Part shown: in pieces, positions 1 to 34,229 of the stretch | How the letters are laid out: each line of letters starts with the position of its first letter | Position numbering within the stretch: position 1 is the stretch's first letter | Origin: Clostridiaceae bacterium | GTDB taxonomy: Bacteria > Bacillota > Clostridia > Acetivibrionales > DUMB01 | Length of the DNA: 34,229 nucleotides | NCBI GenBank assembly: GCA_012840535.1 | Contig: DULF01000088.1 | Coordinates: 1-34,229 of the forward strand | Direction of reading: 5' to 3' | Translations under genes and position numbers: made by a program | The notes under the pieces: model-generated | What the model saw: the letters and a program-made list of their open reading frames with translations, nothing else | Databases searched by the model: none | Told to the model about the DNA's origin: nothing

Positions 1-357
1 ATGCTGATGGTTGTTTTTTGCATGTTCTTTTTGATAATGTACAGGTATGCAATGATTACTGAATTGAACTACGAAATTGTTGAAGCTGAAAGCGACTATA
101 ATAAAATAAAAGATAATAACGCCAGGCTTATGGTTGAAATAGAAAAGGAAACGGACCTAAGAAAAATAAAAGAAATTGCAGAAGAAAAACTTAATATGAA
201 AAAACCGGACAAATTCCAAACAGTGTACATATCTGTTCCGAAGAATGATTTTACTGTTGTTGCAGATGCTTACAAAGAAACGGGCGACAAAGAGAATACA
301 AACATACTTACTGCACTGCTGGAAAAAGCAGGTAAATTTGCCCAGCTTCTTTACTAG
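1..357 (+). CDS. ftsL: FtsL/DivIC-like septum formation protein, 5' partial
   Basis: Small bitopic membrane protein expected to act in the FtsL-DivIC-FtsQ division complex that recruits and activates the septal transpeptidase and SEDS synthase. The frame is open from the first base and begins inside a hydrophobic stretch (residues 2-14), with no room for the usual cytoplasmic tail. The true start is therefore probably upstream of the window. After the membrane segment comes a charged, heptad-rich coiled-coil region (about residues 20-65, ending in the RKIKEIAEEKLNM segment), typical of FtsL/DivIC proteins. The assignment rests on this architecture and on the position directly before the division transpeptidase and murE. 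Sequence conservation in this family is low, so DivIC-like is the main alternative. Confidence 0.75.
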   Translation: MLMVVFCMFFLIMYRYAMITELNYEIVEAESDYNKIKDNNARLMVEIEKETDLRKIKEIAEEKLNMKKPDKFQTVYISVPKNDFTVVADAYKETGDKENTNILTALLEKAGKFAQLLY

Positions 358-401
358 GTTATAGACTACGGGATCTCTATGGTGCTCTAGGCTGTGGATG
401 G

Positions 402-437
402 GTGTAAAGTTTTTACACGGTCTATGGTCTTTTTTTA
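402..437 (+). other. Small stem-loop and T-run between ftsL and the transpeptidase gene
   Basis: A 7-bp perfect stem (402-408 with 412-418, 3-nt loop) is followed after about 11 nt by a run of seven T (431-437). The spacing is too long for a standard intrinsic terminator, and the two genes are expected to be co-transcribed, so this may only modulate readthrough. The gap also contains the repeated octamer TCTATGGT (377 and 421). No promoter is evident. Confidence 0.3.
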
Positions 438-470
438 TATAAACTTTGGCCCGGACGGGAGGACGTTGGT

Positions 471-2672
471 TTGGCAGGATCACGTATAATGATAAAAAGA
501 AGGCTTTTAGCCCTGCTTATTTTTTTCACATTGGTTGTAACAGGACTTTTGGGAAAAGTTGCATATATTCAGATAGTCCAGGGGGAAGAGCTGCAGAAAA
601 TGGCTTTTATGCAACAGAATTCTTCACGTACAATCAGCCCGAGAAGGGGAACAATTTATGATAGAAACGGAAAGGAACTTGCAATAAGCGCATCTGTAGA
701 TACGATAAGCGCTTTTCCAAGTGAAATCAAAAACTCAGACAAGTCACCAGAAGCCATTGCAGAAAAGCTTGCTGAAATCCTGGAAATGGATAAGGAAGAT
801 GTGTATAAGAATATTACAAAAAACGTTCGTTACGTGCTGATTAAAAGAAAAATTGAAAAAGATGTTGGAGATAGGGTAAGACAGTGGATCCAGGAAGAAG
901 GTATTGAGGGAATTTACATAGATGAGGATACCAAAAGGTATTACCCCGGACGGAATCTTGCCGCTCATGTTATAGGGTTTACCAATGTGGACAATGAGGG
1001 GCTTTACGGAATCGAAAAGGTCATGGATAAATACCTTAAGGGCACTCCAGGCAGAATACTAAGTGAAGTTGACGTTATTGGCCGTGAGCTGCCGTTTAAG
1101 ACTGAGAAACGTATAGATCCACAGGACGGACTTAATGTAGTATTGACAATTGATGAAACAATACAGTATTTTGCCCAAAAAGCAATTGAAAAAGCTGTTG
1201 TTGACAACAAGCTTCAAAAAGGCGCTGTAGCCATTGTCATGGATCCGAGAAACGGTGATATCCTGGCAATGGTTTCATATCCCGATTATGACTTGAATAA
1301 CCCATATGCTCCACCGCCAGGCCAGGATCCAAGTACATGGATAGGAAGCAAAAGCAGTGAAAACGTCAAGCTTCTAAGCGAGACCGTATGGAGGAACAAG
1401 GCTATTCAGGATACTTATGAGCCTGGTTCCACATTTAAAGTAATAACATCTGCCGCTGCGCTGGAAGAAGGACTGGTAAAGCCGGAAGATATGATAAGCG
1501 ACCAGCCTGTGCAGATAGGAAAGTGGACGATACGTTCATACAGCAGTTACAGGTACCAGGGGCAGGTATCTTTCAGAACCGGCGTGTATAAATCGGTTAA
1601 CCCGGTATTTGTAAGACTTGCCCAGAAAATGGGAATTGAAAAGTTTTACCAATATGTAAGGGCTTTCGGATTTTATGACAAGACCGGAATTGATCTTGAA
1701 GGGGAAGCCAGAAGTATTTTCCAGGCCAAGCCGGTAGAAGTGGATATGGCGGTAGCATCCTTTGGACAGAGGTTTACTATTACTCCAATACAACTCATTA
1801 CAGCTTACACTGCAATTGCAAACGGTGGCAAAATGATGAAACCTCGCTTGGTTAAGGAGCTTACTGATCAGGAAGGCAATATCATAAAGAAATTTGAACC
1901 TGAAGTAATCAGGACTGTTATATCAAAGCAGACATCTGATACACTCAGAGAAATACTGGAGGGAGTTGTATCCGAAGGTACAGGTAGAAACGCATATGTA
2001 AAGGGCTACAGAGTGGCAGGAAAGACCGGTACCTCACAGACAACTCACGGGAGTGATGTATATACAGCTTCATTCTGTGCATTTGCACCGGCTGATAACC
2101 CTGTCATATGCGTCCTTGTCGCTCTGTTCGACCCGAGAGGAGATTCATATATGGGCGGTGCAATAGCTGCTCCTGTAGCAGGAAAAATCATAGAGGATAC
2201 TCTTGAGTACCTTCAAGTTGAGAGAAGATATACTGAGAAGGATATGGAGGAAATCCGGGAAGAGGTTTATGTACCTGATGTCAGGGATAAAACCGTATCG
2301 GATGCAATCAAGGAGCTGGCTGAACGTGATCTCCGTTACCGCATTGAAGGGGACACGGAAAACAAAGAAGCTATTGTCGTAGAACAGACACCAAAACCGG
2401 ATGCAAGCATTCAAAAGAAATCCGTAATTATACTGTATACTTATAAACCTGAGGAAGAAATTAAGGTTAAAGTTCCTGATGTATTGAATATGTCTGTAGA
2501 TGATGCTACTGAGATTCTCCGTCAGGCTGGCCTTAATATAAAGGTAATAGGTTCGGGAACTGCATACAGGCAGTCGGTTGTGCCCGGCGAAGAAGTTACT
2601 GCTGGTAAAGTAATAGAAGTTGAGTTTAAGCACCTCGAAGTGGAAGACGGAGGAGAAATAGTCCTGGATTAA
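471..2672 (+). CDS. spoVD: Septal/sporulation penicillin-binding protein (PBP2x/SpoVD type) with two PASTA domains
   Basis: High-molecular-weight class B PBP, a DD-transpeptidase that cross-links peptidoglycan at the septum or in the spore cortex. A TTG start at 471 is chosen because GGGAGGA ends 7 nt upstream. An N-terminal membrane anchor (about residues 9-35) is followed by the PBP dimerisation domain beginning at RGTIYDRNG (59-67). The transpeptidase motifs are complete: S320-T-F-K323, S375-V-N377 and K518-T-G520. Two PASTA repeats follow (about 600-658 and 667-720). PASTA domains are typical of SpoVD and of PBP2x. Many Firmicutes have separate pbpB and spoVD here; only one copy is present, so it may serve division (ftsI role) as well. 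The vegetative versus sporulation role cannot be settled from sequence. 733 residues is normal. Confidence 0.93.
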   Translation: MAGSRIMIKRRLLALLIFFTLVVTGLLGKVAYIQIVQGEELQKMAFMQQNSSRTISPRRGTIYDRNGKELAISASVDTISAFPSEIKNSDKSPEAIAEKLAEILEMDKEDVYKNITKNVRYVLIKRKIEKDVGDRVRQWIQEEGIEGIYIDEDTKRYYPGRNLAAHVIGFTNVDNEGLYGIEKVMDKYLKGTPGRILSEVDVIGRELPFKTEKRIDPQDGLNVVLTIDETIQYFAQKAIEKAVVDNKLQKGAVAIVMDPRNGDILAMVSYPDYDLNNPYAPPPGQDPSTWIGSKSSENVKLLSETVWRNKAIQDTYEPGSTFKVITSAAALEEGLVKPEDMISDQPVQIGKWTIRSYSSYRYQGQVSFRTGVYKSVNPVFVRLAQKMGIEKFYQYVRAFGFYDKTGIDLEGEARSIFQAKPVEVDMAVASFGQRFTITPIQLITAYTAIANGGKMMKPRLVKELTDQEGNIIKKFEPEVIRTVISKQTSDTLREILEGVVSEGTGRNAYVKGYRVAGKTGTSQTTHGSDVYTASFCAFAPADNPVICVLVALFDPRGDSYMGGAIAAPVAGKIIEDTLEYLQVERRYTEKDMEEIREEVYVPDVRDKTVSDAIKELAERDLRYRIEGDTENKEAIVVEQTPKPDASIQKKSVIILYTYKPEEEIKVKVPDVLNMSVDDATEILRQAGLNIKVIGSGTAYRQSVVPGEEVTAGKVIEVEFKHLEVEDGGEIVLD

Positions 2673-2709
2673 AACGAAGGGCGGTTTGGAAAATCACTTA
2701 GCAGATAGT

Positions 2710-2738
2710 TTTAAAATTTGATGGAAGAGTGGTATAAT
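2710..2738 (+). promoter_or_regulatory. Probable sigma-A promoter with extended -10, upstream of murE
   Basis: A consensus -10 TATAAT (2733-2738) is preceded by the extended element TGG (2730-2732) and, 17 bp upstream, by a weak -35 TTTAAA (2710-2715). Transcription would start near 2745, inside the heptad repeat, giving murE its own promoter inside the cluster with a leader of about 150 nt. Inferred from sequence only. Confidence 0.5.
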
Positions 2739-2739
2739 A

Positions 2740-2823
2740 CAGAGAATAGAGAACAGAGAACAGAGGACGAAGAATAGAGAGCAATGAATGGGGAATGGAG
2801 AACAGAGAACAGAATATAAAGAA
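2740..2823 (+). repeat. Degenerate 7-bp tandem repeat (about 12 units)
   Basis: Twelve consecutive heptamers close to CAGAGAA run in unbroken 7-nt phase. In order they are cagagaa, tagagaa, cagagaa, cagagga, cgaagaa, tagagag, caatgaa, tggggaa, tggagaa, cagagaa, cagaata, taaagaa. The strand is almost pure purine apart from the first base of most units. The repeat lies between the predicted promoter and the murE ribosome binding site, so it would form most of the murE 5' leader. The same heptamer recurs at 28825-28934. Confidence 0.85.
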
Positions 2824-2895
2824 ATAGGGGACAAAAGGTGAAGTATAGATAGAGACAAGATTATATAGCGAATTTTATACTGATGGAGGTGCTGA

Positions 2896-4359
2896 ATGTT
2901 ACTTTCTGCATTAATAAAAAACTTAAACCCGATAAGCATTAAGGGATGTACTGATATTGAAATCAAAAGCATTGCATATGATTCAAGAAGGGCCGAAAAA
3001 GACTCATTATTTGTGTGTATTGAGGGTACGGTTGTTGACGGCCATAAGTTTATTGCAGATGCTATTGTAAAAGGAGCAAAAGCATTATTGGTCCAGAAGG
3101 ATGTTGAAGTTCCCGACGGTGTAACGGTAATCCAGGTTGATAACACCCGTTATGCTTTAGCTTGTGTATCCGCAGCTTTTTATGGTCATCCGTCAAATAA
3201 ATTCAAATTGATAGGGATTACAGGGACAAAGGGAAAGACAACCACTACATATATGATAAAGTCCATACTTGAAGCAGGAAACCACAAGGTTGGGCTTGTA
3301 GGGACAATAGCAAATTATATAGGCAATGAAATGCTTCATACAGAAAGGACTACTCCTGAGTCTTTGGATCTTCAATCGTTATTTTCCGAAATGGTTGCAA
3401 AAAATGTAGACAGTGTTGTAATGGAGGTATCTTCCCAAGGGCTTGCGCTAAACAGGGTAAGCTGCTGTAATTTTGATATTGGAGTTTTTACCAATCTTTC
3501 CAGGGACCATATTGGTCCGCGGGAGCACAAAGATATTGACGATTACTTGAACGCAAAGATAAAATTATTTAAAATGTGCAAAAGAGGCCTGGTAAATATA
3601 GACAGTGAATATGCGAAAAGGGTGATTGAAGAGGCGGAATGCGATACATTAACTTATGGAATAGAACAGGACGCCGATATCAGGGCAGAAAATATTAAAA
3701 AGAATCCCGACAGTGTTGAGTTTGATGTAAAAACCCCATGGATGGCCGGTAGCCTCAAGGTGGGTATTCCAGGAAAATTTACCGTGTATAACGCTCTTGC
3801 TGCTGTCGGGGTATGCGGAATGCTGGGAGCCTCCTTTGAAAGCATAAAATCAGGTCTTGAAAAAGTCAGTGTTCCCGGAAGAGTAGAAGTTGTGGATATT
3901 GGCAAAAATTATACGGTCATAATCGACTATGCCCATACCCCCGATAGCTTAGAGAATGTGCTTACTACCATAAAAGGTTTCACGGATAACAGACTTATAT
4001 GTCTTTTCGGTTGCGGCGGTGACAGAGACAGGACAAAAAGGTCGATTATGGGCCGTATATCCGGGCAAATAGCGGACTTTACCATAATAACCTCTGACAA
4101 CCCAAGGTCTGAAGAGCCAGCTGCAATTATAAAAGAGATAGAAGAAGGAATAAAAATGACAAATGGGAAATATATAACTATTGTTGACAGGCGGGAAGCA
4201 ATAAAATATGCCCTCCAAAATGCGCAAGCGGGAGATGTCATTGTTCTGGCTGGAAAAGGTCATGAGACCTACCAGACTTTTAAGGATAAAACAATACATT
4301 TCGATGAAAGGGAAGTAGTGAGGGAAGTGCTCAAAGAGCTGGAGGGCAATTCCCTGTAG
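2896..4359 (+). CDS. murE: UDP-MurNAc-L-Ala-D-Glu:meso-DAP ligase
   Basis: Cytoplasmic ATP-dependent amide ligase that adds the third residue of the peptidoglycan stem peptide. The ATG start is 5 nt after GGAGGTG. The ATP-binding loop GITGTKGKT spans 107-115, and a candidate carbamylated lysine lies near K221 (YLNAKIKLF). The motif DNPR at 401-404 is the signature of enzymes that select meso-diaminopimelate rather than lysine, so this cell should have DAP-type peptidoglycan. The 487-residue length is normal. The gene follows the transpeptidase after a 223-nt gap with its own predicted promoter and is 12 nt from murF, so it heads the murE-murG run. Confidence 0.97.
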   Translation: MLLSALIKNLNPISIKGCTDIEIKSIAYDSRRAEKDSLFVCIEGTVVDGHKFIADAIVKGAKALLVQKDVEVPDGVTVIQVDNTRYALACVSAAFYGHPSNKFKLIGITGTKGKTTTTYMIKSILEAGNHKVGLVGTIANYIGNEMLHTERTTPESLDLQSLFSEMVAKNVDSVVMEVSSQGLALNRVSCCNFDIGVFTNLSRDHIGPREHKDIDDYLNAKIKLFKMCKRGLVNIDSEYAKRVIEEAECDTLTYGIEQDADIRAENIKKNPDSVEFDVKTPWMAGSLKVGIPGKFTVYNALAAVGVCGMLGASFESIKSGLEKVSVPGRVEVVDIGKNYTVIIDYAHTPDSLENVLTTIKGFTDNRLICLFGCGGDRDRTKRSIMGRISGQIADFTIITSDNPRSEEPAAIIKEIEEGIKMTNGKYITIVDRREAIKYALQNAQAGDVIVLAGKGHETYQTFKDKTIHFDEREVVREVLKELEGNSL

Positions 4360-4371
4360 TGGAGGTTATAT

Positions 4372-5745
4372 ATGCAAATGTTAAAATGCAAGGAAATAGT
4401 TGAAGCAACTAACGGAAAACTGGTATCAGGGAACATGGAAACTGTGTTTGCCGGTATATGTACCGACTCAAGAAAAATAAACAAAGGTGATATTTTTATT
4501 CCTATTATCGGTTCCAATTTTGACGGGCACGATTTTATAGATGCCGCTTTACAGGGAGGAGCCCTGGGAACTGTTACGGACAGGGATATTTACGTATCAG
4601 GAGATGCTGTTGTTATAAAGGTTGAAAACACAACGAGGGCTCTTGGTGATATTGCGGCATATTACAGGCAGAAATTCCACATCCCGTTTGTTGGAATAAC
4701 CGGAAGTGTTGGAAAGACCAGCACGAAGGATATGGTTGCAAGCGTACTGGAGCAAAAATTCAATGTGCTTAAAACAGAAGGAAATTTCAACAATGAAATC
4801 GGACTTCCGCTGACACTTTTAAAGCTTGAAAGCTACCATGAAGCCGGAGTTATTGAGATGGGTATGAGCAACTTTGGCGAAATCAGCCGCTTAAGTTCAA
4901 TTACCAGACCTGACATTGTCATAATTACGAACATTGGAATGTCCCATATTGAAAAACTCGGCTCCAGGCAGAACATATTAAAAGCGAAGATGGAGATTTT
5001 TGATGGCTTAAATAAAAATGGTTTAGTAATATTGAACGGAGACGATAATTTGTTATATGGCTTAAAAGGACTACTACCCTTTAGAACGGTATTTTACGGA
5101 ATGGACGAAGGTATGGATTATCACGCATATAATATAGAAACAGCCGGTGAAAAAGGCACACGTTTCAGGATAACAATAGGAAATGACGACTGTGAGGTTT
5201 TTGTGCCTGTACCCGGAGTACATAATGTTTATAACGCCCTTGCCGCTATAGCTGCAGGCGTTGAATTAAAAGTGCCGGTGGATAAAATAATAAAGGGCAT
5301 TGAAGCATTTGTTCCGGGTAAAATGAGATTGAATATAATATCAAGCCGCGGTATGAAAATCATAAATGATGTATATAATGCAAGTCCGCATTCCATGAAG
5401 GCGGCAATTGACGTACTGAAGGAAATTTCAGGTGATTCCAGGAAAATTGCGGTACTTGGTGATATGCTTGAAATGGGCGAGTGGGCTTCGGATGCCCATG
5501 CAGAAGTCGGTGAATATGCTTTTCTGAGTAACATTGACTACATAATAACAGTCGGAGAAAATGCAAAAAATATAGCAACAGGTTCCATAAATGCCGGTAT
5601 GAAGCCTGACAGGATTTTTTCCTTTAGAAACAATAAAGAATCCATATCTTTTCTGAAAGGTTTTGTCAAGCCGGGAGACACTATACTTGTTAAAGGCTCC
5701 CGCGGCATGAAAATGGAGGAAATTGTAGAAAGCCTGTTGGAATAA
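4372..5745 (+). CDS. murF: UDP-MurNAc-tripeptide:D-alanyl-D-alanine ligase
   Basis: Cytoplasmic Mur ligase that adds D-Ala-D-Ala to the UDP-MurNAc tripeptide, completing the pentapeptide that is the substrate of MraY. The ATP loop GITGSVGKTS lies at 108-117, and the central motif NDVYNASPHSMKAA near residue 333 is characteristic of MurF. The ATG at 4372 follows GGAGG by 5-6 nt; a second in-frame ATG two codons later is possible. The gene sits 12 nt after murE and 50 nt before mraY. At 457 residues it is of usual length. Confidence 0.96.
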   Translation: MQMLKCKEIVEATNGKLVSGNMETVFAGICTDSRKINKGDIFIPIIGSNFDGHDFIDAALQGGALGTVTDRDIYVSGDAVVIKVENTTRALGDIAAYYRQKFHIPFVGITGSVGKTSTKDMVASVLEQKFNVLKTEGNFNNEIGLPLTLLKLESYHEAGVIEMGMSNFGEISRLSSITRPDIVIITNIGMSHIEKLGSRQNILKAKMEIFDGLNKNGLVILNGDDNLLYGLKGLLPFRTVFYGMDEGMDYHAYNIETAGEKGTRFRITIGNDDCEVFVPVPGVHNVYNALAAIAAGVELKVPVDKIIKGIEAFVPGKMRLNIISSRGMKIINDVYNASPHSMKAAIDVLKEISGDSRKIAVLGDMLEMGEWASDAHAEVGEYAFLSNIDYIITVGENAKNIATGSINAGMKPDRIFSFRNNKESISFLKGFVKPGDTILVKGSRGMKMEEIVESLLE

Positions 5746-5795
5746 ACTTTGCCACTAAAGATGCATCATAAGGTTAACGTTAGGAGAGAGTGTGT

Positions 5796-6791
5796 TTGAA
5801 CGGGTTATTTGATATTTCAGAACATGTTGCTGCTTTTATAATAACATTTATTCTGGCTCTGATTGCCGGACCTATATTAATTCCGGCTTTAAGAAGGTTA
5901 AAGTTTGGCCAGACCGTGAGAGACGACGGGCCTTCTACTCACCTGAAAAAAACCGGGACACCGACGATGGGGGGAATTATTTTTCTCATTCCATTGTTAT
6001 TAGTGTCTCTTATTTATGCGCGGCAGTACCCACAGATACTTTCATTGTCTTTTGCAACTTTAGGTTTTGGATTGGTTGGTTTTGTTGATGATTTTATCAA
6101 GGTAAAGAGGAGAAGCAAGGACGGATTGTTCTGGAATCAAAAGATGCTGGGACTGCTAATAATTGCCGTAATTTTTGCCTTGCATGTAACTTATGGAATG
6201 AAACTCGGCACGGACATTATCATCCCGTTTAAGGGAATAGATTTTACTTTTACGTTGCCGGAATGGTTTTTCATACCACTGGTAATTATTGTGCTTTTAG
6301 CATCTACAAACGCTGTTAATTTTACAGATGGACTTGACGGCCTTGCTTCCGGAGTTACACTGATAGTAATGGTATTCTTTACTATTGTGGCGATGACCAG
6401 GAATGAATGGGACGCTGTGAGGATATTCTCCTCAATAGTCGCCGGCGGATGCCTTGGCTTTCTTGCTTTCAACGCTTACCCTGCTAAAGTTTTTATGGGC
6501 GATAACGGGTCCCTGGCTCTGGGAGGGGCGGTTGGAGCAATAGCAATTATCATGAAAATGCCATGGATATTGCTCATTGTCGGCGCAGTTTATGTGATGG
6601 AGACTCTGTCTATTATTATACAGGTTGCTTATTTTAAGAAAACCGGAAAAAGAGTATTTAAAATGGCTCCTTTACATCACCATTTTGAGCTGTCAGGGTG
6701 GAAAGAGACAAAAGTTGTAGCAGTATTTTGGACGGTCACAATAGTGCTGTGCATTATTGGCTTTATTACCCTCAGGGTGAGATTTTATTGA
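5796..6791 (+). CDS. mraY: Phospho-MurNAc-pentapeptide transferase
   Basis: Integral membrane enzyme that transfers phospho-MurNAc-pentapeptide to undecaprenyl phosphate, forming lipid I. About ten hydrophobic segments are visible. The family motifs are intact: D98-D99 in GFVDDFIKV, NFTDGLDG (175-182), GDNGS (235-239) and the HHH cluster (294-296). TTG at 5796 is preferred over GTG at 5790 because AGGAGA (5782-5787) is 8 nt from the TTG but only 2 nt from the GTG. That gives 331 residues, close to the usual size. In most Firmicute clusters murD follows; here only 37 nt separate mraY from the SEDS gene, so murD must be elsewhere. Confidence 0.96.
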   Translation: MNGLFDISEHVAAFIITFILALIAGPILIPALRRLKFGQTVRDDGPSTHLKKTGTPTMGGIIFLIPLLLVSLIYARQYPQILSLSFATLGFGLVGFVDDFIKVKRRSKDGLFWNQKMLGLLIIAVIFALHVTYGMKLGTDIIIPFKGIDFTFTLPEWFFIPLVIIVLLASTNAVNFTDGLDGLASGVTLIVMVFFTIVAMTRNEWDAVRIFSSIVAGGCLGFLAFNAYPAKVFMGDNGSLALGGAVGAIAIIMKMPWILLIVGAVYVMETLSIIIQVAYFKKTGKRVFKMAPLHHHFELSGWKETKVVAVFWTVTIVLCIIGFITLRVRFY

Positions 6792-6828
6792 GGTTTCTTT
6801 AAAGTTGACGGAAGTATGGAGGTAATTA

Positions 6829-7935
6829 ATGAAAGGGAAAAAGCCTTTTGATTTTTGGATATTTATGACGGTACTCATTCTGCTTTCACTTGGTACAATA
6901 ATGGTATTCAGTGCAAGCGGACCTTATGCTTCCAACAGATACCATGATGTATATTATGTTTTAAAAAGGCAGCTCCTGTATGCAGTTTTAGGACTGATAG
7001 CAATGTTTATAACTATGAATTTTGATTATAGAAAATTGGGAAAGCTTTCCCCAATTGTACTTATTATATCCATAGTCCTCCTTGTACTTGTATTTATTCC
7101 GGGAATAGGCGGAGAAAAGAAAGGAACATGGAGATGGATAGAAATTGGTGGATTTCAGTTCCAGCCTTCTGAAATTGCCAAGTTTGCAATTATTCTGTTC
7201 TTTTCGTACAGCTTGTCTAAAAGAAGGGACCAAATTACCTACTTTTTCAAAGGTTTGCTGCCATATCTGATTATTCTTGGTATTTTTGCCGGACTGGTTC
7301 TGCTTGAACGCCATTTGAGCGCTACAATAATAATTTTGGCAGTTGCTTCTGTTATTTTGTTTGCGGCAGGAGCAAGGATAAAACATTTCATTTTGCTTGG
7401 CATTCCTGCAATAGCAGGACTTATAGTTATAATCCTGACTACAGATTATATGAGTGACAGAATTGCGTCCTATCTTTATCCTTTTGAGCATATGAGCGCC
7501 GAGGGATGGCAGACTGTACAGTCATTATATGCTATTGGTTCAGGAGGTCTTTTTGGGAGAGGTCTTGGAAGGAGCCTTCAAAAATTTCTATATTTGCCCG
7601 AGCCCCACAATGACTTTATTTTTTCGGTTTTAGCAGAAGAATTAGGCTTTGTTGGTGTTTTTGCAGTGCTAATGCTATACTTGATATTTATATGGAGAGG
7701 AATAAAAGTAGCCATGAACGCGCCTGACACGTTTGGAAGCCTGCTTGCAACGGGTATAACGTCATTGATAGCCATACAAAGTCTTTTTAATGTTGCCGTG
7801 GTAACAAATACCGTACCTCCGACAGGTGTGTCACTGCCGTTTTTCAGTGCGGGAGGAACAGCTCTTGTTGTTCTTCTGGCTGAGGTAGGCATACTTTTAA
7901 ATATATCAAAATATGCAAATTATGAGAGAATCTGA
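6829..7935 (+). CDS. ftsW: SEDS peptidoglycan polymerase FtsW/SpoVE
   Basis: Polytopic SEDS-family glycosyltransferase that polymerises lipid II at the septum with a cognate class B PBP, presumably the one encoded at 471-2672. The 368-residue protein has roughly ten transmembrane segments and the conserved GLFGRGLGRS (240-249) and PEPHNDFIFSVLAEELG (257-273) region. D262 corresponds to the essential aspartate of the large extracellular loop. ATG at 6829 has GGAGG upstream. Its place between mraY and murG matches spoVE of Bacillus subtilis, so a sporulation-specific role is a real alternative to ftsW. The stop is 11 nt before murG. Confidence 0.92.
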   Translation: MKGKKPFDFWIFMTVLILLSLGTIMVFSASGPYASNRYHDVYYVLKRQLLYAVLGLIAMFITMNFDYRKLGKLSPIVLIISIVLLVLVFIPGIGGEKKGTWRWIEIGGFQFQPSEIAKFAIILFFSYSLSKRRDQITYFFKGLLPYLIILGIFAGLVLLERHLSATIIILAVASVILFAAGARIKHFILLGIPAIAGLIVIILTTDYMSDRIASYLYPFEHMSAEGWQTVQSLYAIGSGGLFGRGLGRSLQKFLYLPEPHNDFIFSVLAEELGFVGVFAVLMLYLIFIWRGIKVAMNAPDTFGSLLATGITSLIAIQSLFNVAVVTNTVPPTGVSLPFFSAGGTALVVLLAEVGILLNISKYANYERI

Positions 7936-7946
7936 GGTGGAATAAA

Positions 7947-9050
7947 TTGAAAGTCATAATTGCAGGCGGTGGTACTGCCGGGCATATTAATCCGGGAATT
8001 GCCATAGCCAAGCAAATCAGGAAAGAGTATCCCGGTTCGGAAATTTTGTTTATAGGAACCAAAAGGGGAATGGAAACAAAGCTGGTTCCCTATGAAGGAT
8101 TTGAAATTAAGTTTATAAGAGTCAAGGGGTTCAGACGCAAAATATCGTTGGATACCCTTATTTGGCTAAAGGAACTGTTCCTTGGGATTTGCGAAGCAAG
8201 AAAAATAATCAAGCAATTCAGACCTGACACAGTAATCGGAACCGGTGGATATGTTTGCGGGCCTGTTGTGTTTGTAGCGTCAATGATGAATATACCTACC
8301 CTTATACATGAGCAGAACGCTTTTCCAGGAGTCACAAACAGAATATTGTCCCGTTTTGTTGATGCTGTAGCTATAAGTTTCAGAGAATCAGAAAGGTATT
8401 TCAGGAGTAAAGAAAAGCTTTATTATACCGGCAACCCTGTAAGGCAGGAAATATTGAAGGCAGATAAGATGTCAGCGAGAGAAAAGCTTGGCATAGATAT
8501 GAAAAAACCATTGGTTGTAGTTGTCGGCGGAAGTCTTGGAGCAGAGAGAATAAACGACACTATAGTTGAAATGCTGAAAAAACGGTCAGGTCAATATAGT
8601 TTCAATATGATATTTGCGACGGGCAATGGCCAATATGACAGGGTGATGCAGCTTTTGCAGGGCGTAAAAACGCCAAATGTAGATATAGTGCCGTACATAT
8701 ATGACGCGGCAAACGTATATGCTGCTGCGGATCTGATAGTGTGCAGGGCAGGGGCGATAACGTGCAGCGAGCTGACAGCGCTTGGCGTACCTGCAATCAT
8801 GATACCGTCACCTAATGTGGTTGCCAACCACCAGGAATACAATGCAAGGGCTTTGGAGAAAAACGGCGCAGCAGTAGTAATACTGGAAAAAGACCTTAGC
8901 GAAGAAATCTTATATAACCAGATAATGAGATTGTTAGGAGATAAGAAGCAGCTTCGTAAGATGGCCGAAAACTCTAAAAAATCAGGTATTACCAATTCTG
9001 CTGAAAAAATCTGCTGGATAATAGACAAACTTGTTTTCGGTGGCAAATAA
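7947..9050 (+). CDS. murG: UDP-GlcNAc:lipid I N-acetylglucosaminyltransferase
   Basis: Peripheral membrane GT28 glycosyltransferase that adds GlcNAc to lipid I to make lipid II. The N-terminal GGGTAGHINPG (7-17), the central VVGGSLGAERIND segment and the C-terminal VCRAGAITCSELTALGVPAI region that binds UDP-GlcNAc are all present. The start is TTG at 7947, with GAGGTGG (7934-7940) 6 nt upstream overlapping the end of ftsW, which suggests translational coupling. The 367-residue length is typical. A hairpin terminator starts about 30 nt after the stop, so this is the last gene of the intact wall-synthesis run. Confidence 0.96.
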   Translation: MKVIIAGGGTAGHINPGIAIAKQIRKEYPGSEILFIGTKRGMETKLVPYEGFEIKFIRVKGFRRKISLDTLIWLKELFLGICEARKIIKQFRPDTVIGTGGYVCGPVVFVASMMNIPTLIHEQNAFPGVTNRILSRFVDAVAISFRESERYFRSKEKLYYTGNPVRQEILKADKMSAREKLGIDMKKPLVVVVGGSLGAERINDTIVEMLKKRSGQYSFNMIFATGNGQYDRVMQLLQGVKTPNVDIVPYIYDAANVYAAADLIVCRAGAITCSELTALGVPAIMIPSPNVVANHQEYNARALEKNGAAVVILEKDLSEEILYNQIMRLLGDKKQLRKMAENSKKSGITNSAEKICWIIDKLVFGGK

Positions 9051-9078
9051 CCCTGATTATGTGTATGTAACACTTTTT

Positions 9079-9121
9079 AACACCTCGCATAATATGGTAA
9101 TGTAGTGCGAGGTGTTTTTTT
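9079..9121 (+). terminator. Intrinsic terminator after murG whose 3' arm contains the murA ribosome binding site
   Basis: An 11-bp perfect stem (9079-9089 with 9106-9116, 16-nt loop) runs into seven T (9115-9121), and the murA ATG begins at the next base. The only good Shine-Dalgarno for murA, GAGGTG (9109-9114, 7 nt from ATG), is inside the 3' arm. The hairpin would therefore both terminate transcription and bury the ribosome binding site. Confidence 0.85.
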
Positions 9122-9544
9122 ATGAGCAGAATAATTGTAACAGGTGGGCAAAAACTAAAAGGTGAATTATCAATAGAAGGTTCAAAAAATGCCGTCCTGC
9201 CTATCCTGGCGGCTACTGTCCTTAATGGTGGCATTAATGTAATAAAGAATTGTCCAAAATTAAAAGATGTGCAAATTGCTATTGAAATATTAAAGAGGCT
9301 TGGGTGCAAAGTACATATAGAAGGAAATGTAGTAACGCTTGATTCCTCGACGCTTAATAAAACGGAAGTACCTGAGGACCTGGCGACTGAAATGAGGTCT
9401 TCGATCCTGTTTTTAGGTCCTATGCTTGCCCGTTGCAAAAAAGTGACTATAAGCTACCCGGGGGAGTGTGTAAGTTTATTGACACAGCCTGTAGCTGTTC
9501 CTTCACATGCTGGCTGTATCCTGCTTTATCTCGTGCCTTTTTAG
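9122..9544 (+). pseudogene. murA: Truncated UDP-GlcNAc enolpyruvyl transferase (murA fragment)
   Basis: Residues 1-114 are a clear MurA N-terminus: the K22-N23 pair in SKNAVLPILA (21-30), the PKLKDV segment (45-50) and the MRSSILFLGPMLAR segment (91-104). MurA makes UDP-GlcNAc-enolpyruvate from UDP-GlcNAc and PEP, the committed step of peptidoglycan synthesis. Intact enzymes are about 417 residues; this frame stops at 140. Similarity ends inside the catalytic loop. The expected PGGC-x-IG motif reads PGEC (113-116) and then becomes unrelated sequence to the stop at 9542. The active-site cysteine position is nominally kept, but the second half of the inside-out barrel is absent and is not found downstream. 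The product should be inactive. Many Firmicutes have two murA genes, so another copy is inferred. Confidence 0.88.
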
Positions 9545-9610
9545 GTTATAAAGAGTTTAATTCCAATAAATTTATGTGACATGGAAGCTTCTTTATCTCG
9601 GGCTTTTTTA
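9523..9610 (+). repeat. Pair of imperfect 21-bp direct repeats downstream of the murA break
   Basis: Copies at 9523-9543 and 9590-9610 match at 18 of 21 positions and share the core CTTTATCTCG followed by a GC and a T-run. They are 67 bp apart and lie in the non-MurA DNA that follows the truncation. They may mark debris of a mobile element or of a recombination event; no transposase is present. Confidence 0.6.
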
Positions 9611-9646
9611 CGGCATCTAATTTAATATATAATATTTCTCATTTTC

Positions 9647-9655
9647 TGGTATAAT
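9647..9655 (+). promoter_or_regulatory. Extended -10 promoter for the M42 peptidase genes
   Basis: TATAAT (9650-9655) is preceded by TGG (9647-9649), the same extended -10 arrangement seen before murE. No good -35 is found at the proper distance (ATATAA at 9627-9632). Transcription would begin near 9662, about 70 nt before the first M42 gene. Confidence 0.45.
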
Positions 9656-9734
9656 AAATGTATTGCAAATTATTACAACTGAAATAATGATAGTAATAAA
9701 AAATTTTAGCTGATTCAGGAGAGAGGTGGTTTTG

Positions 9735-10757
9735 TTGGGTTGTCTTGATACCCTGAAGGAACTTACGCAGTATACTGCGGTTTCAGGACGGGAATACGAG
9801 TTTGCGGCTGTCTTGAAAGACAAGTTTTCTGAAATATGTGACAGCGTTGAAATAGATAAGTTCTATAATGTTATAGCCCTTAAAAAGGGGATGGGAATTA
9901 ATGGGCCCCGTATAATGGTTCTCGCCCATTTGGATGAAATAGGTTTTCTCGTAAAAAGTATTGATAAGAATGGTTTTATTAAATTCACAAATGTCGGGGG
10001 CATAGATGCAAGAATCCTTTTGTCTCATGAGGTAATTATACACGGAAAAAAGGACATTACCGGGGTTATAGGAGCCAAACCGCCGCACATGCTTGAAGCT
10101 GATGAAAAAAAGAAAGCGGTAAAAATTGATGAATTGTATATTGACACCGGAATGGACGCAAAGGAATTGAAAAAATATGTATCAATCGGTGACGCCATTA
10201 CTTTAAAATCCCATCCGTTTTTCCTTAAAGATAACAAATATAGTTCGAAGTCGGTTGATAACAGGTGCGGAGTAACAGTATTGATTGAAACCGCCAATGA
10301 ACTTAAAAAATTAAAGCACAAACCTGATGTGTATTTTGTGGCTACAGTGCAGGAAGAACTGAATCTTGCGGGAGCGAGAATAACTTCTTTTAATATTGAA
10401 CCTGATATTGCCATTGTTGTAGACGCATGCCATGGTGATGTTCCCGGTGCTCCAAAAGAAGTAGTTTTTCCTCTTGGGAAAGGTCCCGCAATAGGTATTG
10501 GTCCAATACTTAACAGAGAATTAACCGAAAGGATGCTTGATACGGCAAAGGAAAACAATATTCCGCATCAGGTGGACGTGGAACCGGGCAGCACCGGTAC
10601 GGACGCATGGGCAACGCAAGTTTCAAAATACGGCATACCAACAGTACTTGTTTCTATACCTGTGAGGTATATGCACACATCAATTGAGACTGTACACGCA
10701 AATGACATAAAGTATGCTGGAAAATTAATCTCCCGTTTTATTGCGGAAAGGGTGTGA
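9735..10757 (+). CDS. M42 family metallo-aminopeptidase (TET type), paralogue 1
   Basis: Cytoplasmic dinuclear zinc or cobalt aminopeptidase of the M42 family (glutamyl aminopeptidase/endoglucanase-M annotation group), normally a dodecameric tetrahedral particle that trims oligopeptides. Numbered from TTG 9735, the metal and catalytic positions are H65, D67, D175, E207-E208, D230 and H314, a complete set compared with archaeal TET2. The loop SVDNRCG carries DNR where the two neighbours have DDR. The start is uncertain: GTG 9726, TTG 9732 and TTG 9735 are all in frame, and the last has the best spacing (5 nt) from AGGTGG at 9724-9729. It is followed 6 nt later by a second paralogue. The family is not cellulolytic despite old names. 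Confidence 0.92.
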   Translation: MGCLDTLKELTQYTAVSGREYEFAAVLKDKFSEICDSVEIDKFYNVIALKKGMGINGPRIMVLAHLDEIGFLVKSIDKNGFIKFTNVGGIDARILLSHEVIIHGKKDITGVIGAKPPHMLEADEKKKAVKIDELYIDTGMDAKELKKYVSIGDAITLKSHPFFLKDNKYSSKSVDNRCGVTVLIETANELKKLKHKPDVYFVATVQEELNLAGARITSFNIEPDIAIVVDACHGDVPGAPKEVVFPLGKGPAIGIGPILNRELTERMLDTAKENNIPHQVDVEPGSTGTDAWATQVSKYGIPTVLVSIPVRYMHTSIETVHANDIKYAGKLISRFIAERV

Positions 10758-10763
10758 TTTATA

Positions 10764-11828
10764 TTGCTTGATATTCTGAAAGAACTAACTGATATAAACG
10801 GGGTATCCGGGGACGAAGGCGATGTGCGGGAATACATAAAAAAACAAATCGAAGGATATGTCGATGAGGCCAGGGTGGACCGGATCGGAAATCTAATTGC
10901 ATATAAAAAAGGAAAAACATCCGGCTTTACCGTAATGCTTTCTGCACACATGGATGAGGTGGGTTTTATTGTTACCGGATTCAGCGAAAACGGAAACATC
11001 AAATTCCAGCCTGTAGGAGGAATTGATGAGAGGATTCTTCCCGGGAAGCGCGTGCTTGTTGGAAAAAGGAAAATACCTGGAATAATCGGATCAAAACCTG
11101 TACACCTTTTGGAAAAGGAAGAAAGGGAAAAAGTAGTAAAAATAAAAGATATGTATATTGATATAGGATGCGATAGTAAGGATTGTGCCGAAGATTTAGT
11201 CAAATTAGGGGACTATGCTGTTTTCTTCAGTGAATTTACCGAGCTTGGTAATAATACTGTTAAAGCAAAAGCTTTGGATGACCGGGCAGGATGCGCTGTT
11301 CTAATCGAAATACTGAGGCAAAGATTTGACTTTGATTTATATGCATGTTTTACAGTACAGGAAGAGGTGGGACTGAGAGGCGCGGAAGTTGCGGCATACT
11401 CAATCAGGCCGGATATTGCGGTTGTTATAGAAGGTACTACATGTTCCGATGTACCGGGAATCAGCAGGCAAAACTTTTCTACCGAGCTTGGGAAAGGAGC
11501 TGCCTTGGCCATTATGGACAGGACATCTTATTACGACAAGGAGCTTGTGGATTTCATATATAACACTGCAAAGAAAAACAACATAGACGTCCAGTTCAAG
11601 CAGACGACGACAGGCGGAAATGATGCGGGAAAAATACAGACTTCAAGAACCGGTGTAAGGGTTGCGGCAATATCCGTTCCATGCAGGTACATACATTCGC
11701 CTGTTTCAATAATGAATATAAAGGATTTTGAAAGCTGCTCAAAACTGGTTGCAGCAACATTGAAAGAATTGGAAAGCAGCGTAGATATGTTCAAAAAAGC
11801 AGGAAATGGAGGAGAGAAAAATGTTTGA
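10764..11828 (+). CDS. M42 family metallo-aminopeptidase (TET type), paralogue 2
   Basis: Second of three adjacent M42 aminopeptidases, 354 residues. Visible active-site positions are H62 and D64 (SAHMDEVGF), D172 (KALDDRAG), E200-E201 (TVQEEVGLRGAE), E223 where the neighbours have aspartate, and H311 (CRYIHSP). Glutamate is tolerated at the fourth position in this family, so activity is expected. The start is TTG 10764 with AAGGGTG about 9 nt upstream. Its last 8 nt overlap the start of the third paralogue, which implies coupled translation. The three proteins are clearly homologous but well diverged, so the triplication is old or the copies have separate specificities. Confidence 0.93.
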   Translation: MLDILKELTDINGVSGDEGDVREYIKKQIEGYVDEARVDRIGNLIAYKKGKTSGFTVMLSAHMDEVGFIVTGFSENGNIKFQPVGGIDERILPGKRVLVGKRKIPGIIGSKPVHLLEKEEREKVVKIKDMYIDIGCDSKDCAEDLVKLGDYAVFFSEFTELGNNTVKAKALDDRAGCAVLIEILRQRFDFDLYACFTVQEEVGLRGAEVAAYSIRPDIAVVIEGTTCSDVPGISRQNFSTELGKGAALAIMDRTSYYDKELVDFIYNTAKKNNIDVQFKQTTTGGNDAGKIQTSRTGVRVAAISVPCRYIHSPVSIMNIKDFESCSKLVAATLKELESSVDMFKKAGNGGEKNV

Positions 11829-12807
11829 TCTGGTGAAAAAGCTTACAGGTATATTTGGAGTTTCAGGCAATGAAGAGGAAATCAGGGAAGTCATAAAAAG
11901 CGAAATAACCGGGTATGTAGATGATATATATGTTGACCCTATTGGCAATCTTATTGCGGTAAAAAAAGGAACCGGGAAGAAAATCATGCTGGCGGCTCAC
12001 ATGGACGAAATAGGAATAATGGCTACATTTATCGATGATGATGGCTTTATACGTTTTTCAAATGTGGGCTGGGTTTCGCAGTATTACGCTCTGGGTCAGA
12101 GAGTAAAGTTTAAAAACGGTGCAGTTGGGGCGGTGTTTTATGAGGAAAAGCTTGACGAAATGAAGAACCTCAAGTTATCAAAGATGTATATTGATATAGG
12201 AGCCAAAAACAGGGAAGATGCTGAAAAGAAAGTCAGAATTGGTGACACTGCCTGCTTTGTCGGAGACACGGTTCAAGAAGGAGACATGATTATTTCAAAA
12301 GCGCTGGATGACAGGTCTGGCTGTGCAGTGCTAATTAAAGTATTGAAAGAAATGCCTGAAACTGAAAATGAACTGTATTTTGTTTTTACCGTCCAGGAGG
12401 AGTTGGGACTTAGGGGTGCAAAAACTTCTGCATATAGAATAATGCCTGATATGGCAATTGCAGTTGATGTAACGGATACGGGGGATACTCCCGAATGCGA
12501 ACTTATGGAAGTAAAATGCGGTGGAGGTCCTGCAATAAAAATTAAGGACAGGTCAATTATGGCACATCCTGATGTAAAGCGGCTTTTGGAGGAGAGTGCC
12601 CGTGAACTTGGAATTCCATACCAGTACGAGGTTCTTGAAAAGGGCGGAAGCGACCCAGGTGCAATACATCTTACAGGAGGAGGAGTACCTTCAGGCGCTA
12701 TATCAATACCCTGCAGATATATTCACAGCCCTGTGGAAACGGTCAACATCAATGATCTCGAAAATGCGGCAAAACTGCTTAAGAAATGCATAGCAGCAAA
12801 AATGTGA
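11821..12807 (+). CDS. M42 family metallo-aminopeptidase (TET type), paralogue 3
   Basis: Third M42 aminopeptidase of the run. ATG 11821 is chosen because GGAGGAGA (11808-11815) lies 5 nt upstream and because the family begins at this point; an upstream in-frame ATG at 11806 has no spacing for that ribosome site. From 11821 the metal and catalytic set is H60, D62, D163, E193-E194, D216 and H302, complete. It has 328 residues, slightly shorter than the other two. It overlaps the second paralogue by 8 nt (ATG before the upstream TGA), so the three genes form one operon. Hetero-oligomer formation with the neighbours is possible and is an inference. Confidence 0.93.
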   Translation: MFDLVKKLTGIFGVSGNEEEIREVIKSEITGYVDDIYVDPIGNLIAVKKGTGKKIMLAAHMDEIGIMATFIDDDGFIRFSNVGWVSQYYALGQRVKFKNGAVGAVFYEEKLDEMKNLKLSKMYIDIGAKNREDAEKKVRIGDTACFVGDTVQEGDMIISKALDDRSGCAVLIKVLKEMPETENELYFVFTVQEELGLRGAKTSAYRIMPDMAIAVDVTDTGDTPECELMEVKCGGGPAIKIKDRSIMAHPDVKRLLEESARELGIPYQYEVLEKGGSDPGAIHLTGGGVPSGAISIPCRYIHSPVETVNINDLENAAKLLKKCIAAKM

Positions 12808-12928
12808 CGTGTATTCAAACAATTTGCAGTGATGGTGAAAAAGGCAGTTAATCGGCAAAAAAAGAGGTAAAATGGGGGTAAATGTCGAATTAAATGATAA
12901 GGTAAACATATTTTGTGAGGCGATAAAC

Positions 12929-14563
12929 ATGAAAATAACATTTTTAGGAGCTGCCAGAACGGTTACGGGGTCGTGTTATTTTATAGAGACAGACAGGTAC
13001 AAGTTTCTGGTGGATTGCGGAATGTTTCAGGGGAGATCCAAGGAAGATGCGCAAAACGAGGAACCATTCCCGTTTAATCCAGGAGATCTTGACTTTATAT
13101 TATTGACACATGCCCATATAGACCACAGTGGACGAATCCCCAAGATATTCCTTGATGGTTTTAAAGGAGAAGTTATAGCTACAAAGGCAACAGTTGAACT
13201 ATGCGGGATAATGCTTCCTGACAGCGGGCATATCCAGGAGTTTGAAAATGAATGGAAAAACAGGAAAAGGCTTAGGGCCGGTAAACCACCTATACCTCCG
13301 CTTTATACTCACCAGGACGCTGTTGATTGCCTTAAACTTTTTAGGAAAGAACCCTACGGAAAAATCATAGTTTTAAATGATGAAATAAGCATACGTTTCA
13401 ATGATGCTGGACATATGCTTGGTTCTGCAATAATTGAAATATGGGTGAAAGAAAACGGAGAGAAAACCAAGCTTGTGTTTACCGGCGACCTGGGAAATAG
13501 TGATATACCAATACTAAGAGATCCAACAATCCTGGAGAGCGCCGACTATCTTATAATCGAATCTACCTACGGCAACAGGCTGCATATCGACAAAAGTAAT
13601 AAGACGGACCTTTTTGTGAATATTATAAACAGTACTCTGGATAAGGGCGGGAATGTAATAATTCCGTCATTTGCCGTGGGAAGGACCCAGGAAATAATTT
13701 ATGAACTAAACAAGAAGCGTGAGAGGTATAATGGAACCTATGAAAAAATAATGAGCGTACCGGTTTTTATTGACAGCCCTTTGGCTATTTCTGCAACTGA
13801 AATATTCAGAAACAACCTTGATTGCTATGATGAAGAAGCAAGATCATATGTAGAAAACGGGGATAATCCTCTTGACTTTGCAGGCCTGCAATTCACAAGA
13901 ACTCCTGAGGAATCAAAAGCGTTAAATGAAAGGACAGACAGTTCTATTATTATTTCAGCCAGCGGCATGTGTGAAGCCGGAAGAATCAAGCACCACCTAA
14001 AGCACAATTTGTGGAGGCCGGAATGCACCATATTGTTTGTAGGATATCAGGCTGAAGGAACGCTTGGAAGAAGACTGCTTGACGGAGCAAAAAAAGTAAA
14101 GATATTTGGTGAAGAGATTACCGTAAATGCAAGAATTGAGATGATCGAAGGTTACTCCGGACATGCCGACAGGGAGGGATTGCTTTCCTGGATTGGAAGC
14201 ATGAGACGAAAACCCCGTAAAATATTTATTGTGCATGGCGAAGAAGACTCGATGCTCGATTTTGCAAATGCAATATCTGATGAATTCGGAATAGAAACCA
14301 TTATTCCGTTCAGGGGCGAGTCCTATGTAATAAGCCGTGAGCGGGTATATGAAAGCACTGCAAAGGCTGAACTGGATGCCATCACCAGAAGGTTTAAGAG
14401 GCTTGAAATATTGGATATGCTTGAAAAACTTAAGGAAGAGCTTGATGAGGCTTCAGAAATTGTTATTAACGATTTGAAGCAGGAAACGGAAGACTCATTT
14501 GTGGACAGTCTTATGGAAAGGCTGAAGAGCGTAGAAAAATCAATAGTGGATGTGATAAGATAA
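12929..14563 (+). CDS. Beta-CASP metallo-beta-lactamase protein, RNA-processing type
   Basis: Metallo-beta-lactamase fold with an inserted beta-CASP domain and a C-terminal RNA-specificity (RMMBL) motif. This group contains zinc-dependent ribonucleases related to CPSF73 and to TTHA0252 of Thermus thermophilus. Motif 2 is H61-A-H63-I-D65-H66, followed by GHMLGSA, FTGDLGNSD, the beta-CASP helix SASGMCEAGRIKHHL and the late GYSGHADREGL histidine. ATG 12929 (GTGAGG 8 nt upstream) is preferred over ATG 12872 because the family starts MKITFLGAARTVTGS. That gives 544 residues. The last 60 residues form a charged helical tail, possibly a coiled coil. The gene is 121 nt after the M42 operon and ends at a terminator. 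The RNA substrate is unknown. Confidence 0.9.
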   Translation: MKITFLGAARTVTGSCYFIETDRYKFLVDCGMFQGRSKEDAQNEEPFPFNPGDLDFILLTHAHIDHSGRIPKIFLDGFKGEVIATKATVELCGIMLPDSGHIQEFENEWKNRKRLRAGKPPIPPLYTHQDAVDCLKLFRKEPYGKIIVLNDEISIRFNDAGHMLGSAIIEIWVKENGEKTKLVFTGDLGNSDIPILRDPTILESADYLIIESTYGNRLHIDKSNKTDLFVNIINSTLDKGGNVIIPSFAVGRTQEIIYELNKKRERYNGTYEKIMSVPVFIDSPLAISATEIFRNNLDCYDEEARSYVENGDNPLDFAGLQFTRTPEESKALNERTDSSIIISASGMCEAGRIKHHLKHNLWRPECTILFVGYQAEGTLGRRLLDGAKKVKIFGEEITVNARIEMIEGYSGHADREGLLSWIGSMRRKPRKIFIVHGEEDSMLDFANAISDEFGIETIIPFRGESYVISRERVYESTAKAELDAITRRFKRLEILDMLEKLKEELDEASEIVINDLKQETEDSFVDSLMERLKSVEKSIVDVIR

Positions 14564-14564
14564 C

Positions 14565-14589
14565 CCGGGTGTAAAACCACCCGGTTTTT
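14565..14589 (+). terminator. Intrinsic terminator after the beta-CASP gene
   Basis: A perfect 7-bp GC-rich stem (14565-14571 with 14578-14584, 6-nt loop) is followed by five T. It lies 1 nt after the stop codon and separates the peptidase/ribonuclease block from the LacI unit. Confidence 0.85.
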
Positions 14590-14623
14590 CATTTAAGTTT
14601 GACCGACATTCTGATGTTTGTGC

Positions 14624-14652
14624 TTGACAAAGAACATTTAGAAAAGTATAAT
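14624..14652 (+). promoter_or_regulatory. Consensus sigma-A promoter of the LacI-family regulator
   Basis: TTGACA (14624-14629), a 17-bp spacer and TATAAT (14647-14652) match the vegetative consensus at all 12 positions. The predicted start near 14659 falls on the operator-like palindromes. The resulting leader would be about 220 nt. Such a strong promoter needs tight repression, consistent with autoregulation by the LacI-family protein it precedes. Confidence 0.85.
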
Positions 14653-14657
14653 TACGT

Positions 14658-14678
14658 TGGTGTTAACGTTTGCGCAAA
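14658..14678 (+). promoter_or_regulatory. Probable LacI-family operator overlapping the transcription start
   Basis: Two overlapping dyads lie just after the -10. One is an imperfect 20-bp dyad centred on the CG of AACGTT (14665-14670); a central CG is typical of LacI/PurR/CcpA-type sites. The other is a perfect 10-bp palindrome, TTTGCGCAAA (14669-14678). Occupation of either would block initiation. No second copy was found upstream of the ABC transporter. Confidence 0.55.
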
Positions 14679-14786
14679 TTGTGATGTGAGATTTATTGTT
14701 GAAAGATCAAGAAATATTCTTGTTTTGCTGAAAGTGTAGATTTCTATAAGGATTTAGAAGAATTGACAAAAAGGTGCGGTATCTTT

Positions 14787-14822
14787 GTCCTTTAAATTTT
14801 GAATTAAGTTATATTAAAGGAC
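14787..14822 (+). other. Stem-loop in the leader of the LacI-family gene
   Basis: Perfect 9-bp inverted repeat (14787-14795 with 14814-14822, 18-nt loop), about 57 nt before the GTG start. No T-run follows, so it is not a standard terminator. The rest of 14590-14878 holds the promoter, the operator and AT-rich leader with no further gene. Confidence 0.5.
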
Positions 14823-14878
14823 TTGAGTATAAAAAAATAAACAAAAAACAATACAAAATAATTTAAAAGGAGCTTGCA

Positions 14879-15889
14879 GTGAAAGCGACATTAAAAGACA
14901 TAGCAGAACACTTAAACGTTTCCGTCTCAACCGTGTCGAGGGTAATAAACGGCAAAGGAAGAGTCGGAAAGGAAACCAGGGAAAGAGTTTTAGAAGCAAT
15001 AAAAGAATTGAATTACCAACCAAATGAGATAGCCAGAAGCTTGAAGCGTCAAAGCAGCCGGACCATTGGCGTAATAGTTCCCGATATTTCAAATGCTTTT
15101 TATGCAAATATCATAAAAGGCATTGAAAAAGTTGCAAGGGAGAACGAGAAGTCCATTATTGTATGTAACAGTGATGAGAATATAACACTGGAAGAGGAAT
15201 ACGTACAGCTTTTAGCCCAGAAGCAGGTAATCGGGCTTATTGTTGCATCAGTTGGCGGAAATGCCGAAGTTTTCAAACAATACAGGCAGCATGGCTTACC
15301 GATTGTTTTTATAGATAATTTGCCGAAGATAGAGGACAATTATGATTTTGTGGCTATCGATAACTATAAGGCAAGTTATAAGCTGGCAGAACATCTTATT
15401 GAGCAGGGGTACAGGAAATTTGCGATAATAACGGGGCCGCTGAATCAATCCACTGCTTCAGAAAGGCAGGAAGGTTTTATTAAATGCCTAAAAGACAATG
15501 GAATAGAAATAAACTACAAGTTTATAGCATCAGGAGAGTTTAAACTGGAGAGCGGCTATTCAATTATGAAAAAGTGGCTTAAAGGAATTGACAAACCCAT
15601 GGCTTTATTTGCGGCCAATAACTTTATTGCTTATGGCGCTATAAAGGCAATAAATGAAGAGGGGTTAAAGATACCTGAAGATATTGCTGTGGTATGTTTT
15701 GACGCAGTTGATGTTACAGGACTTATTAAACCTCAGATAACTTCTGTCAACCAGCCTGCGTTTGATATTGGCACAATTGCAGCAAATATAATCATAAGGA
15801 AAGAAAAGAACAAAAAAGTAAAGGCATATGAAAAGGTGATTCTTGAACCTGACATGGCAATAAATGAGTCAAGCTTATTGAAAAAATAA
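14879..15889 (+). CDS. LacI/GalR-family transcriptional regulator
   Basis: DNA-binding repressor (336 residues). The N-terminal helix-turn-helix and hinge are canonical: TLKDIAEHLNVSVSTVSRVI (4-23), then a hinge helix around NEIARSLKRQ. A periplasmic-binding-protein-like effector domain begins at RTIGVIVPDISNAFYANI and ends near the C-terminus with VCFDAVDVTGLIKPQITSVNQP. The start is GTG 14879, with AAAGGAG 7 nt upstream. It is probably autoregulated and controls the downstream M24 and ABC genes, judging by orientation and order. The effector cannot be told from sequence; the ribose-type transporter suggests a sugar or sugar-like ligand. Confidence 0.95.
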   Translation: MKATLKDIAEHLNVSVSTVSRVINGKGRVGKETRERVLEAIKELNYQPNEIARSLKRQSSRTIGVIVPDISNAFYANIIKGIEKVARENEKSIIVCNSDENITLEEEYVQLLAQKQVIGLIVASVGGNAEVFKQYRQHGLPIVFIDNLPKIEDNYDFVAIDNYKASYKLAEHLIEQGYRKFAIITGPLNQSTASERQEGFIKCLKDNGIEINYKFIASGEFKLESGYSIMKKWLKGIDKPMALFAANNFIAYGAIKAINEEGLKIPEDIAVVCFDAVDVTGLIKPQITSVNQPAFDIGTIAANIIIRKEKNKKVKAYEKVILEPDMAINESSLLKK

Positions 15890-15993
15890 TTTAGGTTATG
15901 CGGAACTAAAGAAGTTCCTGTGTGAATAGGAGAAAGCTTTAATAGTTCAGGACGTATGAAAAACTTATAATAACTTATAGGAGGGTATTTATA

Positions 15994-17172
15994 ATGGCAA
16001 GTAAAATCTTGATCCCTGATTACGAGTATAAGCAAAGGGTGGAAAGAGCTGCGCGCCTTATTGCGGAGAAAGGGCTGGACATACTGATAGTAAACTCCAA
16101 TGAAGCGGACTATGCCAATGTAAGGTATTTTAGCGGTTTCTGGCCGTTGTTTGAGCGTGCGGGCGTGGCTATTACTCCGGCAGGCGATGCTGCATTAATG
16201 GTTGGACCTGAAAGTACGGTTTATGCATCGGATTTTGCAAAAATTGATAAAATCTTTACACTGATGGAGTACAGGGAATCGGCGGACCCGTCATATCCTG
16301 AGCTTAAACCTGACACTTACAAGGATGTTTTCAAGGCTCTTGGGGTTACCGGGAGCAAAATAAAAATCGGCGTTGCAAGTTTTCTTGATACGAACGTTAT
16401 AATGATGGAAGGGCTTAGGAATAATTTCCCTGAAGCTGAAATTGTAAGGGCAGACGATATTATGGTTCAGTTGAGAAAGATCAAATCCGAAAACGAAATT
16501 GCGTGCTTAAGGGAAGGATTCAGGATAGTGGAACTTGCAACTGAAGAAGTCATCAAAGCTATTAGGCCTGGAGTTACTGAATGTCAGATGGTTGGTATTG
16601 CCCAGAAAGTTATTTATGAGAACGGAGCGGAATACGAAGGACTGCCAATGTATGTATTCAGTGAAAAATCAACAAGGCATGCTATTTCACGTTCTTCACC
16701 ACATAGGGTAATAAACAAGGGAGATATTGTACAGTTAAATCTTTCTGCGAAGATAGAAGGTTATTCTCCCAGTATCGGTTTGCCGATAAGCCTTGGGAAG
16801 CTTACTCCTGAGCGCAGGGCTGTTCTGGAGTTTGGGTATAAAGCGCATGAGTGGACACAGAAGCAATTAAAAGCAGGGGTACGTGCAAGCGATATTGCAA
16901 AGGGATATTATCAGTTTTTTAAAGACAATGGATATGAGAAAAACTATTTGTACGGACCTTGTCACGGAACAGGCATGATTGAAGTAGAAGCGCCCTGGAT
17001 GGAGACAACGTCAGACTATTTGCTTGAACCTAATATGACATTCCAGATTGACACATTTGTAACTACAGAGACATTTGGCATCAGGTGGGAAAAAGGAGTA
17101 GTAATCAGACCGGACGGATGCGAAGTTTTGTGCAATCCTGACGTCCTTAAAATTCATGAATTGGATTTCTGA
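15994..17172 (+). CDS. M24/creatinase-fold protein with atypical metal site
   Basis: Two-domain protein of 392 residues: a creatinase N-terminal domain (about 10-150) and a pita-bread M24 domain (about 165-385). Members are Xaa-Pro or methionine aminopeptidases when they bind two metals, or creatinase-like hydrolases when they do not. By eye alignment the usual ligands Asp-Asp-His-Glu-Glu read N249, S260, H324, D353 and E366, so both aspartates appear replaced. His324 in CHGTGM and His229 in the STRHAIS segment are kept. This resembles creatinase-type, metal-independent members rather than true peptidases. Start ATG 15994 has a strong AGGAGGG. The gene lies between the LacI regulator and the ABC importer, which suggests it acts on the imported compound. 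Substrate unknown. Confidence 0.8.
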   Translation: MASKILIPDYEYKQRVERAARLIAEKGLDILIVNSNEADYANVRYFSGFWPLFERAGVAITPAGDAALMVGPESTVYASDFAKIDKIFTLMEYRESADPSYPELKPDTYKDVFKALGVTGSKIKIGVASFLDTNVIMMEGLRNNFPEAEIVRADDIMVQLRKIKSENEIACLREGFRIVELATEEVIKAIRPGVTECQMVGIAQKVIYENGAEYEGLPMYVFSEKSTRHAISRSSPHRVINKGDIVQLNLSAKIEGYSPSIGLPISLGKLTPERRAVLEFGYKAHEWTQKQLKAGVRASDIAKGYYQFFKDNGYEKNYLYGPCHGTGMIEVEAPWMETTSDYLLEPNMTFQIDTFVTTETFGIRWEKGVVIRPDGCEVLCNPDVLKIHELDF

Positions 17173-17255
17173 TGTAATTATTAATGTAAATTGACAACTT
17201 AACACAAGTGTTGCCGTAATTATCATTATAAAACATATGAAATTGATTAATCGGA

Positions 17256-17317
17256 TGGGTTTGAAAATACTGAAGCTTTGATTAGCGACAGTCATTATTT
17301 CAGTATTTTCAGACCCA
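17256..17317. repeat. 19-bp near-perfect inverted repeat after the M24 gene
   Basis: Arms at 17256-17274 and 17299-17317 pair along 19 bp with a single G-T wobble and a 24-nt loop. There is no T-run on either side, so it does not look like a simple terminator. It would form a very stable RNA hairpin and may protect the M24 transcript 3' end, act as a processing site, or be a relic of a small mobile element. Confidence 0.8.
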
Positions 17318-17330
17318 GATAAAAAATGTT

Positions 17331-17370
17331 CTTACATATAAACGAAGTAACTTACATTTCTGCGAAGTCA
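17331..17370 (+). repeat. Two adjacent 20-bp imperfect direct repeats
   Basis: 17331-17350 and 17351-17370 match at 15 of 20 positions, sharing CTTACAT at the start and CGAAGT near the end. Twenty base pairs is close to two helical turns, so both copies face the same side of the helix, as in paired regulator sites. This may be chance in AT-rich DNA. Confidence 0.5.
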
Positions 17371-17580
17371 ACACATATTAAGCAAATATAAGAGCAATCA
17401 TATTCAGACTAATATTATCCATAATTCAACATATACGGAAAAGAATGCCGCACAAAATTGAAGAATATAAAAACAGGAGCAAAAAACAGCAATGTCATCA
17501 AAGTTAATTAAATTAGCATGTTCAGCTCACTGCTGAGCATTAATAAAAAAATAAAAAATGAAATCAAGGAGGGTAAAAAC

Positions 17581-18552
17581 ATGAAGAGGGCAATTGCATT
17601 GCTATTAAGTGTTTTAATGCTTGTTGCCGTTTTCACAGGATGCGGCAAAAAGGAGGCGGGCTCATCGTCAGATAAGGGTGATGACAAGCCATATATCGCA
17701 ATAATAAGCATGGGTTTTCAGCACCAGTTCTGGCAGGCAGTAAAGCAAGGCGCTGAAAAGGCGGCAGAAGAATTTGGTGCGACAATAACTTTCGAGGGAC
17801 CTGAATCGGAAACAATGGTGGATAAACAGGTAGAAATGCTGAAGACTGCTATCGCAAGAAATCCGGATGCAATTTGTATAGCAGCTATTGACAGCGCAGC
17901 AGTTCTACCGGATCTTGAAGCTGCTGCTAAAAAAGGTATTAAAATAATAGGTTTTGACTCAGGTGTAGAAGGAGATATAGCTCTTACTACCTGCGCCACA
18001 GACAATATTGCCGCTTCTGCCCTCGCAGCGAAGCATATGGCGGAACTTATCGGAGGCAAGGGCGAAATAGGCATGATAATTCACAGCCAAACTGCTGTTG
18101 ATGGAGCAATGAGAAGAGACGGATTCAAAAACTATATCGAGGAAAACTATCCGGATATTAAAATTGTGGATATCCAGTATGCAGACGGTGACCACCTCAA
18201 ATCTGCAGATGCTGCAAAAGCAATGATACAGGCATATCCAAACCTAAAGGGTATTTATGGTTCTAATGAAGGTTCAGCAGTAGGAGCTATGAACGGGGCG
18301 GATGAACTTAACAGGACTGATTTGGTGATAGTAGGTTTTGACTCAGGAGCACTTATTAAGAACGGAATCAAGAACGGGAAGATGGCAGGAGCTATTACAC
18401 AAGACCCTATTGGTATAGGTTATAAATCAGTTGAATATGCAATAAAAGCGATAAAAGGTGAAGAACTGCCAAAGGTAGTAGATACCGGCGCATATTGGTA
18501 TGATGCAACAAATATTGATAGTGAACAAATTGCCCCGCTTCTTTATGATTAA
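17581..18552 (+). CDS. Ribose-type ABC transporter substrate-binding lipoprotein
   Basis: Extracellular solute-binding protein of the RbsB-like (Peripla_BP_4) family. ATG 17581 is chosen because AAGGAGGG lies just upstream and the protein then starts with a lipoprotein signal peptide: MKRAIALLLSVLMLVAVFTG followed by C21, after which a Ser/Gly linker leads into the binding fold at KPYIAIISMGFQHQFW. The upstream 21 codons of the open frame lack these features. Further family segments are IAAIDSAAVLPDLEAAA and the IYGSNEGSAVGAM hinge region. The mature protein would be anchored outside the membrane and deliver ligand to the ATPase/permease pair downstream. 323 residues. The ligand is not predictable; the family binds ribose, galactose, autoinducer-2, inositol and others. 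Confidence 0.93.
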   Translation: MKRAIALLLSVLMLVAVFTGCGKKEAGSSSDKGDDKPYIAIISMGFQHQFWQAVKQGAEKAAEEFGATITFEGPESETMVDKQVEMLKTAIARNPDAICIAAIDSAAVLPDLEAAAKKGIKIIGFDSGVEGDIALTTCATDNIAASALAAKHMAELIGGKGEIGMIIHSQTAVDGAMRRDGFKNYIEENYPDIKIVDIQYADGDHLKSADAAKAMIQAYPNLKGIYGSNEGSAVGAMNGADELNRTDLVIVGFDSGALIKNGIKNGKMAGAITQDPIGIGYKSVEYAIKAIKGEELPKVVDTGAYWYDATNIDSEQIAPLLYD

Positions 18553-18575
18553 TAACGGCTGAACAAATACAGTTT

Positions 18576-18609
18576 ATTCCGGGGGTTGGAATTTACCAAC
18601 CCTCGGAAT
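18576..18609 (+). other. Intercistronic stem-loop between the binding-protein and ATPase genes
   Basis: A 14-bp stem (18576-18589 with 18596-18609, one G-T pair, 6-nt loop) without a following T-run. Hairpins in this position are known in other binding-protein operons to protect the upstream message and raise binding-protein yield over ATPase and permease; the same role is inferred here. Confidence 0.7.
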
Positions 18610-18635
18610 AGTGAATGGAAGAGAGGTAAGTACAT

Positions 18636-20138
18636 GTGGATACTGCATTAGTGGTAATGGAAGGTATTAGCAAATCGTTTCCGGGTGTAAAAGCGCTTGA
18701 CAAGTGCCGCATTTCACTCAATAAGGGAGAAGTGCACGCCCTGGTTGGAGAAAACGGTGCCGGAAAATCAACACTTATGAAGATACTAACGGGAGTATAT
18801 ACAAAAGACGAGGGAAGGATACTGATTGATGGAAAAGAGGCAGTAATAAACAACCCGCGGGATGCACAAAAATACGGAATTTCAATAATTCACCAGGAAT
18901 TAAATCTTATGCCCCATTTGACTGTAGCGCAAAACATTTTTATTGGAAGGGAGTCATTCCAGAAAAACCGTATTTTGTTAAATGACAAAGAGTTAAACAG
19001 GAAGACTGAAGAATTACTTAAACTGTTTAACCTTGATATTAAGCCTACCGTTAAGGTATCTGAGCTTACTGTTGCAAAGAGGCAGATGATTGAGATTATA
19101 AAGGCGATTTCATATAACTCCCGTATACTGATAATGGATGAACCAACCGCTGCCCTGTCAGAAACAGAAGTAGAAGAGCTGTTCCGCACTATAAGGCGCC
19201 TCAAGAATGACGGCGTTGGCATTATATATATTTCTCACCGACTTGCAGAGTTAAAACAAATTGCGGATAGAGTAACTGTAATGAGGGACGGGAAATATAT
19301 TGACACAGTAAACATAGATGATGTGACAGTTGATGATATAGTAAAGATGATGGTAGGCAGAAATATTTTCGTATCTGCTCCTGAAGTAAATGCTTCGGAT
19401 GATGCGCCGATAGCATTGGAAGTTCGGGGAATTTCCAGAGGTAAATTAGTGAAGAATGTCAGTTTTAAACTAAAACAAGGCGAGATACTAGGTATTGCAG
19501 GACTTATGGGAGCCGGGCGTACTGAGACTGCCCGTGCAATATTTGGTGCAGATCCACGTGATGCTGGTGAAATTTATGTAAACGGCAAATTAGTCGACAT
19601 AAAAACACCAACTGATGCGGTAAATGCAGGAATAGCTTACCTTTCTGAAGACAGAAAACAATTTGGCCTTGCACTGGGATTGGATGTTGAGACAAACATT
19701 GCTCTTGCATATTTTAAGAAATTTACAAAGCTGTTTGGCTTTGTAGATACTAAAAAAACCAGCGAAAACGCGGAAGAAATGGTAAGAAAGCTGCAAATAA
19801 AGACTCCGTCAGTAAAACAGAAGGTTAAGAACCTTTCGGGAGGAAACCAGCAAAAAGTGGTATTAGGAAAATGGCTTACGCGAAATTGCAATATATTGAT
19901 ATTTGACGAACCTACCCGTGGTATTGATGTTGGGGCAAAAAGCGAGGTTTACAGTCTTTTGAATGATCTGGCAAAACAGGGCAAGGCAATAATAGTTATC
20001 TCCTCAGAACTACCTGAAATCATAAGGATAAGCCACAGGGTGCTTGTAATGTGCGAAGGCAGGATTACAGGGGAAGTATCAGGAGATGAAATTACTCAGG
20101 AAAACATTATGACCTTGGCAACTAAACATATCGATTAA
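18636..20138 (+). CDS. Ribose-type ABC transporter ATP-binding protein (two ATPase domains)
   Basis: RbsA/MglA-type fused double ATPase (500 residues) that powers import. Domain 1 has Walker A GENGAGKST (38-46), the family's usual non-standard signature LTVAKRQ and Walker B LIMDEPTAALS. Domain 2 has the degenerate Walker A typical of this family (GLMGAGRTE), a canonical signature LSGGNQQ and Walker B LIFDEPTRGID. The start is GTG 18636 with GAGAGG 9 nt upstream; an in-frame ATG seven codons later is the alternative. The overlapping ATG at 18634 is in another frame and stops after five codons. The stop is 19 nt before the permease gene. Confidence 0.95.
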   Translation: MDTALVVMEGISKSFPGVKALDKCRISLNKGEVHALVGENGAGKSTLMKILTGVYTKDEGRILIDGKEAVINNPRDAQKYGISIIHQELNLMPHLTVAQNIFIGRESFQKNRILLNDKELNRKTEELLKLFNLDIKPTVKVSELTVAKRQMIEIIKAISYNSRILIMDEPTAALSETEVEELFRTIRRLKNDGVGIIYISHRLAELKQIADRVTVMRDGKYIDTVNIDDVTVDDIVKMMVGRNIFVSAPEVNASDDAPIALEVRGISRGKLVKNVSFKLKQGEILGIAGLMGAGRTETARAIFGADPRDAGEIYVNGKLVDIKTPTDAVNAGIAYLSEDRKQFGLALGLDVETNIALAYFKKFTKLFGFVDTKKTSENAEEMVRKLQIKTPSVKQKVKNLSGGNQQKVVLGKWLTRNCNILIFDEPTRGIDVGAKSEVYSLLNDLAKQGKAIIVISSELPEIIRISHRVLVMCEGRITGEVSGDEITQENIMTLATKHID

Positions 20139-20157
20139 AGGTGTGGGGTGGTTATAA

Positions 20158-21147
20158 ATGAAAACAGTTGAAGTTACTAAAAGCAGCATGATTCCAATTA
20201 AAAAGGGCAGTGCGGCAACCCAAAAGCTTCTTGCTCTGGTAAGTCTTGTGGTAATGGTAATTATTTTTTCTGTTTTGAAACCTGTTTTCATATCTTTTAA
20301 CAATATTATGTCCGTTATGCTTTCCACATGTGTATACGGCATTTTGGCACTTGGTGTAACATTTGTTATTATAACCGGCGGAATTGACCTTTCGGTTGGT
20401 ACGGTTATGACGTTTTCATCTGTAATTGGTGCTCTTGCAATATCCAAGTGGGGTATTCCGATTATACCTGGAATTTTACTGGCATTGGCCGCAGGAAGCA
20501 TGTGTGGATTTATTAATGGTGTAGGTGTGTCGAAATTAAAGCTTCCGCCTTTTATTGCCACTCTTGCCATGATGATGGTTACAAAGGGACTATCCCTTAT
20601 TCTTACAGGGACAAAACCTATTTACTTCACCAATACACCCATGTACAGGGAAATTGCTTTAGGTTCTATTTTTAAGATAGAAGGCTTTTATAATGCGATT
20701 CTGATTTTCGTTGTTTGTATAATTATTGCAGTAATAGTGTTGTCAAAGACTATTATTGGCAGATACTGCTACGCAATAGGAAGCAATGAAGAAGCTGTAA
20801 GGCTTTCAGGCATAAATGTTGACAGATGGAAAATAGTCATATATACAATTTGTGGATTCTTTTGCGCTATTGCAGGTGTAATCATGTCTTCCCGTCTGGA
20901 CTCAGCCCAGCCTGCATTAGGACCGGGTTATGAAATGGAGGCAATTGCAGCGGCAGTTATTGGAGGAACATCCTTAAGCGGAGGAGAAGGGGGAATGTTA
21001 GGTACCGTAATAGGATCATTTATAATGACAGTTTTAATTAATGGATTGCGTATTCTTTCTGTACCACAGGAATGGCAGCTTGTAGCAACCGGAGTTATTT
21101 TGGCATTTGCTGTATATATAGATCTTTTGCGCAGAAGAAAGGCTTAG
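20158..21147 (+). CDS. Ribose-type ABC transporter permease
   Basis: Membrane component of the BPD_transp_2 family, 329 residues, with eight to ten hydrophobic segments. Family landmarks are LGVTFVIITGGIDLSVGTVM near residues 64-83 and the cytoplasmic coupling segment AIGSNEEAVRLSGINVDRWK, followed by the late AAAVIGGTSLSGGEG motif. It is expected to dimerise and pair with the fused ATPase at 18636-20138. ATG start with GGTGG upstream. Only one permease gene is present, as in ribose, autoinducer-2 and similar systems. Confidence 0.95.
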   Translation: MKTVEVTKSSMIPIKKGSAATQKLLALVSLVVMVIIFSVLKPVFISFNNIMSVMLSTCVYGILALGVTFVIITGGIDLSVGTVMTFSSVIGALAISKWGIPIIPGILLALAAGSMCGFINGVGVSKLKLPPFIATLAMMMVTKGLSLILTGTKPIYFTNTPMYREIALGSIFKIEGFYNAILIFVVCIIIAVIVLSKTIIGRYCYAIGSNEEAVRLSGINVDRWKIVIYTICGFFCAIAGVIMSSRLDSAQPALGPGYEMEAIAAAVIGGTSLSGGEGGMLGTVIGSFIMTVLINGLRILSVPQEWQLVATGVILAFAVYIDLLRRRKA

Positions 21148-21213
21148 TTTCAGTTGCTGTTTGCAGCAGTGTCCTGTTTGAGCAATCATAAAATGAAAGA
21201 AAAGGGATGTTTT

Positions 21214-22548
21214 ATGAAAGCACGTTTGGTTCCATTATATTTTAAGGAGAAAAAGAACAGTGAGTTTGATGAACGATTGTTGAGAATAAAGAAATTGCTG
21301 GAGAACGAGGCTGATTTTTTAGAGCCGGTTGAGTGCGGAACCCCCATACCAGAAGCGGATGCGGTTGTTTTCCCGAAACTTGTGCGGGATGCTTTTAAAG
21401 AGGTTGAAACAATTAAGAAAATAAATCTTCCCATAATAATCCTTACTTCGCTTTTTGGCACAATAGAAATGTGGGACTGGGAAATTGCAACTTATTATAA
21501 ATCAAAAGGTATAAAAGTCTTCACGCCTTATAACCTGGAGCTTAGCAAGACAATTTGCAGAGCTCTTGCGTTAAGGAGGGATATTGGACAAACAAAATTT
21601 CTGGTCTTTCAGGACAATCCGGGAGAAGGCGTAGAAGGCATAAGTACAATGGAAGGTTTTATATTTAAGCGCTTTTACTGGTTTGAAGATGAATGTGTAC
21701 AGCTCATGAAAGATAAATTTGGTGTGGAAATTATTAAAAGGAGCTTTAGAAAACTTGGTGAAGACGCAAGAAACATTTCTGACAACTTAGTGGAAGAAGT
21801 ATCCAGGAACTGGAAGTTTAGTGTTGATGGAGTTTCAAGTAAAGCCCTGAAAAGCGCCATTAGAATGTATATTGCTGTGAAGAGGGAAATAGGCGACGAT
21901 GATTGTATAAAAGGTATAGGAATAAACTGTCTCAATGAATCCTTTTTTACGGATACGACACCATGTCTTGCATGGACAATGTTATTTGAGGAAAAGGGAA
22001 TTATTTGGGCTTGTGAAGCTGATATAATGTCACTTATAACGAAGTATATAATAAACAAGTCGTTGAATGCATCTGTGATGATGAGTAATTTATATCCATT
22101 TCTAATGGGAGAGACTGCATTGGAGCATGAACGTATGGAAAGATATCCGGTGGTTGATGAGCCGCAAAACCATATTCTTGTGGCGCATTGCGGCTATTTC
22201 GGCCTGATTCCGAGGCCCCTTGCCGAAAAATGGGTGTTAAGACCAAGAGCTCTTGCAATGGTAGACGAAAATGCCATTGCTGTGGATGCTTACTATCCGG
22301 TTGGTGATATTACTCTTACAAAATTGCACCCATCTATGAGCAGAATCCAAGCAATCGATGGAAAACTGGTCTGTTATGCAAATTTTCCTGGAACTGACTG
22401 CAGAACAGGTGCAGTTATAAAAGTCAAAGATGGATACGACGTAATGAATTCGCTTTATTCCCACCACAGTATTTTGGTCTCAGGCAGAAAGAGTCCTGAA
22501 ATTGAGATGGTTGCTAAAGTTTTTGACCTGGAGTTTGAAAAGCTTTAA
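21214..22548 (+). CDS. L-fucose/L-arabinose isomerase-like protein
   Basis: 445-residue protein resembling the FucI/AraA-like superfamily of metal-dependent aldose-ketose isomerases. The best-conserved stretch is GIGINCLNE (235-242) to TPCLAWTMLFEE and ACEADIMSLITKY (266-278), where acidic residues would bind a divalent metal; AHCGYFG (324-330) and a later SHHSIL may add histidines. ATG 21214 is chosen for AAGGGA 6-9 nt upstream; the open frame extends 20 codons further up without a ribosome site. It is 66 nt after the permease gene and before a terminator, so it is the last gene of the unit and probably the first enzyme acting on the imported compound. The actual sugar, and whether isomerisation is the reaction, are not known. 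Confidence 0.75.
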   Translation: MKARLVPLYFKEKKNSEFDERLLRIKKLLENEADFLEPVECGTPIPEADAVVFPKLVRDAFKEVETIKKINLPIIILTSLFGTIEMWDWEIATYYKSKGIKVFTPYNLELSKTICRALALRRDIGQTKFLVFQDNPGEGVEGISTMEGFIFKRFYWFEDECVQLMKDKFGVEIIKRSFRKLGEDARNISDNLVEEVSRNWKFSVDGVSSKALKSAIRMYIAVKREIGDDDCIKGIGINCLNESFFTDTTPCLAWTMLFEEKGIIWACEADIMSLITKYIINKSLNASVMMSNLYPFLMGETALEHERMERYPVVDEPQNHILVAHCGYFGLIPRPLAEKWVLRPRALAMVDENAIAVDAYYPVGDITLTKLHPSMSRIQAIDGKLVCYANFPGTDCRTGAVIKVKDGYDVMNSLYSHHSILVSGRKSPEIEMVAKVFDLEFEKL

Positions 22549-22572
22549 ATTTTATTGTAAATAATTTGTTAA

Positions 22573-22604
22573 AATAAAGAAGTTGAAAAACTTCTTTATT
22601 TTTT
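22573..22604 (+). terminator. Intrinsic terminator closing the LacI/ABC/isomerase unit
   Basis: Perfect 12-bp stem (22573-22584 with 22589-22600) with a GAAA tetraloop (22585-22588), followed by a T-run to 22604. It starts 25 nt after the isomerase stop. Confidence 0.92.
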
Positions 22605-22642
22605 GGGCATTTTATAGTAAAATATATGTCACTGGGTAGAAA

Positions 22643-22679
22643 ACCCACTTATTAGTTAATACATGAATTATAAGTGGGT
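22643..22679 (+). other. Inverted repeat upstream of the sodium:solute symporter gene
   Basis: Perfect 10-bp arms (22643-22652 with 22670-22679) enclose 17 nt. The left arm could instead pair its ACCC with GGGT at 22634-22637, giving two exclusive structures. It lies about 75 nt before the symporter start and after the terminator at 22573-22604, so it is either an operator or a leader structure. Confidence 0.5.
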
Positions 22680-22754
22680 AGTACGGTAGGAAAAACAATA
22701 TTTTAAAACAGCATGTAAAAATCTTATTATGTAAAATGGAAGGATGGTAGGATT

Positions 22755-24254
22755 ATGAAGTATTTGTTTCTCGCCCTTTTTATTGTCATTATGATTTCTG
22801 TGGGTATTATCAGCAGAAGAAAAGTCAATAATGTACAGGATTTTCTTCTTGGAGGAAGGAAAGTAGGCCCGTGGATTTCAGCTTTTTCCTATGGTACTGC
22901 ATATTTTTCCGCAGTAATTTTCATCGGCTATGCCGGGAAAATAGGATGGGGATTTGGAATATCCGCAACATGGGTTGGTATAGGCAATGCAATTATAGGA
23001 AGCCTTTTGGCCTGGCTTGTGCTTGCAAAAAGAACACGTAAAATGACAAGAGAATTAAACGCGTCAACAATGCCTGAGTTCTTTGAAAAGAGATATGGCA
23101 GCAAGGCTATGAAGATTGTTGCTGCATTAATTATTTTTATTTTCCTTGTGCCGTACTCAGCTTCTGTATATCAAGGATTAAGCTATCTCTTCGAAAGAGC
23201 TCTGGGAATTCCGTTTATATACTGCATGATGACTATGGCTATACTTACAGGCCTGTATTTACTGCTTGGCGGTTATATAGCTACTGCTGTAAACGACTTC
23301 ATACAAGGTATTATAATGATAATCGGCGTAGTCTTTATGATTTACTTTATAGTGGCAAATCCTGCTGTCGGCGGATTGGCAAGCGGCATCGACAAGCTGT
23401 CCAAAATACCTGAAACAGGCGGGGATCTTGTCAAGGTTTTCAGCGGCCAGCCATTAAATCTTCTTGCGTTAGTAATATTAACCAGTCTTGGAACCTGGGG
23501 TTTGCCACAGATGGTACACAAGTTTTATACAATCAGAGATGAAAATGCAATAAAAAAAGGTACCGTCATATCAACAATATTTGCCACCTTAATTGCGGGA
23601 GGAGCATATTTTGTGGGATCGTTCGGACGGTTGTTCCTGAATAATGAGCTTCCCACGGTAAACGGAAAGGCCAATTTTGACATGATAATGCCGCAGGTGC
23701 TTGAAAAAGCCATGCCAGATAGCTTGATGGGAATAATCATAGTACTTGTGCTTTCTGCATCGATGTCAACACTTGCATCATTGGTACTTGTATCAAGCTC
23801 TGCTATCTCGCTGGACCTGGTAAAAGGAACTCTCTTCCCGAATATGAAAAAAGAAAAGGTCATGTTTCTAATGAGGATATTATGTGCTGCATTTGTTGCC
23901 CTTTCATTTATCGTGGCAATTACACCAAATGCCATACTTACGCTTATGTCTTTCTCATGGGGCACTATTGCCGGATCTTTTCTGGCTCCTTTCCTGTACG
24001 GGCTATATTGGAAAGGCACTACAAAGGCAGGCGCCTGGGCAGGAATTATTACCGGCTTTGGATGCTCAATCGGAGGTACCCTAATTTACGGAATGAATGC
24101 TCAATATGCGCCTAATATCGGCGCTGTGGCGATGCTTGCTTCACTTGTGGCAGTGCCGGTTGTCAGCCATATGACCGCTAAGCTCCCTGAGGAGCAGGTG
24201 GAAAAGGTATTTAACGGCAAGGTAGATGAATCCCAGTTGTCATTGGACAGCTGA
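22755..24254 (+). CDS. Sodium:solute symporter family transporter
   Basis: Secondary transporter of the SSS family (PutP/PanF/SGLT fold), 499 residues with about 13 hydrophobic segments. The N-terminal segment VNNVQDFLLGGRKVGPWISA (25-44), the following AYFSAVIFIGYAGKIGWG segment and the central GGYIATAVNDFIQGIIM region are characteristic. It should couple Na+ entry to uptake of an amino acid, organic acid or other small solute. It is flanked by terminators on both sides and is likely monocistronic. The next genes handle aryl-pyruvates and aryl-acetates, so an aromatic acid or amino acid is a reasonable but unproven substrate. Confidence 0.92.
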   Translation: MKYLFLALFIVIMISVGIISRRKVNNVQDFLLGGRKVGPWISAFSYGTAYFSAVIFIGYAGKIGWGFGISATWVGIGNAIIGSLLAWLVLAKRTRKMTRELNASTMPEFFEKRYGSKAMKIVAALIIFIFLVPYSASVYQGLSYLFERALGIPFIYCMMTMAILTGLYLLLGGYIATAVNDFIQGIIMIIGVVFMIYFIVANPAVGGLASGIDKLSKIPETGGDLVKVFSGQPLNLLALVILTSLGTWGLPQMVHKFYTIRDENAIKKGTVISTIFATLIAGGAYFVGSFGRLFLNNELPTVNGKANFDMIMPQVLEKAMPDSLMGIIIVLVLSASMSTLASLVLVSSSAISLDLVKGTLFPNMKKEKVMFLMRILCAAFVALSFIVAITPNAILTLMSFSWGTIAGSFLAPFLYGLYWKGTTKAGAWAGIITGFGCSIGGTLIYGMNAQYAPNIGAVAMLASLVAVPVVSHMTAKLPEEQVEKVFNGKVDESQLSLDS

Positions 24255-24300
24255 AGCCGGCAAAAGACAATTGGTTATCTGTAACCGTTGGTAAAAATAT

Positions 24301-24328
24301 ACAGGAACGGTTAAGCCGTTCCTGTTTT
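24301..24328 (+). terminator. Intrinsic terminator after the symporter gene
   Basis: Perfect 10-bp stem (24301-24310 with 24316-24325, 5-nt loop) followed by four T. It begins 46 nt after the symporter stop. Confidence 0.88.
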
Positions 24329-24354
24329 ATTGAGCAAAATAGTTGAGATAATTG

Positions 24355-24411
24355 AAAAGGATCTGTACTAAAGGAACTGTTGAAAAATTCATATTTTGTA
24401 CAGTCCTTTTT
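24355..24411 (+). terminator. Second terminator-like hairpin with two competing left arms
   Basis: The right arm 24398-24410 pairs with 24355-24368 (13 bp, one bulged T). It can alternatively pair in part with 24370-24380, because the left side contains two near-identical 11-mers (AAAGGATCTGT and AAAGGAACTGT). The T-run at its end gives a terminator-like shape. The remaining 24412-24556 before iorA is AT-rich and shows no convincing promoter or gene. Confidence 0.55.
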
Positions 24412-24556
24412 ATACCCTGAAAAGTAAATGTGAATTATAAAAGGATGAACAAATGTTATGCAATTTAATTAATAAAGAAAACAATTTACAAAACCTGCTT
24501 TTGAGTTTAAAATAAGAATAATATTAGCTTTATATGAAAGATGGGGGTTAAATTTA

Positions 24557-26296
24557 ATGAAAAAATTAATGCTGGGGAACGAGGCTGTTGCCAGGGGCGC
24601 ATATGAAGCCGGAGTGACTGTAGCCACCGCGTATCCTGGTACGCCAAGTACGGAAATTACTGAAAACATAGCAAAGTATGATGACATATATTCAGAATGG
24701 TCACCAAATGAAAAGGTTGCTCTTGAAGTAGCTATAGGAGCCTCAATAGCCGGATCAAGGGCAATTTGTTCAATGAAGCACGTGGGTTTGAATGTAGCGG
24801 CAGATCCCTTGTTTACAGTATCATATACTGGGGTTAATGGCGGGCTGGTTATAATGGTCGCAGATGATCCCGGTATGCACAGTTCGCAAAACGAACAAGA
24901 CAGCCGGTTTTACGCAAGGGCATCAAACACCCCGATGATTGAACCTGCAGACAGCCAGGAATGTAAAGATTTTGTCAAAGAAGCCTTTGAAATCAGTGAA
25001 AAATTCGATACACCTGTACTTGTAAGGCTCACCACCAGAATTGCCCATTCACAGAGCATTGTGGAGCTTGGAGAAAAAGTTGAATATTCTTTGAAGGAAT
25101 ATAAAAAAGATTTCAATAAATATGTAATGATGCCTGCAATGGCAAGAAAAAGACATGTTGAAGTCGAAAAGAGAATGTCCAAGCTTAGGGAATTTTCCGA
25201 CAATACAAGCATTAACAGGATAGAGTGGGGAAACAAGGCCATTGGAGTGATAACGAGCGGAGCCGCGTATCAGTATGCAAAAGAGGCGCTGGGAGATAAT
25301 GCTTCTTACCTGAAAATCGGTATGGTATATCCGCTTCCTGAAAAACTTATACGGGAATTTGCAAAAGAAGTAGATAAGCTTTACGTAGTGGAGGAACTGG
25401 AACCATTTATAGAAAATCAAGTAAGAAAAATGGGTATTAATGTAACAGGCAAAGAAATATTCCCTGTTATTGGAGAGTTAAGTGCCCATATAATTAGAGA
25501 AAAGATACTTGGAAAAACCACGGATGTAAATAAGGTATCAAGCGGAGAGATACCTGGAAGACCTCCTGTACTGTGTCCAGGATGTCCGCACAGGGGTATG
25601 TTCTATGTTTTAAAGAAGCTTAAGCTCACTGTAACCGGTGATATTGGATGTTATACTCTGGGCGCGCTTCCACCGACAGAGTCGATGGATACGTGTATTT
25701 GCATGGGTGCAAGCATAGGAATGGCTCTCGGAATGGAAAAAGCAAGGGGAAAAGATTTCAGCAAAAAGACCGTTGCCGTTATAGGAGAATCGACTTTTAT
25801 CCATTCAGGAATTACCGGTCTGATTGATGTTGTATATAACAAAGGAAACTCTACCGTAATAATTCTGGATAACTCTACAACCGGAATGACAGGACATCAG
25901 GACAACCCGACAACAGGTCGTACTATTAAGGGCGAGCCGACGAAACAGGTGGATCTTGTGAAACTTGCAAATGCTGTTGGCGTTGACAGGGTAAAGGTGG
26001 TAGATCCTTTCAACATTAAGGAATTCGAAAAGGTCCTGAAGGAAGAATTACAGGCAGAGGAACCTTCAGTGATAATTTCTCAGCGTCCTTGCGCTCTCTT
26101 AAAGAGTGTAAAATATGAAGGCGTATTGAGAATAAACAACGAGAAATGCAGAATATGCAGGCGTTGTATGAGTATTGGATGCCCTGCTATAGTCGACAAG
26201 GGTGAATACATTGAAATAAACGAAGCGTTATGCAATGGTTGTGAATTATGTACGAAGGTTTGCAACTTCAATGCTATTGAGAAGGCAGGTGTATAG
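24557..26296 (+). CDS. iorA: Indolepyruvate:ferredoxin oxidoreductase, alpha subunit
   Basis: Thiamine-diphosphate enzyme that oxidatively decarboxylates aryl-pyruvates to aryl-acetyl-CoA with reduction of ferredoxin, or runs in reverse. The 579-residue chain has the N-terminal pyrimidine-binding domain (GNEAVARGAYEAGVTVATAY, YPGTPSTEI) and the TPP-binding core (GDIGCYTLGALPP and the later ILDNSTTGMTGHQDNPTTG). It ends with two [4Fe-4S] motifs: C531, C534, C537, C542 and C559, C562, C565, C569. The ATG start has GGGGG upstream. The stop is 1 nt before iorB, giving the usual two-subunit enzyme. The position before a phenylacetate-CoA ligase supports aromatic 2-oxo acids as substrates. Confidence 0.96.
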   Translation: MKKLMLGNEAVARGAYEAGVTVATAYPGTPSTEITENIAKYDDIYSEWSPNEKVALEVAIGASIAGSRAICSMKHVGLNVAADPLFTVSYTGVNGGLVIMVADDPGMHSSQNEQDSRFYARASNTPMIEPADSQECKDFVKEAFEISEKFDTPVLVRLTTRIAHSQSIVELGEKVEYSLKEYKKDFNKYVMMPAMARKRHVEVEKRMSKLREFSDNTSINRIEWGNKAIGVITSGAAYQYAKEALGDNASYLKIGMVYPLPEKLIREFAKEVDKLYVVEELEPFIENQVRKMGINVTGKEIFPVIGELSAHIIREKILGKTTDVNKVSSGEIPGRPPVLCPGCPHRGMFYVLKKLKLTVTGDIGCYTLGALPPTESMDTCICMGASIGMALGMEKARGKDFSKKTVAVIGESTFIHSGITGLIDVVYNKGNSTVIILDNSTTGMTGHQDNPTTGRTIKGEPTKQVDLVKLANAVGVDRVKVVDPFNIKEFEKVLKEELQAEEPSVIISQRPCALLKSVKYEGVLRINNEKCRICRRCMSIGCPAIVDKGEYIEINEALCNGCELCTKVCNFNAIEKAGV

Positions 26297-26297
26297 G

Positions 26298-26870
26298 ATG
26301 GAAGCACTTAATATAATGATAGTTGGCGTTGGCGGCCAGGGAACTTTACTGGCTAGCAGGGTTTTAGGAAATGTTGCCCTTAAAAAATCATATGATGTAA
26401 AGGTATCGGAAGTTCACGGAATGTCCCAGAGGGGCGGCAGTGTCGTTACTTATGTAAAAATGGGGGAAAAGATTCATTCACCGCTTGTTGAAAAGGGAGA
26501 GGCGGACATAATATTGGCTTTTGAACTGCTTGAAGCTTTAAGATGGATAGAGTATCTTAAAAAAGACGGGAAAATTCTTATTAACACTCAGAGAATTGAC
26601 CCCATGCCTGTTATTGCGGGGAAAGCAAAATATCCTGAATCCATATTGGAAAAAATCGGTGTAGCTTTCGAAAACGTCATAACAATTGATGCACTGGGCA
26701 TTGCGAAAGAATGTGGAAATATAAAAGCTGTGAATATGGTTCTAATAGGATTGATGGCCAAATATACAAATATAGAAAAGGATATCTGGATAGAGGCTAT
26801 GAAAGAGACTGTTCCGGCAAAGTTTCTTGATGTAAATCTTAAAGCGTTTGAGGAAGGTTATTCTTCTTGA
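26298..26870 (+). CDS. iorB: Indolepyruvate:ferredoxin oxidoreductase, beta subunit
   Basis: Gamma-type pyruvate/ketoisovalerate oxidoreductase domain that partners IorA and completes the aryl-pyruvate:ferredoxin enzyme. The N-terminal MIVGVGGQGTLLASRVLG and the KVSEVHGMSQRGGSVVTYVK segments are typical. ATG 26298 is used because AGGTG lies just upstream and the protein then has the family's normal 190 residues; the open frame runs 21 codons further into the end of iorA without support. The 1-nt gap implies translational coupling with iorA. Confidence 0.95.
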   Translation: MEALNIMIVGVGGQGTLLASRVLGNVALKKSYDVKVSEVHGMSQRGGSVVTYVKMGEKIHSPLVEKGEADIILAFELLEALRWIEYLKKDGKILINTQRIDPMPVIAGKAKYPESILEKIGVAFENVITIDALGIAKECGNIKAVNMVLIGLMAKYTNIEKDIWIEAMKETVPAKFLDVNLKAFEEGYSS

Positions 26871-26888
26871 GGAGTTTGCAAGAGACCG

Positions 26889-26912
26889 GATGAAGAACTA
26901 GATGAAGAACTA
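26889..26912 (+). repeat. Tandem 12-bp duplication after iorB
   Basis: GATGAAGAACTA occurs twice, head to tail (26889-26900 and 26901-26912), followed by a partial third match (AGAAC). Probably a local slippage duplication just after the iorB stop. Confidence 0.75.
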
Positions 26913-27001
26913 TAAGAACCAGGTAAAAGATTAAATGATGATGTGTAAAATAATAGTCCATGTTTGCTTTTGTGTGGGGCGGTATAGGTCCGTAATCCCT
27001 A

Positions 27002-27034
27002 AAAGCTATTCTCGCGGGAGAATAGATGGGCTTT
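27002..27034 (+). other. Stem-loop in the leader of the phenylacetate-CoA ligase gene
   Basis: A perfect 8-bp stem (27006-27013 with 27018-27025, loop GCGG) can be extended by AAAG (27002-27005) with CTTT (27031-27034) across a 5-nt bulge. GC content is higher than the surroundings and there is no T-run. It lies 37 nt before the ATG in an otherwise empty 200-nt gap. I do not recognise a known riboswitch. Confidence 0.5.
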
Positions 27035-27070
27035 AAATAATATGCTTAAATTTTAGGGAGGGAACCAGTT

Positions 27071-28375
27071 ATGCAGTATTGGAATCCGACATTTGAATGT
27101 ATGTCAAGAGACGAGATGACCAAGGTACAGAGCGAAAGGCTGATCGATACTGTTAAACGGGTCTTTCATAATGTACCGCATTTTCGTGACAAAATGCAAA
27201 AGATAGGTATTGAACCAGGGGATATTAAATCCGTTGAAGACCTGAAGAAATTGCCGTTCACTTACAAGCAGGATTTAAGAGACACTTATCCTTTTGGCAT
27301 GTTTGCAGTGCCCATGAGTGAGATAGTAAGGATACATGCTTCGTCAGGCACAACAGGAAAGCAGACTGTTGTCGGGTATACGAGGAAAGATATTGACACA
27401 TGGGCGGAAGTTATGGCAAGGGCCATTGTATACGCAGGCGCGGACAAGAATTCAATTATTCAGGTTGCATATGGCTATGGGTTGTTTACAGGTGGTCTGG
27501 GAGCCCATTACGGCGCGGAAAGGATAGGCGCATCAGTCATACCTGCATCGGGCGGCAATACGAAAAGACAGATTCAAATGATGAAAGACTTTGGAACCAC
27601 CCATCTTGCCTGCACACCGTCATATGCTCTTTATATGGCTGAAGAAATGGAAGCTATGGGAATAAAAAAGGAAGAATTGAAATTAAAAGCAGGGATTTTC
27701 GGAGCAGAACCCTGGTCGGAAAATATGAGAAAAGAAATAGAAGAAAAACTTGGCATTATGGCAATAGACATTTATGGTCTGAGTGAGGTTATCGGACCCG
27801 GTGTTGCATGTGAATGCCAGTATAAATGCGGAATGCATATTTCCGAAGACCACTTTATTCCTGAAATAATCGATCCTGAAACCGAGGAAGTTTTACCTCC
27901 AGGCTCAACAGGAGAGCTTGTATTTACAACAATCACAAAGGAAGGATTGCCGCTTATCAGGTACAGGACAAGAGACATATCCTCCTTAAATTATGAGAAG
28001 TGTGAATGCGGAAGGACATTCGTGCGAATGAACAAGGTTACCGGGCGAACTGACGATATGCTGATTATCAGGGGAGTTAATGTATTTCCGTCGCAAATTG
28101 AGTCCGTGCTGCTTGAAGTGGGTTATACTGCTCCTCATTACCTTCTAATTGTTGACAGGGTTGGGAAATTGGATACTCTTGAGGTATGGGTTGAAATGAC
28201 ACAGGATATGTTCTCTGATAAAGTCAGGAACATTGAAGATATTGAAAGGAAATTAAGGAAAGAAATTGAGCTGACGCTTGGAATAAGCGCAAAGGTGAAA
28301 CTTGTGGAGCCCAGGACGATAGAAAGAAGCGAAGGAAAGGCAAAACGTGTCATTGACAGGAGGAAAAACCTATAA
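27071..28375 (+). CDS. paaK: Phenylacetate-CoA ligase family enzyme
   Basis: Adenylate-forming enzyme (434 residues) that activates phenylacetate or another aryl-acetate to its CoA thioester, or recovers ATP in the reverse direction. Visible motifs are the phosphate loop [16 protein letters not shown] (95-110), [12 protein letters not shown], the YRTRDIS adenylate motif and [20 protein letters not shown] at the hinge to the C-terminal domain. The cysteines in CECQYKCG and YEKCECG are often seen in anaerobe homologues. The ATG follows GGGAGGG. Together with iorAB it links aryl-pyruvate, aryl-acetyl-CoA and aryl-acetate. The direction in vivo (aromatic amino acid breakdown or recovery from aryl-acetates) is open. 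Confidence 0.93.
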
Positions 28376-28392
28376 AAAGGAGGCCATGTCAA

Positions 28393-28824
28393 ATGTTAGT
28401 CAAGCAAATTTCCGTGTTTCTGGAAAACAAATCAGGAAGGCTTGCAGAGGTGACCAAAACTCTCGGCGACCACGGTATTGACATAAGCGCGCTTTCAATT
28501 GCTGATACTACTGACTTTGGAATACTGAGACTTATTGTTAACAAACCTGAAGAAGCTGAAAAAGTCTTAAAAGAAAACGGATTCACTGTAAGCTGTGCCG
28601 ATGTTATAGCTATTGCTGTGGCAGATGAACCCGGAGGATTGGCGGTTGCTCTTGAAGTTTTGGCAAGAGAATCTATAAGCATAGAATACCTGTATGCTTT
28701 TGTTGGAAAAGCAGAAAAAGAAGCTTTGGTGTTATTAAGGGTCGAAGAACCGGAGAAAGCTGTAGATGTCTTAACCGCCAGTGGCATAAAGGTGTTGTCG
28801 GCGGATGAAGTGTACAATCTTTAA
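28393..28824 (+). CDS. Tandem ACT-domain protein
   Basis: Small cytoplasmic protein (143 residues) made of two ACT domains: VKQISVFLENKSGRLAEVTK (about 3-70) and VIAIAVADEPGGLAVALEVL (about 73-140). ACT domains bind amino acids and regulate enzymes of amino acid metabolism. It follows paaK by 17 nt with GGAGG upstream, in the same operon as iorAB-paaK. A plausible job is sensing an aromatic amino acid and modulating the oxidoreductase or ligase; no direct evidence. It has no catalytic domain. Confidence 0.92.
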   Translation: MLVKQISVFLENKSGRLAEVTKTLGDHGIDISALSIADTTDFGILRLIVNKPEEAEKVLKENGFTVSCADVIAIAVADEPGGLAVALEVLARESISIEYLYAFVGKAEKEALVLLRVEEPEKAVDVLTASGIKVLSADEVYNL

Positions 28825-28934
28825 GAGAACAGAGAACAGAAGTCAGAGAACAGATTAAAGGAGGGCTTCAAATCACTACCTGAATTCTGTTCTCTTTTTT
28901 TTTTCTGTTTGCTGTCCTCTGTTATCTGTTCTCT
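28825..28934. repeat. Heptanucleotide repeats in both orientations between convergent genes
   Basis: Immediately after the ACT-gene stop come GAGAACA units at 28825, 28832 and 28846 (with GAAGTCA at 28839) in 7-nt phase. From 28907 to 28934 four units of the complementary form run in phase: GTTTGCT, GTCCTCT, GTTATCT, GTTCTCT. This is the same cyclic heptamer (CAGAGAA) as in the murE leader. The opposite orientations let the two blocks pair. Confidence 0.8.
28845..28904 (+). terminator. Terminator formed from heptad-repeat arms, end of the ior-paaK operon
   Basis: A 10-bp stem (28845-28854 with 28886-28895) is followed by ten T (28895-28904). The loop is long (31 nt). The region lies between convergent genes, and an additional complementary arm at 28907-28934 may serve the minus-strand operon. 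Confidence 0.65.
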
Positions 28935-28939
28935 GGAAC

Positions 28940-31327
28940 TCATATTATTCCCAAAACATATTTATATACCCAGAATCTTATTGCACCCAGGTTTTCTTTT
29001 GTTTCAAGCATAAGTGGTTTATAAAAATCAAGTGCTTCCTTCTTTTCCTGATTACTAGTTTCAGCTGCGCTGTATCGTGCTTTGATAAAAATGTTGGTGA
29101 TATGCTCAAAGGTATTTGGTCTGAAATAGAACAAGCAGTCGATTCTTTCAGAGTAGGAAAGTGGAGTTTCACCTGGTTTTATTCCATGCTTCTGAACCCT
29201 TAATATTTTCAAATAATATTTATATATTGACAAAATGCTCTTCTTTGGAGACATTCTGGAAATTTTCAAAATTTTGAATTTATGTTTTGAAAAATTGAAA
29301 ATAATAATGCAAATCAAAAGGACAGGAATCAGCAAAAATGCCCTTGTTAAAGGAAATGCCGGCTTTACAGGGCTTTCAACAGTAGTATCTTTGCTGCTGT
29401 CGGGCAAGTCTATGCTTGTATTTCCATAATCATATAGGTTTTGTAAATAATCGTTGTAATATGGATCGTTTATGAAACTTTCGGTTATTTCGGGAATGAA
29501 TTCTTCTTCTGCATAAAAACTTGAAACAAAAGGCGACGTAGGCTCAAAAGGTATCCAGCCAAATCCCTCAAAATAGACTTCTGTCCAGGCGTGGGCCTGG
29601 TTGTTTGTAACAAGGTAGGTGCCGTCAGGTTCTGCTTTAGGTGGTAGCATATATCCTTCCACGTACCTGGCAGGTATTCCTGCGCACCGTAATAGAACAG
29701 CCATTGCAGTAGCATAATAAGTGCAATATCCTTCCTTAATATCAAACAAGAAACTATCTACAAAATCGTTGTCCTTCATGACAGGCTCAGGATTGAGCGT
29801 ATAGGGATAGTTTTTGGCAAGATACTGTTCTACGGCCTTTGCTTTGTCATAATTGTTGTTATATTGCGATGTAATTGACAGCGCCAGTTCTTTTACTCTT
29901 TCAGGCAGGTTTTCAGGAAGCTGGAGATACCTTGAGTATATTTCTTTCGAATACTCAGACAACTGGATGATATTTTCCAGTATAACCCGGTACAATGCAC
30001 GACGGAATATGGCAGACCTGGTTAATGTATTTATGAGCTCTTCGTATAATCCTTTACGGCTTTTTCTAAGCAAATTAGTAAATTCTTCGTTATAAGTTCT
30101 TGGATTGTACATCTTTACAGTATACGTAAAATCTTTTTTTAATACGCTTTCACATGAGAGTATTCCTTCCGAATCAGTTGAAATCCCAAGCTGTTCAATA
30201 TCTGCGGCTTCAATTTCAAAAGCTTTAATGGGGACAAACAGGGTTCTTGTCCTTATATTTTCATATTTTATTTCAATGATTTGCTCTTCAAAAAGTTGTT
30301 CGAGAGTGTCACGGTTGAATTCGAACAGCCATATTCCTGTTATGTATTCGTATAAATCAAATGAAAAGCTGTCAATGTCTTCATTCAATGGTGAAGTATT
30401 GTCACTGCTTTTGGTCCAGCCGCTTCCTGTATATATGTCGCCGCAGAAGCCTTTAAGATATACCCTGACAGGAGATTTAACCTTTAGAACTACGGTGTCG
30501 TCCATCACTACTTTTCCGCCTAAATTCCTTATACTTCTTCCAAAACCGGTTTCCTTTAAGGAAAAGAATTTGGAATTACTATTGCTGAAGTTTTCTTTAA
30601 TTGAATTATATATTGCATTATATGCAGAGGAAATTTTGGCATCCATCCATTTCCACTCGATAGGCTTGCTACTGGCCGGTATTGAAAAAGCAATAATTGT
30701 TATTGCCATGGATAAAGGAATTGAATAGACAGTAAAAACAGCCGAATTAAGTTTGTCATGCTGGCCATCGGGAAATCTTTTCAGATGGATATATTTTAGG
30801 TAATATATCAAAAATATTATAAGAGAAATATAAAAGGGCTTTAAAGTGGTAACATAATTCATAATATGTTGTATACTGTACATGGAAGCAGTAGCTATAA
30901 AAAGAATGTAAAAATTGAATCTCCTGATTAAAGTAATATAAATGGCTGTGGAAATGACTATGCAAATCAAAAACACAATGAATTTTTCATAATCAGGGTT
31001 CATGCCTTCATTTCCGCTGATATAACCGATAAACCAGTTTAACGGCAAATATATATAGTTAATTGCTTCTCGAATTCTATCGGTTAAAACCAGATAAATA
31101 ATTGTACAGAATGACAGAACTCCTACAGTTATGCAGGTTATTAAAAATGAAAGCTTATTTATAAAAACCAGTGAATAAAAGACAATTACAGCCAGCACCA
31201 AAACAAAAATCCCGGTAAGAGGATAAGAAAAATTCATTGAAGAAGTTAAAGCATAAACAAAGCTGAAGCCTGCCACTGATGCAAGCAATATATCAACTAT
31301 ATGGTTAAGCAGCTTCTTTACGCTCAT
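28940..31327 (-). CDS. Membrane transglutaminase-like protein (TgpA/YebA type)
   Basis: 795-residue membrane protein. An N-terminal block of six to seven hydrophobic helices (1-215) is followed by an extracytoplasmic region (about 220-640) containing a transglutaminase-like core, one further membrane helix (about 660-685) and a cytoplasmic tail. Catalytic candidates are C535 in EGYCTYYATA, H579 in NQAHAWTEVYF and E595 in FEPT at the position of the usual aspartate; glutamate occurs there in other Firmicutes. Likely role is peptide or wall-protein modification or proteolysis outside the membrane; unproven. ATG 31327 has AGGTGA inside the end of the preceding gene (3-nt gap). It is third in the moxR-DUF58-transglutaminase operon. 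Confidence 0.9.
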   Translation of the reverse strand: MSVKKLLNHIVDILLASVAGFSFVYALTSSMNFSYPLTGIFVLVLAVIVFYSLVFINKLSFLITCITVGVLSFCTIIYLVLTDRIREAINYIYLPLNWFIGYISGNEGMNPDYEKFIVFLICIVISTAIYITLIRRFNFYILFIATASMYSIQHIMNYVTTLKPFYISLIIFLIYYLKYIHLKRFPDGQHDKLNSAVFTVYSIPLSMAITIIAFSIPASSKPIEWKWMDAKISSAYNAIYNSIKENFSNSNSKFFSLKETGFGRSIRNLGGKVVMDDTVVLKVKSPVRVYLKGFCGDIYTGSGWTKSSDNTSPLNEDIDSFSFDLYEYITGIWLFEFNRDTLEQLFEEQIIEIKYENIRTRTLFVPIKAFEIEAADIEQLGISTDSEGILSCESVLKKDFTYTVKMYNPRTYNEEFTNLLRKSRKGLYEELINTLTRSAIFRRALYRVILENIIQLSEYSKEIYSRYLQLPENLPERVKELALSITSQYNNNYDKAKAVEQYLAKNYPYTLNPEPVMKDNDFVDSFLFDIKEGYCTYYATAMAVLLRCAGIPARYVEGYMLPPKAEPDGTYLVTNNQAHAWTEVYFEGFGWIPFEPTSPFVSSFYAEEEFIPEITESFINDPYYNDYLQNLYDYGNTSIDLPDSSKDTTVESPVKPAFPLTRAFLLIPVLLICIIIFNFSKHKFKILKISRMSPKKSILSIYKYYLKILRVQKHGIKPGETPLSYSERIDCLFYFRPNTFEHITNIFIKARYSAAETSNQEKKEALDFYKPLMLETKENLGAIRFWVYKYVLGII

Positions 31328-31330
31328 GAT

Positions 31331-32542
31331 TCATATCACCTGTTGTTCCAATATCGGTTTAAGGTCATCATGTATATTTGCATTAAACACATTAACTCCT
31401 GTTTCCCGCAAGCTTCTCAGCATATTATCCTTATCCGGATCCTTTATTCCGGTTACTTCTTCGCCTGAAACGTAAACAATGGCGATATTCTGTCCGTAAG
31501 CCTGCAACCTGCATATTTGGCTGTATAGATCAAAATCAATATTTGAAGTAAATGCTATTATATTTGTTTTGTCTGCATTATCAGCAACAAATGTTTCAAG
31601 GATGTCTTCAAGTCCCGTTTCTTCATTAAAAGGAATGCAAGCAAGATTTTTATATATTTCGTCAAATGACGAAAGACTATTAGCTTCAATTTTCACCGGT
31701 TTGTCTTTGATGTATAAAAGATTGACCGGAATTCCGCTGCTAAGGCAATAATAAATTACAGAAATAACTACTTCAATCACTTTATCTTCAATAACTATGT
31801 TTTCTTCCGGTGAAAACCGGTTTTTCTTCAAGTCAAGAATCAGATAGGTTTCTTTTTCAGAAGTATGTTGAAATTTCTTAACCATAAGCTCGCCGGCTTT
31901 TGCTGTCAGTTTCCAATGTACCCTTTTTAAGCTGTCGCCGTAAGCATATTTTCTGATATCAAGAATTGTGAGAAAATCTTCAAAAAGAGTATTGTTTTTA
32001 TTCGAGTTACATTCGGTGGGAGAATCAGATGAAAGCAGCATTTTCTCCAGGTTGATGATTTTGGGATATACTGTTAATTGCATTGGTGATTTAATTTTAC
32101 ATTTAATTTTAAACATACCAAGCAAATCGCCTATCTCGATTAATTTAATTCCGATTTCATAGTTTCCTCTGTAGTTGCACTTAAGTTTAAATGATAAATC
32201 AATTTTACCAAAAGGAGGTAGCGAAAAAGATTTTTCCGGAAATTGCATGCCTAATATTGCAGAAGTACCGTAAAATATTGCTCTCACGTACGGAAACATT
32301 AATATGCTTTCATTAGATATACTTAAGCTGTAATGTATTGTGTCCCCTTTAATTACAAACTGCCTGTCAATTTTCTGAATATATTTAAGACTTACAAATA
32401 AGCCTATGGAATGGGCAAGGGAAAGAACGGGAAGGCTTGCCACAGTGTAAAACATCATGTAAGGAATTTTGCCGCCATAAAAATATATAAACAAGAGGGA
32501 CAGGAAAAGAAAACTTAAATAAAGGATTCTGTTTTTCCACAT
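31331..32542 (-). CDS. DUF58 domain protein
   Basis: 403-residue protein with one or two N-terminal membrane helices (about 6-22 and 28-52) followed by a beta-rich region and a DUF58 domain with the hallmark RKYAYGDSLKRVHWKLTAKA (197-216). The C-terminal half resembles a von Willebrand A-like fold. DUF58 proteins are routinely encoded between a MoxR ATPase and a transglutaminase, and are thought to work with them, but the biochemical role is undefined. The ATG overlaps the end of moxR with a 1-nt gap, and its stop is 3 nt from the transglutaminase start, implying coupled translation. Confidence 0.92.
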   Translation of the reverse strand: MWKNRILYLSFLFLSLLFIYFYGGKIPYMMFYTVASLPVLSLAHSIGLFVSLKYIQKIDRQFVIKGDTIHYSLSISNESILMFPYVRAIFYGTSAILGMQFPEKSFSLPPFGKIDLSFKLKCNYRGNYEIGIKLIEIGDLLGMFKIKCKIKSPMQLTVYPKIINLEKMLLSSDSPTECNSNKNNTLFEDFLTILDIRKYAYGDSLKRVHWKLTAKAGELMVKKFQHTSEKETYLILDLKKNRFSPEENIVIEDKVIEVVISVIYYCLSSGIPVNLLYIKDKPVKIEANSLSSFDEIYKNLACIPFNEETGLEDILETFVADNADKTNIIAFTSNIDFDLYSQICRLQAYGQNIAIVYVSGEEVTGIKDPDKDNMLRSLRETGVNVFNANIHDDLKPILEQQVI

Positions 32543-32543
32543 T

Positions 32544-33485
32544 TTACTTCACCACTGGAACAACGGTATTGTTAAGAATTCCAGCTATAATACCTGCAGG
32601 ATTTATCTTCTTAAGTTTTGCTTCCTGTTTTAGAATCAGTCTGTGTGACAGAACAGGTATCGCCATATTTTTTATGTCGTCAGGTATTACATAGTCTCTG
32701 CCGTTATATAAAGCCCATGCCTGTGATGCCCTTAAAAGTGAAATTGAACCACGAGGGCTTGAACCTAGGACTACATCGGGATGATTTCTTGTCTGGGCTA
32801 CCAGATTGACTATATAATCATTCAAACTTTCATCAACGTAAATTTCCTTAACTTTCTCCTGTATATTAATAATGTCTTCATCTGTGGCAACAGGACTTAA
32901 GGTATCAAGCGGATTGCCGTTCTTAAATCTTGAAAGAATTTGACTTTCATCAGGCTGCGAAGGATAACCTATGGAGACTTTCATAAAAAACCTGTCAAGT
33001 TGTGCCTCGGGCAATGGAAATGTTCCGAGATATTCTACCGGATTTTGAGTGGCAAGAACCATAAAAGGCCTTGGCAGCCGGTAGGTGACACCGTCAACGG
33101 TTACCTGGTTTTCTTCCATAACTTCAAGAAGGCTTGACTGGGTTTTGGGAGAAGTTCTGTTAATTTCGTCTGCAAGAATTATATGGCTCATTATCAAACC
33201 AGGACGGTATTCAAATTCATTCGTCTTCTGATTGTACACAGAAAAGCCTGTTATGTCTGAAGGCAAAATGTCGGGAGTGAATTGTATTCTTTTAAAAGTG
33301 CAGTCAATTGACCTGGCAATGGAATAAGCCAGGCTTGTTTTGCCTACCCCCGGAACGTCTTCTATTAACACATGTCCGTTACATATCAGAGAAATCACGC
33401 AAAGTTCAACTACTTTTCTTTTCCCGATAATTACACGTTCAATGTTATTGATAATTTGGTTAATTATATTTACATAACTGTTCAT
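32544..33485 (-). CDS. MoxR-family AAA+ ATPase
   Basis: AAA+ ATPase of 313 residues, a putative chaperone for assembly or activation of partner proteins. Walker A is EDVPGVGKT (42-50), Walker B is ILADEIN (103-109) with D106-E107, sensor 1 is in LATQNP, and the arginine-containing segment GSSPRGSISLLRASQAWALYNG is near residue 245. ATG 33485 is preferred over the adjacent upstream TTG 33488 because AGGAGT (33496-33491) is 5 nt away from the ATG. It is the first gene of the tight three-gene operon with DUF58 and transglutaminase proteins, a common bacterial arrangement. Confidence 0.95.
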   Translation of the reverse strand: MNSYVNIINQIINNIERVIIGKRKVVELCVISLICNGHVLIEDVPGVGKTSLAYSIARSIDCTFKRIQFTPDILPSDITGFSVYNQKTNEFEYRPGLIMSHIILADEINRTSPKTQSSLLEVMEENQVTVDGVTYRLPRPFMVLATQNPVEYLGTFPLPEAQLDRFFMKVSIGYPSQPDESQILSRFKNGNPLDTLSPVATDEDIINIQEKVKEIYVDESLNDYIVNLVAQTRNHPDVVLGSSPRGSISLLRASQAWALYNGRDYVIPDDIKNMAIPVLSHRLILKQEAKLKKINPAGIIAGILNNTVVPVVK

Positions 33486-33548
33486 CAATTACTCCTGAAA
33501 AGCATTTTTTGATTAAAATTGTTTATTTACATTTTACTATTTACATAA

Positions 33549-33576
33549 ATGATATAATAATGTGATTATTGTACAA
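33549..33576 (-). promoter_or_regulatory. Weak candidate promoter of the moxR operon
   Basis: On the minus strand TTGTAC (33576-33571) and TATCAT (33554-33549) are separated by 16 bp, about 65 nt before the moxR start. The -35 is poor, and the AT-rich context makes chance matches likely. The small dyad at 33583-33598 lies between ldh and this site and lacks a T-run. Confidence 0.3.
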
Positions 33577-33624
33577 ATTATGGCATATTAAATTATGCAC
33601 TTTTATTTATTTATATCAGTTAAA

Positions 33625-34229
33625 TCAGAGTTTTAAAGTCCTGATAATCTTTTTAAGTGTATTTGCTGACAAGGTCAGGTATTCTGTTTCTTTTTCGCTT
33701 AAGGGAATGTTAAGCACTTTTTCAATACCGTTTCTATTGACGATTGTAGGAAGACTCAGGCAAACGTCATTAATTCCGTAAAGTCCATTAATAAAACTTG
33801 ATACAGTTAAAATAGAGTTTTCGTCCCGGATAATTGCTTCAACAATTCTCCTGACCGCAAGAGCCACAGCGTAGTATGTGGCGCCTTTCCTTTTTATTAT
33901 TTCATATGCGGCGTTTTTTACTTCATTATATATGTTGTGCCTGGAAATATTCTCGTCACAGCCGGCGCATTCTTTACAGTAAACATCCATAGGTATTCCA
34001 GCTATATTTGTCAGGCTCCATGTTGCCGCTTCCGTGTCACCGTGTTCGCCAATAATGTAACCGTGCACATTCCTTGGGTCAATATTAACATGTTCCCCCA
34101 GGAGATACCTGAATCTTGCCGTATCAAGCACAGTCCCGGAGCCTAAGACTCTGTTAGGCGGAAACCCTGATATCTTACAGGTTACATAAGTTAATATATC
34201 GACAGGGTTGGTTACGACAAGAAGAATGG
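33625..34229 (-). CDS. ldh: L-lactate dehydrogenase, 5' part beyond the window
   Basis: C-terminal about 200 residues of an NAD-dependent L-lactate dehydrogenase that reduces pyruvate to lactate to recycle NADH in fermentation. The reading frame is open through the window edge at 34229. Internal starts such as the GTG at 34131 fall inside the conserved [12 protein letters not shown] segment and are not real starts. Recognisable features are [17 protein letters not shown] with the substrate-binding arginine, the catalytic histidine in GEHGDTE, and the late [11 protein letters not shown] and [13 protein letters not shown] segments. The N-terminal Rossmann half is not visible. It ends 137 nt upstream of moxR, same strand. 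Malate dehydrogenase is less likely given the close match to Bacillus-type LDH motifs. Confidence 0.93.

What the first reader, a model, noticed from the sequence alone, without database searches (positions are those of the whole stretch)
9122..9544. murA broken exactly at its catalytic loop
The N-terminal 114 residues are good MurA, then at the PGGC loop (here PGEC) the sequence changes to unrelated DNA and stops after 140 of about 417 residues. The missing 280 codons are not downstream. The N-terminal part shows little decay, so the break looks recent. MurA is essential, so the strain must rely on a second copy. The reading could also be an assembly or rearrangement junction.
Basis: partly seen in the sequence, partly recalled or inferred. 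Interest (0 to 1): 0.6.

Follow-up and report, generated by a model that had tools for sequence, protein, structure and literature searches.

The report
Spore gene murA stored in halves
The "broken" cell-wall gene murA is not broken: across a whole order of spore-forming bacteria it is kept as two distant halves that end in matching recombination sites, and a conserved DNA recombinase can apparently rejoin them, probably only in the doomed mother cell that builds the spore.

Summary
At 9122-9462 lies the first 114 codons of the dcw-cluster murA, cut at the PGGC loop. The missing 3' part lies on another contig (G000:C222:14738-15661), directly before divIB-sbp-ftsA-ftsZ. Of 58 genomes of this order (Acetivibrio/Ruminiclostridium relatives) 46 carry the same split, 8 an intact murA. 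Both halves are under strong purifying selection (dN/dS 0.015-0.17); 16 of 26 C-halves have no usable start codon. The two ends form attL and attR: a shared GG, and arms on unlinked loci complementary to exactly +-25 nt, a serine-integrase attP. A large serine recombinase at a fixed chromosomal locus, often beside spoIVA, is in 44 of 46 split genomes and none of the 8 intact ones. murA has a sigmaK-like promoter in 30 of 37 genomes (0.3 expected); the recombinase operon has a conserved SpoIIID/sigmaE-like motif (12 of 23; 0.009 expected) and a small ORF, candidate directionality factor. Best reading: programmed recombination rebuilds murA in the mother cell. Unlike skin or SPbeta, the DNA between the halves is ordinary chromosome (polA, coaE), the recombinase lies outside it, and in two genomes the halves are inverted. 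Recombination itself was not observed.

The parts
9122..9462 (+). 5' half of dcw murA (codons 1-114, to the first two bases of the first Gly codon of the PGGC loop)
   Evidence: TIGR01072/PF00275 match; dN/dS 0.015-0.17 in relatives
9436..9487 (+). attL-like recombination site, about 52 bp around GG
   Evidence: complementarity of arms with the attR-like site to +-25 nt in 26 genomes
9461..9462 (+). central GG, candidate crossover dinucleotide, identical in attL and attR in 26 of 26 genomes
9463..9487 (+). attP-side arm of attL (GGAGTGTGTAAGTTTATTGACACAG); its partner arm lies before the C-half on contig C222
9463..9544 (+). read-through tail of the short ORF, not MurA; length and sequence differ between relatives
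9069..9096 (+). sigmaK-like promoter AACA-N15-CATAATATG just upstream of murA
   Evidence: pattern in 30 of 37 genomes, expected 0.31
9109..9114 (+). GAGGTG Shine-Dalgarno of murA, conserved in relatives
471..9050 (+). upstream dcw cluster: PBP (FtsI/SpoVD type), murE, murF, mraY, ftsW/spoVE, murG
   Evidence: ORFs; named from the sequence and from dcw order
9726..12807 (+). three tandem M42-type peptidase genes now following the murA 5' half (ordinary chromosomal DNA, no recombinase)

Best explanation
The chromosome stores the dcw murA as two halves that end in attL and attR of a domesticated large serine recombinase (G000:C65:10548-12140). During sporulation the recombinase is made in the mother cell, from a promoter that looks sigmaE/SpoIIID-dependent, together with a ~45-aa protein proposed as its directionality factor. 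It recombines the two sites at a shared GG, deleting or inverting the DNA between them. This joins the halves in frame into a murA of 420 codons and restores the cluster murG-murA-divIB-sbp-ftsA-ftsZ. The joined gene is then read from its own sigmaK-like promoter, giving extra MurA for spore cortex precursors. Vegetative MurA comes from the intact murAA-type copy beside spoIID. Shown here: the split, both halves, selection on them, att-site anatomy, the recombinase and its co-occurrence, the conserved promoter motifs. Inferred: that recombination happens, its timing, the RDF role and the cortex role.
For: Missing half found before divIB-sbp-ftsA-ftsZ. Same split in 46 of 58 genomes of the order, 8 intact. 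dN/dS 0.015-0.17 in both halves, like intact genes. No in-frame start in 16 of 26 C-halves, so the half cannot be translated alone. GG identical 26/26; arms complementary out to 25 nt, then background; self-complementarity 16.6/26 against 14.75 with partners permuted (0 of 20000) and 7.3 shuffled; G038 gives a near-perfect palindrome from two contigs. The fused protein scores 543.6 bits for TIGR01072, cut-off 392.7. Recombinase with PF00239+PF07508+PF13408 at a conserved locus, in 44/46 split and 0/8 intact genomes; it is the only PF07508 protein of this genome, whose sigK is intact. sigmaK-like promoter before murA 30/37, expected 0.31. GGACA-N23-CATAT before the recombinase operon 12/23, expected 0.009. 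B. subtilis spoIVCA and the C. difficile skin RDF gene are under sigmaE and SpoIIID (PMC517825, PMC5025042).
Against: No joined murA, attP circle or inverted chromosome was seen; only static genomes were available. Co-occurrence is not independent of phylogeny: 1 well-supported independent pair, 5 at most. Promoter motifs were found after looking at the sequences, and the coarse GGACA/CATAT pattern is no more common genome-wide than its reversed control. Seven genomes, five of them of the Ruminiclostridium-type family f4, lack the sigmaK-like motif within 160 nt. G029 and G011 are split without the usual recombinase. Arm complementarity is weak in G026, G021, G031 and absent in G029.
Confidence: 0.78

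Rival explanations
1. Same recombination system, but not a mother-cell programme: a reversible switch or stress-triggered rearrangement in growing cells, or a rare population-level variant.
For: Only sites, recombinase and selection are shown; timing rests on promoter motifs and on the spoIVA neighbourhood in some genomes.
Against: Joining by deletion would remove polA and coaE in G027-type genomes and 254 kb in G035, which a dividing lineage would hardly survive; the sigmaK-like promoter precedes murA in split and intact genomes alike.
Confidence: 0.1
2. An ancient scar: the halves were separated long ago, the sites are no longer used, and the fragments are kept for some other reason.
For: No recombination observed; an intact MurA paralogue exists beside the split copy in this genome and its relatives.
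Against: dN/dS far below 1 in both halves across genera, conservation of the non-coding arms out to 25 nt, C-halves without start codons, retained recombinase with invariant catalytic-domain residues.
Confidence: 0.06
3. A split enzyme: N- and C-polypeptides are made separately and assemble into a working MurA.
For: Both halves conserved; N-half has promoter motif and Shine-Dalgarno.
Against: 16 of 26 C-halves lack any ATG/GTG/TTG before the loop; N-tails are random in length and sequence; conserved att arms would be unexplained.
Confidence: 0.03
4. RNA trans-splicing by a fragmented group II or group I intron, or a split intein.
For: The 5' break reads GTGTG, like a group II intron start.
Against: No Rfam intron match on either side; the extension past the Cys is short and unconserved, unlike an intein.
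Confidence: 0.01
5. Recent pseudogene or assembly junction.
For: The window's genome is a draft of 240 contigs.
Against: Same split in complete genomes and in 46 of 58 species.
Confidence: 0.02

Closest known systems
skin element in sigK (B. subtilis SpoIVCA; C. difficile CD1231 with RDF CD1234)
   Same: Gene split in two by serine-recombinase att sites; recombinase or RDF under sigmaE and SpoIIID (PMC517825, PMC5025042); rejoining in the terminal mother cell.
   Different: Target here is murA; the recombinase sits elsewhere in the chromosome; the DNA between is ordinary chromosome of very variable length, inverted in some genomes; conserved across an order.
SPbeta in spsM, gin in gerE, vfbin in spoVFB, yin in yabG
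   Same: Sporulation-associated genes split by serine-recombinase att sites; reconstitution during sporulation shown for spsM and gerE.
   Different: Those elements (prophages, defective prophages, or the mobile gin) carry their recombinase inside (PMC4191935, PMC5595907; yin: PMC10747680, abstract only).
Heterocyst nifD/fdxN/hupL elements of cyanobacteria (XisF is the top NCBIfam hit of the recombinase, below its cut-off)
   Same: Programmed rearrangement in a terminally differentiated cell.
   Different: Excised elements, different genes and hosts; comparison partly from memory.

Membership tests
MurA (UDP-N-acetylglucosamine 1-carboxyvinyltransferase) | Joined product passes the MurA equivalog cut-off with the PGGC loop | tested here: met
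   543.6 bits over 392.7 for the in-frame join
Large serine recombinase | Resolvase catalytic domain + Recombinase domain + zinc ribbon | tested here: met
   PF00239, PF07508, PF13408; invariant R20, S22 and SRLGR motif
Large serine recombinase att sites | About 50-bp dyad-symmetric attP with an identical central dinucleotide | tested here: met
   complementarity to +-25 nt, GG 26/26; description of such sites in PMC5595907
Sporulation gene-intervening element (skin/SPbeta/gin type) | Gene split into two selected parts flanked by att sites | tested here: met
Sporulation gene-intervening element (skin/SPbeta/gin type) | Recombinase encoded inside the intervening DNA | tested here: not met
   outside the interval in 6 of 7 complete genomes, inside only in G035
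Sporulation gene-intervening element (skin/SPbeta/gin type) | Intervening DNA is a prophage or other mobile element removed by excision | tested here: not met
   polA, coaE, aroF, murT-gatD between the halves; halves on opposite strands in G003 and G060
Sporulation gene-intervening element (skin/SPbeta/gin type) | Mother-cell (sigmaE/SpoIIID/sigmaK) control | tested here: inconclusive
   conserved promoter motifs only
Sporulation gene-intervening element (skin/SPbeta/gin type) | Joined gene observed during sporulation | not testable with these tools
   needs DNA from sporulating cells
Trans-spliced group II/I intron | Intron RNA domains at the two ends | tested here: not met
   no Rfam match

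The most novel reading that the evidence does not exclude
A programmed chromosome rearrangement that is not the excision of an element: a domesticated, trans-acting recombinase, vertically inherited across an order and perhaps older, deletes or inverts tens to hundreds of kilobases of ordinary chromosome in the mother cell to rebuild a cell-wall gene and the division-gene cluster behind it. In some species that recombinase is itself stored in two halves, giving a two-step recombination cascade.
Probability: 0.5. Interest if true: 0.92.

Novelty: new variant of a known kind. Interest (0 to 1): 0.85.

Why it matters
If true, an essential type of cell-wall enzyme and the order of the core division cluster are kept disassembled in the germ line of many clostridia, Acetivibrio and Ruminiclostridium included, and rebuilt only in a doomed cell. 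It would show that sporulation recombination need not be a tamed prophage: housekeeping genes can lie in the discarded DNA, which makes the mother cell's genome disposable in a literal sense. It also explains why annotation pipelines would call this gene broken, and it gives a new serine recombinase with known sites and a candidate RDF. It is directly testable by one PCR.

Tried and rejected
Group II/I intron or intein at the break (GTGTG start looked like an intron): no Rfam match, no conserved intein-like extension. Prophage or ICE between the halves: gene content is chromosomal. A strict sigmaE -35/-10 scan before the recombinase found nothing above chance; the spaced GGACA-N23-CATAT motif did, but the coarse pattern is not enriched genome-wide. 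A murA tree to count independent gains and losses was too poorly resolved. An exact att sequence search in viral contigs gave nothing. No paper on split murA was found in the held library. A terminator reading of the inverted repeat before murA was dropped: the scan found none and the repeat overlaps the sigmaK-like promoter and the Shine-Dalgarno.

Full report
OBSERVATION. The window is contig C71 of a 240-contig draft genome of 3.19 Mb. After a normal dcw run (PBP, murE, murF, mraY, ftsW/spoVE, murG) an ORF at 9122-9544 starts as MurA and leaves the family at the PGGC loop; three M42-type peptidase genes follow. A PF00275 search of the genome finds five places: an intact MurA on C60, two more distant EPSP-type proteins on C107 and C26, this N-part, and a 318-codon open frame on C222:14720-15622 that matches profile positions 107-417, exactly what is missing here.

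THE OTHER HALF. The C222 frame reads KVTHPGGCEIGPRPIDL... and is followed at once by divIB (ftsQ), a small basic protein gene, ftsA and ftsZ. The dcw cluster is therefore cut inside murA. In G037, a relative with intact murA, the order murG-murA-divIB-sbp-ftsA-ftsZ, with sigE close behind, is contiguous. Joining the window to C222 at the shared GG gives 420 codons in frame, 543.6 bits against TIGR01072 (cut-off 392.7), where the halves alone give 120.7 and 418.7.

NOT RECENT, NOT AN ARTEFACT. In 58 genomes of the order, the dcw murA is short in 46 and full length in 8; 4 have no match. The short forms all end within a few to about 100 residues after the loop, with unrelated tails, and the C-half stands elsewhere. 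Complete single-contig genomes show it: halves 10-12 kb apart in G004, G027, G032 and G039, 92 kb in G028, 254 kb in G035, and about 529 kb apart on opposite strands in G003. Three genomes could be named because match coordinates agree with named loci: Acetivibrio mesophilus N2K1, Anaerobacterium chartisolvens DSM 27016 and Ruminiclostridium cellobioparum subsp. termitidis CT1112. Both halves are under purifying selection: dN/dS 0.015-0.17 in split pairs; the intact pairs that could be computed give 0.056 (N-part) and 0.096 (C-part). In 16 of 26 C-halves no ATG, GTG or TTG lies in frame between the preceding stop and the loop.

THE ENDS ARE RECOMBINATION SITES. I aligned the end of the N-half and the start of the C-half from 26 genomes on a central GG. 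GG is identical in both sites in 26/26. The arm that follows the N-half and the reverse complement of the arm that precedes the C-half agree out to position 25 and fall to background from 26 on. Within-genome agreement (16.6 of 26) exceeds that with partners permuted between genomes (14.75, sd 0.37, 0 of 20000) and shuffled arms (7.3). In G038 the two arms, on different contigs, form CCTGTGCCCGAAAAGTTACGCACCCG|GG|TGGGTGCGTAACTTTTCGGGCACATA. This is the shape of a serine-integrase attP (about 50 bp, symmetric about a central dinucleotide; PMC5595907). So the 'E' of PGEC in the window belongs to the attP side; the true loop is completed from the C-half.

THE RECOMBINASE. The genome has one PF07508 protein, at C65, 531 aa, with PF00239, PF07508 and PF13408 domains. 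It lies between a formyl-THF cycloligase/CPBP-protease block and a YegS-type kinase plus spoIVA; in relatives the same upstream block is mostly kept and the downstream side is spoIVA or a phosphoglycerate-mutase-like gene. Its location is thus vertical and fixed, not that of a mobile element's integrase. An orthologue (50% identity or more, whole or itself split) is in 44 of 46 split genomes and 0 of 8 intact ones (Fisher p 4e-8). This p-value ignores phylogeny, and only 1-5 independent contrasts exist. sigK is intact in this genome, so the recombinase has no skin-like target there.

WHAT LIES BETWEEN. The DNA between the halves is ordinary chromosome: ECF sigma/anti-sigma, polA, coaE, a lytic transglycosylase and aroF after murA-N in several families, murT-gatD before murA-C (gene names read from the sequences). 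The recombinase is outside the interval in 6 of 7 complete genomes. Joining would delete these genes, or invert them in G003. That would not suit a dividing cell but would be harmless in a terminal mother cell.

CONTROL. Upstream of murA a motif AACA-N15/16-CATANNATR is found in 30 of 37 genomes against 0.31 expected, in all 8 intact genomes and in this window at 9069-9096. It fits sigmaK promoters (consensus letters from memory; gap of 14-16 nt in PMC517825). This suggests that the dcw murA was already a mother-cell gene before it was split. Upstream of the recombinase operon GGACA-N23-CATAT is present in 12 of 23 genomes against 0.009 expected. GGACAA resembles a SpoIIID site and CATATAT a sigmaE -10 (from memory), the controls known for spoIVCA and the C. 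difficile skin RDF gene. A 36-50 aa basic ORF between this motif and the recombinase is present in most genomes; in the one pair where dS could be estimated, dN/dS is about 0.23. It is the best candidate for the directionality factor.

SECOND LAYER. In G018, G027, G032, G036 and G028 the recombinase gene is itself in two parts, cut near residue 135-141 (G019 shows an N-part only), with a different serine recombinase beside the break. In G027-type genomes the core is ATGGTACAACGAGC with complementary arms. G004 and G005, of the same genera, have it whole.

AGE. An Oscillospiraceae MAG outside the order (SIG427, G060) has murA cut at the same loop with polA behind the N-half, as in several families of the order, and the C-half on the opposite strand of the same contig. 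The split may predate the order.

VERDICT. Kind: a new variant of sporulation gene rearrangement. Shown: split halves, selection, sites, recombinase, motifs. Inferred: that joining occurs, when it occurs, and what it is for. Nothing in the held literature describes it.

Noticed in passing
G027:C1:2509297-2525158, G032, G036, G018, G028:C1:64814-103309, G019: The murA recombinase gene is itself split near residue 135-141 (only an N-part was found in G019), with another large serine recombinase beside the break and, in G027, complementary arms around the core ATGGTACAACGAGC.
   Followed up: partly
L096 about 5330-5480 and homologous places in most relatives: Conserved basic ORF of 36-50 aa directly upstream of the recombinase; no Pfam match and no significant PHROGs match; candidate recombination directionality factor.
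   Followed up: partly
L096:4901-5266 (-): Conserved ~104-aa protein without Pfam or NCBIfam match, divergent from the recombinase in many relatives (57-73% identity).
   Followed up: no
G005, G010, G011, G018, G027, G032, G034, G036 and others: sigK is split (skin-like) in many relatives, but intact in the window's genome.
   Followed up: no
L144 (G029:C503:5663-8637): Split murA whose N-half is followed by a different recombinase (37-40% identity) and whose arms do not match its C-half; looks like a second element at the same site.
   Followed up: partly
L249 and L295 (G060, Oscillospiraceae SIG427): murA split at the same loop outside the order, halves on opposite strands, polA behind the N-half.
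   Followed up: partly
window 9079-9117: Inverted repeat AACACCTCGCA...TGCGAGGTGTT just before the murA start, overlapping the sigmaK-like -10 and the Shine-Dalgarno; similar repeats in G001, G029 and some intact genomes.
   Followed up: partly
window 9726-12807: Three tandem M42-type peptidase genes.
   Followed up: no
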